Below are positions 1-64,000 of a DNA stretch of 64,000 nt, piece by piece. The notes under the pieces were generated by a model. That model had not been told where the DNA came from. It saw only the letters and a list, made by a program, of their open reading frames with translations, and searched no databases. Numbering within the stretch: the first letter of the stretch is position 1; each line of letters begins with the position of its first letter. The stretch lies in contig NZ_CP030073.1 in assembly GCF_003261055.1 (NCBI RefSeq), positions 186,001 to 250,000 of the forward strand, written 5' to 3'. The position numbers and the translations under genes were made by a program. The DNA comes from Streptomyces cadmiisoli (GTDB lineage Bacteria > Actinomycetota > Actinomycetes > Streptomycetales > Streptomycetaceae).

Positions 1-322
1 CGTGCCGGGGGCCGTGGCACCCGTGCGGACCAGGTCCGGCTTCGAGCTGCCGACCGGAACGCCGTGCGTGGGCTGCCGCCAGGGCAACACCTTCTACCCG
101 GCCTTCGCCCTGACCAGCGGCGCGGGCGCACCCCAGACCATGTTCGGCGCCATCGCCCCGGTCAACCTCACCGATCCCTTCGTGACCCCGTCCTGCCCGC
201 CGCCCGCCTGCGGTTTCAAGTTGTTCGACGAGCAGGGCGACGAACTCAGCTACAACGTCGAGTTCAGGCACCGCGGCGACCTTGGCGTCACGCCGGAACA
301 CGAGCCCTGGAGCCGGCGATGA
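1..322 (+). CDS. C-terminal end of an unrecognised protein (partial)
   Basis: The frame is open from the window edge to a TGA at 320-322, so this is the 3' end of a gene that begins outside. The visible residues include Cys-rich turns (PCVGC and a later CPPPAC) and end in a charged tail. No family was recognised. It lies 29 nt upstream of a lipoprotein gene on the same strand, so the two may be cotranscribed. The apparent GTG at position 2 is probably internal. Confidence 0.5.
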   Translation, partial: VPGAVAPVRTRSGFELPTGTPCVGCRQGNTFYPAFALTSGAGAPQTMFGAIAPVNLTDPFVTPSCPPPACGFKLFDEQGDELSYNVEFRHRGDLGVTPEHEPWSRR

Positions 323-351
323 CGCACCGCACACCCAAGGAGATCAACGCG

Positions 352-945
352 ATGAACACACCCGTGCCGACGCCGCGGCACCGGAAGGGGGCCCTTGCGG
401 CGTTCGCGACCGCGGCGGTGTTCGCTCTCTCCGGATGCGCCGCGTACCAGCTGCCGCCCGAACCGGCCCGGTACACGCTCGAGACGCAGACCAACGGGGT
501 CAAGACCGTCTGGCAGTACACCTCCGCCCAGGTGACCAAGGATGTCGCCCCCGAGCAGCAGCCCTGCACCGGCGAGGTGATCGGCACCAACCACGAGCCC
601 TGCCGCCCCGAGCCGCTGATCTTCCTGCGGTACGACCTCGACCTGGCTTTGGACAAGACCGCGAAGGCCGGGGACACGCACGAAATCACGATCACCGGCT
701 ACTACCAGCAAAGCCTCACCGCCCTGCCCAAGGTGACCACGCTGAAGGCCGAGGCCAGCTTCGACGGCGGCAAGACATGGCACTCCGCCGCCACCAGGGC
801 CCAGGGCAGGAACACTTTCAGCACGAAGATCGAACACCCCAGGCGCGACCGGGCCGCCGACGGCGTCGCACTTCGTATCACCGCGAGCGACAGCGAAGGC
901 AACACCGTGAAGCAGACCCTGCCCACGGCGTACAAACTGCGCTGA
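352..945 (+). CDS. secreted lipoprotein with Ig-like C-terminal region
   Basis: A 197-aa protein starting at ATG 352. The N-terminus is basic (RHRK), followed by an Ala-rich hydrophobic stretch and a lipobox LSGC at residues 26-29, so it should be exported and lipidated on Cys29. The C-terminal half contains FDGGKTWHSA followed by LRITASDSEGNTVKQ. That is the style of the beta-sandwich tail found on many Streptomyces subtilase-type secreted proteins (family knowledge). No catalytic motif is visible. It probably belongs to the same transcription unit as the partial gene ending at 322. Exact role unknown. Confidence 0.75.
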   Translation: MNTPVPTPRHRKGALAAFATAAVFALSGCAAYQLPPEPARYTLETQTNGVKTVWQYTSAQVTKDVAPEQQPCTGEVIGTNHEPCRPEPLIFLRYDLDLALDKTAKAGDTHEITITGYYQQSLTALPKVTTLKAEASFDGGKTWHSAATRAQGRNTFSTKIEHPRRDRAADGVALRITASDSEGNTVKQTLPTAYKLR

Positions 946-1080
946 ACCACGGCCGGATGCTGATCGCCCGGTAGTGCGAGGGCGGCGTACACCGACATCG
1001 CGTCGGCCTACGCCGCCCTCGTCCGTCTCATCGGCCCCGGGCCGGCGTCTGACGAGCACGGGCCGCTCGATGACGTGCCA

Positions 1081-1554
1081 TCAGCGGCCGGGAAACCGCT
1101 CCGTGATCTCCTGGAGGACCCAGCCGTTTCCGTCCGGGTCCGCGAAGGTGGCAAAGGACGAGTAACTGGTGCCCTGCGGGTGTCGGCCCGCCAAGCGCTC
1201 CTGGCCCGGCAGGCGGTGGGTCACGTCTCCGTCCTCATGGCCGTGGAACAGTACCCCTCCCGCGTCGTGGAACACGTCGCTCACGTCGATACCCCGCTCC
1301 CTCAGCTCCCTCTGGGCCGCCTCGATATCGGAGACGATGAGGTACAGGCCCTGCACCGAGCCCGGGGCGGCAGCGGTCATTCCCTCACCGAACATGATCG
1401 AGCACCCGGAGCCCGGGGGCGTGAAGTGCACACCTCGGAAGTCGTCACTGGGGCCCGTGTCCAGGTCCAAGCGCCAGCCCAGGTCTTCGTAGAAGGCTTT
1501 GGCCCGGTCGGTGTCGGAGACGGGCAGCACAATGACTTCGAGCTTCAGGTCCAT
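1081..1554 (-). CDS. VOC (glyoxalase/dioxygenase-fold) family protein
   Basis: A 157-aa protein beginning MDLKLEVIVLPVSD at 1554. The track-length frame runs further upstream, but the VOC fold starts here. Two beta-alpha-beta-beta-beta halves are recognisable: VLPVSDTDRAKAFYEDLGWRL at the N-terminus and FADPDGNGWVLQEI near the C-terminus, the usual last VOC strand with its metal-ligand Glu. VOC proteins include glyoxalases, extradiol dioxygenases and antibiotic-binding resistance proteins; the substrate cannot be told. It diverges from the FAD monooxygenase at 1903, and their shared 348-nt gap holds a palindrome also found before the N-acetyltransferase. A joint detoxification role is therefore plausible. 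Confidence 0.85.
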   Translation of the reverse strand: MDLKLEVIVLPVSDTDRAKAFYEDLGWRLDLDTGPSDDFRGVHFTPPGSGCSIMFGEGMTAAAPGSVQGLYLIVSDIEAAQRELRERGIDVSDVFHDAGGVLFHGHEDGDVTHRLPGQERLAGRHPQGTSYSSFATFADPDGNGWVLQEITERFPGR

Positions 1555-1787
1555 GGCGTTGAGTCCTCGCAGTGAGTGGTGGAACTGTCCGTACCGTGCG
1601 CGTCCCGGGCTCAAACCGACGGGGGTATCCGACGGTGGAACGGAGTGCGGGCGGGACACAGGGCGGATCTGCGACGGGCACGGGTGGCTGACTCGTGCTC
1701 GAAGCGAGCGCGCCTTCACTGCCTGGCGCTTCACCGGCCGAGCCGGCGCAGAGACGCCGCCCGCGCCCGCGACGACCCACCGCCCCA

Positions 1788-1808
1788 TATATTTGATCCG
1801 TCAAGTAA
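1788..1808 (+). promoter_or_regulatory. putative promoter -10 plus palindromic operator (copy 1)
   Basis: TATATT at 1788-1793 runs into TTGATCCGTCAAGTAA at 1793-1808, an imperfect inverted repeat TTGAT-CC-GTCAA. The same arrangement recurs at 3535-3557 before the N-acetyltransferase gene: a -10-like hexamer abutting TTGAC-TG-GTCAAGTAA. Its position between the divergent VOC and monooxygenase genes suggests a binding site for a MarR/TetR-type repressor, which is inference. Confidence 0.5.
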
Positions 1809-1902
1809 TGTAGGCGTGGTGGCGGCATGAACGCTCGGAGGCACACACCGCCCCCTGTCTTCCGGCCGCAAGGGAAGATCCGAACCGGAGAATGAGGATG
1901 CC

Positions 1903-3405
1903 GTGGGTAGCGTGATCGTTGTCGGAGGTGGCCCTTCCGGACTGTGGACGGCTGCTGAACTGCGACTGCGGGGAGTGGACGTCACCGTCATCGAACAGCT
2001 CCCCGAACGCTCTCCGCACAGCAAGGGATTCACCATCCACCCCCGCACCATGGAGGTCTGGGCGTCGCGTGGCATAGCGGACCGCTTCGTCCGGCAGGGC
2101 AAGCGGATCCCCAGCGGCCACTTCGGTCTCCTCGATCAGCGCATGGACTTCAGCAGGCTGGACACCCCCTTCCCGTACACCCTGATGCTGCCGCAGCCCA
2201 AGGTCGAGGAGTTGCTGGAGGAGTACGCGCTCCAGCTGGGTGCGGACATCCGCCGCGGGCACACCTTCACCGGGCTCACGGACAAGCCGCACTCGGTCCT
2301 CGCCCAGGTCCAGGGACCCGACGGCGGATACGCGCTCGAAGCCGACTACCTGGTCGGCTGCGACGGCACCCGCAGCGCGGTCCGTGAGAGCGCGGGTATC
2401 GGGCTCTCCGGAACCGACTCCACCTGGTACGGATGGCTGGCCGACGTCGCTCTCGACGAACCCCCGAACACGATCCCCTTCTCCCATGTCAACGCCAGAG
2501 GCACCTTGATGATCGTGCCGATGTCACCCGGCGTGTACCGCGTGGGCGGTCTCGACCTCGAGGACCGTAGCGCCGAATGGGCCGGCTACACGGTCGAGGA
2601 ACTCCGCGCCAAGACGGCTGCCGTGGCCGGCACCGACTTCGGCCTGCGCGATCCGCAGTGGGTGTCGCGCACCGGCAACGGCGCGAAACTGGCGGACCAC
2701 TACCGCTCGGGCCGTGTCCTGCTCGTCGGGGACGCCGCCCACCGGCACCTCCCGGCCGGCGGCGTGGGCCTGAACCTCGGACTGCAGGACGCGTGGAACC
2801 TAGGCTGGAAACTGGCCGCCACGCTGCGGGGCTGGGCGCCGGCAGGACTTCTGGACAGCTACGAACAGGAGCGCCGTCCCGTGGGCGCGGAACTCCTGGA
2901 GGCGACCGACGCCCAGAGCGTCCTGATGACGGCCTGGACACCCCAGGGCAGGAGCCTGCGTTCCTTCCTGGGCAACGCCATCGAGCGGCAGCCCGAATTC
3001 TCGAGGTACCTGGCCGAAGCTGTCTCGGCGCTGTCGGTGGCCTACCCGCCGGACTCCCCCGACGCCCATCCGCTCGTGGGCCGCAGGACACCTGACCTCC
3101 GACTCCGTGGGGGCACCAGCCTATTGACACAGCTGCGACCGGGCCGTCACGTCCTGCTCGATCTCACGGACGGGCTCGTGGTGAAGGCCACGGATGGTGC
3201 GGTGCCTGGCGAGCGGATGGTCACGCCGTACACCGGCGCGCTCACCGAGGACCGGGCGGACTGGAGCGGCGTACGCGCCGCGCTGGTGCGACCCGACGGC
3301 CATGTGGCCTGGGCCTGCGAGGAGACGGACGACCAGCGTCTGACGGCCGCGGCGAGCACGGCGCTCACCGTGGCGGGGGTGACCGGGCCGGAGCACACCG
3401 CGTAG
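1903..3405 (+). CDS. FAD-dependent aromatic-type monooxygenase (PheA/TfdB class)
   Basis: A 500-aa protein. GTG at 1903 is preceded by GAGGA at 1894-1898, and no in-frame ATG exists nearby. Class A flavoprotein hydroxylase motifs are all present: dinucleotide-binding GGGPSG (residues 8-13), the DG motif in VGCDGTRSAVR (151-161), and GDAAHRHLPAGGVGLN (276-291), which binds the FAD ribityl/pyrophosphate. The C-terminal ~110 residues match the thioredoxin-like tail of this class. It would use NAD(P)H and O2 to hydroxylate an aromatic or antibiotic substrate; rifampicin monooxygenases are close in architecture. The arylamine N-acetyltransferase follows 304 nt downstream behind its own promoter. 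Confidence 0.9.
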   Translation: MGSVIVVGGGPSGLWTAAELRLRGVDVTVIEQLPERSPHSKGFTIHPRTMEVWASRGIADRFVRQGKRIPSGHFGLLDQRMDFSRLDTPFPYTLMLPQPKVEELLEEYALQLGADIRRGHTFTGLTDKPHSVLAQVQGPDGGYALEADYLVGCDGTRSAVRESAGIGLSGTDSTWYGWLADVALDEPPNTIPFSHVNARGTLMIVPMSPGVYRVGGLDLEDRSAEWAGYTVEELRAKTAAVAGTDFGLRDPQWVSRTGNGAKLADHYRSGRVLLVGDAAHRHLPAGGVGLNLGLQDAWNLGWKLAATLRGWAPAGLLDSYEQERRPVGAELLEATDAQSVLMTAWTPQGRSLRSFLGNAIERQPEFSRYLAEAVSALSVAYPPDSPDAHPLVGRRTPDLRLRGGTSLLTQLRPGRHVLLDLTDGLVVKATDGAVPGERMVTPYTGALTEDRADWSGVRAALVRPDGHVAWACEETDDQRLTAAASTALTVAGVTGPEHTA

Positions 3406-3510
3406 TGCCGACCGCACCTTCACGGACGGGTGGCACGGCTGGAGGCGCGCCCCGACCGGCGGCCGCCCGCCGTCGGCCCGTCGGCCCGCGCCGCGGGGAA
3501 CCCGTTGCGG

Positions 3511-3558
3511 TTGATTAGCGAACGACACGGGATCTAGAATGTTGACTGGTCAAGTAAA
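3511..3558 (+). promoter_or_regulatory. promoter with overlapping palindromic operator (copy 2)
   Basis: TTGATT (3511-3516) and TAGAAT (3535-3540) are spaced by 18 nt and form a good sigma-70-type promoter. Immediately downstream, TTGACTGGTCAAGTAAA (3542-3558) contains the perfect inverted repeat TTGAC-TG-GTCAA over the expected transcription start. That position fits a repressor operator. It matches the motif at 1793-1808, linking the VOC/monooxygenase and acetyltransferase genes in one regulon (inference). Confidence 0.6.
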
Positions 3559-3709
3559 TGGCTGAGGGCGAGAAATCGGGGGACGCCCCGGCCACCTGGC
3601 CGCATCACGCCGCCCGGACGGGCCGCCGCCCTCGTGCGAACCGTGGACCTCTGATGCCGCTTGCCGCGCCGCAGCGCCGTGGGTCCGGACAACCAAGGAC
3701 GACAACAAC

Positions 3710-4567
3710 ATGAGCGAACACCGAACCGCCACCGAAACCGTGCCGGACAAGGAGAGTGGGGACCAGCCGAGCCACCTCCACATCGACGAGGCCCGGGTCA
3801 CGAGCTACCTCGAGCGCATCGGTGCCGCGCGTCCCGGCCGGCCGGACGCGGCGCATCTGCGTGACCTGCAGTTCAGGCACGTGCGTACCGTGCCGTTCGA
3901 GAACCTGGGCATCCATGCCGGGGAGCAGATCGCACTCGATGCCCGATCGCTCGTCGACAAGATCGCGCGGGAGCGGCGCGGCGGCATCTGCTACGAGTCG
4001 AACGGTGCCTTCGCCGCGCTGCTGACCACTCTGGGCTACCGGGTCAGCCTGCTGTCCGCGCGGGTCTTCCTGGGCGACGGGTTCGGCCCGCCCTTCGACC
4101 ACCTCGCCCTACGCGTGGATGCGGAGGGCGAGCCCTATCTCGTGGACGTGGGGTTCGGGCGGCAGATCGAGTTCCCGCTCCGCCTGGACGACCGGGCGGA
4201 GCAGCGAGGACCCGGCGGTGTCTATCGCATCGAGGACGGACCCGACGGTGACCTGGACGTCTATCGAGACGGCGTGTTGCAGTACCGCGTCGAACTCCGC
4301 CCGCGGGCGCTCTCCGACTTCACGACAGCCTGCTGGTGGCACAGCAACGCTCCGCAGGCGCACTTCACCCAGAACCTGGTCTGCTCACTGCCCACCGAGA
4401 ACGGCCGGGTCACGATCAGCGGACAGCGCCTGGTGATCACCGACGGCGGGCACAGCAGCGAGGTCGAACTGCCGCAGGAAACCGTCCTGGAAGCCTACCG
4501 GGACCACTTCGGCATCGTCCTGGACCGCATGCCGGAACTGCTGACGGCACGGCTGGCCGGAGTGTAA
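3710..4567 (+). CDS. nat: arylamine N-acetyltransferase
   Basis: A 285-aa cytoplasmic enzyme of the NAT family, which transfers acetyl from acetyl-CoA to arylamines and hydrazines. The catalytic triad is readable: Cys94 in RRGGICYE, His131 in FDHLALRV and Asp146 in YLVDVGFG. The usual VPFENL motif is at 61-66. Length matches bacterial NATs, with a ~20-residue N-terminal extension. Its own promoter and palindrome lie at 3511-3558. RifF-type amide synthases are in this superfamily, but no polyketide genes are visible, so detoxification is more likely. Its TAA stop (4565-4567) is also the target duplication of the following IS element. Confidence 0.93.
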   Translation: MSEHRTATETVPDKESGDQPSHLHIDEARVTSYLERIGAARPGRPDAAHLRDLQFRHVRTVPFENLGIHAGEQIALDARSLVDKIARERRGGICYESNGAFAALLTTLGYRVSLLSARVFLGDGFGPPFDHLALRVDAEGEPYLVDVGFGRQIEFPLRLDDRAEQRGPGGVYRIEDGPDGDLDVYRDGVLQYRVELRPRALSDFTTACWWHSNAPQAHFTQNLVCSLPTENGRVTISGQRLVITDGGHSSEVELPQETVLEAYRDHFGIVLDRMPELLTARLAGV

Positions 4568-5540
4568 GAGCACCCGGCAGTAGGCGTTACTTCAGGCGTT
4601 TGGTAGTGGGGCGACCGTCCCATCGGTAGAGCGGGGTGGCGCGGCGGATGAGCATACGGAGCGTGACGATGGCGGCGGACAGGTAGAGGTAGAAGTCGAC
4701 GACCCGGCTGCGTTTCTCGGTGCAGCGTCGCAGTTTGCCGAAGCCGTTCATCCACGCGTGACTGCGCTCGACCACCCATCTCTTGCCGGCCTGTATGGGA
4801 GCGGGCACGCCCTTGCGGGCGATCTCGCCGGTGAAGCCGAGTTCCGACAATGCGGCCCGGGTCTTGTGGCTGTCGTAGCCACGGTCCAAGTTGACATTGA
4901 CCTGATCTGGCAGGCATCCGACCTGCTCCTTCGCGGCCTCCAAGGTGGGCACGAGCAGCGGTGAGTCGTGCCGGCTGGCCCCGGCTGAGACGATGCCGAG
5001 CGGGATGCCGCGGGCCTCGGTGGCCACCGAGCGCTTGAGGCCCTGCTTGCCCCGGTCCACTGGGGAGCGCCCGGCGGCCTCGCCACCGCAGGGAGCCTTC
5101 GTGATGCAGCCGTCCACGGACAACTCGCTCAACTCAAGGCCGATCATCCGGTCGTACGCCTCAAGCACCAGGGCGTGCAACTGCCCGGCTATTCCGAGTT
5201 GGGCCCAGTAGGCGACTCGTCGTCGGATGGTGCGGTCCGAGCATCCAGGAGTTGCGACACGCTCGTAGCCGGAGCCGTGCACCAGGGCGGCGATTACGTG
5301 GTCGAACACCACGCGGTCCGCGATGCGCGGGTTGTGGCAGCCCAGCGGGTGGCTGTCCACGTGCTCCGGTAACAGCGTCGCGAACTGGTCCCACAGGGGT
5401 TCGAGCAGGCATGATGGCAGGACAGGCACGGGCCCTCCGGTGATCACTGAGCGTAGAGAACTCCATGATCACCATGGCTCGTGCCTGCTCGACTTCCGGG
5501 GTCGCCTTCATCAACGAGACACGCCTACCGCCGGGCGCTC
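4568..5540. mobile_element. intact IS5-family insertion sequence, 973 bp
   Basis: Imperfect terminal inverted repeats bound the element: GAGCACCCGGCAGTAGGCGT at 4568-4587, and the reverse complement of GAGCGCCCGGCGGTAGGCGT at the right end (5521-5540). Both sides are flanked by TAA (4565-4567 and 5541-5543), consistent with a 3-bp target duplication (TNA) as known for some IS5 groups. One full-length transposase fills the interior. The left TAA is the stop codon of the N-acetyltransferase, so the insertion left that protein intact. Confidence 0.85.
4587..5447 (-). CDS. IS5-family transposase (DDE), full length
   Basis: A 286-aa transposase. The DDE catalytic set can be read: Asp in LSVDGCITKAPCGGE, Asp in VNVNLDRGYDS, and Glu in RWVVERSHAWMNGFGKLRRC, the C-terminal signature of IS5-type transposases. 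No frameshift or stop interrupts it, and the terminal repeats and target duplication are intact, so the element may still be active. It reads toward the acetyltransferase gene. Confidence 0.92.
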   Translation of the reverse strand: MITGGPVPVLPSCLLEPLWDQFATLLPEHVDSHPLGCHNPRIADRVVFDHVIAALVHGSGYERVATPGCSDRTIRRRVAYWAQLGIAGQLHALVLEAYDRMIGLELSELSVDGCITKAPCGGEAAGRSPVDRGKQGLKRSVATEARGIPLGIVSAGASRHDSPLLVPTLEAAKEQVGCLPDQVNVNLDRGYDSHKTRAALSELGFTGEIARKGVPAPIQAGKRWVVERSHAWMNGFGKLRRCTEKRSRVVDFYLYLSAAIVTLRMLIRRATPLYRWDGRPTTKRLK

Positions 5541-5704
5541 TAAGTGATCAGCTGGCCATCGAAGGTGCTCACCGACGGCAGCACGACGGTGTCGAGCGGG
5601 TCCACCAGCCAGGAGCGCGCGCGTTCGGCCAGAACGTCCACGAAGGCGCGTTGCGCGACGTCCAGGTCGCCCTCGTCGTACTCGAACCAGGGGATCTCGT
5701 CCAT
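5540..5704 (-). CDS. small acidic hypothetical protein abutting the IS
   Basis: A 54-aa reading frame starting MDEIPWFEYDEGDLDVAQRA at 5704 and ending in TAG formed across the IS5/target-duplication junction (5540-5542). Composition and codon bias look coding, but there is no convincing ribosome binding site. Before the insertion this frame would have continued antisense into the acetyltransferase gene, so its current C-terminus was set by the IS. Function unknown; it could be a gene fragment. Confidence 0.35.
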   Translation of the reverse strand: MDEIPWFEYDEGDLDVAQRAFVDVLAERARSWLVDPLDTVVLPSVSTFDGQLIT

Positions 5705-6134
5705 GAACGCACTGTACGAGCGACACAGAGGTTGTCCAGCAACTGCCGGTCACACGCGAGATGATCTTGGTGTGGCTGGTGAGAACACGAAGCGGGTCGC
5801 GCTCTCGAACAACGGTGGGCTCGCAGAGAGCCTTGCCGCATGACTGACATGGCCACTGCCCAGCGCTCTTTGCCGACGTGGGACCAGGTGGTCGCCTTGC
5901 GAGACTTCGTCCACAGCCGGATTGCGCTCAGACGCCGGCTCGTTGGTTTGGTGGTGGTCACCCGGCGCCGCGTATGAATGAGGGCTCCGTGTGTCGCGCG
6001 CCGAGCGACCCGACCCCGGAGCGAGCGTGAACCGCCGGGGTCGCCTCGCACGGTTGTGCGCTCCTTCGTAAGATCTCGGCGCGAAGCAGTGCCGCAGTGG
6101 CCGAGTGCTCGCCCAAGACCCCTCGGAGAACTCC
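5705..6134. other. no convincing gene
   Basis: This stretch shows only overlapping non-homologous frames. Nothing recognisable was found apart from a GGAGAA ribosome binding site (6124-6129) that serves the lipoprotein gene at 6135. Confidence 0.5.
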
Positions 6135-6944
6135 ATGCGCCGTCCTCTCGTGATCGCCGTTGCCGCCGCGCTGTTGTGCGCCGGCTGCTCCACGGCCGAC
6201 CCCGGTAACCGTGACAAGCCCGCGACTGCGTCACCGTCTTCCACATCGTCGTCCGACCCGCGCTCCGCCGTGCAAGCGGCCGTCGCGGCTCTCCGCGAGA
6301 AGAGCGCCGGCTTCCGCCAAGAGGTCGAACTGGAGGGTGGGGGCCAGGAGTACGGCCTCACCGTCACCGGAGGCTTCGACTTCGCCGCGGACAAGGGCCA
6401 TGTGGCGGTCGACCTCCCCGGTGGCGCCATCGACCACAGCGACCAGGTCTTCGCGGACGGCAAGATCTACATCAGCGGCGCCGAGGGTATCGACGAGGGT
6501 GCCTGGGGCGTCATGCCCCGGGACAAGGCGGAGGCCCACTACCTGCTGCGGGCCCCGCTCAACGATCCCGAGCACGTCCTTGTGCAGATCGCCGCCATGC
6601 GCGAGATCTCCCAGGAGGGCGAGGAAAACGTCCAAGGGGTGCGCGCCGTGCACTACCGCGGCATCCTCGAACACCAAACCGTCACCCTGCGCATGGCCAA
6701 GGACGTGCGCACGAAGATGGACCAGGCCCGCGACATGCTGGGCAGCAACCTCCCGGTCTTCGCCGACGCGTGGGTCGACGGCCGGGGACGGCTGGTACAG
6801 ACCCGCACGAGCGTCAACATGTCGGGTACGCGGGCGACGCTGACCATGGCGCTGTCGGACATTGGTAAGCCGGTCCGCGCGACAGTACCGCGGGCCTCGG
6901 ACACGGTCCCCGTCACGGAGGTCGGCGGCATCCTGAACGGCTGA
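6135..6944 (+). CDS. secreted lipoprotein, LprG/LppX-like fold possible
   Basis: A 269-aa protein starting MRRPLVIAVAAALLCAGCST, with lipobox LCAGC ending at Cys18, then a Ser/Thr/Pro-rich linker. The mature part begins with AVQAAVAALREKSAGFRQEVEL and continues as beta-rich segments. It resembles the Streptomyces LppX/LprAFG-like lipoproteins proposed to bind hydrophobic ligands at the cell surface (family knowledge, not proven here). GGAGAA at 6124-6129 gives good spacing to ATG 6135. It appears to be a single-gene unit. Confidence 0.82.
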   Translation: MRRPLVIAVAAALLCAGCSTADPGNRDKPATASPSSTSSSDPRSAVQAAVAALREKSAGFRQEVELEGGGQEYGLTVTGGFDFAADKGHVAVDLPGGAIDHSDQVFADGKIYISGAEGIDEGAWGVMPRDKAEAHYLLRAPLNDPEHVLVQIAAMREISQEGEENVQGVRAVHYRGILEHQTVTLRMAKDVRTKMDQARDMLGSNLPVFADAWVDGRGRLVQTRTSVNMSGTRATLTMALSDIGKPVRATVPRASDTVPVTEVGGILNG

Positions 6945-7057
6945 GGCGGAGCCGCCGCGCGGGCGGGCGGCCGCCATCGGCCCATGGATGTCTGCTCCTG
7001 GATTTTGCGGGTGCGCCGGCCGAGGCGGTGGGGTCCCGGCCCGGCACGGGGGGCGGG

Positions 7058-7190
7058 TCAGATGAGGGCGCGGCCGATGAACTCGAAGTGGGTGCCGTTC
7101 GGGAGCGGCGAAGGCGGCATCGGCGGGGTCATGCGCTTGCGGTCGCTGATGTGGCCGCGGACGCCAGCCACGCTCGCGCCCCTCCCCGCT
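7058..7190 (-). pseudogene. 3' fragment of an unrecognised gene
   Basis: The minus-strand frame ending with TGA at 7058-7060 reads GTHFEFIGRALI at its end, preceded by RGHISDRKRMTPPMPPSP. Codon bias looks coding, but the frame cannot be followed upstream without a shift, so it is listed as a remnant. No family assigned. Confidence 0.3.
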
Positions 7191-7445
7191 GCGCAGGCCG
7201 CTCAGGCCAGGCCGACATCAACGCCTCCTGCACGGTCACGACACCGCGAGGAACTACAGCTGGCGTTGAAACTCGTCTCTGAGGAGGCGTGGAGCAGGAG
7301 CATCGCTGGTCACGGAGCCGCTGCATGAAGCAGGGCGCGCGACCTGCACCCCGGCTTGCGGCTGGATGTCGGCAGTGGTGGATGCCGCGCGGGTCAAGTG
7401 GGTTCGTGCCATGGTCTGTCGGTTGCCTGGTCTAGGGTCACCCGC

Positions 7446-8099
7446 ATGCTCGAGCCCTCCTATCTGACCGCCGTCCGCGACTCTTACGACACGGTCGCCG
7501 CCGACTACCTCGAACGCGTCCCGCCTCCAGCCGCGATGGACCCGCTCTCCCGCGCGATGCTGGCAGGGTTCGCCGAACTCGTACGGACGGCCGGTCTGGG
7601 GCCGGTCGCGGACCTGGGCTGCGGACCCGGACGCATTACCGCGCACCTGGCCGGGCTGGGAGTGTCCGCCTTCGGCGTCGATCTGTCACCGAAGATGATC
7701 GGACTGGCCCGGCACTCCTACCCGACCCTGCGGTTCACCGAGGGCACGATGACCGCGCTGGACATGAGCAACGACGAGCTCGGCGGCATCCTCGCCTGGT
7801 ACTCCACCCACCACACGCCTCCGCAATGGCTGCCCGATGTGTTCGCAGAGTTCCACCGCACACTCGCGCCCGGCGGCTACCTGCTCTGGGGAGACTACGC
7901 CGGCAACGAACGGCTGCAGCCGACCCACGGCTACGGCCGCCCGGTGTCCTACGAGTCCTACCTCCTGCCACTGAACCGCATGATCGACCTGCTCGAGCAG
8001 GCCGGCCTCGTCGTCATCGCCAGACTCGAACAAGAGCCCGGCGGACGCGTCAACAGACCGCACGCCTGCATCCTCGCCCGCAAGCCCGAAACACCCTGA
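7446..8099 (+). CDS. class I SAM-dependent methyltransferase
   Basis: A 217-aa cytoplasmic protein starting MLEPSYLTAVRDSYDTVAAD. Motif I is VADLGCGPGRITAHL, followed by GVDLSPKMI (motif II, with the acidic residue that binds the SAM ribose) and a LAPGGYLLWGDY motif. This is the Methyltransf_11/25 arrangement. The first 20 residues, with VRDSYDTVAADY, are typical of small Streptomyces methyltransferases of unknown substrate. It stands alone. Confidence 0.9.
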   Translation: MLEPSYLTAVRDSYDTVAADYLERVPPPAAMDPLSRAMLAGFAELVRTAGLGPVADLGCGPGRITAHLAGLGVSAFGVDLSPKMIGLARHSYPTLRFTEGTMTALDMSNDELGGILAWYSTHHTPPQWLPDVFAEFHRTLAPGGYLLWGDYAGNERLQPTHGYGRPVSYESYLLPLNRMIDLLEQAGLVVIARLEQEPGGRVNRPHACILARKPETP

Positions 8100-8236
8100 C
8101 ACGGCACGATCCCGGCGTCAGACCACTCGCCTGGACCACCGACAATCACGAGCGGGGCAGTCAGACCACTGTGCTGTCCCCTACTTGATGACCAGGCGTG
8201 ATGGGGTAGTCCGCGGACTTATAAGCAAGTCGGGGT

Positions 8237-8449
8237 TCACCTGCCGCCCGACTTGATCCATGGCCATTTGACCGCGCAGACCACGACGGGTGCGACGAGC
8301 ATGGCCAGCAGCCACAGGCCCACGCTCACCGGAGAGTAGATGTAGTAGCGCCAATGCTCTGGCAGGGGCGACGGCGCAAGCAGGAGCACGATCAGCGCGG
8401 CCCATGTGACCAGCACGGCTGCTGCCATACGTGCTGCGATCATCTCCAT
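8237..8449 (-). CDS. small two-helix membrane protein
   Basis: Starting at MEMIAARMAAAVLVTW (8449), about 70 residues encode two hydrophobic helices: the first in AAVLVTWAALIVLLLA, the second in VSVGLWLLAMLVAPVVVCAV. They are separated by a short polar loop with HWRYYIY. The frame extends upstream to 8488 but the added residues are polar. No homologous family was recognised. It is probably an inner-membrane protein of unknown function. Confidence 0.5.
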   Translation of the reverse strand: MEMIAARMAAAVLVTWAALIVLLLAPSPLPEHWRYYIYSPVSVGLWLLAMLVAPVVVCAVKWPWIKSGGR

Positions 8450-8752
8450 CGGCCCCCTCGACGGCGCTCGTCTCTTTGGATCGGACAATAGGGCGGGCGA
8501 GATGCTCTCGCTGGGGCTGGTGTGATCATGACGTCCGAGCCGTCCTGATCCGGTGGTAGCGACAGCCCGGAGAGACGTCCGCCCGGGCTGTTCGAGCAGC
8601 AGAGGTTGGTCTCGATTCCGGTCACGTGAGTGTCCGGCTGACGCCTTGAGTCGTCCGGGACTTGATCCCTATCTCCAGAGCGGTGATGCCCGACGCTCTC
8701 GTGACCGCCAGCAACGTCAAGGCTGCCCGCTTGATCGCTCGTCGTACTCAGA

Positions 8753-8932
8753 GACGAGGCACGCGCCGCGATCAAGGCGTGGGAGGCGTACGTCGAGCAG
8801 GAGGTCATTCTGCACAAGGCCGCGCAGAAGGCACTCGCCAAAGAACTCGAGGCGAATCCGGATCTCCCCGTTGCCGTTCTCGCGAAGGTGCCGGAAGTCC
8901 CCTGGGAATCGGCACGCTCTGGAACATCGTAG
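8753..8932 (+). pseudogene. fragment of an Ala/Glu/Lys-rich helical protein
   Basis: About 59 codons read DEARAAIKAWEAYVEQEV, then HKAAQKALAKELEANPD, ending at TAG 8930-8932. Third-position GC is high and the sequence looks like an amphipathic helix. The frame is closed by TGA at 8732-8734 with no start codon in between, so the 5' part is missing or frame-shifted. Function unknown. Confidence 0.4.
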
Positions 8933-9416
8933 CGAGTACGACGTCCCGGCACGTCAGCCGAACAGGGCGAAGAGGCCAGAGGAGAGCTGACCGGCTCCAC
9001 GCGTGACGAAAGGGCCACGACGGTGGAGGCTCGGCCCGTTCGCGTTTCCCTGGGGAGACCGGTCAGCCCGCTTTGAAAATCAGGCCGAGCAAGATCAGCG
9101 CGCCGACAAAGATGAAGATCCGCCACTCGCTGGCCTGCGGCATTCGGCCGCCGCCGGTACGACAACGGCTTCTGAAAACGTTCCGTGCCCCTCCATATGC
9201 TCCTCGCATCCACGAGGGAAGGCCCCGCGACCCAGACTTTCGGGCGATGCGGTGCGCGGCGGCAATGGCCGGGCAGGACCTCAGGCGGGCGCGGTCCTCC
9301 TGGTCTTGCAAGTGGAAGCACACGATCATGATGTGCCGCGCCCGTCCGGGTTCACCCGGCCACGCCCGCCTACTGACCAGGCGGCACGACTGTGCCAAGG
9401 GGTGTGGTGGGGAGGG

Positions 9417-9887
9417 TCACACCGCGAGAGCCGAGCATGCAGTCCTGTCGACCCAACGGTGCGAACCTATGGCGTTGTTGACGGAGCCGAAGTCTCTTTC
9501 TTCGAGCCAGTAGTCGTCGGTGAGATCCCGGACGAATCCCTCGGCACGGGTGAGACAGATGTGGAAATTGCTGTTGCCTCCCGTCCCCAGGAAGAACTTG
9601 ACCTCCGAGTAGTTGCCCTTGTTGACGACGGAGCTGGCGCTGTAGGCGTCGTTGTCCCGAAAAGAGCCGGAGCTGTCGCCCCAGTTCAGGTCGTTTCCCT
9701 CAGCCATGCCGAGATAGCCGTCACAGTTGACCTGCGAGTAGGCGGACATGTAACCGCTGACAGCGTTCTCGTAGTTGTCCCAGCAGGTCCCGGGGGTTTC
9801 GGCTGAAGCTGTGGGGCCGAAGCCGAGGACCGCGACCCCCGTCAGGGCTGCCACGGCGGCAGCCGAACCAAATGTGGACATGCGCAT
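9417..9887 (-). CDS. small secreted protein, four cysteines
   Basis: A 156-aa protein with a Sec signal peptide (MRMSTFGSAAAVAALTG, ending ASA near residue 29) and a mature part containing Cys residues in GTCWDN, VNCDGY, HICLTR and TACSAL, likely two disulfides. The GGAG ribosome binding site sits 6 nt before ATG 9887. Composition (YSEVKFFLG, NSNFHICL) is reminiscent of the small beta-rich extracellular proteins of Streptomyces. It is not obviously homologous to the I36-type trio at 46-52 kb. A lipoprotein gene lies 61 nt upstream on the same strand. Confidence 0.75.
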   Translation of the reverse strand: MRMSTFGSAAAVAALTGVAVLGFGPTASAETPGTCWDNYENAVSGYMSAYSQVNCDGYLGMAEGNDLNWGDSSGSFRDNDAYSASSVVNKGNYSEVKFFLGTGGNSNFHICLTRAEGFVRDLTDDYWLEERDFGSVNNAIGSHRWVDRTACSALAV

Positions 9888-9948
9888 GCTGATCTCCTCT
9901 GTCGCAGGTGTCTGCTTCCCGGCAGTCGAACGTCTGCCGGAGTCATGG

Positions 9949-10860
9949 TCAGGACAGGACGCCCTGGGCCTGCCGCAGGGCGTGCAGGCGCATCTTCCGG
10001 AAGGTGGACCACTGTTCGCTGTACGGCTTCAGCGTCCTGGCCCGGTACTCGCTCTCCAGGTCGCGGAGCACCTTGCCCAGGGAGGACTCCACAGTGCAGG
10101 TCGCCTCGGTGACGGCGAGCTTCCTGTCGAAGGCGTCGGCTTCGGCATCCGGCATCTCCTCGACGGCCGCCGCCCTCTTCTGCCGGAGATCGTCGGGGCT
10201 GTCGAAGGACCGTCCGGCTCTCGTCATGCAGTCGGCCCACCGACGGAGCGCTTTCGTGAAGCGTTCGTCCTGCTTGAGGGCCTGGACGTAGAGGGGGAGG
10301 GCGCTCTCCACGGTCCGGCGTGCGGTGTACCAGATCGCGGCATCGCCGTAGAGTTCGGCGCGTGCTTCGTTGGTACATCCCCCGCGTGGGGTTTCCACCT
10401 TGCCAAGGTTTCCGGGGAGTTTGACTGTCATCCTGTCCCGGTAGTCGCCGTCGAGAGCCCGGGTGTAGCCGACACGCCCTTCCTTGGGAAGTTCGTTTTG
10501 GTATATGACGGTCCGGTGGGAGGTTCTAATCTTTTCGCCACGTTCTTCGAACTCTCGACCATATCCGTACATCTTGGCCCACCGCACGGACTCGATGACG
10601 TAATTGCCCGATTTTCGCTCGTCAATGCTGGGCACTGGGAATTCCCAGTAGGGGAACCCCTTATCCCTCATGCATGTCTTGATGAGCTTCTGTTCGGCCC
10701 GCTCGATCTCGACAACTTCCTCGTTGGTCAAATCCCGCACCCTGGAGCCGGAGATGTCCTCCCACGGTCGCGGTTCATCAGCGCAACCTGCGAGCAGGAA
10801 GAGAATCGCCAGTGTGAGCGTGGCCGAATACTTCCGCCTCACCGATGTGCACCTTTCCAT
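9949..10860 (-). CDS. secreted lipoprotein, unknown function
   Basis: A 303-aa protein starting at 10860, with basic N-terminus RRKYSAT and lipobox LLAGC near residue 25. The mature region is charged, with scattered Cys in KTCMRDKGF, GGCTNEA, ADCMTRAG and EATCTVESS. This pattern is seen in a family of Streptomyces lipoproteins annotated only as hypothetical. No enzymatic motif. The small secreted gene at 9417-9887 lies 61 nt downstream on the same strand and may be cotranscribed. Confidence 0.78.
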   Translation of the reverse strand: MERCTSVRRKYSATLTLAILFLLAGCADEPRPWEDISGSRVRDLTNEEVVEIERAEQKLIKTCMRDKGFPYWEFPVPSIDERKSGNYVIESVRWAKMYGYGREFEERGEKIRTSHRTVIYQNELPKEGRVGYTRALDGDYRDRMTVKLPGNLGKVETPRGGCTNEARAELYGDAAIWYTARRTVESALPLYVQALKQDERFTKALRRWADCMTRAGRSFDSPDDLRQKRAAAVEEMPDAEADAFDRKLAVTEATCTVESSLGKVLRDLESEYRARTLKPYSEQWSTFRKMRLHALRQAQGVLS

Positions 10861-11577
10861 GTTCCGGCCAGAGGTCCATCTCTCCCGTGAACTGCTCAGA
10901 ACTACATGATCAACAGATGGCAACGGCACACCGAAACTGCCGTCAGCGATACCACTGATTCCGCGCCTGCCGCCTGCCGCTGGGCCGGCGTGGAAGCCGC
11001 CATGGCCGTGCCCGCGGTGGCCAGGGTGCCGACGGCATCCCGACTGCGGCGAAGAGCACTGACGAGTGCCTCTGTGAGAGCGCGCCTGCTGTCCCCTCCG
11101 ATGACGTGCGATGAACGGAACCGACCACACCGGCCGACCCGCAACGAGACTGCGGCTCCGGCGCGATGCCCGGCCACAGTTGACCCAGAAGTGGCATCAT
11201 CCCGGGACGTCCCAGGCGCTGACCTGCTGAAACACTGTCGGCCGAGTCACTACGGCGGGACGACCGCGAGTCTGCGCTGGCCGATCCTGCACGAAGGCGG
11301 GACCCCCATTCGCCATGGCGGCTGATGCAGAACGAGGCCGGGACACGGGGATCCGGGCAGAACCTGCGGCCTGAGCAAAATGACGCGCATGCGATCCCCC
11401 TTCTCTCGGCCTCCCCCATGGACCTTAAGGTCATCGTGGGCTTCGGACTTTGTCATCCGTGCGGGGAACCTGGTCAGTTGTGCACCACCGCAAGGTGACG
11501 CTAGGTCAGGTAGGTCTCTGCGTATGCCCGTCGAGCGGATGTCGGGAACCGTTCGACGTGAGACTCCTTCATTGAGT
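10861..11577. other. no convincing gene (717 nt)
   Basis: Several overlapping open frames exist on both strands, none with a recognisable family, start context or consistent codon bias. The minus frame with ALTEALVSALRRSRDAV (about 11000-11100) is the most coding-like but is not supported further. Confidence 0.4.
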
Positions 11578-11945
11578 TCAGTTTCGCCGCCCCCCAGGCG
11601 GCCACGCCTTCGCATTCGGCGATGATGTCCTGCACCACTGGTTCGCTCCGGAGCGGACAGGCCGGTGCAGGTCGGCGCTCCGTTTCGCGTCGCCGTCGGT
11701 GGCCTGAGCCTCGTGCAGCAGGCGGTCGTTGCGCAGCGCGCGGCAGGTCAGCTCACCGACGTGGCGATTGACCCAGCGGTGTCCGACGTGGGCGGTTCCG
11801 ACCGCGATGCGGAAGTGGATGAACAGGTGGGAATTGGCGGTCGCGGGCCAGCGCCGGCTGCGGTGGTCGAGGAAGCGGCCAGGCGCTCGCGGACGGAACC
11901 GGCGAGCAGGACCGGGCGGCCCTTAAGGCCAAGGCGCCCGGGCCT
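11578..11945 (-). pseudogene. tyrosine recombinase/integrase C-terminal remnant
   Basis: The minus strand reads FLDHRSRRWPATANSHLFIH, then FRIAVGTAHVGHRWVNRHVG and LTCRALRNDRLLHEAQATDG. This is the characteristic block of large Streptomyces integrases, also seen at 13585 and related to the recombinase at 26270. Upstream residues (LKGRPVLLAGSVRERLAA) are in another frame, so at least one frameshift is present. No catalytic tyrosine region remains. Confidence 0.6.
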
Positions 11946-11951
11946 TGACCA

Positions 11952-12013
11952 GCCAACTACCCACTGAGCACTCCAGTTGTCAGTGGCACTGGAGTACTCA
12001 GTGGGTAGTTGGC
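11952..12013 (-). terminator. very strong hairpin downstream of the MOSC gene
   Basis: Two 26-nt arms (11952-11977 and 11988-12013) pair with a single mismatch around a 10-nt loop. Read as minus-strand RNA the one mismatch becomes a G-U pair, so the stem is fully paired. It starts 6 nt after the MOSC stop codon, fitting a terminator for that gene. There is no U-tract, so another role (element end, structured RNA) is possible. Confidence 0.6.
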
Positions 12014-12018
12014 GACAT

Positions 12019-12702
12019 TCAGTCGAGCCAGCGGGCCTTGTCCCCGATACGGACATGTCCGGGTTTCTCGATCGCCGCGTACACCCCGAGGGCGTTGTCG
12101 AGCTCACGGGCGACCCAGCGCAGCACGGCGCGGTCATGCGGGACAGTCGGAGTTTCCCTGGTGATCATCACGCAGCGGTCGCACGCCTCTGTGATGCGCA
12201 ACCGCAGCGTGCCGATGACCATCCGGCGGCCGATCCAATCGTGCTCGGGGTACCCGGTCGAGTGGTCGCCGGGCTCGTCGTCGAGCACCAGGTTGGGGCG
12301 GAACCGGCTGGCGTCCATCGCACTGTCCGGCAGCGCCGAACCGAGGCTGCGCAGCGCCGTTGTTGTCAATACATGGAGCGCGGCGTCAGGCCGGTGCGGC
12401 TGGTGCTCGACCAGCGTGACCTCGGCCTGTACCGCCGCACTGAGCCGACTGGCAGCGTCAGGCGCATCGGAACGGAACCGCTGGCCGTCCGGCAGGACCA
12501 GCTCGGCCACGCCCGGCCCAAGGGTGACCGCCCGCAAGCCCATGAGCGCCGGAACAGCACCGGCCCAGGTGACCTCTTCCCGCTCATCGCGAACGGCGAT
12601 GCCCCGGTCACCCTCGATCCCGAACACACCGACCGAGGCAGCGGTCAGTTGCTCACCGCCCACCGACTTCACCGGATACCGCCACAGTTGGTCGACCCGC
12701 AT
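12019..12702 (-). CDS. MOSC domain protein
   Basis: A 227-aa cytoplasmic protein. It begins MRVDQLWRYPVKSVGGEQL, the MOSC N-terminal beta-barrel signature (YPVKS), and continues with FGIEGDRGIAVRDE (GDR motif). The C-terminal MOSC core includes ACDRCVMITRETPTV, with Cys that in family members carries sulfur or contacts the molybdenum cofactor. Such proteins take part in molybdenum-cofactor sulfuration or N-hydroxylated compound reduction (family knowledge). It stands alone, followed by the hairpin at 11952-12013. Confidence 0.9.
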   Translation of the reverse strand: MRVDQLWRYPVKSVGGEQLTAASVGVFGIEGDRGIAVRDEREEVTWAGAVPALMGLRAVTLGPGVAELVLPDGQRFRSDAPDAASRLSAAVQAEVTLVEHQPHRPDAALHVLTTTALRSLGSALPDSAMDASRFRPNLVLDDEPGDHSTGYPEHDWIGRRMVIGTLRLRITEACDRCVMITRETPTVPHDRAVLRWVARELDNALGVYAAIEKPGHVRIGDKARWLD

Positions 12703-13034
12703 CCATCGCCCCCTTCATCCCAGCGGTCCGGCGACCGCAGTCGACGGCTGCCCAGGCAAGCACAGCGACGATCGCCGTACTGGGGGTCACGCCGTCGTTC
12801 CATGGCCGCCTGGCGGTGGCCTCTACCGCGTGGAGTACCAAAGCAGCGTGGGCAAGTGCCAGCCGCCGCCTCTGACTACGGCACGCCACTCACTCCGTGT
12901 TCAAACTCCCGGTGCGCTGTGGCGCGCCCCGAAGTAGTGAACATCGAACATCAGCTGCCCGTTCTCGCGAACGAAGCCAGATTCACGGAAGCCGAAGTCC
13001 CTTCAGTGTGAACTCACCGGTCCCCCAATTTGCT
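12703..13034. other. 332-nt gap with a short coding-like fragment
   Basis: The minus frame ending TGA at 12902-12904 reads DFGFRESGFVRENGQLMFDV and then HYFGARHSAPGV. It looks like the tail of a decayed gene (about 12902-13010). Nothing else was recognised. Confidence 0.3.
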
Positions 13035-13541
13035 TCAGGTCAGTGGATCCGTGGGTTCGGGTGCAACACGAGGATCCTGAGTGAGCCGAAGAGCTTCGGC
13101 CAGAACTTCGGCGTCGACCTGTGCCGGTGTCCTGTCCCCGTATTCAAGGATGTCGTACTCGTCGTCCAGGTTGGCAAGTCGTTCGACCAAGGGCAGTTCG
13201 TGCCCGAAGCGCTGATGGATCCGGAAGGCCAGCTCGCGTGGTTTCAGCTCGCCGGCCAGCGTCCGGGCGGCAAGCGCTCGTGCGGCGGCTTCCTGTCCGG
13301 CGACGCTGCCCACTGGATGGAAGGTGAGGCCCAATTCGTCAAGTGCTGGGGGAAGGAGATCGGGGACGTCGTAATCCGCCTCCGCGCGCGTGCACGCGGC
13401 CAGCATCCGCAAGGCGGGACTGTCGAGGCCGGCGACGAGCGCATCACAAGCGCCAGCGACTACATCGGCTGCACGGATCTCGCCCATGCTCCAGAGAATG
13501 GCACGGTCCTCAAGCTCGCGAGCTACTGATTCGGACGTCAT
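13035..13541 (-). CDS. conserved hypothetical protein, helical
   Basis: A 168-aa soluble, Ala/Leu/Glu-rich protein starting MTSESVARELEDRAILWSMG. It has no signal peptide or membrane segment. An N-terminal helical domain (ADVVAGACDALVAGLDSPAL) is followed by a charged C-terminal part (RFGHELPLVERLANLDDEYD). It looks like an intact standalone gene of a type common in Streptomyces; function unknown. Confidence 0.7.
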   Translation of the reverse strand: MTSESVARELEDRAILWSMGEIRAADVVAGACDALVAGLDSPALRMLAACTRAEADYDVPDLLPPALDELGLTFHPVGSVAGQEAAARALAARTLAGELKPRELAFRIHQRFGHELPLVERLANLDDEYDILEYGDRTPAQVDAEVLAEALRLTQDPRVAPEPTDPLT

Positions 13542-13584
13542 CTGTCCATGATCTCGTCACCGGGTTGAGCAAAGCGAGCCGGTT

Positions 13585-14110
13585 TCACTGCGATACTCGC
13601 TCGGCAGCCTCTCCCAGCAACGCGCGTGCTGAGTCCGCGTAGCGGATCGCGGTCTTCACATCGATGCCGAAGGCGAGGACGAGGGGGAGTGGGTCGGCCC
13701 GTGCGTGAGGGCTTCTTCGAGTTGGCGGTCGACGCGGAGCCGTTGGGGAGTGGCGGCGGGGTTGCGGGTGGCTCGGGTGGTCCAGAGCTTGGCAGCCGGG
13801 CCGAGTTCGACGGCGGTCTTCTGGGTGATCAGCAGGCGTAGATTGGCTGTGTTCGGCCAGCGGTTGCAGGGTAGTCGAGCCAGCCCTGCACGGCACGGCG
13901 TGTGAGATCGTCGAGAGGGCGGACGTCGCCGCCGACAGTGATGCGCCGGTTGCCCCAGGTCCAGGTCGTCCAGCCGCATCGTCCGGATCACCTTCGGTGG
14001 TGCTGTGTGGACGGCGGCCAGGGCGATGATGAGCCGGATGTCCGGAGTACTCGCTGTGACGATTGCCTCGTCGGTGGCGTCTGGGTCGCGCAGGGGCGCA
14101 GGCCGTCGGG
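13585..14110 (-). pseudogene. tyrosine recombinase/integrase remnant, frameshifted
   Basis: Pieces in different minus frames assemble into one integrase C-terminal region: TPDIRLIIALAAVHTAPPKV, RTMRLDDLDLG, WPNTANLRLLITQKTAVELG, QRLRVDRQLEEALTHG, and finally VLAFGIDVKTAIRYADSARA ending at 13585. At least two frameshifts separate them. It is the same family as the remnant at 11578-11945, and more distantly the intact protein at 26270-27907. Confidence 0.65.
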
Positions 14111-14283
14111 CGGGTTGGGGAGCTGGCGGGCGTACCGGCCGAGTATCGCTCCGTCAGCCGCTCACCCGGTCCGACGTCGACTTGATTCACGAGTTGGCGC
14201 GCCTGTGTTCCTCGACTCCGGGTCGCGGGGGATCGCTTGGCCATCGCCTGTTCAGGCATCGAATCGCAGGACGGAATCCGGGT

Positions 14284-15510
14284 ATGCCACGATCTGCTGC
14301 CGTGACAGATGAAGACCCTCTCACCGGCCTGGACGATGTGCCCTGGGCCCAGCTGCAACATTCCTACGGCATGGCCGACGACGTCCCCGGACACCTCCGG
14401 GCGATGCAGGCGGGGGTTTGGGAGGGCCGGTTCCCGCCGAGCGCGCAGCTCGCGAACCATATCGTGCACCAGGGCACGCGATCGCAGGCTGCGGTGTATA
14501 CCGTTCCGTTCCTCGTGCGGATGGCACTCGACCCGAGATTGGTCAACAGGCATCGGTTCGTCCGTCTGCTCGTCGACATCGGGATCGGGCTGGACAACAA
14601 CTACCTGCCGAACGGCTACGACCCTCGGGATGACCGGGCTTCCCTGGCGAATCTACGCGGCGAAGCCGACGACTGGGCTCAGTGGATCGGCGAAGCGCCG
14701 GACGATGAACAGCGCAAAGAGCGCGAGGGGAGCTGGGCGCAAGCGCTCATCAACGCTGAAGCGGTGGTGCGTTGCTATGACGCCGTCCGGGAAGCAGTCC
14801 CCGCACTCGCCGTCCTGCTGACCTCGGACAGCCCTGAACTGCGGTCCCAGACAGCGAACTTGCTGGCATGGTTCCCCGAGTCTGCGGCAACGTCGATTCC
14901 GCTCTTGAAGGCGTTCATAGCCGATGAAAGCTCGCCCGGCGCGGCAGCGACGGGAGTGGTCGCCCTCGGTCTGCTCGGCGAGCCCGCGACCGTCCCGTTT
15001 ATCCGGCGCTACCTGGAAAGCCCGATCGTCGAGCTGCGCTGGGCCTCCGCCTTCGCGTTGACGCGGTTCGGCACCGCCAGCCCGGCCGTCGTCGACGTGC
15101 TGACGCAGGTCATCGCCCAGCCACCCGAGAAGACCGAGACCATGCCGTTCCTGAGCGGCTCCTACAGCGGCCTCGCGGCGATGGCCCTGGCCGAAACATC
15201 CGAAGCCACGACGCTCCGGGCGGTCGATGCCATGCTGGTCAGCGTGGCTGACGGTACAGGCGTCGGAGGGTTCTACGACAGGTACTACACCGCGCATACG
15301 CTGTTCACGCTGGTTTTCCCGGGTAACCCCGGCGAACCGCAGTCCTTCGGCGACCTGAGCAACGTGCAGCAGCATGTAGTGCGCTTCCTCGCCGACCAGG
15401 ACGAGGCCGCCTGGCCATCGGGTGCAGTGGACGCTCTCCGTCGCTGGAAGGTGCCGACCAGGCACTCCCATCTTCGCGTGTACGCCGGGTTTGTCCAGGC
15501 TGGCCAATAG
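14284..15510 (+). CDS. HEAT-repeat protein
   Basis: A 408-aa soluble protein starting at ATG 14284; GTG 14302 is an alternative, and neither has a strong ribosome binding site. The middle section carries HEAT/PBS-lyase-type repeats: AVLLTSDSPELRSQTANLLA, KAFIADESSPGAAATGVVAL, and RRYLESPIVELRWASAFALT. These are helical pairs with Pro/Asp turns. HEAT proteins act as scaffolds or binding surfaces; no enzymatic motif is seen. It diverges from the integrase remnant and is otherwise isolated. Confidence 0.8.
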   Translation: MPRSAAVTDEDPLTGLDDVPWAQLQHSYGMADDVPGHLRAMQAGVWEGRFPPSAQLANHIVHQGTRSQAAVYTVPFLVRMALDPRLVNRHRFVRLLVDIGIGLDNNYLPNGYDPRDDRASLANLRGEADDWAQWIGEAPDDEQRKEREGSWAQALINAEAVVRCYDAVREAVPALAVLLTSDSPELRSQTANLLAWFPESAATSIPLLKAFIADESSPGAAATGVVALGLLGEPATVPFIRRYLESPIVELRWASAFALTRFGTASPAVVDVLTQVIAQPPEKTETMPFLSGSYSGLAAMALAETSEATTLRAVDAMLVSVADGTGVGGFYDRYYTAHTLFTLVFPGNPGEPQSFGDLSNVQQHVVRFLADQDEAAWPSGAVDALRRWKVPTRHSHLRVYAGFVQAGQ

Positions 15511-15633
15511 GCCGGCACCCGACGCCTCGCCATGCTCGCGCCGGCCTGCCTCGCCGCCGCCAGACGCAGTCACCACAAGCTACGAGTCACCATCGAGGCC
15601 ATCGCCTGATGGCGAAGTGCGGCTGTAGTACCA

Positions 15634-16616
15634 GGGTCTGTCCCTCCGATCATGAACGGATCCAGATGACGACGGCCGTGGAAGTCACGGTGCCCAGAAC
15701 ACACATCCTCGCTTGTCATAACGGGTCGCCCAGCTCGGAAGCCCCTGAGCTTGTTACTTCCCCGCTCGATGACGTTACGCCTCTTGTACCGCTCCTTGTC
15801 GAAGCCGGGAGGCCGGCCGCCGTGCGAGCCACGCATGACGCGGTTGGCCGCATGGTCGACCTTCTCTGGAATCACGTACTGGATACCTCGTTTGCGCAGG
15901 TAGGCCGGCGTAAAGCGGTTGCTGTAGGCCTTATCGGCACTGCCGCCGTCCGGGCAGGTACGAGGCCTGCCGGCACCGGTACGCGGGAGACCGATCTTCT
16001 CCATGACCAGCTCGAGCTGGGTACAGTCCGCCCGCTGCCCGGTCGTAGCCACCAGGGACAGCGGGCGGCACCGGCCCTCGGCGCTCAGGTGGAACCTGGT
16101 GGTGAACCCGCCGCGCGCGAGCGACCCAATCCTTCGTGTGCAGCACCACATCCTCCAGGTGGTCGAGCAGGCCTGTCCACGCCGGATCGATCTGGTGTCC
16201 CGTCGCCATCGCCCCTTTCGAGGCGGCCAGCGACGGAGCCTTGTGGGGCGCCGGAGGCGTGCTGATGGGCGCGCATCACCGTGGAGTCGACCGAGACGTC
16301 CCAGTCGATGGATCCCTCCACGTCTGAGACGGCCTGGACTTGCTGCAGGATTCGCTCAGACGTACCGTCCGCCGACCACTGCACATGCTTCTTGCGCACG
16401 GCCTTCCACGAGCCGAACCTCTCGGGCAGGTCAACGCCACTGCACCCCGGTCCGCACCCGATACGGAACGCCGTAGATGACCTGCCGATGATCCCGCCAC
16501 CTGCCACAACGCCCGTTGCTCACCGGCAGAAGCGGCTTCACACAGGCCCACTGCTCATCCGTCAGATCAGCGCGACCAGTCATACCAAGCTAACGAGGCG
16601 CATGATCGGACAGGCA
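15634..16616 (-). mobile_element. degenerate IS5-family element
   Basis: Imperfect terminal repeats share CTGTCC followed by GATCATG (left end about 15634-15653, right end complementary at about 16601-16616). The minus strand carries a decayed transposase in at least three frames. The N-terminal frame has ERFGSWKAVRKKHVQWSADG and DWDVSVDSTVMRAHQHASG (catalytic Asp region). The C-terminal frame has EKIGLPRTGAGRPRTCPDGG, RGIQYVIPEKVDHAANR and ERYKRRNVIERGSNKLRGF (Glu region). Multiple frameshifts make it inactive. Confidence 0.8.
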
Positions 16617-16639
16617 TGGCGGCTCTGTTGCGTCAAGGG

Positions 16640-16969
16640 CTACGGCAGCTCGCGGCGCACCAATGCACGCGTGAACGGTTCACCGGTCCTTCGCGCGTAT
16701 GCCATCCGCTCGCGCACCTCCCTCAGTGTGCGCGGACGATAGCCAGAGCCGCCACAGCAGCTCTTGTGGAAGCGGACACCGGCATTCAAAAGTACCGACA
16801 GGGTCCGCCAGGCAGCAGCGTCGCGCCGCCGTGGCGTTGCGAAGGCGGAGCCCACATGGATCAGCGGCTCGGTGCAGCGTGGACAGAGCCGGTCGTGGTC
16901 ACCGAGGTAGGGCTGCTTGTAGGAGGCCCGACAGGGCAGGCAGACATACGAGGTTTTCGCGTGGCCCAT
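16640..16969 (-). CDS. small zinc-ribbon-like conserved protein
   Basis: A 109-aa basic protein starting MGHAKTSYVCLPCRASYKQP at 16969. CLPC and CPRC pairs about 20 residues apart would form a zinc ribbon, followed by RRRDAAAWRTLSVLLNAGV, KSCCGGSGYRPRTLREV and a basic tail. This protein type recurs in Streptomyces as a hypothetical; function unknown. The zinc ribbon suggests nucleic-acid or protein binding (inference). Confidence 0.7.
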   Translation of the reverse strand: MGHAKTSYVCLPCRASYKQPYLGDHDRLCPRCTEPLIHVGSAFATPRRRDAAAWRTLSVLLNAGVRFHKSCCGGSGYRPRTLREVRERMAYARRTGEPFTRALVRRELP

Positions 16970-17294
16970 GCTGGCCAGAGTACGGCCCGTCCGGGATGAA
17001 CTCGACCAGGTTTCTGTGGCATTCAGCAAGATCGAAGGGACAGACCCTGGCGCGAGCACTCGCGTTCAGGTTCCCATCATCAGCGGAGTAGGGAACCTTC
17101 GTGGCTCCCGTTTCGAGGACGCCTGCCAGGTCATCGGTGACCAGAGCATCGAGCGTCATGCGGAGATCCTCCGGGACCGGGTCGTCCACCGTCGCCCGAA
17201 CCAATTTTCCCCGTCCCGGCGTCCATCGTGACGGTGATCCGCTCTCTCGTCCATGCCAGGTGCCCATGGTCGCGGCTGCGGCCGGCCCCACCAC
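16899..17294 (-). CDS. possible hypothetical protein overlapping the zinc-ribbon gene
   Basis: The frame 17294-16899 contains GKLVRATVDDPVPEDLRMTL and DALVTDDLAGVLETGATKVP, which look coding. Its C-terminal 25 codons overlap the start of the gene at 16969 in another frame, which argues for a shifted or decayed gene. Function unknown; low confidence. Confidence 0.25.
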   Translation of the reverse strand: MVGPAAAATMGTWHGRESGSPSRWTPGRGKLVRATVDDPVPEDLRMTLDALVTDDLAGVLETGATKVPYSADDGNLNASARARVCPFDLAECHRNLVEFIPDGPYSGQHGPRENLVCLPALSGLLQAALPR

Positions 17295-17777
17295 GAACGC
17301 GCCCAGGGGCCTTGTGCCCCTATCGTGACTACGGTCGGCAGTCCGTGGTCGGCGGTCCGGTCAGGGCACAGGGATACCTTCGAGCCAGGTCGGAAGCACA
17401 AGTTCTCACCCGGGAGTTCGACCACCTCTCCTGTCAACTGGGACCCAGGACAGCGGAACTACCGAGCCAGCGAAGCCAACGGCGCCGGTACCGCACGACT
17501 GACTCGGGAAGGCGAAGCGCCGGCCACGCCTTGCGCGTCCTCCCCCAGTCCACCGCGATCGCAACCGGCCCCGATCGCGCTCGGCGCGGTGCCACCTGCC
17601 GGCTGGCCACCGTCGCCGCGCCTTCGAACGATCGGTGCCTGCCCGTACCGCCCTGCGCGACAGCCGTGGTTGGCGCCCTCTCGGGCGGCTACGTCCCCGC
17701 CGGCCGACCGCTGGCGTCGGCCGCGGACGATGCCCGAGTCGGCCGCGGACGATGCCCGAAGTCAGCGTTCGACGGCG
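17295..17777. other. no convincing gene (483 nt)
   Basis: Long plus-strand frames cross this stretch but have random-looking Pro/Arg-rich translations. A short direct repeat (GTCGGCCGCGGACGATGCCC twice, near 17716-17758) is the only feature noticed. Confidence 0.4.
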
Positions 17778-18152
17778 CTACTCCAGCAGTCCTGCAGCAT
17801 CCCGGTGGGCCACACCGGCCGGGGGGACAGTGCCGCGCGGGAAAGCCTCCTTGCAGACCGCCACCAGGTCCACCACCAGCGTGCCGTCGTCCGCGTCAAG
17901 GCCGGCGACGTGCAGATCCGGCCCATCGGCGCGGAGCACCCGCGAAGACGAGGCCGCGAGGCGGGCCGGGCGCCGGTGGTTGTGGTGCACAAAGGTTCCC
18001 GTCGCCACCCCACCCGAAGAATCCAGACAGGCTCTCCACCAGGAATCCGCGCAGGAGCCTGGTCGCAGGTTCGACAGGCGGAAAGTGCAGGGTCGCAGAC
18101 GCCGATCACCTCTCACTCGTAGCCGAGATCCTCCTCGGAGTGCAGGCGCCAC
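17778..18152 (-). CDS. hypothetical protein or fragment
   Basis: The last ~60 codons (LHVAGLDADDGTLVVDLVAV, KEAFPRGTVPPAGVAHRDAA) have strong coding-type third-position GC and end at 17778. The upstream part is less convincing and overlaps the next gene, so the true start is unclear and it may be a fragment. No family recognised. Confidence 0.35.
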   Translation of the reverse strand: MAPALRGGSRLRVRGDRRLRPCTFRLSNLRPGSCADSWWRACLDSSGGVATGTFVHHNHRRPARLAASSSRVLRADGPDLHVAGLDADDGTLVVDLVAVCKEAFPRGTVPPAGVAHRDAAGLLE

Positions 18153-18385
18153 CCGTCGTACTGCTTGACCAGGACGAAGGCAGTGCGCTTAAAAACGTCG
18201 TAGTACCCGGAATACGGGTCGTGGCCACATGTAAACCAGAGCGCCTCGACCCGCGCCGTGTCCGAGGCCTCGCGGACGACGGTCACCTCTTCCAGCCTGG
18301 AGACAGCCCCGAATCCATCGGCTTTGTCACGGTCGTGCGCTCTGGCGTACTCGGCGCAAAAGTCAGCAGGGCTCTCGTAGAGCAT
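18113..18385 (-). CDS. small hypothetical protein
   Basis: About 90 residues from MLYESPADFCAEYARAHDRD (18385); an upstream ATG at 18436 is possible. It contains EEVTVVREASDTARVEALWF and ends KQYDGWRLHSEEDLGYE, a mixed alpha/beta pattern like the tail of NTF2-like or Imm-type small proteins. It has no signal or membrane segment. Function unknown. Confidence 0.5.
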   Translation of the reverse strand: MLYESPADFCAEYARAHDRDKADGFGAVSRLEEVTVVREASDTARVEALWFTCGHDPYSGYYDVFKRTAFVLVKQYDGWRLHSEEDLGYE

Positions 18386-18665
18386 CTGAACCTCTTGGAT
18401 GCAGGTTGCGGCCGGTCCGTATGAACATGATGACACCGCCGTCTCTCACAACAGCCGTACCCGCCCGGCTCGAATCACGCCTCCCACCCGGGTTCCAGGG
18501 CGCTTCCCGCGCGGGTGCAAGGGCGTTGGGAACCACAGCCTGCAAGGCCCTGTCCCTCATGACCCACCTTTTTGGGGTCTTCTGTGAACACCCGGCGGCC
18601 CACTGGCCGATCGCACACCCCGACGAGCTGTCGACCAGCACCGTGTCAAGCGGCTGGCGACAGAT

Positions 18666-19030
18666 TCGGTAACCGCACCGCCGCCTTCACCTCACAAGGT
18701 CACCTGCAGGACCTTCGGCCACCCCGACACGCACACCCAGGCGGAACAGCCCCGCCTCAAGACCGTCCCGGCCCACCGGCCCGAACCCGACGCACTCACC
18801 GGACACCACCGACCCTTCACCAAGATCCCCACCGAGCGGCAAAGCCAGCGGCAGCCCGAGAGGCTCGACGCTGTCTGCAAGGACAATCTGCCCAGCCCCC
18901 CACAACCCTCACCACCGTTACCGACCGCTACGCTGTCATCGCCAGCCTCACCCCGCCCTGGAGCCGGGTGCCGCAGAAGGGCACGACAACTGGATCAAGA
19001 TGCTCAAGCGCGCGAAGGGCGAGCCGGGTG
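18666..19030 (+). pseudogene. ISL3-family transposase C-terminal remnant
   Basis: Frameshifted pieces match the end of ISL3 transposases: FTKIPTERQSQRQPERLDAV, then YAVIASLTPPWS, then EGHDNWIKMLKRAKG. Compare the better preserved ISL3 gene at 21735-23099, which ends with DLDAVTAGRTLDW, EGAVNRIKRIKRQLYG. No start, no terminal repeats seen. Confidence 0.6.
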
Positions 19031-19600
19031 TCGCGACGGGGCCCTCGTTCCACGCGGACGTGCGCACAGCCACCTCCGGACGGCCGTCCAATTCGCGGTG
19101 CACGGCGCCGCAGCGGCAGTGGCCGTGGTGTGCGCGGAGTAGCGGTGAGGGCGGCGGCAAGGTGAGCGACGGCGGCACGGTCGCGGCGAGCAGACGCCGA
19201 TCCACGTGTCACTGACCCTCGTGATCACCGTGCCGGTCGCGGCGGCTGCCGAAGACTACCCGCCGGCGACGACCCCGCAGTTCGTCTGCCCGACCACGCG
19301 AGCGGAGCGACGGCATGTGAACCTTTTCACCCGGGGAAGGGACCCGAGGGATACCGCCCGACACATAGAGCTCTGGTAAAATATTAAACTTCCCTATTCG
19401 GCGATTCGGCTCCCAGCCTCCACGGCGGGCAAGTCCACGAGAACGAGCAATGTTGCGGTTCCCGGTATAAGTCAGCCGATCTAATCCCTGCCCGAAAACA
19501 CGAGGCCCGCACCCGCGAGAAGCCTCGACCACGCAGACCAAAAATTACAGTCCGCCACTCGCCGTCTTGGAACAGCGTTACAACTCTGAAGGATCATGTC
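19031..19600. other. intergenic, AT-richer upstream region of msrB
   Basis: No gene was recognised in these 570 nt. From about 19310 base composition drops, with GGTAAAATATTAAACTT at 19373-19389, a plausible promoter area for msrB. A ribosome binding site AAGGA lies at 19589-19593. Confidence 0.4.
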
Positions 19601-20014
19601 ATGGCCTACGATATCGAAAAGTCAGATGCCGAATGGCGTGCCGAACTCACTCCCGCCGAGTTCAGGGTGCTGCGCGGCGCTACCGATGAAGCTCCGTTCA
19701 CGGGAGAATACACCGACACCAAAGAAGAGGGTGTGTACTGCTGCCGGGCCTGCGGTGCCGAGCTCTTCACTTCCGAGGAGAAATTCGACTCCCGCTGCGG
19801 CTGGCCTTCTTTCTACGACCCCAAGGACCTCGATTCCGTCGAAGTAAAGCAACAGCGATCACTGTTCGGCCAGGAAGCCCCAGTAGTTCAGTGCGCCCGA
19901 TGCGGATCGTATCTCGGAGAATTGTTCACTGGTGAAGGATTCAACACCCCCACAGACAAGCGATACTGCATCAACAGCCTGTCCCTGCGACTGAACCCTG
20001 CCGACGGCGAATGA
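19601..20014 (+). CDS. msrB: peptide-methionine (R)-S-oxide reductase
   Basis: A 137-aa MsrB of normal length, which reduces methionine-R-sulfoxide in oxidised proteins using thioredoxin. Zinc ligands form two pairs, CRAC and CARC; the SelR core SRCGWPSFYDPKD is present. The catalytic Cys is in DKRYCINSLSLRL near the C-terminus. Between the pairs the usual basic region is replaced by VEVKQQRSLFGQEAPVVQ, a modest divergence. Its codons are less GC-biased than those of neighbouring genes. It stands alone behind an AT-rich upstream region. Confidence 0.93.
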   Translation: MAYDIEKSDAEWRAELTPAEFRVLRGATDEAPFTGEYTDTKEEGVYCCRACGAELFTSEEKFDSRCGWPSFYDPKDLDSVEVKQQRSLFGQEAPVVQCARCGSYLGELFTGEGFNTPTDKRYCINSLSLRLNPADGE

Positions 20015-20173
20015 TGTGAACCAGATCGCAGTCATCGCAGCCGTACGACTCGACCTTTAGTGGTCGGATCACACAGTCGCTGCCGCAGTGATGCTGCTCC
20101 AATGCCACGGCAGACGGTGGCGCAGCGCCGGTGCCAGCGCCGCCCCGCGAGTTCGCCATGGAACGGCCGACCT

Positions 20174-21463
20174 TTAGAGGTACTGACCCCTCCGCCGATG
20201 TAGGACATGTACCAGCGTGTAGCCCGGCGACAGGCAGACCTCCTTGCTGCTGTTCGCCTCGTGCGGAGTCACCCCGTCGGCGGCGATGAAGTCGAAGACC
20301 CACTCGTTCCAGGGGCAGGTTCGGCACAGCGGGCAGCCCAGGCAAGCCCGGCACAGGCTCTGCCCGGGTGCGGTTGCGGGCGCACCACAGCCGTAGCATT
20401 CCACCAGCGCCCGGTAGGCCAGGGCAGCGACCAGAGCGCGGGATGCGGCCTCCGTGGACGACCGCGCGGACGCTGGTCCCACGGGCGCCTCGTCTTCTGG
20501 GACATCGCCGCCGTGGTGCCGGCTGTCCGACGCGGCGTGTGGCGGATAGGCGTGTGCAGTACACAGCCGGGCGGCGATGATCGCGCCGACGGTGGTGCGG
20601 ACCCGGTCCGGCAAGGGCCGGTGGGTGACGACATGGCGTAGGTGCTCGGTGTTCCAGCCGGCCCCCATCATCGCGGTGATCACACGGCCCTGATCGGTCA
20701 GCACCGGCCCGGTCAGCAGGAGGTCCGGACCGCGGGCACCGATGTCGAGCAGCAGCCGGATACCCGGATGCATCGCATCCGCCCGCAGCCCGGGCGGCGG
20801 CGATGCTGCGGACTCAGGCTGCTGCTTCGCTGCGGACGTTTCGGCATCGCTGCGGGCGCAGGGACGGAGGGGTCTGGTCTTCTACTTGGTGGTGTTCTTT
20901 CTGATGGTGTTCTTAGTGAGGTGGTCAGCCGACGTCGGGTCATCCACCGGTGGAAAACCCGACATCGGCTGCGACCTGCAGCGTCGCTGACTCGGCAGAT
21001 CGGTGAGGACGTACGCTGCCGCACCGAGCGTGCCGTCCGCATGGCGCTCGAGTTCCCGGCACAGCAGGCCATGCTTCTCCAGTTCCTTGAGCCCGCTCCT
21101 GACGGCTGCCTCGCCGTCGCGGCCGCGGCGCGCCAGATCCGCGACGCTGATCCGCCAACCGTCCCAGTGCGTGCTGATCAGCCCGAACAGACCCTGCGCT
21201 TTGAACGAAAGCCGGGGGTCGCGGAACAGGCCGTTGGCGATCTGCGTGAAACGGTCCGCCGCCACCACGCCACGCCGGATCCCCGCCTCGAAACCGGCTC
21301 CCGCCCGACTCGACGACACGAACACGGACGGGCCGCCGACCGCGTGCCCTCGCCCGGCATCACGGAGGGCCGGCTGGTCCGTGATCGAGTAGGCGATCCC
21401 GTCGAGCGTCCTGGACACGGCCACGACCTGAACGCTACGCGTCCGGTCTGGTCTGCGCGGCAA
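20174..21463 (-). pseudogene. plasmid-type helix-turn-helix protein split by one in-frame TAG
   Basis: Two open segments lie in the same frame: 21463-20882 and from there to 20174. They are separated only by TAG at 20882-20884, in an Asn/Thr/Lys-rich linker. The first half holds a winged-helix-like domain (ADRFTQIANGLFRDPRLSFK, LISTHWDGWRISVADLARRG). The second has a helical domain (HPGIRLLLDIGARGPDLLLT) and paired cysteines (CYGCGAP, CRACLGCPLCRTCP). Streptomyces homologues of this architecture are single proteins of similar total length (family knowledge), so this looks like a nonsense mutation. The first ~50 codons are uncertain and overlap the cutA remnant. Confidence 0.65.
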
Positions 21464-21735
21464 TCCAAGCCAGGCGGTTCGCAGACCCGGCGACGATCGG
21501 CACGGCCGCGATCTCCGGACTGTCTCACGGGTGATGCGCCATCAAGTGCGCTTCCAGTTCGGTGTACCGGCTTCGTGTGGCCTTCAGCAACAACTGTCAT
21601 TCCTCCCCGGTACCGAACGCACCGTCTTGCCAGAACGCCGAAGTCACCGGGCCAATGATCCGAGCCCCCGCCGCCAGCCTGCTCTGAACGACCGAACGGG
21701 CCAGATCAACCGCCTGCTCACACGACTGCGTCGCC
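21435..21735 (-). pseudogene. cutA: decayed divalent-cation tolerance gene
   Basis: The minus frame reads QAVDLARSVVQSRLAAGARI, IGPVTSAFWQDGAFGTGEE, then TGA, QLLLKATRSRYTELEAHLMA, HHP, TGA, DSPEIAAVPIVAGSANRLAW. This is CutA1 (compare the family pattern of a Trp before QLLLKT and HPY before the PEI motif), with two stop codons, the first in the position of a Trp. The 5' end is lost where the ISL3 fragment begins at about 21735. Confidence 0.6.
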
Positions 21736-23099
21736 GTGGACCCGGCGCTTCATCTGTGGGGCGGCGGACTGTCCGCGTCGGACGTTCGCCGAGCCGTTCT
21801 CCCGGTTGGCCGCCCCGCACACACGGTTCACTACGCGGCTCAACCACGCCCTGGAACGAGTGGGGCTCGCGCTGGCCGGGCGGGCCGGCGCTCGGCTGGC
21901 AGCCCAGCTGGGCTTCGGCGCGGGAAAAATGACCTTGTTACGTAGGGTCATGGCCCTGCCCGATCCAGGCTTCAGCACTCCGCGAGTTCTGGGCGTGGAC
22001 GACTTCGCGATCCGCCGCGGCCAGACCTACTCCACCGTCCTGACCAGCGTCGAAGACCACCGCGTGGTCGATGTGCTCCCGACGCGTGAAGCCGGTCCGC
22101 TGGCCGCCTGGCTGATCCGTCATCCCGGAGTGGAGATCATCTGCGGGGACCGGGCAGGCGCCTACGCCGAGGGCGCACCGCGCGGTGCACCCGACGCTCT
22201 GAAGGTCGCTGACCGGTTCCATCTATGGCAGGGCCTCGGCCGGGCCGTGGAGACCTGCGTCGCCGCCCACAGGCAATGCCTGCGCAACCCGCCGCCCAGC
22301 GGCATGCTGCCAGAGGCCCCCGGCCAGCTTCCGGCCAGCCGCAGAACGACGCGGCGCCCGTCGGCCGGCGGGCCGAGCGCAAGAAGGCCGCACCACCCTG
22401 GTCCACGAGATGCTTGCCCAGGGTCACTCACGCCGGGCGATCGCCCGGCACCTGGGCTGGGGCCTCAACACCGTGCTCCGATACGCGAACGCCGCACGCT
22501 GGCAGGACACCATCCGCGACAACCGGCCCCGGCCCAGCAGACCCGACCCCTACAAGCCCTACCTGGAACGACGATTCGCCGAGGGATGCACCAGCGTCAC
22601 CCGCCTCCACGGTGAACTCCACGCCGACAACGCGCCCGTCACCTACCAGATGGTGCGCGCCCACATCGCCACCCTGCGCACGGCTCCGGCCGGGGCGCCG
22701 CCCCGGCCGCCGACAGTGCGGCAAGTGACCGGCTGGCTCACCCGGCACCCCACCGCGCTGAGCGAGGACGACCGCACCAGCCTGAAGGAGGTCCTGGCCC
22801 GCTGCCCCGAGCTGGACACGGCCGCCGGACATGTCCGGGACTTCGGGGAGATACTCACCGACCGCCTCGGCTCCACACTCCCCACCTGGATCGACGCAGT
22901 CGACGCCGGCCAGCTACCCGGCCTCACTGGCTTCGCACTTCACATCCTCCGGGACCTCGACGCCGTAACAGCCGGCCGCACCCTCGACTGGAGCTCCGGC
23001 AGCATCGAGGGCGCCGTTAACCGCATCAAAAGGATCAAGAGGCAGCTCTACGGCCGAGCCGGCTTCGAACTACTCCGCAAAATGATCTTGCTCCAGTAG
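21735..23099 (+). pseudogene. ISL3-family transposase, 5'-truncated and frameshifted
   Basis: The frame starts inside the protein at WTRRFICGAADCPRRTFAEP and continues HALERVGLALAGRAGARLAA, STPRVLGVDDFAIRRGQTYS (catalytic Asp) and IICGDRAGAYAEGA. Between about 22320 and 22400 the frame shifts twice (an intermediate GRRAERKKA is in a third frame). It then resumes with LAQGHSRRAIARHLGWGLNT (HTH) and ends EGAVNRIKRIKRQLYGRAGF, with the conserved C-terminal Glu. The N-terminal zinc-finger part is missing, so it is inactive. Confidence 0.8.
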
Positions 23100-23243
23100 T
23101 TCCTCGCGCCAATGCGGCTCTGCTGCTGGTCGGCACCTTCGAGGTCAGAGCTCGGTCGTCCAGACCCGACAGGGTGCTCACTCGGTGCCAGCCACAGCTC
23201 AGGCTGCGACTCTCAGCTCTTCGGGCAAAAGTACGCTGCCCTC

Positions 23244-23789
23244 ATGACGCTCTACTTCGACGCGGCGGCGGTGCTGTTCCAGGTGTACCCGAGCTGTAAC
23301 GGTCGCTGGGAGGACCGCCTGTGGCTCAACGTCCCGGGGCCGGTGTACGGCGCCGAGACCGATAACTGCGCGACAGGTCGACTCGAAGCCCCGCGTCACA
23401 TCCACTACGGCGGTGAGTACTTCACTGAGTACGTATACCGCCAGCCGCGCACACCGGACGAGGTGAGGGAGGTCCTCGGTGCCATCGAGGCGGACCCCAT
23501 GGACGGCTATGCCTGGGACGGAGACCAGCGGTGGACACCGGAGTTGGTCCGGGAGTGGTGGCGGGACCGGGAGCGGATCCTGCAGTACCTGAGAGACCAG
23601 GTGCACGAGTGGGAGCGGTACGACCGGTGGATCCCGAACCAGCGAGCAGCGGAAGGTGCCCTGGACTTCGCGGCCTACATCGCTGGCGGCACCGACTCCG
23701 GAAGCCTGGAGACGGACCTGCAGATCTACCTCTACTGGCTACAGGAACGCCGCTCTCCCACCCCGGTCGACCGACTGCCCGAGCTCTAG
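23244..23789 (+). CDS. conserved hypothetical protein, Trp/Tyr-rich
   Basis: A 181-aa soluble protein starting MTLYFDAAAVLFQVYPSCNG. It is rich in aromatic and acidic residues (EWWRDRERILQYLRDQVHEW, ERYDRWIPNQRAAEG), with no signal peptide, membrane segment or catalytic motif recognised. It is an intact gene with typical Streptomyces codon use. Function unknown. Confidence 0.65.
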   Translation: MTLYFDAAAVLFQVYPSCNGRWEDRLWLNVPGPVYGAETDNCATGRLEAPRHIHYGGEYFTEYVYRQPRTPDEVREVLGAIEADPMDGYAWDGDQRWTPELVREWWRDRERILQYLRDQVHEWERYDRWIPNQRAAEGALDFAAYIAGGTDSGSLETDLQIYLYWLQERRSPTPVDRLPEL

Positions 23790-24136
23790 ACCGATATACA
23801 CCGACTTACCTGAGACAGGACAGCAGCACGGCAGCCTCACATGACTCTGTAGCCACCACAGGTCGGACGACGGGAGCCGAGACCACGGCAACGAGAGGTG
23901 CGGCAGAACCAGGGCCATCCTCCCAATCGAACGCAAACATCACGCTCCGCGACTGTCCCCAAGATCTGTGCCAGAACCTTCAATCGAGAACACCTGTCGG
24001 TGGGTTTCGGCATCACGCCGTGACCGACAAGCTCGTGAATGTTGGTGAGAAGTAGGAGCACCCCGGGTGGCGGGGGCTCGATCGTGCCAGCGGAGCCGGC
24101 TGCGTTCGTGGCAGGATGACGACATGTTGATCGGCG
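23790..24136. other. no gene recognised (347 nt)
   Basis: No coding-like frame with recognisable content was found on either strand. Confidence 0.4.
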
Positions 24137-24556
24137 ATGCCGCGTAGGCGCCCGAAGGCCGTCCGTGATGAGCAGTGGCGGCCTCACAGACACGTTGCAG
24201 TTCGGCGAATCCGGGGCGTCTCCGCGAGGACTCGTGTAGCTGTCCGCCGCGTCGAGGATGAGCGGATGTGGCCTGGTGCAGTTGCTGACGCGCTCGCCCG
24301 TTTCGAGTGGGCGTTCAGGCGACCCGGCCGATATCTGAACGCATCCCGGGTCTGGCAGCCCGGACTGGAGGTGGAGTATGCCCGCGATGATCTGGAAGAG
24401 GTCGTGCTTCACCTCCCTCGCGGTGCCCAGCGCGATCTCGGCCGGCTGGTTGCTCGTATCGACGATGAGTTCGAGCGTCGCACTCTGCCGAATCCTGGGC
24501 CGGTGAACGCCTTCACGGTGGGCGGCTGGTGGTGGTCAAGGATCCGTGAGCACTGA
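24137..24556 (+). CDS. basic hypothetical protein
   Basis: A 139-aa Arg-rich protein starting MPRRRPKAVRDEQWRPHRHV. The C-terminal two thirds (DALARFEWAFRRPGRYLNAS, LHLPRGAQRDLGRLVARIDD, GWWWSRIREH) look well conserved and coding. It has no signal or membrane segment. Streptomyces genomes carry similar short proteins of unknown function near mobile DNA. Confidence 0.6.
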   Translation: MPRRRPKAVRDEQWRPHRHVAVRRIRGVSARTRVAVRRVEDERMWPGAVADALARFEWAFRRPGRYLNASRVWQPGLEVEYARDDLEEVVLHLPRGAQRDLGRLVARIDDEFERRTLPNPGPVNAFTVGGWWWSRIREH

Positions 24557-24585
24557 CGATGCTCACGAAGCCTCGTGCGCCCAGG

Positions 24586-24736
24586 TCAGTTCGTGGCCAC
24601 CTGTTGTTCGGCGCGGGCGCGGGTGGTGGCGAGGCTGTAGAAGTTGGTGCGGGGTTTCGATGATGTTGCCGCCGAAGGTGAGGCGGTCGACGATGGCCCC
24701 GCAGAGCCTGGGATCGGTGAAGGTCTTGGTCCAGCC
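24586..24736 (-). pseudogene. istB: 3' portion of a split istB (IS21-family ATPase)
   Basis: The minus strand reads GWTKTFTDPRLCGAIVDRLT, FGGNIIE and, after a one-base shift, GTNFYSLATTRARAEQQVAT to TGA at 24586-24588. This is exactly the C-terminal end of Streptomyces IstB proteins. Its N-terminal and middle parts lie 3.66 kb away at 28395-29033 on the same strand and break off at SNESFG, so a mobile element has inserted between them. Confidence 0.8.
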
Positions 24737-24935
24737 ATCTGGGGCTGGCACTTGTTCCCTCACAAGGGTTGCCGCTGCCACCTGGCCGTATCCCCCTTCT
24801 GGGGGCCTCGTTGATTCTCGCGGTGGCACTCCTGTTTTCAAGGTGCTGCCTTGACCGTTCAGGTGCGAGGAAGGTGTGCCGGTGGCGGAGGCGAGACTGC
24901 AGGTCATCGCGGGCGGGGCTATTCCGTAGGAACCG

Positions 24936-25946
24936 CTGACGACGGATCCATGGCAGTTCCAGACCGCGTGCGTCGACGCGTTCGTCGCCTCATGGCGGGC
25001 CCGAGGGTTCAGTCCAGTGACCATCGACAACGACATCGGGCAGCTGGAGCGGACCCTGAAAGCTCTGGGCCGGCCTGCATGGGAGGTGACGCCCGAGGAC
25101 GTCGACCGCGTGGTCGGCGACCTGGCGGTTCAGGGCCGCAAGACGTCCACCCGGCGCGAGTATGTGCAGATCTTCAAGGGCTTCCACCGGTTCCTTCAGG
25201 CCCGCAAGGCGCCCGAGATCGAGGCCGCGTTCGGCGTCCGCCTGGTCTGCCCGATCGACGAGTTCAACGCCTCCCGTCACGTCGGCGACGATTCACCGGC
25301 CCTGCTGCCGCCGCCGACACCGGAGCGGGTGAACGAGTTCTTCGACTTCATGAAGCAGCGGATCGCGACCGCGAGGAAGTACGGACCCGCCGCCCGGGAC
25401 TATGCGATGTTCCGGACTCTGTATCACGCCGGACTCCGCTCCGAGGAGGCATCACTGCTGGAGAAGCCGGACCTGCACTTCACCCGTGGGCCGTTCGGCA
25501 AGCTCCATGTGCGGTTCGGCAAGGGCGCCCATACTTCCGGGCCGCGGCCGCGGTGGGTGCCCATGCTGGATGGACTCGATCTGGTGCTGCGATTGTTCTT
25601 GGAGGACGTGCGGCCCAAGTTCCCCGACTCGCCGGTGCTGTTCGCCGACGAGTCCGGGGGCAGTCTCCATCGCGGGACCATCCGCAACCGCCTGCGCTGT
25701 CTGATGGAGCTCGAGGGCCGTCCGCCAGCCGACCGGTTCAGCCCGCATGCCCTGCGACGAGCTTGCGCGACCCACAACTACGAACGCGGCGTCGACCTCG
25801 CGGCGATCCAGCAGATGCTCGGTCACTGGACGGTCAGCTCGACCATGCGATATGTCCGGCCCTCGGCGACCTTCATCGAAGACGCCTATCAACGTGCCGT
25901 CGCGAGCACTCTGGCCGAACTGACCGGGAAGGACATCAAAGGGTGA
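24936..25946 (+). CDS. tyrosine recombinase (XerC-like), first gene of the element
   Basis: A phage-integrase-type recombinase. The catalytic residues are readable: Arg in YHAGLRSEE, His-x-x-Arg in SPHALRRACATHNYERG, His in LGHWTVSS and the nucleophile Tyr in TMRYVRPS. In the 336-aa numbering these are R168, H271, R274, H297 and Y306. Homology-like sequence (LTTDPWQFQTACVDAFVASW) continues upstream of GTG 25017 back to CTG 24936, which has TAGGA 5 nt before it. CTG is therefore proposed as the start; GTG 25017 would delete part of the SAM-like N-terminal domain. The stop overlaps the next gene by GTGA. It should cut and rejoin DNA at the element ends. Confidence 0.88.
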   Translation: MTTDPWQFQTACVDAFVASWRARGFSPVTIDNDIGQLERTLKALGRPAWEVTPEDVDRVVGDLAVQGRKTSTRREYVQIFKGFHRFLQARKAPEIEAAFGVRLVCPIDEFNASRHVGDDSPALLPPPTPERVNEFFDFMKQRIATARKYGPAARDYAMFRTLYHAGLRSEEASLLEKPDLHFTRGPFGKLHVRFGKGAHTSGPRPRWVPMLDGLDLVLRLFLEDVRPKFPDSPVLFADESGGSLHRGTIRNRLRCLMELEGRPPADRFSPHALRRACATHNYERGVDLAAIQQMLGHWTVSSTMRYVRPSATFIEDAYQRAVASTLAELTGKDIKG

Positions 25947-26257
25947 AGATCCAATGGCGGCTGCGGATGGCCGCCGCCCAGCGAGAGGTCTGGACCGGCA
26001 CCGAACTGCGGCGGTTGCTCGCCGAGAAGGCCGGTCTGGAGCTGTCCTCAGCGTCGGTGTCCGCACTGTTCACGAAGGAACCCTCGCAGGTGAAGATGAC
26101 CACGCTGGCCGCGTTGTGCACCGCTCTGGAGTGCACCCCCAACGACCTGATCGAAGTCGACACCACCCCCGTCGAGCGGCCGATCGCACCCCCTCGCCCG
26201 GTCGCCGACCTGCCGCAGGCCGCCTCGGCCCGGGGCCGGTCGATGCCGCCCCTGTGA
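25943..26257 (+). CDS. small Cro/C1-type helix-turn-helix protein
   Basis: A 104-aa protein starting at GTG 25943 and translationally coupled to the recombinase by a GTGA overlap. The body RMAAAQREVWTGTELRRLLA, LELSSASVSALFTKEP, TTLAALCTALECTPNDLIEV is a compact XRE/YozG-like HTH, followed by a Pro/Arg-rich tail. It may regulate the operon or act as a recombination directionality or accessory factor, comparable in position to the small third protein of Tn554-like elements (inference). Confidence 0.8.
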   Translation: MKIQWRLRMAAAQREVWTGTELRRLLAEKAGLELSSASVSALFTKEPSQVKMTTLAALCTALECTPNDLIEVDTTPVERPIAPPRPVADLPQAASARGRSMPPL

Positions 26258-26269
26258 CGGCGGGCCGCG

Positions 26270-27907
26270 ATGGGCAAGAAGCAACGGGACTGCGTCGCCT
26301 GCGGCGGACCGGTCGGATATCTCGACCGCCAGCACTGCTGCCGGTGCTGGCGCCGCATGAAGGGGGAAGCCGCCAAGGCCCCATGCCCCTCCTGCGGCCT
26401 CGACCGCGTGCTGCAGAACGACACCGGCAGGTGCATCACCTGTTCTCGCGTTTGCAGGGAATGCGGCCACCCGGTCCGGTCACCGAAGAACCAGCTGTGC
26501 CGGGAATGCCGACGCAAGGCCGGCCAGCTGGCTGGCCAGCGGATATGCCCGCGCTGTGGAAAGCTGGGCTATCTGCGCGAGACGACCGGCTGGTGCGGTC
26601 ACTGTTCACGGCCCCGGCCGGAGAAGAAGCCGCCGAGGATCTGCCGCGAATGCGGGCAACTTCGGCGCCATGCCGGCCTTGGGCTCTGCTCGGCCTGCTG
26701 GCAAAAGCACCCCGGTCGTCCCTTCATCCGCGGTGAACACCTCCGCGAACGGCTCACCGACCCGCCCAGATGGCTCGGCGATTTCGTGGCCGAGGTCGCG
26801 GCTGGCCACTGCGTTGCCAGAGCCTGCGGCTTCATCACGGACCTGGGGCGGCTCCTGGAGGACGAGCACTCCAACTCGCCCCAGGCCCTGCTGGAACGGT
26901 CCCGCAGGCCCGGACGGTCGATGGGCTCCTTCGCCCGTGCACTCGAGGACTTCTTCACCCTCCGCGGCCTGGCACTTCCCACCGACCAGGCCGAGCGGCT
27001 TGCCGCGGGCCGACGTCACCGCCGGGTCGAGGCCGTGCCCGAACCCTTGCGGCAGGCCGTTGCGGCGTTCGACGTCTTCCGGATGCGAGCCCAGGATCGG
27101 GCGCGGCGAGCCGGCACCCGCCCTCGCACCAACCACACCCTGGAAACCGCCCTGGCCACTCTGCGGGACCTGGCCGTCTTCCTGATCAACGAGCGCGTCA
27201 AGGACGGCTGGTCTCTCGTCGACGTGCACGACATCGAAGCCTTCCTTGCCGTCCTGCCCCGGGCCCGCAAGCGGCGACTGACAGTGCTGCGGCAGTTCTT
27301 CCGCTTCGCGCGGGCCCAGAAGCTGCTGCTGGTCGATCCGACCCGCGGCCTGGCCGCGAAGGAAGCGAGCGGCTTCCGTGGCCAGACCCTCACTCTCGAT
27401 CAGCAGCGCGAGCTGTTCCGGCGCTGGACGGCCGAAGACCTCGTTCACCCCCACGAGGCTCTCGTGGGCATGCTCGCCCTGCTGCATGGTGCCTCCAGCT
27501 CGGAGGTCCGGCTGTTGCAGATCACCGACGTGGACCGCCTCGCCCAGAGCATCCGGCTCGGCAAGCGGCCCCACCCCGTGCCCCTGGACCCCGCCTCCTG
27601 GACGGTGCTGCAGAGATGCCTGGACCACCGCAATGGCTGGCCGACCGAGAACCCGCACGTCATGGTCACCAAAGGAACAAAGGCTGGGCGAAGCCCGGCC
27701 TCAACCGCCTATCTCTCCCATGTCCTTGACGACTGCGGATTCCCTCCCCGGATGATCCGCAGCACCCGCCTGCTCGACCTGGTGAACACCATGGACCCCA
27801 AGCTCGTCGCCGCCGCCTTCGGCATGGACCCACAAGCCACCTTGATCTATCTGTCCGATCGCATCGACGAGACCCGCTTGTCGCAGTGGGAGACGGAAAG
27901 AGGCTGA
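26270..27907 (+). CDS. large recombinase-like protein with N-terminal zinc-finger array
   Basis: A 545-aa protein. Residues ~1-150 hold about eight CxxC-type pairs (CVACGGP, CCRCWRR, CPSCGLD, CITCSRVCRECG, CPRCGK, CRECGQ, CSACWQ), a likely array of zinc ribbons for DNA binding. The middle has a SAM-like integrase N-terminal domain. The C-terminal half resembles a tyrosine recombinase (LLHGASSSEVRLLQITDVD, RSTRLLDLVNTMDPKLVAAA, TLIYLSDRI with candidate Tyr527). The first catalytic Arg and the His of HxxR are not in place, so activity may be altered or it may be an accessory partner of the first recombinase. Related remnants lie at 11578 and 13585. Confidence 0.8.
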   Translation: MGKKQRDCVACGGPVGYLDRQHCCRCWRRMKGEAAKAPCPSCGLDRVLQNDTGRCITCSRVCRECGHPVRSPKNQLCRECRRKAGQLAGQRICPRCGKLGYLRETTGWCGHCSRPRPEKKPPRICRECGQLRRHAGLGLCSACWQKHPGRPFIRGEHLRERLTDPPRWLGDFVAEVAAGHCVARACGFITDLGRLLEDEHSNSPQALLERSRRPGRSMGSFARALEDFFTLRGLALPTDQAERLAAGRRHRRVEAVPEPLRQAVAAFDVFRMRAQDRARRAGTRPRTNHTLETALATLRDLAVFLINERVKDGWSLVDVHDIEAFLAVLPRARKRRLTVLRQFFRFARAQKLLLVDPTRGLAAKEASGFRGQTLTLDQQRELFRRWTAEDLVHPHEALVGMLALLHGASSSEVRLLQITDVDRLAQSIRLGKRPHPVPLDPASWTVLQRCLDHRNGWPTENPHVMVTKGTKAGRSPASTAYLSHVLDDCGFPPRMIRSTRLLDLVNTMDPKLVAAAFGMDPQATLIYLSDRIDETRLSQWETERG

Positions 27908-28321
27908 TTAGAGCACGTAAGGGTAGAGACTGACCTTCTCGCGGTCGACAAGGAGCTCGACCCACGTATCGGCGACATCTTCGGGCAGCGGATCAGCAAG
28001 GTCTAGCAGGATGTTCGTACCGTCGAGGTCCAGCAGGGCGGCGCCGTCCTCAGTCGGGCTCAGCTGTCCCCGCAAAACCACGCAGTGCCCGCCAGTTCGG
28101 AGCCCAGGACCGACCCCAACAGCTGGCTTGACGTTCTGCCGCCAGGCGATGTCCTCGTCGATCGTCCACTCGACGTGGTACTCGCCGGGCTTCGCGGCCC
28201 CGTCCCCGCACCAACGGACCGCAGTGTGACCGAACGAGGTCCGGACATCGGCCAGCCATAGGCCTCCGGGAGACTTTGCGACCTTCACCAGTTCGATCAA
28301 CACCCCTCGATGATGAAGCAT
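27908..28321 (-). CDS. passenger gene of the element, unknown function
   Basis: A 137-aa protein starting MLHHRGVLIELVKVAKSPGG and ending VELLVDREKVSLYPYVL, 0 nt from the convergent recombinase-like gene. It is a beta-rich, acidic, soluble protein (EYHVEWTIDEDIAWRQNVKP, GAALLDLDGTNILLDLADPL) with no recognised family. It is the only gene in the element not obviously linked to recombination, so it is the presumed cargo or an immunity/regulatory factor. An upstream GTG is also possible as the start. Confidence 0.65.
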   Translation of the reverse strand: MLHHRGVLIELVKVAKSPGGLWLADVRTSFGHTAVRWCGDGAAKPGEYHVEWTIDEDIAWRQNVKPAVGVGPGLRTGGHCVVLRGQLSPTEDGAALLDLDGTNILLDLADPLPEDVADTWVELLVDREKVSLYPYVL

Positions 28322-28394
28322 CCACGTCGCCGCCGGAACCCGTGAAGTTTCGGCGCTGCCTGGCACGGGTTCGCCGGAACATGTGCGCTTTTCC

Positions 28395-29033
28395 GAACGA
28401 CTCGTTGGAGGCGATGGCGACGCTGTTCTTCTCCTCGCGCTCGGTCAGGACCTGGAAGAGGAGCTCGGCGCCGCGGCGGTCGAGTTCCATGTAGCCGAGT
28501 TCGTCGATGCAGAGCAGGTCGACGCGGCCGTAGCGGGCGATGGTCTTGGTCAGCTGCTTCTCGTCGGCGGCTACGACCAGCTCGTTGACCAGCTTCGTCG
28601 CCAGGACGTACTGGACCCGGTGGCCGGCCATCGAGGCCTCGGTGCCGAGCGCGGTCAGCAGGTGGGACTTGCCCGTGCTGGAGTCGCCGGTGAGACAGAG
28701 CGGCAAGCCCTTCTTGATTCATTCACACTTGGTGAGGGTGTGGACCATGTCCGCGTCGTTGCACAGTTGGCGTCGAAGTCGAACTTGCGCAGCGACTTGT
28801 CGCGTGGGAACCCGGCGACCTTGACGCGCCGCTCAGGGCCGGCGCCGGGCCCGGTCATCGCGCTCTGCCAGCAGGAGCTCGGAGAGGAATCCGAGGTCGG
28901 ACATCTGCTCGCGGCCGGCCGTTACGGGACTCGGGAACTGGGAGCTGGTGGGCAGCCTCAGCATCCGGCATGCCTGGTCGATCGCCGCCGTGGCGGCCTG
29001 TTCGGTGAGTCCTCGCTGGCGGGGGATGGACAC
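28395..29033 (-). pseudogene. istB: 5' and middle portion of split istB
   Basis: It begins at GTG 29033 with AAGGAGA upstream and reads SIPRQRGLTEQAATAAIDQA. It then needs frame changes near 28860 and 28740 (VAGFPRDKSLRKFDFDAN; LCLTGDSSTGKSHLLTALG with the Walker A). The middle is in good order: KTIARYGRVDLLCIDELGYM (Walker B), LTEREEKNSVAIASNESFG, stopping at the element edge. Already degenerate, and then split by the insertion. Confidence 0.8.
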
Positions 29034-29044
29034 GCTGTTCTCCT

Positions 29045-29640
29045 TCAAGGGGTGTGGCGGTCGCGGCGGAGCCGCAGGAGCTGGTCGTAGTGAGCGACCG
29101 ACGGCAAAGGCCGTTTGTCGGGTGGCAGGCGGGCGCGGACAGCAGCCGCGAGCGGAGCAATGCTGGTCCGGCTGACTGTCGCCGGTTCCGGGGCCTCCAC
29201 AGGGATAGCGTCGGCGCCCGCCGCCTTGCGGGCTTCCAGGGCGACGGCGTCCGCCGTCAGCGCCCCGGTCTTGAGGGCGTCGGCAAGTCCGTTGACCAGG
29301 TGCTCGTGCGGCGAGTGCCGTCCGAGGAGGAGCACCTCGATGAGCGTACGGGTGCCGTCCCGCTCGCCTTGGGTCTTGACCGCGGCTTCCCACCAGGCGT
29401 CGTGGACGGGAGTGAACCGGCCTGCGGAGCGGCCCTGGTCGAGCGCGGCCGCTCCCGGCAGAGCGCCAGGTTTGCGCACGAGAGCTTCCAGGTAGTGGTC
29501 CAGTTCGAGGCGGGTGCCGCCCTTGGCAATCAGCCGAGGCATGCAGCATCGCGCGGACGTTCCGGCCGATCAGCCGGATCGACACCGAGTAGCTCCGGCG
29601 GAGACCGACCCCGACGACCCGCCGCAGCCGTCGTCCGCTG
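29045..29640 (-). pseudogene. istA: IS21-family transposase C-terminal part
   Basis: An intact frame from 29542 to 29045 reads RLIAKGGTRLELDHYLEALV, KPGALPGAAALDQGRSAGRF and further IstA tail sequence, and stops 11 nt before istB, as in IS21 elements. Upstream, RRSYSVSIRLIGRNVRAMLH in another frame shows an internal deletion or shift; everything 5' of about 29640 is lost. The DDE core is absent. Confidence 0.75.
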
Positions 29641-29940
29641 ACGTTGCCGTCAAACGCCGTATGGGCGGTGGACAGGGTGCCGGGTGCCCTACATGGCGGG
29701 ACAGGCCCTAGCCGCGGCCCAACTCAGACCCGCAGTGACACCGGCGGCACACAGCAGCTTGGCGTATGTGCGGCGCAGTTCCCCATCGTCGATGCGACCG
29801 CCGAGCCTGCGATGCAGGCAGGCCCGGCCAGTCAGGACAGGGTGTGGGCGGCGGCCCGCCGGTCACCGCCCAATGTGCGGGCAGCAGCAGGTTTCGGGGC
29901 GGGGCCGGAAATTTTCGGGAGTGAGGACCTGAAGAGGCGC

Positions 29941-30426
29941 TCACGACTGCCGTTGGACCAGATTCAGTGCCCCTCCGTCGACGCCTACCTTGATCTCCAG
30001 TGCGCCCACCATGTGTACGCGAGCGTTGCAGCTGCTGCTTTGCAGGAGCGGGATCGAGCCTTTGGGTTCGGACGTGACAAACTTGTCTCCGGCTCTGACT
30101 TTTCCGGTCACTGGCACAGCGACGGCTATCTTCGTGGCGTCGCCAGTCCACTGGCGAGCCCCCCCTTTGGTTCGCGCATAGAGGTAAACCGGGCTTCCGA
30201 TGCGCATGACGGGCACCGGATAGACTTCTGTGGCATACGCGTCCACACGCAACCACCCCACCGTAAGCCATGTTTCACGGGTTCTCTCGGGGGTGAAGCA
30301 GAGAGCCAAGTAGAGGTTCTTGCCCGTTCTGTTTCCGATCGTCACAGGCTTGTTTCCAGTGCCCGTCGCGTATCGGTACAGCGCTTTGCCACCGCTGAGA
30401 AGAATTGCACTGAAGGGCTCGACCAT
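29941..30426 (-). CDS. hypothetical protein, beta-rich
   Basis: A 161-aa protein starting MVEPFSAILLSGGKALYRYA. It continues IGNRTGKNLYLALCFTPERT and SPVYLYARTKGGARQWTGDA and ends with ALEIKVGVDGGALNLVQRQS. The N-terminus is weakly hydrophobic but lacks a clear signal peptide. Codon use is less GC-biased than the surroundings, suggesting recent acquisition. No family recognised. Confidence 0.6.
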   Translation of the reverse strand: MVEPFSAILLSGGKALYRYATGTGNKPVTIGNRTGKNLYLALCFTPERTRETWLTVGWLRVDAYATEVYPVPVMRIGSPVYLYARTKGGARQWTGDATKIAVAVPVTGKVRAGDKFVTSEPKGSIPLLQSSSCNARVHMVGALEIKVGVDGGALNLVQRQS

Positions 30427-30907
30427 AAATTCCCCCGGGTCGGTCTAAAAAGCGAGGTAATTCTCGCTCCATGCCCCTGGGGACGCCAGCGTGTTGGCGA
30501 AAATGACCACATTCTTTCCCGTGCAACCACTTCCTTTCGGTTTGGGTCTCTTGGTTCGGCATCAGCAACCACGCCCCCACAAACACAGCCTCTCCCAGCG
30601 CCTTCGATACTCCCCGCCGCCGGACCTGACGCGAATTCGGCTAACACCGCAGAACGGATACCCGGCCCCGGAGCGGGCGCACAGGCATCGCGGCATCAGG
30701 CCCGTCACGGACTGGCTGCGGGAGACCTGGAAGAGCGAACTGCCGGCGCCGTTCGCGTACATCACGCCGGCCGGGTGGCCGTCGGCTTCGGGTCGCATCC
30801 GCCGGGGGGCAAATCGCGGATCAGTGCCCGCCTGCCGCGTTCCCGGAGGACGTCCAGCACCGTCGCAGCGCAGGAGGTGTCAGCACCAGATGGCAGGATG
30901 CCATGCC
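30427..30907. other. no gene recognised (481 nt)
   Basis: A long plus-strand frame runs through here into the SUKH gene, but its translation is low-complexity and lacks a start context. The first ~100 nt are relatively AT-rich and could hold the promoter of the minus-strand gene ending at 29941. Confidence 0.4.
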
Positions 30908-31552
30908 ATGACCGCACCGATCAGTGAGTCGTGGACGCGCATAGAGAACTGGCTGGCCGAGCACGCCCCGGCGACCTACGCCGCGCTGGCGCCGCCCGCG
31001 GATCCGGCGGACATCGCCGCAGTCGAACGCGTCATCGGCCGACCACTGCTTAAGCCCTTGGTGATGTCGCTGCTGCGGCACGACGGTCTCCTCAACCAGC
31101 GGGACGCGCTGCTGCCAGGGTTCTACAAACCGATGAGTGCGCACGAAATAGCGACTGCGTGGCAGCTTCTCACCCGCTTCTACGACAAGCGCGAGGCGGA
31201 TGAGATAGGAGAGGAGGCGGACTACGACTTCATGAAGCGCGGGTTCAGCAGCGTCCTGTACGGACATCCCCAGTTGATCCCCATCGCGCGGGACCTCGGC
31301 GGGGGTCACCTGGTGCTGGACCACCGTCCCGAGATCGACCGAGGGCGCGTCCACGAAGCCGAGGCCGTGGAAGGCATTAGGCGCGTATCACACGAGCTGT
31401 GGACGACCCTGCCGGTGCTCATGGAGGCGATCGCCACGTCTCTCGAGACTTCCCAGTCCCTCAACGGCTACACACCGGTAGTGGATCAGGAGCAGAGGCT
31501 GTGCTGGGACATCGCACCACTGCGCAGCGACCAGCCCTTGCATCGGTCATGA
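30908..31552 (+). CDS. SMI1/KNR4 (SUKH)-family protein, orphan immunity-type
   Basis: A 214-aa soluble protein starting MTAPISESWTRIENWLAEHA. It has the SUKH pattern: an N-terminal helix, ADIAAVERVIGRPLLKPLVM then SLLRHDGLLN (the xLxxHNG-like turn), LLPGFYKPMSAHEIATAWQL and a GGGHLVLDHRPEI strand. SUKH proteins are commonly immunity proteins of polymorphic toxins (family knowledge). No toxin gene is adjacent, so it may be an orphan or have another binding role. Confidence 0.85.
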   Translation: MTAPISESWTRIENWLAEHAPATYAALAPPADPADIAAVERVIGRPLLKPLVMSLLRHDGLLNQRDALLPGFYKPMSAHEIATAWQLLTRFYDKREADEIGEEADYDFMKRGFSSVLYGHPQLIPIARDLGGGHLVLDHRPEIDRGRVHEAEAVEGIRRVSHELWTTLPVLMEAIATSLETSQSLNGYTPVVDQEQRLCWDIAPLRSDQPLHRS

Positions 31553-31623
31553 CGGTCTGATGCACGATCGGGTGACGTCTTGACCAAACCTGCAGCAGAC
31601 CCGTGCTCCTGAAATGCCGACCT

Positions 31624-32256
31624 TCACCGCGGGGCAAGAAGCAGGCCGAGGAGGCTGTCAACCTGCTCATCAACGGGTGGCCACGGAAAGGTCCCCAGCT
31701 TGCGCAGCGCAACGATCCCGTGTAGGGCAGTCCACAGGTGCAGAGCTACGTCATCATCCTCGCTCGTGGCAACGGCGTCCGCAACGGCTTCGCGAAGCAG
31801 ATCGAATGCCTCGTCAGCTTGCTGTGTCACTTGCTCGCCCTGCGCCATCGAAGCGGGAAGAGGACTGAACATCACGTAGTAGTCCGCTGGGTGAGTAAGT
31901 CCGAAGTCTACGTATACCAAGCTCATGGCACGCACTCGCGCGTGCGGGTCATCGCCAGCCGCGACAGCGGCGCTAGTGAGCATCTCGATGAACTGCTGGA
32001 ACAGTCGCTCCTTCACCACGGACATCAGTTCGCCAATGTCGTGGAAGTGAAGGTAGATCGAGGTCGTTGCCACACCAACCGCGCGGGCCACGGAACGCAA
32101 GGACAGGGAACTTGCGTCACCCGTCTCAGTCACATGCCGTCTCGCCGCCTCGATGATCTCCGATCGAAGCTGACTTCCCTCGCCCCGACGGGCAGGGCGT
32201 CGCCGTTTCTGAACTGCTTCGATCTCTGCGGGCATGGGTTCGTCCATGGGTGACAT
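31624..32256 (-). CDS. TetR/AcrR-family repressor
   Basis: A 210-aa regulator. The N-terminal HTH reads RSEIIEAARRHVTETGDASS, LSLRSVARAVGVATTSIYLH, FHDIGELMSVV, the classic TetR tri-helix. The C-terminal domain (FGLTHPADYYVMFSPLP) is of the WHG/TetR_C_33 type, which binds a small ligand. It is divergent from the short-chain dehydrogenase at 32631; the gap contains a promoter with a perfect 12-nt palindrome, so it very likely represses that gene and perhaps itself. Confidence 0.9.
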   Translation of the reverse strand: MSPMDEPMPAEIEAVQKRRRPARRGEGSQLRSEIIEAARRHVTETGDASSLSLRSVARAVGVATTSIYLHFHDIGELMSVVKERLFQQFIEMLTSAAVAAGDDPHARVRAMSLVYVDFGLTHPADYYVMFSPLPASMAQGEQVTQQADEAFDLLREAVADAVATSEDDDVALHLWTALHGIVALRKLGTFPWPPVDEQVDSLLGLLLAPR

Positions 32257-32412
32257 GAGGCGTCCTACCTTTCAGTGGTGGTTGCTCTGGAAACTCCTAT
32301 AGATCGTCAAGCGGTCTGTCGGAGTTGACTCTGTGGGATGTTCGTGCTGGTCAGGTGCCTGTTCCTTCCACTCAAGAAGCGGTCGCGCTCCGAGTGAGTC
32401 TACAGACATAGC

Positions 32413-32449
32413 TTGACACCTGTAGCGCTACATGCGTATACCTATTAAT
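32413..32449 (+). promoter_or_regulatory. promoter with TetR-type operator
   Basis: TTGACA (32413-32418) is a consensus -35. TATACC (32437-32442, 18-nt spacing) or TATTAA just after it serves as -10. Between them lies the perfect palindrome TGTAGCGCTACA (32421-32432), and the half-site GGCTACAG recurs at 32451-32458. A TetR dimer bound here would block RNA polymerase. It lies 160-180 nt upstream of the SDR start. Confidence 0.65.
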
Positions 32450-32630
32450 GGGCTACAGCCGTTGCGTAACTGTTAGTGCGCACCATCCCGCCCGCTCGCC
32501 CCGTTCAGGGCCGACACAGGTACGGCGCAGCGCCCCCTGGCGCTGCTCGCCAAATCGCGCAGCGTGGATGCCCAAGTAGATCATTCCCGTATGTGGCTTT
32601 CGCCATATTCGCTTGAAAGGCGAACAAAAA

Positions 32631-33350
32631 ATGAGGCTTCAAAACAAGGTCGTACTCGTCACCGGTGCCGCGAGTGGCATCGGTCTGGCCGTCACCAATC
32701 TCTTCGCCGAGCAGGGTGCGACGGTCTTCGCGAGCGACATTCAGCCGCCGGAAACTCCCTACGCGAGCGGTGTCAAGGAGATCACTCTTGACGTCACGAG
32801 CGAGGAGGAGTGGCAGTCGACGGTCGACAGCGTGGTCGCCGAGGCCGGTCGACTCGACGTGCTGATCAACAATGCCGGCATCATCGCCTACGAGCCCCTG
32901 CACGAGCTGGGTATGGAGGCGTGGCTCCGCATGATCGCTGTAGACCAGACCGGGGTGTTCCTCGGCATGCGTGAGGCCGTGCGCGTCATGCGCCCGCAGC
33001 AGTCGGGCTCGATTGTGAACATCTCGTCGATCTGGGGCAGCGCCGCAGTGGCCGGCGCACACAGCTACCACGCCGCAAAGGGCGCGGTGCGCAACATGTC
33101 GAAGAACGCGGCACTGACCTACGTCGGCGACGGTATCCGGGTCAACTCGGTCCACCCGGGCTTTATCCACACCCCTCTGACCGACTCACAGGCGGCCGAC
33201 CTCAACGACGCCGTGATCGACGCGACCCCCATGAAGCGCGGCGGCCAGCCCATCGAGGTCGCCAACGGCATCCTCTTCCTTGCGTCGGACGAATCCAGCT
33301 ACGTCACCGGGGCCGAACTCGTGATCGACGGTGGGTATCTGGCGCAGTAG
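32631..33350 (+). CDS. short-chain dehydrogenase/reductase (SDR)
   Basis: A 239-aa classical SDR: cofactor motif TGAASGIG (11-18), NNAG (80-83), catalytic Ser in ISSIWG (~132-133), Tyr146 and Lys150 (SYHAAK), and the C-terminal GAELVIDGGYLAQ. FASDIQ after beta-2 has an Asp, suggesting NAD(H) preference. ATG 32631 is chosen over the upstream TTG because AAAGG lies ~10 nt before it. It is under the TetR-type operator at 32421. It probably oxidises a small alcohol in a catabolic pathway with the reductase and esterase downstream (inference). Confidence 0.92.
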   Translation: MRLQNKVVLVTGAASGIGLAVTNLFAEQGATVFASDIQPPETPYASGVKEITLDVTSEEEWQSTVDSVVAEAGRLDVLINNAGIIAYEPLHELGMEAWLRMIAVDQTGVFLGMREAVRVMRPQQSGSIVNISSIWGSAAVAGAHSYHAAKGAVRNMSKNAALTYVGDGIRVNSVHPGFIHTPLTDSQAADLNDAVIDATPMKRGGQPIEVANGILFLASDESSYVTGAELVIDGGYLAQ

Positions 33351-33407
33351 CCAGTCCACGTGACAACCCCGGTCCGCACCCTTACGTCTCCCAGTCGGAC
33401 CTGGGCC

Positions 33408-33460
33408 CTACGCAGTTCACCCGTCCCCCCCAAAGCCTCACCGGCGGGTGAACTGCGCAG
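33408..33460 (+). terminator. hairpin downstream of the SDR gene
   Basis: Arms CTACGCAGTTCACCCG (33408-33423) and CGGGTGAACTGCGCAG (33445-33460) pair with one mismatch around a 21-nt loop, 58 nt past the SDR stop. It lacks a T-tract but is a plausible factor-independent terminator or transcript-stabilising stem. Confidence 0.5.
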
Positions 33461-33653
33461 AGCACGCTCTTGTAGCCCCGAGTCATCAGGGACCGTCGCA
33501 GCCTGGTTCGGCAAGCAGTGCAGCCGCTCCGGCCGCAGGCGCCAATGCACTACTCACGGATTACCGTGACGCCACTCGTGTGCCGGCCGTCCTGGGCGTG
33601 ACTGTCGAGAGAGTGCGAGGGGTCGACCGCCTTGCCGACTCTGAAAACTTGCT

Positions 33654-33712
33654 ACGGCTCACGGCTCACGGCTCACGGCTCACGGCTCACGGCTCACGGC
33701 TCACGGCTCACG
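33654..33712 (+). repeat. heptanucleotide tandem repeat, 8 x ACGGCTC
   Basis: Eight perfect copies of ACGGCTC (33654-33709) plus a partial ninth (ACG). A 7-nt unit shifts frame each copy, so the Gly-Ser-Arg-Leu-Thr-Ala-His translation seen in overlapping frames is incidental. It sits between the SDR and aldo/keto reductase genes and is a likely hypervariable slipped-strand site. Confidence 0.9.
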
Positions 33713-33899
33713 AAATGCCGCCACATCGGCTGGTTGGGTTGCTACATGCCCCCCGACAGGAAAAGGCATCGGGATTCCTTTGCCATCGGTGCACACCGAT
33801 GGCGGATTTCAAAGATTTGTCCGACCTTCCCGTATGCCGGCGATATTGTTGCCAACTTACTCAGGTCAGCCCATACAAATGTGAGAGGGCCACGCAAGA

Positions 33900-34769
33900 A
33901 TGACCAGCAAAAACACCGCTCGTGAATCTGGCCAGTTCCACCTTGCTGGAACAACTGCAGTGACGCGACTTGGATACGGGACCTTGCAGCTGACTGGTCC
34001 GGGCGGGTGGGGCTACCCTAAGGATCCAGATAAATCCATGCGCGTGCTTCGTCGAGCGGTGGATCTCGGCGTCAACCTCATCGACACAGCCGACTCATAC
34101 GGTCCTGAAGTGGCTGAGAATCTCATTCGAGAAGCCCTCTATCCCTATGCCGAAAACCTTGTCATTGCAACAAAGGCAGGTTTCACCCGACCTGGGCCTA
34201 AAAGGTGGGTTCCTGTAGGTCTCCCGGAGTATCTGAGGCAACAGGCGGAAATGAGTCTGCGCAGGCTAAACGTTGACTGCATAAGCCTGTTTCAGCTTCA
34301 CCGAGTTGACCCTAGAGTGCCACTCGAGGTTCAAGTGGGTACACTTAAAGAGCTGCAGGATGAAGGAAAAATTCGGCACATCGGCTTGTCGGAAGTTGAC
34401 ATTCAGCAGCTCAAACGAGCGCAGCGGATCGCCCGAATTGACTCGGTGCAGAATCTGTACAATCTAGGGAATCGGGTAGCTGATCCGCTGGTTGATTACA
34501 CCGAGAGAGCGGGAATTGGCTTCATCCCTTGGCATCCCCTTGCCACGGGCGCGCTCGCGGGCCATGACAGCCCCCTTTCTGCGATGGCTAAGAAGCGAAA
34601 TGTAGCACCGTCTCAGATCGCTCTCGCTTGGCTGCTGCAGCGCTCATCCACGATGCTGCCCATCCCCGGAACTTCAAGTATTTCCCACTTGGACGAGAAT
34701 GTTGCCGCGTCAGAAATCAGCTTGACTAATTCGGAACTGCAAATTCTGAATGGGGTCAGGGTGTATTGA
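33900..34769 (+). CDS. aldo/keto reductase
   Basis: A 289-aa NADPH-dependent oxidoreductase with the catalytic tetrad Asp62 and Tyr67 (LIDTADSYGPE), Lys92 (IATKAGF) and His134 (LFQLHRVDPR). The late motif LQRSSTMLPIPGTSS binds NADPH. Start ATG 33900. Base composition is clearly lower in GC than most genes here, and codons such as AAA, AAT and GAA are frequent, suggesting acquisition by transfer. The esterase-like hydrolase follows 500 nt downstream, also relatively AT-rich. Confidence 0.92.
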   Translation: MTSKNTARESGQFHLAGTTAVTRLGYGTLQLTGPGGWGYPKDPDKSMRVLRRAVDLGVNLIDTADSYGPEVAENLIREALYPYAENLVIATKAGFTRPGPKRWVPVGLPEYLRQQAEMSLRRLNVDCISLFQLHRVDPRVPLEVQVGTLKELQDEGKIRHIGLSEVDIQQLKRAQRIARIDSVQNLYNLGNRVADPLVDYTERAGIGFIPWHPLATGALAGHDSPLSAMAKKRNVAPSQIALAWLLQRSSTMLPIPGTSSISHLDENVAASEISLTNSELQILNGVRVY

Positions 34770-35271
34770 TAGTGGGCCTCAAGCGCCGAGTTCGAGTCAT
34801 CTCACGCTCGCAGATCGTCCTTGGGTGAACCATAGGGTGATCGATCACAGAGGTATCGCGGCGTCAGAGGGTCGCAGCGCATAAGACCAGCCGGATCTCG
34901 ATGCCCGGCATTGAGATCCGGCTCGCTTCCTGCACTCTCATCTGGCGTTGGCACCGCCGGCGATGTCGCCAGTGCGAGCTTGTCACCCGTGACCAGAGCC
35001 ATTCACCTCGCCTATCTGAGACAACACCCCTCCAGACGCGGCAAGCAACTCGAATATTCCGACCGCAGTCGCCCAGACACGCAGATGTGCAACATTCGAG
35101 CTGTAGCCGACTGAAAGGACTCCACAATCGAGACCTAGTACGAATCGCCCCGAAGGCATCGGAGAGACCACGCGTGTGCAGGCCTCCTGCCGGTGTCAAC
35201 GTAGCACTACTGAAATTGGAGACAGAACACAGCGCGTCTCCAGCCAAGCGAATTTGCGAGAGAATTGAATC
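34770..35271. other. no gene recognised (502 nt)
   Basis: This spacer between the aldo/keto reductase and hydrolase is lower in GC. Short frames on both strands lack recognisable content. It may hold the hydrolase promoter. Confidence 0.4.
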
Positions 35272-36234
35272 ATGACGCATCCTGTCAAGACCGACCGAAT
35301 TTCGACTGTCGACCATCTGGTCGCACCATGGGCTGCCCGACTGGACGCCGCACTAGCCGCCCTGGAAGAAGGGCGCCTCGACGACCTGTCTGATATTCGC
35401 ACCGAATATGCTGACTGGTTTTCCTCGCGATTTCCGTCTCCATCAGACGTCCTTTTCGAGGACACCGAGGCCAGCGGTGTTCCGATCACATGGGCACGCC
35501 CCGCAGATACCGTTGACGGACGCGTTCTGCTCTACCTGCACGGCGGCGGCTATCTGGTCGGTGCACCTCGCGGATACCGCGGGCTAGTAGGTCGATTTGC
35601 ACGCAAGCTCAAGGCCCGAGCGGTCATCCCCGACTACCGACTAGCGCCTGACGCCGTATATCCGGCAGCCATAGATGACAATCTCGCCGTCTACAAGGCT
35701 CTGCTGGATGAGGGGTACGACGCACGGTCCATCGCCGTCTCCGGGGACTCGGCAGGAGGGGCTATGTGTATCTCGCTGATGGTAGCGGCTCAGGAAGCGG
35801 GTTTGCCGCTGCCCGCAGCAGCGGTGGCCATCTCTCCATGGGCCAACCTGGAACATACAGGAGAATCGATCAGCTCAAAATCCGATACTGATCCGGTATG
35901 CGCTCCTGAAGGGCTGCGAAAGCTGGCGCTGAACTACTTGGGCGGCCTCCCCCTCAGTAGCCCACTCGCCTCGCCCGTGTTTGCTGACGTCACTGGTCTG
36001 CATCCGGTGCAGATACAAATCGGAGAGCGCGAAATCATGCTCAGCGACGCTGTGCGCCTGGCCGAACACCTAGCCTCTTCCCGCGTGCGCGTGAATCTTG
36101 AAGTATGGCCGGACATGCCGCACGTTTGGCACCTGTTCTCGGATGATCTAGAGGACGCTGATGCCGCAATAGGGTCAGCTACGGACTTCCTCCTTTCCCA
36201 CTTGTCCAGCCCTCAGGATCCGTCTTCAAAGTGA
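35272..36234 (+). CDS. alpha/beta hydrolase of the HSL (GDSAGG) esterase family
   Basis: A 320-aa esterase/lipase-like hydrolase. The oxyanion-hole motif HGGGY (90-94) and nucleophile motif GDSAGG (Ser160) define the hormone-sensitive-lipase family. DYRLAPDAVYPAAIDD is the family's conserved intervening block. The catalytic Asp/Glu lies near VQIQIGEREIMLSDA and the His in WPDMPHVWHLFS. It likely cleaves short acyl esters or an amide/carbamate. With the SDR, aldo/keto reductase and M20 peptidase nearby it may form a degradative set (inference). GC is moderately lower. Confidence 0.92.
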   Translation: MTHPVKTDRISTVDHLVAPWAARLDAALAALEEGRLDDLSDIRTEYADWFSSRFPSPSDVLFEDTEASGVPITWARPADTVDGRVLLYLHGGGYLVGAPRGYRGLVGRFARKLKARAVIPDYRLAPDAVYPAAIDDNLAVYKALLDEGYDARSIAVSGDSAGGAMCISLMVAAQEAGLPLPAAAVAISPWANLEHTGESISSKSDTDPVCAPEGLRKLALNYLGGLPLSSPLASPVFADVTGLHPVQIQIGEREIMLSDAVRLAEHLASSRVRVNLEVWPDMPHVWHLFSDDLEDADAAIGSATDFLLSHLSSPQDPSSK

Positions 36235-36439
36235 TCTTGCCCAGAGCAAGAACGAGGCGAGTGTGACCGCTGCTTCGTAGGAGGTGGCGGTCTTCTAAGG
36301 GTGACCCGGCCCCACGCCTGTCGCACATCCTGCACCTCATGTGTCGGCACTTCGCTGTGATCGAAGGTCTGTTCCCAGAGGCGAAGTTGGGCGGTTGCTG
36401 GGAGTGGACCCGGGAAGTAGATGGGACGCGCCTGGGGCG

Positions 36440-37630
36440 TCAGCCTCCGAGGAGGCCGAGGACGGCCCGATGGTAGACGGCGTACACCGCGGGGAGTTCG
36501 GCAAGGTGTGCGCGCTCGTCGATACCGTGCAGCCCTTCGTACGGCACACCGAAGCCGGCGGTGGCCGCGATGCCCTCCCCGGCAAGCAGGTTGCCTATGT
36601 TCGACGGGCCCGCGGTCTTCGGCCGCACCGTAAGGCCAGCTTCGGCGGCGGCGCCGAGGAGGGCGGCGGCGGGCTGCTCGTCCTCGGCAAGGCGGAACGG
36701 CGGCCACGTGGCGACCGAGGTGACGTCGGTGGGCACCGCGACGGGCAGCTCCGCGTCGAGCTCGGCGACGGCTTTTCTGATGAGGGTCTCGGCGTCGTGC
36801 GCGTCAAACACCAGGGTTGTGCGGACATCCACGTTGATGTCGACACGGTCGCAGATGGCCGAGAAGCCCTGTCCGCCGTGGAAGGCGGTGACCGACAGCT
36901 TCGGCGGCAGCGGGAACCCCGAGCCGACGTCCACGTCGGGCAGCGCCGCCGTATCCAGGAGATGCACGAGGCGGGCGGCGCGGGAGATGGCGCTGACCAC
37001 GGTCTGGCCGGAGCCGGAGTGCCCGGAGGGGGCGTGCACGGTGATCGCGGCCCGCCACAGGCCCCGGCCGCCGACCACGATCTCGTCCAGGCCCGGGTAG
37101 CCGATCATTACCCCGGCCGGGCGAGCCGCGACCCGGTCGGTGAGGTAGGCGCGTGCGCCGCCGAAACCGCCGGTGTGCTCGTCGACGTCCAAAAGCACGG
37201 CAAGCCCGCCTGCCAGGTCAGCGGCGCAGGGCGCGAGGTCGGCGGCGATGTGGCAGAACATCGCGGCAGCGAGCTTGGAATCCGCCGCACCTCGGCCGCA
37301 CAGCCAGCCGTCCATGATGTCGCCGCAGGCCGGGGAGAACGACCAGGCGGCCTCGTCGCCGTACGGGGCGGTGTCCACACACGCGTCCAGCGTCCACCAC
37401 GGGCCGGGCCGCCCACCGGGAATCTCCACCAGCAGCCCCACCAGGGCGCCCGCCGCGTCGTGCAGGCGGCGGTGCGGCAGGTCCCGAGCGGCAAGCCAGT
37501 TCTCCAGCACGCCAAGTACGGGCCCGTAGGCGTCGATCCCCGCCCGGCTCGGACGGCGGATCAGCTCGCTCGCCAGCTCGACCACAGACGCGGTTCGAAC
37601 CTGGGCCGCCTGCGACAAGTCCTCGATCAC
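36440..37630 (-). CDS. M20-family metallopeptidase/deacylase with altered metal site
   Basis: About 396 aa from GTG 37630 (GGGGAAGC just upstream); a frame extension to 37723 is possible. The M20 layout is clear: LDACVDTAPYGDEAAW at the first metal site, DGWLCGRGAADSKLAAAMF at the bridging Asp, DVDEHTGGFGGARAYL near the catalytic Glu, a lid domain, and YEGLHGIDERAHL with the last His. In the HxD motif the first ligand is Cys (TGT codon) instead of His. The enzyme would hydrolyse an amide or peptide bond; the substituted ligand may change metal or activity. Confidence 0.82.
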   Translation of the reverse strand: MIEDLSQAAQVRTASVVELASELIRRPSRAGIDAYGPVLGVLENWLAARDLPHRRLHDAAGALVGLLVEIPGGRPGPWWTLDACVDTAPYGDEAAWSFSPACGDIMDGWLCGRGAADSKLAAAMFCHIAADLAPCAADLAGGLAVLLDVDEHTGGFGGARAYLTDRVAARPAGVMIGYPGLDEIVVGGRGLWRAAITVHAPSGHSGSGQTVVSAISRAARLVHLLDTAALPDVDVGSGFPLPPKLSVTAFHGGQGFSAICDRVDINVDVRTTLVFDAHDAETLIRKAVAELDAELPVAVPTDVTSVATWPPFRLAEDEQPAAALLGAAAEAGLTVRPKTAGPSNIGNLLAGEGIAATAGFGVPYEGLHGIDERAHLAELPAVYAVYHRAVLGLLGG

Positions 37631-37892
37631 GCTTCCCCGTCGCCCCCTGGTTGTGCCGTACCTGCAGCATGCGGACGGCTTCGATCCACCTTGATCATGC
37701 GAGGCCGTGCCTCGTTTCGCCAACGCCGTGAAACCGACGATACGCCTACCTGATGAGAACCATGACGTCTCATCACCTGAAAACGCACGGGCCCTGGCCG
37801 ACTGATCATCCTGCGCCTGATTGCGTCAGTCGTTGTCTTAAGCTGAGACTGTTGATCACTTGGACATCTCATCTGCCTTGGAGTACCGAACT

Positions 37893-38108
37893 ATGCTTAG
37901 CTGGCTGACGGCTGCCCTCGGTGAACTGGCCGGAGCCGTCTTCGGAATCATCTTGTTCGCCTGGTGGCTCGGCGGTCCGGCGGTGACCGCTATCGTCTGG
38001 AGCGAGGGTGACAAGCTCCTCGCGGTCCAGTTTCTAGCGGCCTGGGCTGTTGTCACCGCCCTGTATTTCACCGCGGCTTGGTTGATCCGCCGCGCTCGAC
38101 GCGCTTGA
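37893..38108 (+). CDS. small two-helix membrane protein
   Basis: A 71-aa protein from ATG 37893 with GGAG 9 nt upstream. Two hydrophobic helices are LAGAVFGIILFAWWLGGPAV and LAAWAVVTALYFTAAWLI, joined by a short SEGDKLL loop and ending in a basic tail RRARRA, giving an N-in/C-in hairpin. It resembles small Streptomyces membrane proteins of unknown function. Confidence 0.6.
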   Translation: MLSWLTAALGELAGAVFGIILFAWWLGGPAVTAIVWSEGDKLLAVQFLAAWAVVTALYFTAAWLIRRARRA

Positions 38109-38146
38109 GCCCTCGCTCGGACTGAGCCCAAGAAGCCTCCCCCCGA

Positions 38147-38281
38147 GTGGCGGACACGGTGACACTGGATCTGCTCGATCCGGAGAACCCTGCCCGGGAG
38201 GATGGGTTGTACGGCATCGACGGCGTGGGCGTCTTCCTCGACCTGGACGGCGGCCGGGGTGCCATCACGGTCACCGACTGA
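38147..38281 (+). CDS. short coding-like ORF or gene fragment
   Basis: About 44 codons from GTG 38147 read VADTVTLDLLDPENPARE, then YGIDGVGVFLDLDGGRGAIT. Codon bias is strongly coding, but no ribosome binding site is evident, so it may be the remnant of a longer gene. Function unknown. Confidence 0.35.
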   Translation: MADTVTLDLLDPENPAREDGLYGIDGVGVFLDLDGGRGAITVTD

Positions 38282-38359
38282 CCCCGGCCGATGAAAGACG
38301 GTCTTCGACAGGCAGCTATCGGCACACGCGTTGTCACAGGCTGCTGGCAGCATCGCCGC

Positions 38360-39186
38360 TATGACCGCCATCCGTATACAACCCCGCCGGGGCCGCTCGA
38401 CGTCACCGCGCTCTTCCCCCAACTGGCCCCGCTCGCGCGCACGGCGACCCGGCTGCATCCCCGCCCCGGATCGCCCACCCCGCACGACAGCTCCGTCGGC
38501 GGGCCACTGCTGTGGCCCGCCGACCAGCCGTGGCCGCACTACGAGGGAACGCACGTGTGGGACCAGATGCAAGCACCCATGTCACCGGACGACATACGTC
38601 AGTGGCGGCGAACCCGGGCAGCAGCACAGAGCCGGCGGCACCGTGATCCGCAAGGACCCTGGGCAACGCCCACACCACCCGAGCCGCCCGCGATCCAGTT
38701 CCACACCTACCTACCGGAGCCATGCCTGCTCGCACCGGAACAGGTCACCGAATACCCCCAACCCCATGGAGCTGAGCAAGAACCTGCAAGAGCAGCTCGC
38801 AGACCTCAACAGGTGGGAAGCCGCCGGAATAGCGTGGGACAACACGCACACCATCGCGCCGGAGGAGTTCTACGAGGACCACCTGTCCATCGCACCCGGC
38901 TGGAAAGGCGGGAGGCTGGACCCGCTGGGGCCTGACCGATCCCATCCCCGGACCTGCTCCACATGCGACACCCACACGGTGCCGCTGCTCACCATCGCAA
39001 GCACCGAATGGTGCGCCGACAACCACAGCTGGATCCCCCACGAGGAACGGGGCCGACCCCACGCCCCTCCTCCCGGGCACCCCACCGGCAAACATCACCA
39101 TGATCGTCATCGCAAGCGGCTACGACCTGCAACTCCACCTCTGCCCTCAGTCCCCGGACCACCCGCACATCGAACTGATCCAATGA
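38360..39186 (+). pseudogene. decayed DUF1963 (YwqG-like) gene
   Basis: The pieces, in order but in different frames, are GPLDVTALFPQLAPLARTAT and GGPLLWPADQPWPHYEG, then PAIQFHTYLPEPCLLAPEQV, ELSKNLQEQLADLNRWEAAG, FYEDHLSIAPGW, CSTCDTHTVPLLTIASTEW and finally IASGYDLQLHLCPQSPDHPH. These match a Streptomyces DUF1963 protein, but an internal deletion (after TRAAAQSRRHRD) and at least three frameshifts (near 38383, 38760, 39060) break it. Confidence 0.65.
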
Positions 39187-39738
39187 GCAATCCCTGGAAT
39201 CCTCCCCGACGCCATCTACACCACGGAAGTGGTGAGTGAGACTCGTCGAACTACTCGCCACCGGGAAACCTGTGAAGCCCGGGGCCCAGGTATCGACACC
39301 GGATGGTGTCCCATCACGTGGTGCAGCCGATCAAGGCTTGGGCGTCCACCTGGGGGCAGCTCTCCCCCGCCGAGCAGCCCGAGAGCACTCCCGCACTGCC
39401 CGACACCACTCGTCGGCCATTCCGAGAGGCAGGCCCTTCCACGGCCCAGGGGTTCTCGAATGACCTGGCTTTCGCGAAAGTCGCGACCTCGACGGAGGCA
39501 GAACTCCAACCGGAACGCACTAGAGAGGCACTGACCCGCGGAAACGTGATCGATGTAGCGGCACCCGGGGAGTCGCTCGGGCCAATCCTCGGCATGACCG
39601 GGCGAGGGAGCACAGCGGCTACCGCAAACCAGGCTAATCTCACAAATCGGGCTGCCGCCCGGTCCTGAGGACGACTGGACGGTGTGACCCATGGCGTCCT
39701 CGATGTCGTCGGCCAACGCGCTTCCGAAGGAGAACAGC
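39187..39738. other. no convincing gene (552 nt)
   Basis: A plus frame with GNVIDVAAPGESLGPILGMT (about 39540-39600) is the most coding-like piece, but start, length and family are unclear. GAAGGAG at 39725-39731 is the ribosome binding site of the next gene. Confidence 0.4.
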
Positions 39739-40653
39739 ATGAGCCACACCGACTTCGCACACTCCCATGCACCGGGGCATGACGAGCTGGTTCCATCGCG
39801 CTACGCGCTGAAGGTGGGCGACATCGATGTCATGGTGATCAGCGACGGCGTGATGCCGATCCCCGCCACGACGCTGGCCACCAACGCCGCCCAGGACGAT
39901 CTGGCGACCTGGCTCGATGACATGTTCCTGCCTCCGGAGGTGTGCAACTGGCCGTTGAACGTCGCCGTGGTGCGCAACGGTGACCGGACCATCCTCGTCG
40001 ATTCCGGTCTGGGAACGCAGTTCCCGGGCTTCCCGCGAGCCGGCCAGCTGGCCATGCGACTGGACGCCGCAGGGATCGATCCCGGGTCCGTGACCGACGT
40101 GGTGCTCACCCACCTGCACATGGACCACATCGGCGGTCTGCTCGTCGAAGGGCTGAGGGGCCGGCTGCGCCAAGACCTGCAAGTCCACCTGGCGGCGGCC
40201 GAGGCCGAGTTCTGGAACGCACCAGACTTCTCCCACACCGTCATGCCGGCACCGGTGCCGGACGTGCTGCGAAAGACCGCCTCGCGGTTCCTGGACGTGT
40301 ACCGCAGCCAGTTGCGGCCGTTCGAGACGGAGTACGAGGTGGCACCAGGAGTGGTGATGCAGCGCACTGGCGGGCATACCCCAGGCCACAGCATCATCCG
40401 CCTGGAGTCCGGCGGCGACCAGCTGACATTCGCCGGCGACGCCGTGTTCCAGCCCGGGTTCGACAAGCCCGACTGGCACAACGGCTTCGACCACGACCCA
40501 GAGGAAACGGCCCGCGTCCGGATCCGTCTCCTGACAGAACTGGCGGCAAACGGCGGGCAGCTGCTGGCCACCCACCTGCCGTTCCCGTCCGCCTGCCACG
40601 TGGCGGTCGCCGGCAACGCCTTTCGCTTCGTACCGGCCGTCTGGGAATACTGA
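39739..40653 (+). CDS. MBL-fold metallo-hydrolase
   Basis: A 304-aa enzyme. The signature HLHMDHIGG gives His125, His127, Asp129 and His130 for two metal ions. A further ligand His is in TGGHTPGHSI, Asp in FAGDAVFQPGFDKPDW and a late His in ATHLPFPSACHV. The arrangement matches the quorum-quenching lactonase/alkylsulfatase-like MBL family. ATG 39739 has GAAGGAG upstream. No neighbour suggests its substrate. Confidence 0.9.
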   Translation: MSHTDFAHSHAPGHDELVPSRYALKVGDIDVMVISDGVMPIPATTLATNAAQDDLATWLDDMFLPPEVCNWPLNVAVVRNGDRTILVDSGLGTQFPGFPRAGQLAMRLDAAGIDPGSVTDVVLTHLHMDHIGGLLVEGLRGRLRQDLQVHLAAAEAEFWNAPDFSHTVMPAPVPDVLRKTASRFLDVYRSQLRPFETEYEVAPGVVMQRTGGHTPGHSIIRLESGGDQLTFAGDAVFQPGFDKPDWHNGFDHDPEETARVRIRLLTELAANGGQLLATHLPFPSACHVAVAGNAFRFVPAVWEY

Positions 40654-40955
40654 CCGCAGTTCGGCTGAGGCCGACGCCCGAGCACCGGGGGCGAACGGCA
40701 CCCGAGCCGGACGCCGCCCTGGGGTGACCAAGCTGCTGCACTGGCTGTCGAGCCAGCCAGGGAACATCTGGCAGCAGCGCTGGGTGGCCAAGGGGGCATA
40801 GAACTTGTGCTGAGCCGTCCGAGTGGAGCTCCCAGAGCGGTGGCTGGGCAAGCGGGGGCCCTCATCGTCGTACGAGCGGGAAGACCTGGCCTCCGGTCTG
40901 CTCATGTCGATCTGACACACCCGTCGACACTGCGGTCCGTAGTACGGAAAAGAAG

Positions 40956-40985
40956 AGGCGGCCGTCCGGGATCGGCCGGCCGCCT
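40956..40985 (-). terminator. factor-independent terminator of the PI-PLC-like gene
   Basis: On the minus strand AGGCGGCCG pairs with CGGCCGCCT (40977-40985 and 40956-40964, 12-nt loop) and is followed by CTTCTTTTCC. It lies 12 nt after the stop of the gene ending at 40998. It is a good intrinsic terminator. Confidence 0.75.
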
Positions 40986-40997
40986 TTCAGAACGCGC

Positions 40998-42194
40998 TCA
41001 TCGGGTGGACGAGGGCTCCAGCCTGTCGTCGTGGCAGTTGCGCGGCGCGGTCACCGGGTTGCAGCGAACCGGCTCGTTACCGGGCAGCTCGGCAACGAAG
41101 TCGCTGTTGTAGCGAGCGGTCATGCCGACGCTCGGGAAGTCCGTCGTGACCATCTGCGCGCCGCTGGCCAGAGCAGTCTGGACACGGCTGAACTCGTTGT
41201 TGATGACCGTCTTCAGCGGCTCGTCCGAGCGGGTGCGGACGATGTAGCCCCGCTTGACCAGGTCGCGGATGGTCGCCTCGTTGGCACCGCGCGGGTCGTT
41301 CACCATAGTGATCGCCGCATCCGCGTCGCCGGGGTTGCCGCGAGTGAAGACCGCGCGGCCCTGCAGGCTGGGGTGCCCGTCCAGGTACATGTCACGGATG
41401 GCGCCGGGGCCGCCGTTGTCGAAGAAGAACATCACCTTGCCGCGCGCCCAGTCCAGGGTCGGCCAGCCGTTCTCCAGGATCGACTGCTCGAGCGTCAGGC
41501 CAGGGCTGCGCAGGTCGTCAGCGGTGATCAGCTGCGACTCGGAGAAGACCGAACGGATCTCCTTGTCGATGTCGTCGAGCAGCTTGCCGCTCCAGGCCGG
41601 GCTGACCGCGCCTCCGAGCTGCTCCCAGCGGTCGTCCGTCTGCTTGAGCTCCAGCTGCAGGATGATCGGCGCGTGCTGCGGGTTGGCCTTCGACCAGGTC
41701 TTCACCTGCTGCATGCAGACCACGAGGGTGCGGCAGGTCGAGTTGTAGTCCTGGTCGGCGACATGGATGACCTTCATGCCGGGTGCGGCCATGGCCGGGT
41801 CGTCGATCGGGCCGAGACCGGCCCGCTTGCGGGCCAGCGGATGCTGATACAGGCCGCCGTCGGGGTCGGGCAGCAGGTCGAACTCGAGCGCGCGCACGTT
41901 CTGCCGGCCCAGCAGATCGGAGACGGACGCGTGCGAGTAGAAGCCCCACGACGGGTATCCAGGGTCGATCTTGATCGACTCGGCCAGCTCGATGCCCTGC
42001 ATCTCCCGGTGGAAGGCGTTGTGGGCGCCCATGAACTGGATCTCGTTCATCCGGACCTTGCCGGAGTGCGCAGTGGCGCTCGCGGCGGCCGGGTTCGGCT
42101 GCTGAGCCGAGACGGCACTCGGCACGACGGCGCTCGTGAAGACCGTCGTCAGCACGGCGGCAAGTATGACGCCCAGGCGGGCACGGGTGATCAT
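40998..42194 (-). CDS. secreted Ca-dependent PI-PLC-like phosphodiesterase
   Basis: A 398-aa protein with a signal peptide cleaved near residue 30 (VVPSAVSA before QQ). The PLC-like TIM barrel shows the first catalytic His in IQFMGAHNAFHRE, the acidic pair in VRALEFDLLPDPDG, and the second His in MKVIHVADQDY with Cys pairs around it. Later strands (IILQLELKQTDD, WARGKVMFFFDNGG) also match. Actinobacterial members cleave phosphoinositide-type or related phosphodiesters outside the cell. It is monocistronic, with a terminator at 40956-40985. Confidence 0.88.
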   Translation of the reverse strand: MITRARLGVILAAVLTTVFTSAVVPSAVSAQQPNPAAASATAHSGKVRMNEIQFMGAHNAFHREMQGIELAESIKIDPGYPSWGFYSHASVSDLLGRQNVRALEFDLLPDPDGGLYQHPLARKRAGLGPIDDPAMAAPGMKVIHVADQDYNSTCRTLVVCMQQVKTWSKANPQHAPIILQLELKQTDDRWEQLGGAVSPAWSGKLLDDIDKEIRSVFSESQLITADDLRSPGLTLEQSILENGWPTLDWARGKVMFFFDNGGPGAIRDMYLDGHPSLQGRAVFTRGNPGDADAAITMVNDPRGANEATIRDLVKRGYIVRTRSDEPLKTVINNEFSRVQTALASGAQMVTTDFPSVGMTARYNSDFVAELPGNEPVRCNPVTAPRNCHDDRLEPSSTR

Positions 42195-42224
42195 CAGTCC
42201 TCCATCAGTGACAACCCCCGCAAC

Positions 42225-42824
42225 CTAGAGATCAGTTATGTCCCGACGGTGCCGTCCACCCGCCGGAAGATCACCGGCCAAATGAATCCTGCCTGAACTG
42301 GCCACGCGTCTCCGCACCGCTCGAGAGCCGACGGGTGCGGGCCAGGAGTCCTGCGCCGGCATGAGTTCTTCGAGGGCGTGGGACGGCTTCTTGCGGCGCC
42401 GCGGAGAAGCCGGTGCCGCCGCCAGGCGCCATAACGGCCTGGTGCACGATCGTGTGTTGAGCGTGTAGGCGCTGACGGGCCGCTCGATCGTCAGGACCGC
42501 CGACGCCAGGATCATCCTGGTGAAGGGGCTGTGGCGGCCGTTGGTGCGGTGGCGCACGACGCGGATGTATCCGCCGATGAGGATACGGGTGGCGAAGGAA
42601 TAGCGGTGGTCGTGCGGGAAAAGCTGGTTGTCCGGCTGGGGGTCCAGGTCGAGGCGGATATCCAAGCTGCCGTCCGGTGCCTCGTACAGCGACAGCCGGT
42701 TGGACAAGAGGGTGACGCGGGTGGGGGCGAGTTCAAGGTCGGCCAGGACCCCGAACACGAGTCGAGTCAGGACAGTGCGGTCATCGGCGAGCCGGTTCAG
42801 CAGGTTGCGGTTGACGGAGTGCAC
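42225..42824 (-). CDS. cupin/cysteine-dioxygenase-like hypothetical protein, possibly decayed
   Basis: From GTG 42824 the frame reads VHSVNRNLLNRLADDRTVLT, SNRLSLYEAPDGSLDIRLDL, then LFPHDHRYSFATRILIGGYI. The HxHRxSF pattern is a cupin-type metal site like that of cysteine-dioxygenase-fold proteins. After VSAYTLN the reading frame seems to shift (HTIVHQAVMAPGGG in another frame), so the C-terminal ~75 codons may not be original. Metal-dependent oxygenase or binding role; substrate unknown. Confidence 0.45.
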   Translation of the reverse strand: MHSVNRNLLNRLADDRTVLTRLVFGVLADLELAPTRVTLLSNRLSLYEAPDGSLDIRLDLDPQPDNQLFPHDHRYSFATRILIGGYIRVVRHRTNGRHSPFTRMILASAVLTIERPVSAYTLNTRSCTRPLWRLAAAPASPRRRKKPSHALEELMPAQDSWPAPVGSRAVRRRVASSGRIHLAGDLPAGGRHRRDITDL

Positions 42825-42899
42825 GCCACGCAGACAGGGTCTGTCGAGCGAAGGCACCTGGGCGACACAAGGATCCTGGTGCGGCACGACGACGAGCAA

Positions 42900-43772
42900 T
42901 ACACCGACGTACCGTCAGCCGTGGCAGACCTGGCACTGGATCTTCAGCCGGTGGTACCGGCGTGGCTCCCGTGTAGCGGCGGCGAAGTCGATGTTGCTCC
43001 GACACCATTCTTCGCGCCCTGCGCCACCGCCATGCCTTTGTGCGGCACGCTGCTGAAAAGTACCGCTGGGAGCGACGGTTCCCCTCGGGAAGCGGGCCCC
43101 CGCACTGGCTGCACCTCGTCACGCTGTTGCGTGCCACGGTTTAGAGATCCTCCGCGGCGGTCCGTCACAGCCAGAAGGCACCCGCGTGGCCGATCGCAGG
43201 CGCAGGCGGCAGCCAGCCCGTTGCTGGGCAGCTTCGGCCGCGGCCTGCGTGATCTTTGTCGCTGCCGGAGACGACATCGTCCTCGAGGGAGACGACGTGC
43301 CGGCGTGCCGCGCACCACCACTTGGCCGCCTCCAGCCGGGCGCCGTTGATCTTCCCGTTCCTGCTGCACGCGCTCGCGTTCGGCATCTGCCGCCTGACAG
43401 CGGGCTTCACGGCGCACGCTCGACAGTCTCTGCTGCAGGCTTACGGCCGCGCCCGCTGCCGCGCAGGTTCGGCGCCGGCCCGCTTCTGGTTGCTTCGGCG
43501 GAGCCAGCACTCGCTGGAAACATGGACGCCATGCATACGACCACGAAAACTGCGGCAACAGGGCCTCCTGCGGTCGGTTTGGTTCGCACCACGAGCCACC
43601 AAGAGGCCCCGCTCTCAAGCCCTGGCCCATCACTCGATCAGGACCCGTGGTCGAACAGGCCAACCCGTGAGCGACAAGCTGATGGCAACGCCGTACGGCT
43701 CCGCTCTGGCCTCGCCGCTGGGCAGGTGCCCGAGTAGGTGACCAGTTCGCAAACTCGTCCGCTCACCCCGGC
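42900..43772. other. no convincing gene (873 nt)
   Basis: Overlapping frames with little support. A minus frame starting near 43137 has CSQCGGPLPEGNRRSQRYFS, ACRTKAWRWRRARR, a short Cys-containing motif reminiscent of small Streptomyces zinc-finger proteins, but it loses quality after 50 codons. Probably a fragment. Confidence 0.35.
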
Positions 43773-44168
43773 TCAGAAGTCCCAGGCATACCACCGCAGC
43801 CATTCCCAGGACTCAGGGCCCGGCACGCCGTCAACGGCGAGGCCAGCTCTCCAGGGTGAGCCGTTGACCTTCCTCTGGAATTCCTTCATAACAGCCTGCG
43901 AGTTCGGCCCGAACACACCGTCAACCGTGATGCTGTACCCGATCTCCTTCAGGAGGCACTGTGCTTCCGCCCCCGAACTGGTCACCACGGTCTTCGACGG
44001 GACCGCAGTCCACCCGCTGTAGTGACCCGCGAAGGCATAACCGGTGGTGTTGTTGTAGGTGTACGAGCATGTGGCGGCTTGGGCGCTCGCTGTCGGTCCC
44101 GCGACCGCAAGACCGACGCCCAAGGCGATGGCCGCAGCCATGGTGGTGATCTTCCTTCCAGCCAGCAT
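43773..44168 (-). CDS. secreted peptidoglycan-binding (PG_binding_1) protein
   Basis: A 131-aa protein from ATG 44168 with GGAGGGG ~9 nt upstream. Its signal peptide ends TASAQA near residue 31. The mature part begins CSYTYNNTTGYAFAGHYSGW. It ends in one peptidoglycan-binding domain: EAQCLLKEIGYSITVDGVFG, PNSQAVMKEFQRKVNG, LAVDGVPGPESWEWL. It has no catalytic domain. It probably docks on the cell wall; similar small proteins occur in many copies in Streptomyces. Confidence 0.88.
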   Translation of the reverse strand: MLAGRKITTMAAAIALGVGLAVAGPTASAQAATCSYTYNNTTGYAFAGHYSGWTAVPSKTVVTSSGAEAQCLLKEIGYSITVDGVFGPNSQAVMKEFQRKVNGSPWRAGLAVDGVPGPESWEWLRWYAWDF

Positions 44169-44743
44169 GAGCTGGTCCCCTCCCTGTACGAAGCACTCGT
44201 GTGCGAGAGGAGTCTGCATAAACGATCGACTACAGGAAGCCTAGTTGGAAAAACTGAAGCGCATGACTCTGCCAGGCACGGCCCGTCTCGCCGCGCGAGG
44301 ACCATCAGACCCCTCGAGGACCTCGACGGCCATTGGAAGGCCGCAGCAGGCACTAGCTGGCGCAGTTGTTGACGCCGATGCACCCGACGGCGGGAGCACT
44401 GGATGCTGGAGAACCTCAGCCCAGAGTGCCGCTCTGATTGACCAGGGGCAGCTGGGGCTCCTCCATTGAAGCCCCGCACCGTCCACCGCTGCACCCTGGC
44501 GCAGCAGCGCCGTTCGTCGCCGCCCGATGTCTTCTGCTCCACCGACCCGACGCTCCAACGGCCAGGCAGCGCGGAGGCCGTGCCGACGCACAACACCACC
44601 TCCCATGCGTAGGATCCCCCCGGCGTGCCAGCCTCTGCCCCAGGCCCGCTCCACTCTCCTGAGAAACAGTCGGCTGCGGTCCAGCTCGGAATGCCGGGTT
44701 TCAGCCGCTCCGAAGCAACCACAGGGACGCCGAGATCATCCTC
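44169..44743. other. no gene recognised (575 nt)
   Basis: Only random-looking overlapping frames are seen here. Confidence 0.4.
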
Positions 44744-45136
44744 ATGATTGAAGCCGGAGGCGAGCGAAGACTGAGATCAAAACGGAACCGACAACCCGTC
44801 CTCGCGCAGACATTGTTGCTGCACAGTTCTCCCGTCAGCGTGGAAGGCGGCGGCAGCGCAGAGTGGCTGTTCGACATCTTGGTGGATGGCCGTCCCAAAA
44901 CCTATCTGCAGTTCGCGGAGGAGTACTGCGAGGTCACAACGGACATCGAGGCCATCTGCCACGTCTACGTGCTGCGGCCACTCACTCAGAGTGTCGTAGC
45001 AGCGTTGAATCCGCACGTCGAGCTCGTTGAGCTCGCTGAAGTTCTCGCACAGATCGAATATCCCGTTCCAGGGGCTGAAGTTGACCCCGAACCCGCCTGC
45101 TCACGGGACAGGCCCGTTTCTCACCACGACAATTAG
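44744..45136 (+). CDS. hypothetical protein
   Basis: A 130-aa frame whose middle reads HSSPVSVEGGGSAEWLFDIL, VDGRPKTYLQFAEEYCEVTT and VVAALNPHVELVELAEVLAQ, with coding-type third positions. The first ~20 codons and the last ~20 are weaker, so ends are uncertain. No family recognised, no signal or membrane segment. Confidence 0.4.
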   Translation: MIEAGGERRLRSKRNRQPVLAQTLLLHSSPVSVEGGGSAEWLFDILVDGRPKTYLQFAEEYCEVTTDIEAICHVYVLRPLTQSVVAALNPHVELVELAEVLAQIEYPVPGAEVDPEPACSRDRPVSHHDN

Positions 45137-45294
45137 CTGCAGCAACGCGGTAGTCAGGGTGTCGAGGACCCGTCGCTTCTCAATCGACGCAGAGACGCCG
45201 CCAACTTCTGGCTATGGCAGTGCACTTGGGCTCAGGCACAGATCGTGGAGAGCGGTCGCAGAGTGGCACCAGGCAGGTCGCTTCGCGGCTCTGA

Positions 45295-45573
45295 TCACAG
45301 CTGTTCGTGGTAGAACCTGATTTTCTGGGGCTGGAAGTTGCGGACGATCGTCCAGAATTCCTGACGGCCAAGATCGTCGGCCCAACGGTCGAGTTCGTGG
45401 TCCGCGTCGCGGAAGAACCAGGACTCGAAGTGCCCCAGTGCCCGAAGTAGAAGAAGGGGCTCTTATCGAAGTTCGCCGTGTCGCCGAATGTAATGATCGG
45501 GATCGACGGAAGCGTCGTTGATCTCGAACTGTCGTGCAAGGTCCAGGGTGAAGACGGGCGGTGAAGCTGTCAC
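45295..45573 (-). pseudogene. broken small hypothetical gene
   Basis: Starting GTG 45573 the frame reads ASPPVFTLDLARQFEINDAS, VDPDHY, and meets TAA at 45463-45465. The same frame continues to TGA 45295 with WFFRDADHELDRWADDLGRQ, EFWTIVRNFQPQKIRFYHEQ. The alternative middle (TFGDTANFDKSPFFYFGH) lies in another frame. It appears to be a gene with a nonsense mutation or two compensating frameshifts. Confidence 0.4.
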
Positions 45574-45882
45574 AGCAGGAGCCCCCGCCCCAGACTGGGG
45601 CGAGGACCTCGGTGGAGCGCCGGCCCGAACTTGCACCTGGACCTCTCAACCGAAAGTCAAGTGTGCGTTAGAGGTCATCTCATTGGACGTCGGGGGGCAC
45701 TCGAAATGAGCAGGGCATGATGGTGCAAGCGCTGGTAGTACCGATGGCCTGTTGGATCGCTGATCTGCGTCCCGCCTCCGTCCAGAGGACGGACGGTAAC
45801 GTGTCCTTCAGTTGCTGTGGTCTTTGTCATTGCCTTCTGCGCTACTCAGCACTGGATGATGTGGGAGCGAATTGCCGCCTCC

Positions 45883-45912
45883 GGCCTCATTGGGCCAAGT
45901 CCCAATGAGGCC
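45883..45912 (+). promoter_or_regulatory. long palindrome upstream of I36-type gene A
   Basis: GGCCTCATTGGG (45883-45894) and CCCAATGAGGCC (45901-45912) form a perfect 12-bp inverted repeat with a 6-nt centre CCAAGT. The same GGCCTCAWTGGG-N6-CCCAWTGAGGCC design lies before the two paralogous genes at 50017 and 51715. Here it is 171 nt before the GTG start. Confidence 0.7.
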
Positions 45913-46083
45913 AACCGGAAACAAGCAATACGAACCTGGACCTCAACTGATGGGCATTAGGGTCGAATCCACACTGTCGCACGGCTCCCTGCGACCTTGT
46001 GGCCGAGTAGGTGCTCTCCGCGCAGTTGGGCGGAGGTGCCTTGCTGCGTACGCAAACACTTCAAAGTACTCTAAGGACATTCA

Positions 46084-46500
46084 GTGACGGCAAAGAAGAA
46101 GCTTGCAATGGTCCTGGCCCCGACTGTTTCAGCTCTGGGGCTTGTAGTCGGCGGGGTCGGGTCCGCTTCTGCCTCCGACGTCGACGTCATGGCCTACAGT
46201 TGCCAAGACAATGAGGTCTGCTTCTACCAGCATTCCAACTACACCGGTTCGGTATTCGTGCCGTCCGAGCTGAAGTATCGTTCCGCTGTTGTAGACTTCG
46301 GTATTCGTAATTTCGTCAACGGAGTCAACACCGACAACGCGGTGTCTTCCGTCAAGAACACAACGGGCTGGATGTTCTGCGCATATGATCGCCCGTACCA
46401 GAAAAACCTTATGCACTACTTGCGCATCGATACGGACGACAACTTCGTTGGCGATAAGGCGCATCTCAATGACCGCATCAGCTCTGTAGGACCCTGCTAG
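46084..46500 (+). CDS. secreted I36-type (crystallin-like) protein, paralogue A
   Basis: A 138-aa protein starting at GTG 46084 (AAGGA 6 nt upstream). The signal peptide TAKKKLAMVLAPTVSALGLV ends SASAS near residue 31. The mature body has the peptidase-inhibitor-I36/beta-gamma-crystallin-like pattern: SCQDNEVCFYQHSNYTGSVF, VNGVNTDNAVSSVKNTTGW, MFCAYDRPYQ, LNDRISSVGPC. Four Cys likely form two disulfides. It is close to two other copies at 49601 and 51311. Members inhibit metalloproteases in some Streptomyces, but function here is unproven. Confidence 0.85.
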   Translation: MTAKKKLAMVLAPTVSALGLVVGGVGSASASDVDVMAYSCQDNEVCFYQHSNYTGSVFVPSELKYRSAVVDFGIRNFVNGVNTDNAVSSVKNTTGWMFCAYDRPYQKNLMHYLRIDTDDNFVGDKAHLNDRISSVGPC

Positions 46501-47052
46501 GTGCATTAAGCGCGGCCCACTGATCGGGTGACGTGAACCTTGCGCGCCACGCACCGTGCTCCCGTGCCGTTGAGGAAGATATGGGATGTCTCAACCCACC
46601 GGCGCGGGAGCTTCGTTGATTTCCCGCTTCACGACGTCGCGTCCGGCCCACACTATGTTGGCCCCCGTTGCTGTCGGCTGTGGGTTCGCGGTCGGCAGGG
46701 CGCACGCGTACGGCTTGGATCGATCTTCTCGGTGATGCCGCCGAGGCTGTGTGCTGTGTGCCGCCGACCTTGGGTCTGCTGCTGGGACGGCACCTTCGCT
46801 GGGTGCGACCGGAGGGGCGCCAACCGTGCCGCGGTGAGTGCGGACCGGCCCGGACTCACAGCGCATTCGGACGTAGAAGGGAAGGGTTCGGCCACCTCGT
46901 GGTCGATGACGGCCACGGCAAGAAGCACAAGCCCGTAGAGCGGGGCGGTCGCGTGAGGTGAGGGGCGATGCATGCCCGGTCGGCCGGAACCGCAGTCTTG
47001 CCAACCCCGGTCGGAGCGGGCCGGGCGACGGGGCAGCCACCCGGCCATGAGG
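46501..47052. other. gene-poor region with a lipoprotein-like fragment
   Basis: The plus strand near 46880-46925 reads EGFGHLVVDDGHGKKHKP, which matches part of the lipoprotein encoded at 47721-48932 (GFGHLVVDDGHGKS). It is probably a duplicated and decayed fragment. Nothing else was recognised. Confidence 0.4.
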
Positions 47053-47241
47053 TCAGTCGGCAGCGCACGACTGTGCCGCGGGGTGGCGATAACGCGTTGT
47101 CCCACTGTGAGGACGACCGCCCCGCCATTCGACCCATCCCGGATCGTCACGGACGTTCTCCGGATCGGCAACTCCAGCGGCCTCGAGGAGCACGACCAGG
47201 TCGTGATCCGAGTAGGCAGTCCCGAGGATCTCCGAGCACAC
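47053..47241 (-). CDS. short hypothetical ORF or fragment
   Basis: Starts MCSEILGTAYSDHDLVVLLE, AAGVADPENVRDDPGWVEWR and then degrades. The first ~45 codons look coding and may be the 5' end of a truncated gene. Function unknown. Confidence 0.3.
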   Translation of the reverse strand: MCSEILGTAYSDHDLVVLLEAAGVADPENVRDDPGWVEWRGGRPHSGTTRYRHPAAQSCAAD

Positions 47242-47449
47242 CGTGAGCCGGCGGCTGCCGAAGACCTCAGGACCTCAATCACCGGGCAGCGCACCGGGTA
47301 GGACAAGGTGACGCCCGCACAGCAGTGCCTGCCGGAGATACTCGGAGCAGAACCCGCTGACACCGGCAACGTGCCAGTCGTAAGGCGACCGGTAGAAGAC
47401 CACCCTCATCGTCACGCGCCAGTTCCACGCTTGTGAGAGGCATGTGCGG

Positions 47450-47590
47450 GTGGTGCCCCACCAGTACGTCGATACCGTAGACGGAGCGCCCGTGCGTGTC
47501 GGCCTCTTCCTCGACAACACCCGCTGGCGCGCCGCGAAGCTCAACGAAGAGCACCGTGCCGACCACTTTGCACTCGGCGTGCGCTCGTAG
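47450..47590 (+). pseudogene. helicase-associated-domain-like fragment
   Basis: About 46 codons read VRVGLFLDNTRWRAAKLNEE, HRADHFALGVRS, then TAG. This resembles the last repeat of the helicase-associated domain found at the C-terminus of large actinobacterial DEAD-box proteins (G-x-FLxNTR, AALG). The rest of such a gene is absent. Confidence 0.4.
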
Positions 47591-47720
47591 AACACCGCTG
47601 CCGTTCACGGCAGGCTGACCAGGGTGTAGCCGGGGGCGACTGGACGCTGGTTGAAGCTGCTTCGTACGCACCTGTGGATCGGTGCGGCGGGTTTCGCGGA
47701 GGACTGGTGGTGCTGGTTTG

Positions 47721-48932
47721 TCACTTGCGAGTGACTCGTTGCCATGCTGGGTCGAGGGCGATCGCCTTCAGTTGGGCGGTGTCGAGGGCGGGGTCAGGCC
47801 GGGTGGGGGCAAAGGGGTAGGCAGAGGTGTTGAGGGCGGAGACGACGATGCGTATGCCGTCTTCGCGGAAGGTATCGGCGGTCCATTCGATCGTGGTTGT
47901 GTGGCCTTGGTTGACGGGCTTCTTGTGAATGTTGAGGCGGGTGCCGTCGGGGAGGGTCTCGGCCTTCTCGAACAGCTTGGTCATGCTGCCGTCATCGGGC
48001 TTCCATCGCTGGACGTTGACGGCGACGAGACTTTTGCCGTGACCGTCATCGACCACAAGGTGGCCGAAGCCATCCGTGCCGCCAGGCTGCGCGTGGCGGA
48101 GTCCGGCCGGAAGGAGTTGTCCGAGCACTCGACTGATGTCCATGCCGGTCGGCTGCCAGCCCCCATTTGGCCCGGCGGGTGGCTTGGGCACTGCGTTGAG
48201 GACGGGTTTCCAAGTCGCAGAGGTGGCGACGGCTGTCAACTGCTTGAGTGCCAGTGGCAGGGGCGTTGACGCGGAGCCGGTCTGGGCTTGCGGGTCGGCG
48301 ACCTGGGTAACGAGAACCTGCCCGCCGTCCTGGAAGATCAGGCGTGAGGTGAGGACTTTGCCGCCGGACGGATTCTTCGCGTTCTGGGGTGACTGATCCT
48401 GCACCAGGGTGCCACCGTCGGGCAGCTTGGAGACGCTGCAGCGACTGTAGGGGTAAAAGGCTGTGTCCGGGCACTGCGACACTGCGGACGGAACAGGAAG
48501 CGGAAGCCGACCGAGGACTACTTGCACATGAGCAGACTTGCCGTCCCGCTCGAAGACCAGTTCGGCCGACGGCAGCGTTTCGGGTTTCGCGCTCACGCCC
48601 TTCCCTCGTTTCCCGGAGGTCTTGCCTTGTGGAAGCGACGCCTCGAGCAGACGCACCATGTCCTGCGACGACGCTGACTCCGAAGCCGAAGATTGGCCCG
48701 AGTCCTGCGAAGCGGCACAGCCAGTGACAACCACGGCGCTCAGCCCAGTCATCACGATCACCGCGGTTGCTCTGCGCCAACCGGAGAAGGCGTTGCCGCG
48801 GGCCGGCTGGCTTCTTTCTGACGTGCTCTCGGATGCCGGCGAGACGTGTGTAGGTGAGGGCGGGGCGATCTCACGTGGTGGGGTGAGGCGCGGTCGGCCA
48901 GGCGGGCGCAGACCGGTGCGGTCGACGAGCAT
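47721..48932 (-). CDS. membrane-anchored lipoprotein with long N-terminal region
   Basis: About 403 aa from MLVDRTGLRPPGRPRLTPPR (48932); a frame extension to 49049 is possible. A Pro/Ser-rich ~55-residue cytoplasmic-looking segment precedes WRRATAVIVMTGLSAVVVTG and then Cys, so the protein is either a lipoprotein with an unusually long leader or single-pass. The extracellular part contains repeated LTAVATSATWKPVL / LKAIALDPAWQRV endings, typical of a Streptomyces family encoded beside ECF sigma factors. No sigma gene is visible here. Confidence 0.7.
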   Translation of the reverse strand: MLVDRTGLRPPGRPRLTPPREIAPPSPTHVSPASESTSERSQPARGNAFSGWRRATAVIVMTGLSAVVVTGCAASQDSGQSSASESASSQDMVRLLEASLPQGKTSGKRGKGVSAKPETLPSAELVFERDGKSAHVQVVLGRLPLPVPSAVSQCPDTAFYPYSRCSVSKLPDGGTLVQDQSPQNAKNPSGGKVLTSRLIFQDGGQVLVTQVADPQAQTGSASTPLPLALKQLTAVATSATWKPVLNAVPKPPAGPNGGWQPTGMDISRVLGQLLPAGLRHAQPGGTDGFGHLVVDDGHGKSLVAVNVQRWKPDDGSMTKLFEKAETLPDGTRLNIHKKPVNQGHTTTIEWTADTFREDGIRIVVSALNTSAYPFAPTRPDPALDTAQLKAIALDPAWQRVTRK

Positions 48933-49600
48933 GGAAAAATCACCGTGTCTTTGGATGTTCGAGGCTGGGGAGACCGGCCCATAGAGGATTCGGGCCACGG
49001 TTTCGTGGGCGTCATACGCGCGATCCGCAAGTTGGCGCCGGTCACTCAACTGCGGGCTGAGGCAAGCCCAGCGGCAAATACTTCGGAGTGGATGTTTCTG
49101 CTTGCGGGGCCGGCTCGGGGTTCGATGAAGCCCGCCAAGTCGGTGACTTGCACGGGCCGCTCATCTGCCCCTCACAGCGAGAGAGCGCAAACACCCGACG
49201 GCACCACGCCAGTCAACGCTGTTCCGTGGGACCGCGCCGGCACGGGGGCGCGAACCGGGTCGGACTCGGTGATGACCATCGATGGAGCACGTCGGGATCG
49301 GTGCCAGGCCACGCACCCCCCGAAGCAGCCCAGGTGAGCCCTCAGGGCGAGGGTCCGATGTCTGCTGTCCCGCACCTGTATGCCGGGCTACGGCGCCGAA
49401 TCCGGCGCTGAGGCGCACGAGCATATCTGTGGCGATCGCTATGGCGCCCCGCTCCACCAGGGCATACGAGCCCTGGTGCAGCAGACTTTGGGAGCCAACG
49501 AAGCTCCTGCGCCCACGAGTGAGTCCTCGAAGACCCACCTCCACAGCACGCGAGCCTCGCACGGCGTATACCGCTGACGTCGCCCAATCAGTGGGTTCGG
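48933..49600. other. no convincing gene (668 nt)
   Basis: Frames on both strands are random-looking. The stretch before the lipoprotein start (MSDRRQLADRAYDAHETVAR in frame) could be an N-terminal extension of that gene. Confidence 0.35.
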
Positions 49601-50017
49601 TCAAGAACAGGGCTGGACAGAGCTGATGCGGTCGTTGAGATACGCCCACTGCTGGCCCACGAAGTTTGCGCCGTCATCAGCCCCCAGTGTCCCCTGGTAG
49701 TGCTGCATGAACGGGCGATCGTAGAAACAGAAGCGCCAGCCGGTCGTGTTGATGACCGAAGACACCGCATTGTCGGCATTGGCCCCGTTGACAAATTTCT
49801 TAACACCGAAATCGGAGACAACGGAATGATACTTCAGCTCGTCCGGCACAAACACCGAACCGGTGTAGTTACTGTGCTGGTAGAAGCAAACCTCATTGTC
49901 CTTGCAGGTGTACGCCATAGCTTCTGCATCCGAGGCGGAAGCGGGTCCGGTTCCGGCGACTGCGATTGCGATTGCAGACAGAGCCGGAGCCACGATCTTG
50001 GCAAGCTTGCTCTTCAA
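49601..50017 (-). CDS. secreted I36-type protein, paralogue B
   Basis: A 138-aa protein. The start is TTG 50017: AAGGAG lies ~6 nt upstream, and MKSKLAKIVAPALSAIAIAV then aligns with paralogues A and C. The mature part repeats the family pattern (YTCKDNEVCFYQHSNYTGSV, NAVSSVINTTGWRFCFYDRP, LNDRISSVQPCS), with a GADDGANFVGQQWAY insert that varies among copies. Its upstream palindrome at 50113-50154 is 96 nt from the start. Confidence 0.85.
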   Translation of the reverse strand: MKSKLAKIVAPALSAIAIAVAGTGPASASDAEAMAYTCKDNEVCFYQHSNYTGSVFVPDELKYHSVVSDFGVKKFVNGANADNAVSSVINTTGWRFCFYDRPFMQHYQGTLGADDGANFVGQQWAYLNDRISSVQPCS

Positions 50018-50112
50018 AGTAATCTCCTTTGAGATCCTCATGGTGAGGACGGCAACTACAGCAACTGAGTTTAGGCGATGCGCACGGCACTCCAGGCACT
50101 TTGATGTCTCAT

Positions 50113-50154
50113 CCTGGTGGCCTCAATGGGACCTGACCCATTGAGGCCACCAGG
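50113..50154 (-). promoter_or_regulatory. perfect 18-bp palindrome upstream of paralogue B
   Basis: CCTGGTGGCCTCAATGGG (50113-50130) and CCCATTGAGGCCACCAGG (50137-50154) are exact inverted repeats with a 6-nt centre ACCTGA. This is the best-preserved copy of the element shared by the three I36-type genes. It could be an operator or a promoter-proximal hairpin. Confidence 0.75.
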
Positions 50155-50914
50155 CCAATGATCGAATTCGTGAACCTAGGAGAGGGCTCAAAATAGCTCG
50201 GGGGAACACTCGGCAAGGACGAATGGCCAGCGGGTGACTCGCGTCGCGGTAGCACTGGCGGCAACATAGCGGCCCACAGCGGAGAACCCGGGTGCAACGG
50301 TAAGGACCAGATGCGACGACGCACGATCTTCGTACCTCGCGGCATTCGACGTGGTGGCCCCATCAGAACGGAGAGGCATGACCTGACTGCTACATCGGCT
50401 CCAGGTAGCGCACCGCAGCTTCCCGAAACCTTTGTCATGGTTTCCAGAGCACAAAGTATTGGTAAATGAGTTATATGTCACATGCTGTTACTGTCACGTC
50501 TGACCGTGTTCAATGTGTACACCGATAACCTTGTCGAATGGGTGGTCAGGCACGAATTTCAGTCGGCCGGCCAGCGTGAGCTGAGCGACACGCGCGATAT
50601 CCAGGTATGACCGTCCCAGATTCTCGATGGTGTTCACCTCGTTGCGGTCTGGAGCAGAGACGGCTAGTAAAGGCCGCCGGCCAGGTTTCGGCGGGTGCGG
50701 ATGCGGACAGCCCACACCAAAGGCTTTCTGTCGCCAGGCGCGCGTACGGCACCGCGGAGAACAGAACACCGCCGATCGCCGGTGTTCAACTCCCGCCGTC
50801 CACCCAGGGCCGCGGACCGGACAGGCCACCTAGTCCCCACGCTGCACCGCCGCGACCCGCCGACGGGCCTGCTCCAGGGCACGTCACCAGCGTGACCTGC
50901 ACCGACCGGAAGAA
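50155..50914. other. no convincing gene
   Basis: A minus frame (50829-50494) has VFCSPRCRTRAWRQKAF, reminiscent of a small Cys/Arg motif, and ENLGRSYLDIARVAQLTLAG, but no family was recognised and ends are unclear. Confidence 0.35.
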
Positions 50915-50953
50915 GATAGCGCTGCCGCCGACTTCGTCGGCGGCAGCGCTATC
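50915..50953. terminator. perfect 18-bp hairpin with 3-nt loop
   Basis: GATAGCGCTGCCGCCGAC (50915-50932), loop TTC, GTCGGCGGCAGCGCTATC (50936-50953). Read on the minus strand it is followed by TTCTTCC, so it could terminate transcripts coming from the right; on the plus strand no T-tract follows. Confidence 0.55.
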
Positions 50954-51310
50954 CCACACTCCGGCAATACCTTCGAACTGCCCCGCCAGAGGCCATACAC
51001 CCCAGCATCCCGATCCTCAGCCCCTCGACCAGGGGTGTCAGACAGACACTCATAGTGTTGAGGCGCGCTGACACGAACCCGACATCGCGACATCCGCCTT
51101 CACTTGAAGGACAAGACAGGGAGCCCTCGTGTGACAGGTGTCGTGAAATTCAGGCGAGTCGGCCATCCGAAACCAGTCCGACCGACGGCATTTCGGGCGG
51201 AGATTCTCGTCCCCGCGCAACTGGCGCTGTCCGCGCTGCCCCATGACGTCGTGACCCGACAGCACGGCCGCACTCAAAATCGTGCCGGGGGCCTCGACCG
51301 CTACCTGCTG

Positions 51311-51715
51311 TCAGCAGTAGGAAGCCGAGCTGATGGCGTCGTTGGCGTACCTGTTGCCGAAGTCCAGCTGGTCGTCGAGGGGAACGGAGCCGTAGTAGTT
51401 CTGCATCCGCGGGGCCTCGTAGAAGCACACCTTCCAACCGGTCATGTTCCTGATCGAGGACACTGCGTTGTTAGCGCTGGCCCCGTTGGTGAAGGTCCGA
51501 CCCGCAAAGTCGAGTACGGGCTTTCCGGCCTTCATCTCGTTCGGCACAAACACCGAACCGGTGTAGTTGGCGTGCTGGTAGAAGCAGACCTCGTTGTCCT
51601 GGCAGTTATAGGCCATGACGTCGGCGTCGGAAGCGGAGGACGGCCCGGCTCCGGCGACGGCTATGGCGACAGCCGACAGAGCGGGAGCCATGATCATGGC
51701 AAGCTTCTTCTTCAA
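51311..51715 (-). CDS. secreted I36-type protein, paralogue C
   Basis: A 134-aa protein with TTG start at 51715 (GAGGGAGA ~6 nt before) giving MKKKLAMIMAPALSAVAIAV and a signal ending PSSASA. The mature part is YNCQDNEVCFYQHANYTGSV, FVPNEMKAGKPVLDFAGRTF, NAVSSIRNMTGWKVCFYEAP and a shorter tail ending NDAISSASYC. It is closest to A and B by eye. Its palindrome (51811-51848) lies 96 nt upstream, the same distance as for B. Confidence 0.85.
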   Translation of the reverse strand: MKKKLAMIMAPALSAVAIAVAGAGPSSASDADVMAYNCQDNEVCFYQHANYTGSVFVPNEMKAGKPVLDFAGRTFTNGASANNAVSSIRNMTGWKVCFYEAPRMQNYYGSVPLDDQLDFGNRYANDAISSASYC

Positions 51716-51810
51716 AACGATCTCCCTCGTGATACCCGGATAAGGCGGAAACTTCAGCAACTGAGCTTAGGGGGGAAGCGCTGCACTCCAGTCAATTTGG
51801 CATTGCATCC

Positions 51811-51848
51811 TGGTGGCCACAATGGGACCTGACCCAATGAGGCCACCA
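51811..51848 (-). promoter_or_regulatory. palindrome upstream of paralogue C
   Basis: TGGTGGCCACAATGGG (51811-51826), centre ACCTGA, CCCAATGAGGCCACCA (51833-51848): a 16-bp inverted repeat with two mismatches. The six-base centre and flanks equal those of the element before paralogue B. Confidence 0.7.
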
Positions 51849-52001
51849 CACTGCCACTGAACCCTTACAGAGAGCTCGAAATAGCCCAGATGCATCAGAG
51901 CCGTGAGCCACGTCATATCCGCGGCTCGTCACAGACGGCATGTGATCGGTGTCTTCATGTGGAGCAAATCACGAAGCGGGAGATGCCCGGTAGATGAAAA
52001 A

Positions 52002-52253
52002 ATGCTCGCAGCCGATATGGGCGCGTTTAGCGCTCTTTCGGTCTCGCCGGCCCTGGCTGATGACGCCAGTACAACTGGCTGCCATAGGCACTACTACCTC
52101 AAGGGACCTCAGGTCCAGGTTGACAACTACCCCAGCAACGGCGCCAAGGATTGGACGAAGGCTCAGGCCACGCGTGTCTATTTCGCGCACCACGGGATCA
52201 CATACGTACCAGAGATCATGCTGGACAAGCACCAAGTTCATGAGCAGAACTGA
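52002..52253 (+). CDS. small possibly secreted hypothetical protein
   Basis: About 83 residues from MLAADMGAFSALSVSPALAD, which looks like a short or truncated signal peptide ending ALA. It continues CHRHYYLKGPQVQVDNYPSN and ends VPEIMLDKHQVHEQN. The frame is open upstream to 51903 without a better start. It may be a degraded member of a small secreted family; function unknown. Confidence 0.4.
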   Translation: MLAADMGAFSALSVSPALADDASTTGCHRHYYLKGPQVQVDNYPSNGAKDWTKAQATRVYFAHHGITYVPEIMLDKHQVHEQN

Positions 52254-52417
52254 GGTCAAGTGAAGTCAGCAGATCTGCAACTACGCCAAGGTCAGCCGGT
52301 ACCCGCTTCTCTGGGTTCATGAATGCTCGCCCCCGTTGGCGCTCCTATGTGAGACATGGTTCCGTGCGGCCTGGCAACTCACGACGTGCCCCGGGCTACT
52401 CGTGAGCTATGTACTGG

Positions 52418-52444
52418 TACCACCAGCTAGCTATGATGGTGGTA
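52418..52444 (+). promoter_or_regulatory. inverted-repeat operator overlapping the antitoxin start
   Basis: TACCACCA (52418-52425) and TGGTGGTA (52437-52444) form an inverted repeat whose right end includes the A of the ATG start. AGCTAGCT (52425-52432) is a second small palindrome inside. This is a likely autoregulatory site for the ribbon-helix-helix antitoxin. Confidence 0.5.
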
Positions 52445-52707
52445 TGGCAAAGCAGACGAACATCCGACTGGACGACGCAGTCAAGGCTGCCGCCGAGGAA
52501 CGGGCCAAGCGCCGCGGGCTGAGCTTGCAGGGATACGTGGCCGACTTGATCGAGGCCGATCTGAACCAGTCACGCGCAGCCTTCATGGCCGGCGCCGCGG
52601 CGTTCCTGGCTGCGTACACAGAGGAGTTCGAGGCGGAAGTCGGTGAGGACCGGTATCCCGGTCTCCCGGTCAGGCCGGCGGAGACCGCACCGAAGGACGC
52701 CGCGTGA
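52444..52707 (+). CDS. ribbon-helix-helix antitoxin
   Basis: An 87-aa protein. AKQTNIRLDDAVKAAAEERA then KRRGLSLQGYVADLIEADLN is an MetJ/Arc-type ribbon-helix-helix DNA-binding domain. The C-terminal half (TEEFEAEVGEDRYPGLPVRP) is acidic and flexible, as in antitoxins that wrap their toxin. The next gene overlaps by GTGA. The operator at 52418-52444 suggests autoregulation. Confidence 0.85.
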   Translation: MAKQTNIRLDDAVKAAAEERAKRRGLSLQGYVADLIEADLNQSRAAFMAGAAAFLAAYTEEFEAEVGEDRYPGLPVRPAETAPKDAA

Positions 52708-53069
52708 ACCTGCGCATCGACCTCGCCTGGATCCTGGCAGTGGCGCAGCAGATGCCGGGGGATCCTCAGGTCATCGACTACGGCGTGCCGGTCGCAGCGG
52801 AAGCGCGCCATCGGGCAGAGATTCTTGACCACGAGGTCTACCCCGAGTCCCATCACAAAGCTGCGGCACTGCTGTGCGAGCTGGCGAGAAACCCGAGCCT
52901 GGAGGCGAGGAACCTTCTGTTCGCAGCCACAGTGACCGCGGCGTACCTGTCGGCATGCGGCCTGCCGGTGAGCCCTGGCCTGGACACCGTCCTCCCGCTG
53001 GCCCGCGCCGCCCGGGACGGGATGCCGGTGCGGGAGGTCGCTGCTCAGATCAAGACCTGGACAAGCTGA
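52704..53069 (+). CDS. Fic/Doc-like toxin component, degenerate motif
   Basis: A 121-aa protein starting MNLRIDLAWILAVAQQMPGD, overlapping the antitoxin gene by 4 nt. The helical pattern (HHKAAALLCELARNPSLEAR, NLLFAATVTAAYLSACGLPV) matches the short Streptomyces proteins annotated as Fic-family toxins. However, the canonical HPFxxGNGR loop is not readable (NPSLEARN in its place), so AMPylation/phosphorylation activity is doubtful. Together with the antitoxin it forms a two-gene module. Confidence 0.75.
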   Translation: MNLRIDLAWILAVAQQMPGDPQVIDYGVPVAAEARHRAEILDHEVYPESHHKAAALLCELARNPSLEARNLLFAATVTAAYLSACGLPVSPGLDTVLPLARAARDGMPVREVAAQIKTWTS

Positions 53070-53184
53070 TTCCTCCGTCACAAGTACCGCCAGCAGCGGC
53101 CCGGCCGTACTCCAGCCGTAGTTGTGGATCTTGGTGAGCTCCCATCGACAAGCAGCCGAGTACGGGAAAAGCGAGCGAAGTGAG

Positions 53185-53420
53185 GACTCGCTCGGCGAGG
53201 GCACGATCTTCCGGGTCTTCTCCGAAAAGGACGAGCTGCTGCAGGCCTGCATGACCGAGGCGTCCCCGAGCACGCGGTCCGCGAGCTCGACGCGATGGGC
53301 GTATCCCAGCCGCTGCCCAACCGGCTTGCGGAGGCGGCCGAGGCGCTGCTGGCCGCGCCGCGCACCGTGCCGGGGTGCGTCCCGCCGCGATGCCCCAGCG
53401 AAGGGGGTTCCGGCCGCGGC
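53185..53420 (+). pseudogene. TetR-type regulator remnant
   Basis: The strand reads LGEGTIFRVFSEKDELLQAC, MTEA, and after a frame change ELDAMGVSQPLPNRLAEAAE. This is the end of a TetR HTH plus the start of its ligand domain; the first ~40 residues are missing and the rest decays. Confidence 0.5.
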
Positions 53421-53604
53421 GCAGGCAAGCGACGAGTGCGGCTTCCGTCCCAGGTGCGCGTGCTGCACATGATCGTCCGCTTCGGTGCGGCCGTCGCCCG
53501 TGAACATCCGCACCCGAGGGTGGCCCTCATCTGCCTGCCGAACCACTGTCGAAACGCCGCTGGAGGCGACTCCGACCCGTGTGTACAGCAGGTTGTCGCC
53601 CCTC

Positions 53605-53982
53605 TTAGCGGGCGGGCTCGAACAGTTCGATGAGGTTGCCGGTGGGGTCGGCGAGCAGGATCTGGCGCCCTCCGGGGCCCGAGACGACAGCGCTGCTGAA
53701 GGCGAGTCCGGCGCTGCTCAGCCGGTGGGTCTCGGTGTCGAGGTCGTCGACGATCAAGTGGATGCGGTTACCGCCGACGCCCAGATCGCTGGGGGTGGCG
53801 CGGGCGCCTGAAGTGGCCGGGCCGGACAGCAGCAGCCGCAGCGGCCCGCGTGTCACGTCCGCGAAGGCGGGGGCGGGGTGGCTGCGGAGAGTGAAGCCCA
53901 GGTGGGTGGTGTAGAAGTCGATGGCTGCCTGGACGTCGTCGACGAGGTAGCGGACGCTGGCGAACTGATCGGGGGTGGTCAC
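53605..53982 (-). CDS. VOC-family protein of the ars-type locus
   Basis: A 125-aa protein: FASVRYLVDDVQAAIDFYTT, HLGFTLRSHPAPAF and the late LLADPTGNLIELFEPAR (metal Glu) define a single VOC module that would dimerise. It overlaps the ArsR-ArsC gene by 4 nt, so the two are cotranscribed. It has no Cys, unlike ArsI C-As lyases, so an arsenic-carbon lyase role is unlikely. It may bind or open a small molecule. Confidence 0.88.
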   Translation of the reverse strand: MTTPDQFASVRYLVDDVQAAIDFYTTHLGFTLRSHPAPAFADVTRGPLRLLLSGPATSGARATPSDLGVGGNRIHLIVDDLDTETHRLSSAGLAFSSAVVSGPGGRQILLADPTGNLIELFEPAR

Positions 53983-54758
53983 GGCTGAACCTCCTGTGGC
54001 GTGGGGACGAGCAGCGGCAGCAGGTAGCGGATGCGGCTGTCGATCTCTGCTGCTGTGCGGGCGAATGCGGGGTAGCCGACCGGATCGGGATCACGGGCTG
54101 TGGCGGGGTCGGGGATGCTCCAGTGGATCAGCTGTGCCTGGTCGCCAAAGTCAGGGCAGACTTCGCGCACCTTGTCGCACAAACTGATCACGTAGTCGAA
54201 CCGACGCCCGATCAGGGTGTCCAGGTGTCGTGGACGCTGCCTCGAGATGTCGATGCCGTGCTGCTCACGCAGGAGTTGTACGGCGTCGGCATGGAGGCGG
54301 GGTTTGGGGTGGCTGCCGGCGCTGGTCACCTCGACCCGACCGTCCGTGCGGTGGCGCAAGAGTGCCTCGGCGATCGGTGAGCGGGCGCTGTTGCCGGTGC
54401 AAGCGAACAGGACGGCGGGTCGTCTCGCTGCCGGTAGCGAAGGCGGCGGTGGCGTGAGGGCGACACCCAGCGCTGGGTGCAGGGCGGTGCCGGCGTTGCC
54501 GAGCGCGCGGGCGCACTGTTCCAGGTCCAGGTGGTAGTAGCTGTCGCGGGCGTCGAAGCTGCTGCGGCGGGCGGTGACCAGTCCGCCGTCGCGCAGTAGC
54601 CGCAGATGGTAGGAGACCAGGTTCTGCGGCTGGCCAGCCCGCTCCACCAATTCACGAACCCGGTAGTCACTCGCGGCCAGCTCGGTCAGCAGCCTCCACC
54701 GCAGCGGGTGGGCGGCCAACTGCACGAACGCCGGGGCGGCAGGATCCGAAGACCTCAT
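53979..54758 (-). CDS. ArsR-type repressor fused to thioredoxin-linked arsenate reductase
   Basis: A 259-aa fusion. Residues 1-90 form an ArsR winged helix (LVERAGQPQNLVSYHLRLLR). Residues 113-259 form a low-molecular-weight phosphatase-fold ArsC: P-loop CTGNSARS with Cys120 and Arg126, and Cys194/Cys201 spaced as in the redox triad of thioredoxin-coupled ArsC. The HTH domain lacks the classical CVC motif; its only Cys is Cys82. ATG 54758 is preferred because an upstream TTG/ATG would lie inside the operator at 54769-54790. It probably senses arsenite and reduces arsenate. Confidence 0.9.
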   Translation of the reverse strand: MRSSDPAAPAFVQLAAHPLRWRLLTELAASDYRVRELVERAGQPQNLVSYHLRLLRDGGLVTARRSSFDARDSYYHLDLEQCARALGNAGTALHPALGVALTPPPPSLPAARRPAVLFACTGNSARSPIAEALLRHRTDGRVEVTSAGSHPKPRLHADAVQLLREQHGIDISRQRPRHLDTLIGRRFDYVISLCDKVREVCPDFGDQAQLIHWSIPDPATARDPDPVGYPAFARTAAEIDSRIRYLLPLLVPTPQEVQP

Positions 54759-54768
54759 GAAGCCAAAA

Positions 54769-54790
54769 TACATCAAACAGAATTGATGTA
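54769..54790. promoter_or_regulatory. ArsR-type operator between divergent genes
   Basis: TACATCAA (54769-54776), ACAGAA, TTGATGTA (54783-54790): a perfect 8-bp inverted repeat containing ATCAA-N6-TTGAT, the consensus known for actinobacterial ArsR sites. It lies 10 nt upstream of the ArsR-ArsC start and 48 nt before the permease start, so both may be repressed together. Confidence 0.8.
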
Positions 54791-54838
54791 CCTTACGTTC
54801 GAGCCCCGCCGCTCACTGCCGAAAGCCGGAGGCCCGTC

Positions 54839-56110
54839 ATGAATCAGCCCGCCCAGACCGCGTCACCTCAGCTTCAGCGGCGGCTCGGCGTCGGTGACGC
54901 CGTCCTCATCGGACTGGGCTCGATGATCGGCGCGGGCATCTTCGCGGCGCTCGCTCCGGCCGCCCGCACGGCCGGCTCCGGGCTGCTGGTCGCTCTGGTG
55001 GTGGCCGCAATAGTGGCCTACTGCAACGCCACCTCCTCCGCCCGGCTGGCCGCCCGCTATCCGGCCTCCGGCGGCACCTACGTCTACGGCCGCGAACGCC
55101 TCGGCGACTTCTGGGGATATCTGGCCGGCTGGGCCTTCGTGATCGGCAAGACCGCCTCCTGCGCGGCGATGGCGCTGACCGTCGGCTCGTACGCGTGGCC
55201 CGGTCACGCCCACGCGGTGGCGGTCGCCGCGGTGGTGGCGCTGACCGCCGTGAACTACGCCGGGGTCCAGAAGTCCGCCTGGCTGACCCGGGCTGTGGTC
55301 GCCGTCGTACTGGCGGTGCTGGCGGCCGTCGTGGTCGCCGGCCTCACCTCGTCCACAGCGGACGCAAGTCGGCTGACCATCGACTCCGATGCCACCGTCA
55401 CCGGCGTGCTGCAGGCGGCGGGACTGCTGTTCTTCGCCTTCGCCGGGTACGCCCGCATCGCCACCCTCGGCGAGGAAGTCCGCGACCCCGCGCGCACCAT
55501 CCCCCGCGCCATTCCACTGGCCCTCGGCCTCACCCTGGTCGTGTACGCGGCTGTGGCGATCGCCGTCCTGACGGTGCTCGGACCCCGCGGGCTGGGCGAG
55601 TCGGCCGCGCCGCTGTCGGACGCGATGCGGGCGGCGGGGGCGGACTGGTTGGCGCCCGTCGTACGGGCCGGGGCAGCCGTCGCCGCGCTCGGCTCACTGC
55701 TCGCCCTGATCCTTGGCGTCTCCCGCACCACCCTGGCGATGGCCCGCGACCGGCACCTGCCCCACGCTCTGGCCGCCGTTCATCCGCGCTTCAAGGTGCC
55801 GCACCGTGCCGAACTGCTGGTGGGCGCCGTCGTCGTGATGCTCGCCGCCACCACCGACGTACGCGGCGCGATCGGCTTCTCCTCCTTCGGCGTCCTGCTC
55901 TACTACGCCGTTGCCAACGCCTCCGCCTGGACGCTCACGCCGGACGAGAACCGTCCGCCCCGCATCGTCCCCGCACTCGGCCTGGCCGGCTGCCTGGTGC
56001 TGGCCTTCACTCTGCCCGCCGCTTCCGTCATATGGGGATCCACGGTCCTGGCCGTCGGCATCGCCGCTTACGGAATACGCCGGGCCATCACCGCCCGCCG
56101 GGCGTCCTGA
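54839..56110 (+). CDS. APC-family amino-acid/organocation permease
   Basis: A 423-aa membrane protein with about 12 helices. LQRRLGVGDAVLIGLGSMIG AG at the N-terminus is the classic APC helix-1 substrate motif (written in two parts). Later FAFAGYARIATLGEEVRDPA RTIPRAI marks the helix-6 loop. Transport of an amino acid or related cation is expected. Sharing the ArsR operator, it may import or export an arsenic-containing or thiol metabolite instead of the usual ArsB/Acr3 substrate (inference). No ArsB/Acr3 gene is present in the window. Confidence 0.9.
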   Translation: MNQPAQTASPQLQRRLGVGDAVLIGLGSMIGAGIFAALAPAARTAGSGLLVALVVAAIVAYCNATSSARLAARYPASGGTYVYGRERLGDFWGYLAGWAFVIGKTASCAAMALTVGSYAWPGHAHAVAVAAVVALTAVNYAGVQKSAWLTRAVVAVVLAVLAAVVVAGLTSSTADASRLTIDSDATVTGVLQAAGLLFFAFAGYARIATLGEEVRDPARTIPRAIPLALGLTLVVYAAVAIAVLTVLGPRGLGESAAPLSDAMRAAGADWLAPVVRAGAAVAALGSLLALILGVSRTTLAMARDRHLPHALAAVHPRFKVPHRAELLVGAVVVMLAATTDVRGAIGFSSFGVLLYYAVANASAWTLTPDENRPPRIVPALGLAGCLVLAFTLPAASVIWGSTVLAVGIAAYGIRRAITARRAS

Positions 56111-56301
56111 GCCGCTCACCTGCACGGGCGGCGTCGGGTTCACGGGCCGCAGCCGGGTACGCGGTGCCGCGCCCCGCTGGGACTCCCGCACCCCTCCACC
56201 TCTGGCGGGGACGAGACCGACATCGGCAACCGACCGTACAAGGCAACACGGAGGCCCAGCGGTGCACACCGACGGCACGGCGACTCCCGGGACACGTGCC
56301 G

Positions 56302-57579
56302 TCAGCGGCGCGGACCCTGCCTCGCCAGCCGCCCGGCGATCCGCCGGGCCGCGAACTCCGTGCCGGCCACGAAGCGCAGCATCGGCCCGAACATGGGCGC
56401 CGCCAGCGAGCCGGTGAAATACAGCCCCGTCACACTGGACTCGAACGCACCGGACAGGCGCGGAGCCTGCGAGCCGGGCACGCGCCCTACCGCCCGACGC
56501 ACCGGCGCCGCCAGGAAGGGCAGGGCATCCACATCGAGCCGGTATCCGGTCGCCGCGAGCACATGGTCGACAACGTGATCGGCCGGTCCGCCGCCTGCGC
56601 CGCCGACACGCAGGTGCACCTCGGCCCCGGACCGATGCGCCCGCTCCACACGGCACGACGTGCGAACGGGAACCACGCCTTCCACTCGCTCACGCAACCA
56701 CCACCCGCCCGAAGGTCCCAGCGCGCGGCGAAAGAGCTGCATCCGGGCGGCGGCAGGCAGCCGTCGTACGGCGCCCGGAGCACCGCAGATCGCGGCGAGC
56801 GCCCAGCCCGTCCCCAGCGGAGACGCCGGGGCGGCCAGTCGCTGTCCCCACGGCCGCTGCAACTTCGGGCGCACTCCCCAGCGCACCCGGGCATCGCGCA
56901 CCAGCACCTCGGCGTCAGCGCCGGCTTCGTGCAGCAGCGCGGCACTCTCCAGCGCCGACTGACCACCCCCGACCACCGCCACCCGCTGCCCCGCATACTC
57001 GGACAGGTCGGTGTGCTGGCTCGTGTGGGACAACACCGCCCGTGGCCCGGGCCCGCCGGGCGCCAGCGGCAACAACGCGCCGGGGATGTACGCGAACGTG
57101 GCTAGCCCGGTGGCCACCACCACTGCCGCCGCCTCGATCTCCCCGCCGCCTTCCAACCGGACAGCGAAACCGACCCCGCAGCGCTCCACCGCCGTCACCC
57201 GGGACGTCTCCACTGTGCCGACGTACCGCTGGGTGAACCACATCCCGTAGCGCACGAACGTCTCGCACGGGATCGGCGTCAACTCGGTCAACTCCGGCTC
57301 GCCGGCCGCACGGCAGAAGTCCGCCAACCGGCCTCCCGGCACCGGAGCCGACAGATCGGTCGCCGCGGGCGTCGACTTCAGGAACATCCCGGTCGCCATC
57401 GAATGGCGCCAACTGCCCATGACTTCGCCGAAAACCCGCACCTCCACCCCGGCCGCCCTCAGATGAGCGGCCACCGACAGACCGTACGGACCAGCGCCGA
57501 CCACCACGACCGGACCGCCGCGCGTGCCCGCATCCAGCCTCGTTTCGGCACGGCGCTGCCCGGATAGCGACTGCGTCAT
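56302..57579 (-). CDS. flavin-dependent oxidoreductase (ArsO/Pyr_redox_3-like)
   Basis: A 425-aa protein from ATG 57579. FAD-binding VVVVGAGPYGLSVAAHLRAA, the GSWR/W motif region VFGEVMGSWRHSM, NAD(P) motif VAVVGGGQSALESAALLHEA and late ATG motif LAATGYRLDVDALPFLA match flavin monooxygenase-like proteins. Homologues labelled ArsO occur in some arsenic clusters (family knowledge). It converges on the APC permease and lies within the same neighbourhood, but its link to arsenic is circumstantial. Confidence 0.82.
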   Translation of the reverse strand: MTQSLSGQRRAETRLDAGTRGGPVVVVGAGPYGLSVAAHLRAAGVEVRVFGEVMGSWRHSMATGMFLKSTPAATDLSAPVPGGRLADFCRAAGEPELTELTPIPCETFVRYGMWFTQRYVGTVETSRVTAVERCGVGFAVRLEGGGEIEAAAVVVATGLATFAYIPGALLPLAPGGPGPRAVLSHTSQHTDLSEYAGQRVAVVGGGQSALESAALLHEAGADAEVLVRDARVRWGVRPKLQRPWGQRLAAPASPLGTGWALAAICGAPGAVRRLPAAARMQLFRRALGPSGGWWLRERVEGVVPVRTSCRVERAHRSGAEVHLRVGGAGGGPADHVVDHVLAATGYRLDVDALPFLAAPVRRAVGRVPGSQAPRLSGAFESSVTGLYFTGSLAAPMFGPMLRFVAGTEFAARRIAGRLARQGPRR

Positions 57580-57865
57580 CCATCCCCCACTGCCACTGCG
57601 GCGCCCACCCCAGACGCACGCGGCCAACGGCGGTGTACGCGCACCCCTGCACGCACACCGCCCCCCTTGGGCGCCAGTGTGCCTGCTTGCGAGCAATCGG
57701 CACACGATCTCGGCACACGTTGCCCAAATAATTACCAATCGGGCCGAGAGGGACGACGCCGCCAGGCCGCATCCTGTGATGGACCCGGTGGGTGTTGGTT
57801 TTGGACTTTCCCAGAAACCACGGCCTCGTGCGGGGCTCAGCGACCGGGCCAGAGAAGCCTCGCCC

Positions 57866-58303
57866 TCAACTCACTTGTCCGAGCCGCCCGTCAGCGTAGG
57901 TCCGACGTTGCTTATGGCGTGGACCCGAACTCCGGCTGGTACTCGAAGAGGTGCGCGGTCTGCGTCGGGAGCGGGCGAGAACGCGCCAGCCGATGGCCAC
58001 GGCAGTCAGCCCCAACGGGATGGCCCCGATGGCTCCCACGGTTCCGTTGCCGGTGCCGGGGCCACCACTGGAGGTGGCCAGGTGCAACGCCGCGAGGGCC
58101 GTGCCGGCCAGGCCCACAGCCATGGCCGACATGGCGCCGGTACGCGCCTTGCCGGTGCTGATACGACCGGCGACACGGGCCAGGGACAGCCAGCCGATGG
58201 CCACACCGATCAGCCCCACCCCGAGAGCCAGATTGGCCCCCGTCCGCCCGTCGCCGATGACTCCGCCCTCGGCGACCACGGCCAGGACACCTATTGCGCT
58301 CAT
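57866..58303 (-). CDS. DUF6223-like membrane protein
   Basis: A 145-aa protein from ATG 58303. Four hydrophobic segments are GANLALGVGLIGVAIGWLSL, GAMSAMAVGLAGTALAALHL, GAIGAIPLGLTAVAIGWRVL and a weaker N-terminal one (MSAIGVLAVVAEG). The tail is basic. It is similar to small Streptomyces membrane proteins grouped as DUF6223. No known function; it is encoded just before and divergent from the two-component pair. Confidence 0.7.
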   Translation of the reverse strand: MSAIGVLAVVAEGGVIGDGRTGANLALGVGLIGVAIGWLSLARVAGRISTGKARTGAMSAMAVGLAGTALAALHLATSSGGPGTGNGTVGAIGAIPLGLTAVAIGWRVLARSRRRPRTSSSTSRSSGPRHKQRRTYADGRLGQVS

Positions 58304-58520
58304 GCCACTCTCCTTCTTTCCGCGGTTTCGCTGTGCCTTGAGCGTGCCTGCCGACCGCACTGCCAGTCGTCCGGCGGTTGCAGACTTTTCGGACTGCCCT
58401 CTACATGGAAGCTGACTACTGCCCATGCGGCAGACAGCGGGCAAGTACCGCAGGTGCGGTACCCGGCCGCTCGTCCGCCGGCGGGACTCGCCCGCCGGGC
58501 CGTCCGGCTAAGGTGCGCGC

Positions 58521-59648
58521 ATGGACACTGGGCGTTTTCGTGTCCCGGCCGGTGCCATGGACTGGGCGATTGCCATCAGCGTGGCAGCGCTGCTGCTGGG
58601 AACCGGGTTGTCAGGGCAGCGCCCGGACGGCGAACGTGAGCTGTTGGGCGCCGTGCTGCTCGCGGCAGGCGGTATTGCGCTGCTCGCGCGTCGTCGGGCT
58701 CCGACTGCGGTGCTGGGTGTCACCGGCGCGTGCGCGGTGGGGTATGCGGCGATGGGTTTCGAGGTGCTCGCTGTCTCGTACCTGGTCGCGGTGTACGGCG
58801 CCGTGCGTGCCGGGCGCCGTGCCTCGACGGTGGCGACGTCCGTGGCTTTGCTCGCCGTTCTCCCTCTCACCGCACTGGCCGTCCGCGACGGCCCGCCGCG
58901 CGAGGCGTTCGCGCAGGCCCGCAACGTCCTGGAAATCGCCTGGCTGATTGCCGCTTTCGCTGCCGGGGAGGCACTGCGGCAGGCCGAGCGCCGCGCGGAC
59001 GACGCCGAACGCACGCAGGAGGAAACCGCGCAGCGCCGCGCCGATGAGGAGCGGCTGCACATCGCGCGGGAGCTGCACGATTCGCTCACCCACCAGATTT
59101 CGATCATCAAGGTGCAGTCCGAGGTCGCCGTCCACCTGGCGCGCAGGCGCGGCGAGGAGGTACCCGAGGCGCTGCTGGCGATCCAGACAGCCGGACGGGA
59201 GGCAACCCGGGAGCTGCGCGCGACTCTGGAAGCCCTGCGCAACGACGACACGAGCCCGCCGCATAGCCTCGAGCACGTACCGGACCTGGTGGAGCGGGCC
59301 CGTTCGATGGGGCTGGACGCCACGCTGACGATCGGAGGGCAACGGCATGACGTGCCGGACGCGGTGGGCCGCACGGCCTACCGCATCGTCCAGGAGGCAC
59401 TGACCAACACCGCCCGGCACGCCCATGCCACCACCGCGGCGGTCCGGATCGAATACTTGCCCGAAGCGCTGACCATCCAGGTGGACGATGACGGCAAGGC
59501 CACCCCCGAGAACGCCCCGGCCCCGGGCCTCGGGCTGCTCGGCATGCGCGAGCGCGTCACCGCCCTCGGAGGCCGGCTGCGCGCCCAGCCGCGCACCGAC
59601 CACGGTTTCACCGTCCAGGCCGAACTACCTGTGGAACGAACATCATGA
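58521..59648 (+). CDS. NarL-type sensor histidine kinase
   Basis: A 375-aa kinase. Four to five transmembrane helices span residues 10-120 with no large extracellular domain. The HisKA_3 dimerisation box is RLHIARELHDSLTHQISIIK, with the phospho-acceptor His in RELHD. The HATPase core follows (YRIVQEALTNTARHAHATTA, DDDGKATPENAPAPGLGLLG MRERV). It overlaps the regulator gene by 4 nt (ATGA). It would sense a membrane or intracellular signal and phosphorylate the regulator. Confidence 0.93.
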   Translation: MDTGRFRVPAGAMDWAIAISVAALLLGTGLSGQRPDGERELLGAVLLAAGGIALLARRRAPTAVLGVTGACAVGYAAMGFEVLAVSYLVAVYGAVRAGRRASTVATSVALLAVLPLTALAVRDGPPREAFAQARNVLEIAWLIAAFAAGEALRQAERRADDAERTQEETAQRRADEERLHIARELHDSLTHQISIIKVQSEVAVHLARRRGEEVPEALLAIQTAGREATRELRATLEALRNDDTSPPHSLEHVPDLVERARSMGLDATLTIGGQRHDVPDAVGRTAYRIVQEALTNTARHAHATTAAVRIEYLPEALTIQVDDDGKATPENAPAPGLGLLGMRERVTALGGRLRAQPRTDHGFTVQAELPVERTS

Positions 59649-60304
59649 TCCGTGTCCTGCTGGTCGACGACCAGCCCCTCATCCGCAGCGGCTTCCGCGC
59701 GCTGCTCGACCTCGAAGACGACATCGAGGTGGTGGCCGAAGCCGCCGATGGCGAGGAATGTTTGGTGCTCGTCAAGGAGCAACTGCCCGACGTCGCACTC
59801 ATCGACATCCAGATGCCGGTCATGGACGGTATCCAGGCGACCCGGCGTATCGCCGCGGACCCGGCTCTGGCCGACGTACACGTCGTCATGCTGACCAACT
59901 ACGGCATGGACGAGTACGTCTTCGACGCGCTGCGCGCCGGCGCCGCCGGGTTCCTGGTCAAGGACATCGTGCCGGAGGACTTCCTGCATGCCGTACGGGT
60001 CGCCGCCCGCGGCGACGCTCTCCTCGCCCCGTCCATCACCCGCAAGCTGATCCAGCGGTACGTCACCCAGCCGCTCAACGCCACCGGCGCGGCACTGAAA
60101 GGGCTGACCAGCCGCGAAAACGAAGCGGTCGCCCTGGCCGCGCGGGGCCTGTCCAACGACGAGATCGCCGACCACATGGTGATCAGCCCGACGACCGCGA
60201 AGACCCATATCAACCGAGCCATGACCAAACTCCGCGCCCGCGACCGGGCCCAGCTCGTGGTCCTCGCCTACGAATCCGGCATCGTCACCCCGAGAAGCCG
60301 CTGA
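59645..60304 (+). CDS. NarL/LuxR-family response regulator
   Basis: A 219-aa regulator. The receiver domain has the acidic pocket in LLVDDQ, phospho-acceptor Asp54 (ALIDIQMPVMDG), Thr in LTNYG and Lys in FLVKD. The C-terminal LuxR HTH is LTSRENEAVALAARGLSNDE, IADHMVISPTTAKTHINRAM. It is translationally coupled to the kinase. Target genes are unknown; the DUF6223 gene 560 nt away upstream of the kinase is one candidate. Confidence 0.94.
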   Translation: MIRVLLVDDQPLIRSGFRALLDLEDDIEVVAEAADGEECLVLVKEQLPDVALIDIQMPVMDGIQATRRIAADPALADVHVVMLTNYGMDEYVFDALRAGAAGFLVKDIVPEDFLHAVRVAARGDALLAPSITRKLIQRYVTQPLNATGAALKGLTSRENEAVALAARGLSNDEIADHMVISPTTAKTHINRAMTKLRARDRAQLVVLAYESGIVTPRSR

Positions 60305-60479
60305 CAGCCGGCAGTGGTTGCCGACTTCACGGTGGCACGACCGAACATGCCGCCGGCCACATTGCCGCCACCGTGCTCGCCGCATCACGCCCCTGGCCGA
60401 GCCGGAACCCGAAACCTCTAACGGGGCGCACCCATTACTCACACCGAAGCAGCCGCCACCATCCTCGAGGAGCCACTGT

Positions 60480-60668
60480 TCAGCTCGCCCGAACCGTGAT
60501 CTCCCCGGGGTACGGCGGTCGGGCGGTGAAGGGCAGCGTCTCCTGCGGTGTGAGGTCGCGCGCAGACATAACCACGCGGACGGGGCGGCGTAGCGGCCGG
60601 CACCGATGGCGGTGTCGGCGACGAACTCCGCCACCAGATCCGCCCGGACGGTGCTGTACTCCAACTCG
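60480..60668 (-). pseudogene. ATP-dependent DNA ligase C-terminal remnant
   Basis: The minus strand reads YSTVRADLVAEFVADTAIGA, GRYA, and after a one-base shift PVRVVMSARDLTPQETLPFT. This matches the OB-fold end of actinobacterial LigD/LigC-type ligases (EFVADTxxxAGRYRHP, RxRxDLxPxE). The rest is absent; it is a stray 3' fragment. Confidence 0.5.
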
Positions 60669-60915
60669 CCGCCAGTTCCCCGAGCGGCACTGAAGTGCCC
60701 GCCGTGCCAGGGGAGTTCGGATCCTGCGAGTGCCAGCCGCCGCCTAAGATCTCCCGACGCAATGCCCCCGTGTGAGCCGGGTGCTCGTGCGCGTGCATCA
60801 TGAAAGCAGCCGATGTGAGCGTGGGAGCGGAGACGGCCGCGCCGGACCGCAGTATTCAGTCCCGCCGCGCATACGAATGTCCCTCACGTGTGCTGAGCGT
60901 GAAACCTGACCTTGT

Positions 60916-61242
60916 TCAGAACCGGCGCGGACCTTCGTGATCCCAGTGCTCGATCAGGGAAGGGACTTGCGTCCAGACAATGACGAGCACCACCAGAAAC
61001 GTCAGGGAGACCACCCAGGCGGCCTTCCATCTGCGGGACACCACGGCGGCGCCCAGCAGGAAGAAGGCGGAGAACAAGAGGATGAAGTTGGCCCCGAACA
61101 CGTCGTCGGGGTCACTCGTGGGCCCGATCTCCTCACCCACGAACGGAAGGCTCAAGGCCAGCCAGAACAATGCGGCAAGGTACAGGACTGCGGTGACAAC
61201 AGCCCTCGTCCACAGGCCCCCTCGACTTTCCGGGAAAACCAT
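60916..61242 (-). CDS. small three-helix membrane protein, candidate immunity protein
   Basis: A 108-aa protein with three hydrophobic segments: TRAVVTAVLYLAALFWLALS, ANFILLFSAFFLLGAAVV, and AAWVVSLTFLVVLVIVW. It ends with a charged tail HWDHEGPRRF. It lies 79 nt downstream of the RHS gene on the same strand, where immunity genes of polymorphic toxins sit. Because the RHS C-terminus looks like a cell-wall hydrolase, a membrane-bound immunity protein would be logical (inference). No known family recognised. Confidence 0.7.
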   Translation of the reverse strand: MVFPESRGGLWTRAVVTAVLYLAALFWLALSLPFVGEEIGPTSDPDDVFGANFILLFSAFFLLGAAVVSRRWKAAWVVSLTFLVVLVIVWTQVPSLIEHWDHEGPRRF

Positions 61243-61321
61243 TTGCCGGTCCTTTCGTTCGTTCGAGATCCGGCGTGGTGCGCCCAGGACGAACCCGGGC
61301 GCACCACGCCGGTGGCGGATG

Positions 61322-64000
61322 TTACCCGAGGAGGTCGCGGAGCATCGGCTGCCAGCCGACTATGCGGCCACCGTAGCTCCGTGAACTGGGGTTGGTGGTG
61401 TAGTAGTCGGGTCCACCTTGATAAAATGCGCCGACGTTCTGGATGTCCGCGCCGCTGAATTCGGACGCTCCCTTGCCCGGAATTATCTGATCCCGGGCCG
61501 TGGACAGATACCTCGCTGCCAGGAAGACGTTCTGGACGTTGTCCTGAAGCGATGCCTTGATTTCGCTCCGCTGATAACCCGTGAGATTGGCTGGGTCATA
61601 GCCGAGCAGATCAGCGGCGACATCGATCTGCATGCTGACGTTTCCGTAGGAGGCGTCGTCTCCGCTTCTCACCTCGCCCATCAGGTCGGTGATCGGCGGC
61701 TTGCCCGAGACCTCGTTGTAGGCGACTCCGGCCAGTAGGGTCCCAGGGATGTTGTTCTCCGCTGCGGCCGCGTTGATGGTGTCCGCGTACGCGGCGACGA
61801 AGTCCCTCTTGTACTGGGCCCGGTCCTCGTCGACTCCGCCGAAGATGAAGTCCGGGACCTGGGCCGCGCCGTCCCAGTTGCTCCAGACGTCGAGGTTCTG
61901 CTGCGAACCGTACTTGTTGGACAGGCCCATCAGCAGCAGGTGCTCCACGGTGAGCTGCTTGGTGGGCGTGCTGCACGCCGGCGGGCATCCGGCGCCGATG
62001 GTGACCAGCGAGGAGTCGGGTTCGGCCGTCATGGGACCCTTGTAGTCGATGTCCCATCCACCCCCGTCGTTCATGCTGCAGGTGTAACCGGACTCGTTGC
62101 ACTCGATGGGACGGTGACCGTCGTACTCGATGAACGAGGACGGGTTGCCGCCGGCGAAGGCGTAGCGGTTGCCGGTGTAAGGGTCGGTGCCGAGGCCCAT
62201 GTCGGCCAGGGCGCCGGTGTACATGTCCCGGGTGGTGAAGCGATTCAGGCCCGGGTCGTAGTTGCGGAAGCCCATGTCGTACGTACCCGACTGGGCGTCC
62301 CAGCGCTTGGCGTTGAAGCGGTAGGCGTTGTAGGCCTCCTTCGTCGGGTCGGCGGCGTCGGGCTTGTCGATGCCGGTGAACTCGGAGTCGTCGTCCTTGC
62401 CGTAGGCGGTGTAGCCGTAGGTCGTCTCGGTGTCGCCGTTGCCGTCGGTGACGGTCTCGACGTCGGTGTGGCTGTTGTAGCCGTAGTAGCCGTCCTCGGT
62501 TGTACCGTCCGTGTTGTGCTTGACCTGGGACAGGCGCTCTCCCCACGGGCTGTACTGGTACGACTTGGTCAGGGCACCGGAGACCTCTTCGTTCAGGACC
62601 TCGCCGGACAGGCCGAGGTAGGTGAAGTGGGTGGTCTTGCCGTCCGCGGTCTTCGACATGGTGCGGTCGAGCGGGTCGAAGGTGTACTTCGTCGACTTCA
62701 TCGCTCCGGTGTCGTCCATCTTCTGGGACTCCACGACGTGGTCGAAGCCGTCGTACACGCTCCGTTCGATGACCTGGCTGCCTGAGGTCACCGACTCCTG
62801 GCGGCCGAAGGGGTCGTAGGTGTACTTCGCCGTGGAGGTGCCGCTGGTGGCGGTCAGCAGGCGGTTGCGGTCGTAGTTGAAGTTGGTCGTGGTGTTGTCG
62901 ACGGTCTGGGTGATGACGTTGGCGTTGTCGTCGTGGACGTACGTCTCCGTCCCCGCGCCGTTACCGGTCTTGACCGACTCCTTGAGCCGGTCGGCCGGGT
63001 CGTAGCTGTAGTTGGTCGTCGACTCCAGGTATGCCGTGCGGTTGTCGGCGTTCATCTTCTTCGTCACGTCCTGCGCCTTGTTGCCGTTGGCGTCGTAGGC
63101 GTAGGTGTGGGAGGTGACGAGGGTGCCGTTGGGCTTCTTCTCGGCCGACGTCCTCAGGGCCGCATTCAGGTAGTAGGTGTAGTCGACGGTGTTGCCGTTG
63201 CCCTTGGTCTCCTTCAGCATCTGGCCGCGGTCGGTGTAGGTGTACGACGTGACCTTCGGCGAGGCGTCGGTCGCCGTCTTGCCGACCGAGACCGTCTTGA
63301 CCAGTTCACGCAGGTCGTAGGTGTACTTGGAGAACTGGTCGGGGTGGGTGACCGTCTCCGGCTGGCTGTTGGCGTCGTAGGTGTACGACGTCGACTTCTT
63401 CTCGTCGCCGGCGAGCGTCTCGGTGACCTTCTGGACTTGATTGAGGCCGGTGTAGGCGATCGTGTAGGCATCGATCTTCGCCGTCGACGACGTGTCGTCG
63501 ATCTTGGTCATGTTGCCGTTGAGGTCGTAGGTGTAGGCGAAGTCGCTCTTCTCCGTGTCAGCGGGCTCCCCGGCGGTGTCTCGCACCAGCTTGACGCCGT
63601 CGGCGACCACCGTGCCACCGCCGTTCTGGAACAGCTGCAGCTTGGCCGCGTTGCCCTGCTTGAAGGCGTACGAGCCCAGGGACACCCAAGTTCCCTGGTT
63701 CGTGGACGCGTTCTGGTCGACCGTCTTGTCGGCCGTGCCCGTGGAGTGCGTCACGGTGTATTTCGCCGTGGTCGCAGCGCCGGTGACCTTCGGGAACTTG
63801 ACGTACGCGGTGTACGTGCCGTCCTTGGGGATGTTGAGCGTCCAGGTGAAGGCGTCCGTGCCGGCGCCCGCCGCGTGGGTGGCGTGGTCGTAGCCGTGCT
63901 GGCCGGTGGCGGTTGCCTTCGTCCAGGTACCGGTGGAGGAAGTGTGCTGGGTATCGGAGTTGTCCACCAGGACCACATCCAGACCCACCGGTACACCGTC
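61322..64000 (-). CDS. RHS/YD-repeat polymorphic toxin, 5' end outside window
   Basis: An open frame runs from the window edge to TAA-type end at 61322 (about 892 codons visible). Order: a golvesin-like/carbohydrate-binding-type domain (VVLVDNSDTQHTSSTGTWTK, GTYTAYVKFP). Then many YD repeats (YTYDLNGNMTKIDD, YTYDPFGRQESVT). Then the RHS core end (YRFNAKRWDAQSGTYDMGFR, NYDPGLNRFTTRDMYTGALA) and a ~270-residue variable C-terminus. That tail contains LLAGVAYNEVSG, NVSMQIDVAADLLGYDPANL, FLAARYLSTARDQI and AFYQGGPDYYTT, a transglycosylase/lysozyme-like helical fold with Glu in NEVSG as candidate acid. It is a likely contact-dependent antibacterial effector. Confidence 0.88.
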   Translation of the reverse strand, partial: DGVPVGLDVVLVDNSDTQHTSSTGTWTKATATGQHGYDHATHAAGAGTDAFTWTLNIPKDGTYTAYVKFPKVTGAATTAKYTVTHSTGTADKTVDQNASTNQGTWVSLGSYAFKQGNAAKLQLFQNGGGTVVADGVKLVRDTAGEPADTEKSDFAYTYDLNGNMTKIDDTSSTAKIDAYTIAYTGLNQVQKVTETLAGDEKKSTSYTYDANSQPETVTHPDQFSKYTYDLRELVKTVSVGKTATDASPKVTSYTYTDRGQMLKETKGNGNTVDYTYYLNAALRTSAEKKPNGTLVTSHTYAYDANGNKAQDVTKKMNADNRTAYLESTTNYSYDPADRLKESVKTGNGAGTETYVHDDNANVITQTVDNTTTNFNYDRNRLLTATSGTSTAKYTYDPFGRQESVTSGSQVIERSVYDGFDHVVESQKMDDTGAMKSTKYTFDPLDRTMSKTADGKTTHFTYLGLSGEVLNEEVSGALTKSYQYSPWGERLSQVKHNTDGTTEDGYYGYNSHTDVETVTDGNGDTETTYGYTAYGKDDDSEFTGIDKPDAADPTKEAYNAYRFNAKRWDAQSGTYDMGFRNYDPGLNRFTTRDMYTGALADMGLGTDPYTGNRYAFAGGNPSSFIEYDGHRPIECNESGYTCSMNDGGGWDIDYKGPMTAEPDSSLVTIGAGCPPACSTPTKQLTVEHLLLMGLSNKYGSQQNLDVWSNWDGAAQVPDFIFGGVDEDRAQYKRDFVAAYADTINAAAAENNIPGTLLAGVAYNEVSGKPPITDLMGEVRSGDDASYGNVSMQIDVAADLLGYDPANLTGYQRSEIKASLQDNVQNVFLAARYLSTARDQIIPGKGASEFSGADIQNVGAFYQGGPDYYTTNPSSRSYGGRIVGWQPMLRDLLG

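Follow-up and report, generated by a model that had tools for sequence, protein, structure and literature searches.

A probable tyrosine-recombinase transposon that targets istB genes of IS21-family elements, represented by one copy in Streptomyces cadmiisoli

The window analysed here is the whole stretch of 64,000 nucleotides from Streptomyces cadmiisoli (NZ_CP030073.1, positions 186,001 to 250,000). An element of 3655 bp is located at 24737–28391 on its plus strand, inserted antisense in an istB gene, with its limits fixed by ends common to related copies and by zero-offset empty sites. In the window sequence, the istB reading on the minus strand is interrupted at 24736/24737 and picked up again at 28392. 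The N-terminal part, up to SNESFG, lies at 28392–28718 (PF01695, E 9e-27, profile positions 95–197 of 238), and is itself broken further upstream, with two TGA codons in the wider match. The C-terminal part (GWTKTFTDPRLC...) lies at 24566–24736 and was recognised by reading, as the window row gives no match to PF01695. A self-splicing intron in istB, group II or other, was also considered and rejected, as no Rfam match was obtained at E up to 1 over 24000–29500.

The element carries three plus-strand genes followed by one convergent gene. The first encodes Int1, a XerC/D-like tyrosine recombinase (24876–25946), whose GTG start at element position 140 is assigned by homology. It matches PF00589 with E 1.4e-22 over 25017–25943, its catalytic set R, HxxR, GH and Y is invariant among 15 aligned proteins, and a search against the sequences of solved structures returned XerD, XerC-like and XerA chains. 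In the window copy, an in-frame TAG (24927–24929) occurs downstream of the GTG at 24876 that is used by the relatives, and the next start past it is the GTG at 25017. Therefore, Int1 of the window is either broken or must start downstream, and the copy is probably immobile by itself owing to this nonsense codon. In the elements of the relatives L005 and L010, by contrast, all three plus-strand genes have open frames. The second gene (25943–26257) encodes a small Cro/C1-type HTH protein of 104 aa (PF13443, HTH_26, E 4.4e-11). Its start overlaps the end of Int1 by GTGA and 12 bp separate it from the third gene, so that the three genes overlap or abut, just as first described.

The third gene (26270–27907) encodes Int2, a protein of 545 aa in which the alignment and weak Xer model matches indicate a zinc-ribbon array with eight invariant CxxC motifs, a core-binding-like part and a degenerate catalytic region. 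The NCBIfam XerC and XerD models match it at E 1e-6 to 1e-5, under the cut-offs of these models, and PF00589 gives no match. According to the motif reading of the alignment, the first arginine and the histidines are lost and the tyrosine is kept. Consequently, the original prediction of two recombinases holds as far as the fold is concerned, but the full catalytic set is present in Int1 only. Homologues of Int2 form 1176 protein clusters at E <= 0.001; no relative was found in a phage collection at E 1e-5, and nothing among the sequences of solved structures. The fourth gene was correctly described as a single convergent gene at the right end. It lies on the minus strand at 27908–28366 and encodes a hypothetical protein of Streptomycetaceae with 102 homologues and no match in a Pfam search; judged from most of these homologues, the real length of the protein is 131–137 aa.

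Both ends of the element recur in 32 further distinct copies, i.e., 41 rows minus eight duplicates and the window copy. The left end, ATCTGGGGCTGGCACTTGTTC at 24737–24757, is strongly conserved in the copies of group 1, which is the istB-targeting clade of the window element, with ATC, AAC or GAC as the first bases. The right end is a conserved stretch of 56 bp (28336–28391) that is kept in related copies, terminates in GCGCTTT and contains GCACGGGTTC at 28363–28372. A 10-bp end motif is inverted between the two ends, GCACTTGTTC at 24748–24757 and GAACATGTGC at 28377–28386. Long terminal repeats are absent, as had been stated, and an inverted-repeat search of the element (249 pairs) added nothing among the 25 pairs listed.

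Comparison of occupied with empty istB genes, a check proposed at the outset, defines the ends exactly. The offset was 0 in 11 of the 11 comparisons, with 48–60 of 60 matches per side, so that the target is neither duplicated nor lost upon insertion. For example, L082 represents the empty site of L036, with 60/60 matches on both sides and offset 0. The claim that the bounds follow from the continuity of istB is thus borne out by recurring ends and empty genes alike. The left boundary at 24737 is exact, and the right boundary, which had been placed at 28393, is 2 bp too far right: the TC at 28392–28393 consists of istB bases, as shown by the empty istB of locus L096 (TCCGAACGACTCG), and the real end is 28391. 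The arrangement that would have spoken against the original prediction, the three genes in fixed chromosomal places without boundaries, was not encountered. The view of a separate mobile unit that encodes an HTH protein and two proteins of recombinase fold and carries a single cargo gene is upheld.

Aligning the insertion sites, as had also been proposed, showed the same istB codon throughout group 1. After some rows had been dropped, all of the distinct flanks, 44 of 44 on the left and 44 of 44 on the right, are istB interrupted antisense at this codon, and the insertion point falls between two codons, just past the TSNxxF motif. PF01695 was matched in 39 of the 43 left-flank rows; on the right, where the set comprises 51 rows and includes 41 from group 1, it was matched in 37. 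Hence the element was not caught inside istB incidentally, as first supposed; istB is the site in every readable flank of group 1. Could such a pattern arise from loose insertion followed by purifying selection, where many sites are hit but copies persist solely in IS genes that the host can spare? IS genes are indeed dispensable, and matches to a 12-base target skeleton are found outside istB, in 14 of 30 fetched loci against 16 within it. However, survival in dispensable DNA would leave copies in many different genes, at various positions and in either orientation, whereas all the flanks show one codon and one orientation, and we judge this explanation very unlikely. The skeleton is too unspecific to define the site, as it gave 120 matches in 101 genomes and its control, read backwards, still gave 63; since it also occurs outside istB, it does not account for how the site is read.

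The interrupted genes span at least seven istB types. Descent might mimic targeting if a single ancient insertion into istB had been followed by the joint spread and divergence of a composite of IS21 and the element, and composites do exist in a related clade with IS256 as host, where near-identical stretches of IS256 plus element are present on two plasmids of Rhodococcus ZPP. Nevertheless, mapping istB type on the element tree takes 13 changes, where the minimum is 5 and the shuffled mean 12.8, and the elements of L036 and L037, identical over 3218 bp, reside within a single strain in istB genes of two types. These two observations exclude such hitchhiking for group 1, and we hold it to be very improbable. 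As judged from the sequences, diverged istB types were entered repeatedly and independently. The two istB halves are of different types in 4 of the 32 copies with both flanks, for which later recombination is needed. In addition, one istB gene of the same genome has, exactly at the target, 7 bp equal to the left end of the element; an ordinary deletion between repeats of 4 bp could have left this scar. A loose-pattern search for further scars of this kind matched 245 of 246 genomes and is thus uninformative.

The element has a recombinase family with the catalytic set (interrupted by a nonsense codon in the window copy), defined ends and empty sites, as is general for tyrosine-recombinase transposons. 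The original prediction saw a likeness to Tn554, which stands for the layout. Tn554 and its relatives are likewise tyrosine-recombinase transposons, Tn554 having a unique site, and in two of the three Tn554-related groups most pairs have a small third protein, according to the available parts of PMC3414803; here the third protein is HTH_26. The element might belong to the Tn554-related transposons already known from actinobacteria (Van Houdt et al., 2012, PMC3414803) and lie in IS elements by chance: it too occurs in Actinobacteria and combines two genes of recombinase fold with a small additional one, and the plasmids are in part the same, since pREL1 carries a relative and appears in Table 2 of that paper. 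However, the actinobacterial pairs consist, in the text available, of a recombinase of about 350 aa and a very long one of 611–828 aa, against 545 aa with a zinc array for Int2, and neither a zinc-array protein nor istB targeting is reported in that text. A pair of 350 and 763 aa beside the trio in L182 was taken as a stand-in for the Tn554-related pairs (listed records NC_003903 and NC_009339). Its 763-aa protein shows no significant match to Int2, and Int1 of L005 matches its 350-aa recombinase at 28% over 174 residues, in the catalytic part. We therefore consider this identity very unlikely.

The best reading of the layout is that of a multi-protein tyrosine-recombinase transposon family similar to GInt and SE. 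In the available parts of their description, GInts, genomic islands with three integrases (Bardaji et al., 2017, PMC5385486), share with the element a left-end operon, cargo directly after the last gene, a short right end, high site specificity, a small helix protein and a recombinase-fold partner without the first arginine (GinC). They differ in having four genes (ginABCD), 2.5–70 kb of cargo and imperfect direct repeats of 10–11 nt at the ends, with ssb and an ABC-transporter gene among their targets, whereas the element has three genes, a slot of about 1 kb at most, no direct repeat, zero-offset insertion and istB as target. Having one HTH gene besides two genes of recombinase fold, it is set apart from the Gin proteins by description. 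SEs, strand-biased circularizing integrative elements (Idola et al., 2023, PMC10214605), are alike in their recombinase operon, few selected target sites, short inverted end motifs and a recombinase-like partner (Tfp) that lacks the catalytic motif, as far as that text was available. The same source describes intA, tfp, intB and srap, with two RHRY recombinases, a 6-bp footprint and occurrence in Gammaproteobacteria only; the circularization of SEs generates no empty site. The element lacks this gene set and is distinguished by gene content, not by sequence comparison. No SE-like footprint of 6 bp was seen beside the right end, and none is claimed, since the foreign-looking bases there match natural variants in empty istB genes.

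RITs (recombinases in trio) resemble the element in a size of about 3,500 bp and adjacent overlapping recombinase genes, but comprise three recombinase genes whose products each show a possible catalytic motif, a set that the element does not have (available parts of PMC3414803). In two Acidithiobacillus strains, according to the same parts, an RIT is located within a Tn6049-like transposon, in its transposase gene, and RIT target specificity is entered as not tested in a table of PMC10214605, of which part was available. The class had been suspected to be poorly described, and we found no description of the element, nor of any tyrosine-recombinase transposon with istB or IS256 genes as its target, among the titles and abstract beginnings listed for the open-access literature, a weak negative because most subscription papers and bioRxiv fall outside that scope.

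Taken together, the element is most likely one copy of a tyrosine-recombinase transposon family that targets a conserved coding motif, which in the clade of the window is that of istB of the IS21 family. Int1, with its complete catalytic set, would perform strand exchange, and Int2, with its zinc-ribbon array and incomplete catalytic residues, may bind the ends or the target without cutting. The HTH protein would aid the assembly or the direction of the complex, a circle would be the intermediate, and the host IS would be broken by the insertion. The family members thus look like transposons living inside, and breaking, other transposons, IS21, whose transposition requires istB, in this clade and IS256 in a related one. 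The safe sites of integrative elements are commonly tRNA genes or further genes of the host. As istB and transposase genes are dispersed, the host can do without them and their sequence is constrained, they would offer safe landing pads on chromosomes and plasmids as well.

Sister clades have other targets. An IS256-family transposase gene is interrupted at GDGGEG|AKFW in 7 of 7 distinct right flanks, and the left side is decayed at one locus of this clade (L195/L203/L207). A PLD-like gene is the target of another clade (3/3, with homologous flanks) and is not an obvious transposition gene. In a further clade, the target is an AAA+ ATPase gene (4/4, left side only), recognised by an AAA_22 match in two flanks and by reading alone in two; a transposase gene adjoins at L189 only. 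The targets form clades in the Int1 and Int2 trees, with three changes, which is the minimum, and the left-end skeleton is also common to the copies of the IS256 and PLD clades. It is about an even question whether these clades constitute a superfamily of transposon-parasitic transposons, each locked on a different transposition-protein motif (the IstB sensor region, the IS256-family catalytic domain and probably the Walker B of a transposon ATPase). In such a superfamily, a zinc-array pseudo-recombinase would read the motif at the DNA level, the host element would be inactivated, and targets would have been switched in evolution with the same ends and catalytic partner kept. If true, this would amount to an arms race inside the mobilome, in which IS21 or IS256 is disarmed and a dispersed, expendable landing pad is gained. 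The clades would form a natural series with similar ends, a similar catalytic partner and different target genes, in which one could test how multi-protein tyrosine recombinases choose their targets, a question that GInt, SE, RIT and Tn554 pose as well. Some actinobacterial istB genes that are found split may also be explained by the family.

Finally, the stretch from Int2 to the last 56 bp differs among the copies and acts as a variable cargo slot, which holds Barstar-like, GNAT or unknown genes in other copies. The distance from Int2 to the right end is about 1 kb at most in the copies seen, and this single slot would make the element a small gene-mobilising vehicle.

The window element is a discrete insertion of 3655 bp (24737-28391) within the minus-strand istB gene. 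Of the ends in the original prediction, 24737-28393, the left one holds, and the right one was placed 2 bp too far. From left to right, the left end is followed by Int1, the gene of an HTH_26 protein and Int2; a convergent cargo gene comes next, and the last 56 bp form a conserved right end. This is the layout of known multi-integrase elements. Int1 matches PF00589 with an E-value of 1.4e-22. The window occupies 186-250 kb of a 9.27-Mb contig in a genome of 10.24 Mb. The element is complete only once in this genome, and its next-best match there is a decayed 230-bp Int2 relic on contig C2. In most relatives of group 1, the istB-inserted clade of the window, Int1 starts at element position 140 and yields a product of 355-360 aa. 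The window copy keeps the GTG at 24876 but has an in-frame TAG at 24927-24929, and its Int1 is therefore broken or shortened. To the right, a minus-strand remnant (29045-29542) resembles the C-terminal part of IstA of the host IS21.

All three frames are open in many relatives among the fetched loci (L-numbers), e.g., L005, L007, L008, L010-L013, L015, L036 and L051, while Int1 is broken in L016, Int2 in L022, L027, L029 and L043, and both in L034 and L052. With two candidates scored per genome, a single stretch of at least 2.7 kb of element DNA was found in at least 14 of 392 same-genus genomes, including the window's own. The Int2 scan of species genomes gave 28 loci, and the plasmid searches gave 77 records by element DNA and 65 by Int2 protein. 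Both ends are present in 41 rows; without duplicates these amount to 33 copies, counting that of the window, with lengths of 2380-4211 bp. Many copies match from base 1 to about 3131 and, after a gap, match again over the last 56 bases; cargo-less copies measure 3147-3218 bp. The metagenome contig L009 (3208 bp) is almost exactly one cargo-less element, which fits a collapsed repeat as well as a circle. In Mycobacterium (L028/L196), an IS256-family transposase reading is situated between the two Int2 halves of a group 1 element.

The slot between Int2 and the right end, at about 7608-8126 in L011, contains a Barstar-like gene (PF01337) in that copy, with similar genes recognized by eye in L010, L012, L027 and as a second gene in L005. 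A GNAT gene was identified by Pfam in L017, by annotation in L033 and by eye in L016, a DUF6228 gene by Pfam in L019, and window-type cargo by blastp (65-83%) in L005, L007, L014 and L018. The slot is empty in L009, L029, L034 and L036, and further cargo genes in other copies have no Pfam match. All named sources of the 102 homologues of the window cargo are Streptomyces, Kitasatospora, Actinacidiphila or Streptacidiphilus, and some homologues sit on contigs of several Mb; from this distribution the window cargo gene looks captured.

Boundaries gathered from the fetched loci gave 48 distinct flanks on the left and 55 on the right, each 30 bp or longer. Four left rows that on reading are not element ends (L047 at 4799, L062 at 3253, L081 and L213) were excluded, as were right rows of the IS256 clade (seven), the PLD clade (three) and one unclassified locus (L204/L197). 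The remaining flanks, 44/44 left and 44/44 right, all read as istB, with L054, L059, L062 and L063 assigned from short reading or DNA; a second tally gave the same result, and 88/88 readings are antisense to the element. Of the 51 rows in the right-flank alignment, of which 41 belong to group 1, 37 match Pfam IstB_IS21, as do 39/43 left rows; the window's own 57-aa left istB piece has no match to this profile. In seven flanks scanned singly, the profile match stops at position 194-197 of 238. Read backwards, the right flank usually ends with TSNxxF/P plus one residue (variants include ASNESFG, TTNVGIA and TGNKPFG), the motif being degenerate in L051, L052 and L063 and frameshifted in L062, and the left flank continues with, e.g., GWTKTF, EWGQVF, DWATAF, RWGETF, GFDTIM, DWYPLF or EWLTMT.

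The insertion is exact to the base. The Rhodococcus element L036 and the empty site L082 agree at 60/60 bases on either side with offset zero, and L010 and the empty site L086 at 59/60 on either side. In all 11 occupied/empty comparisons (8 occupied loci; 48-60 of 60 matches per side) the offset is zero, the target is neither duplicated nor lost, and the break lies at a codon boundary. A second, frameshifted istB of the window's genome (C1:9052970-9053264; L073, L075, L135) has ATCTGGG inserted precisely at the target codon, and these 7 bp equal the start of the element. This one case may be the remnant of a former copy; either imperfect excision or a deletion involving two GCTG repeats would have removed the rest.

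Then, could the elements have hitchhiked with istB? On a DNA tree of 23 elements, with six istB-type labels from the left flank (the seven istB types are our own grouping), the type changes 13 times, versus a minimum of 5 and a shuffled mean of 12.8, and 146/200 shuffles are equally low. In Rhodococcus sp. NJ-530, L036 and L037 have the same 3218-bp sequence and lie in two different istB types. The tree and these identical copies contradict hitchhiking for group 1. Separately, istB halves of two types occur in 4/32 distinct copies with both flanks (L030/L050, L027/L040, L018/L054 and L011), which suggests recombination between element copies.

After the istB flanks had been collapsed at 80% identity, target bases were counted in 11 representatives of the left side and 22 of the right. 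The most frequent base reaches at least 82% at T-23, C-22, G-21, G-18, A-17, CCA (-6 to -4) and C-1 on the left, and at GTT (+13 to +15), G+20, T+21 and A+23 on the right. A 12-base skeleton drawn from these positions occurs in 68/101 genomes, with 120 matches versus 63 for the backwards-read control, and 16/30 fetched matches are in istB. Therefore, either recognition goes beyond these bases or other insertions have been lost.

The catalytic residues of Int1 (R, HxxR, GH and Y) are invariant in 15 aligned proteins. Eight CxxC pairs and Y527 are conserved throughout an alignment of ten diverse Int2 proteins, in which motif reading shows the first arginine changed to S or T and the recombinase-motif GH to GM or GL. 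GinC, the GInt partner, and Tfp, the SE partner, are reportedly without the first arginine or catalytic motif (PMC5385486; PMC10214605). In the proposed mechanism, Int1 would cut and Int2 would bind. GCACnnGTTC is found at the left end, and at the right end in an inverted pair with GAACnnGTGC; the IS256 and PLD clades have ends like these.

Relatives whose Int2 shows 47-50% identity and whose gene order is unchanged lie, in the sense direction, inside a transposase gene of the IS256 family (PF00872). The insertion point, between GDGGEG and AKFW, is read through with offset zero in 7/7 distinct right flanks, and left flanks are concordant in five partly non-independent loci (L181, L182, L184, L185 and L188), L181/L184 being related plasmids and L182/L185 coming from one strain with near-identical flanks. 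A sixth locus (L195/L203/L207) has a decayed left flank, in which the IS256 match breaks off early; the L190 sequence ends at the element. Adjacent tyrosine-recombinase pairs of Tn554-related size are inserted in the same IS256 gene as the trio (350/763 aa at L182:7189-10529; about 413/810 aa at L185:6871-10541). Relatives at 51-52% (L183, L186 and L187) occupy genes that are homologous to one another and show a weak PLD-like domain (PF13091). For those at about 36-38% (L180, L189, L212 and L213), known from left ends, this end is just past the Walker B-like DEAQ/DDAQ of an ATPase. Pfam assigns the ATPase to AAA_22 in L180 and L213; in L189 and L212 it was recognized only from the reading. We infer that this ATPase is a transposition gene; a Mu-type transposase gene is upstream only in L189.

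Midpoint-rooted Int1 and Int2 trees show one clade per target, with 3 changes, the minimum, where the labels of L190 and L152 come from kinship rather than a read flank and 'TniB' is shorthand for the ATPase. Support for the istB clade is 93/96 (Int1) and 100/99 (Int2), and L213 forms a long branch. We give an even chance to a superfamily that parasitises transposons, each clade locked on a motif of a different transposition protein, a value held down by the less certain ATPase target. The weak points are the PLD-like target and the most distant clade. Among the open-access papers listed by the literature searches, none described a family of tyrosine-recombinase transposons directed at other elements' transposition genes; the nearest precedent among those consulted is a RIT inside a Tn6049-like transposase gene (PMC3414803).

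The distant clade (L180, L189, L213 and the C1 ends of genome G732) is situated near linear-replicon ends, beside helicase-associated genes, and in L180 a TnsA/transposase/TniB/TniQ set adjoins the element.
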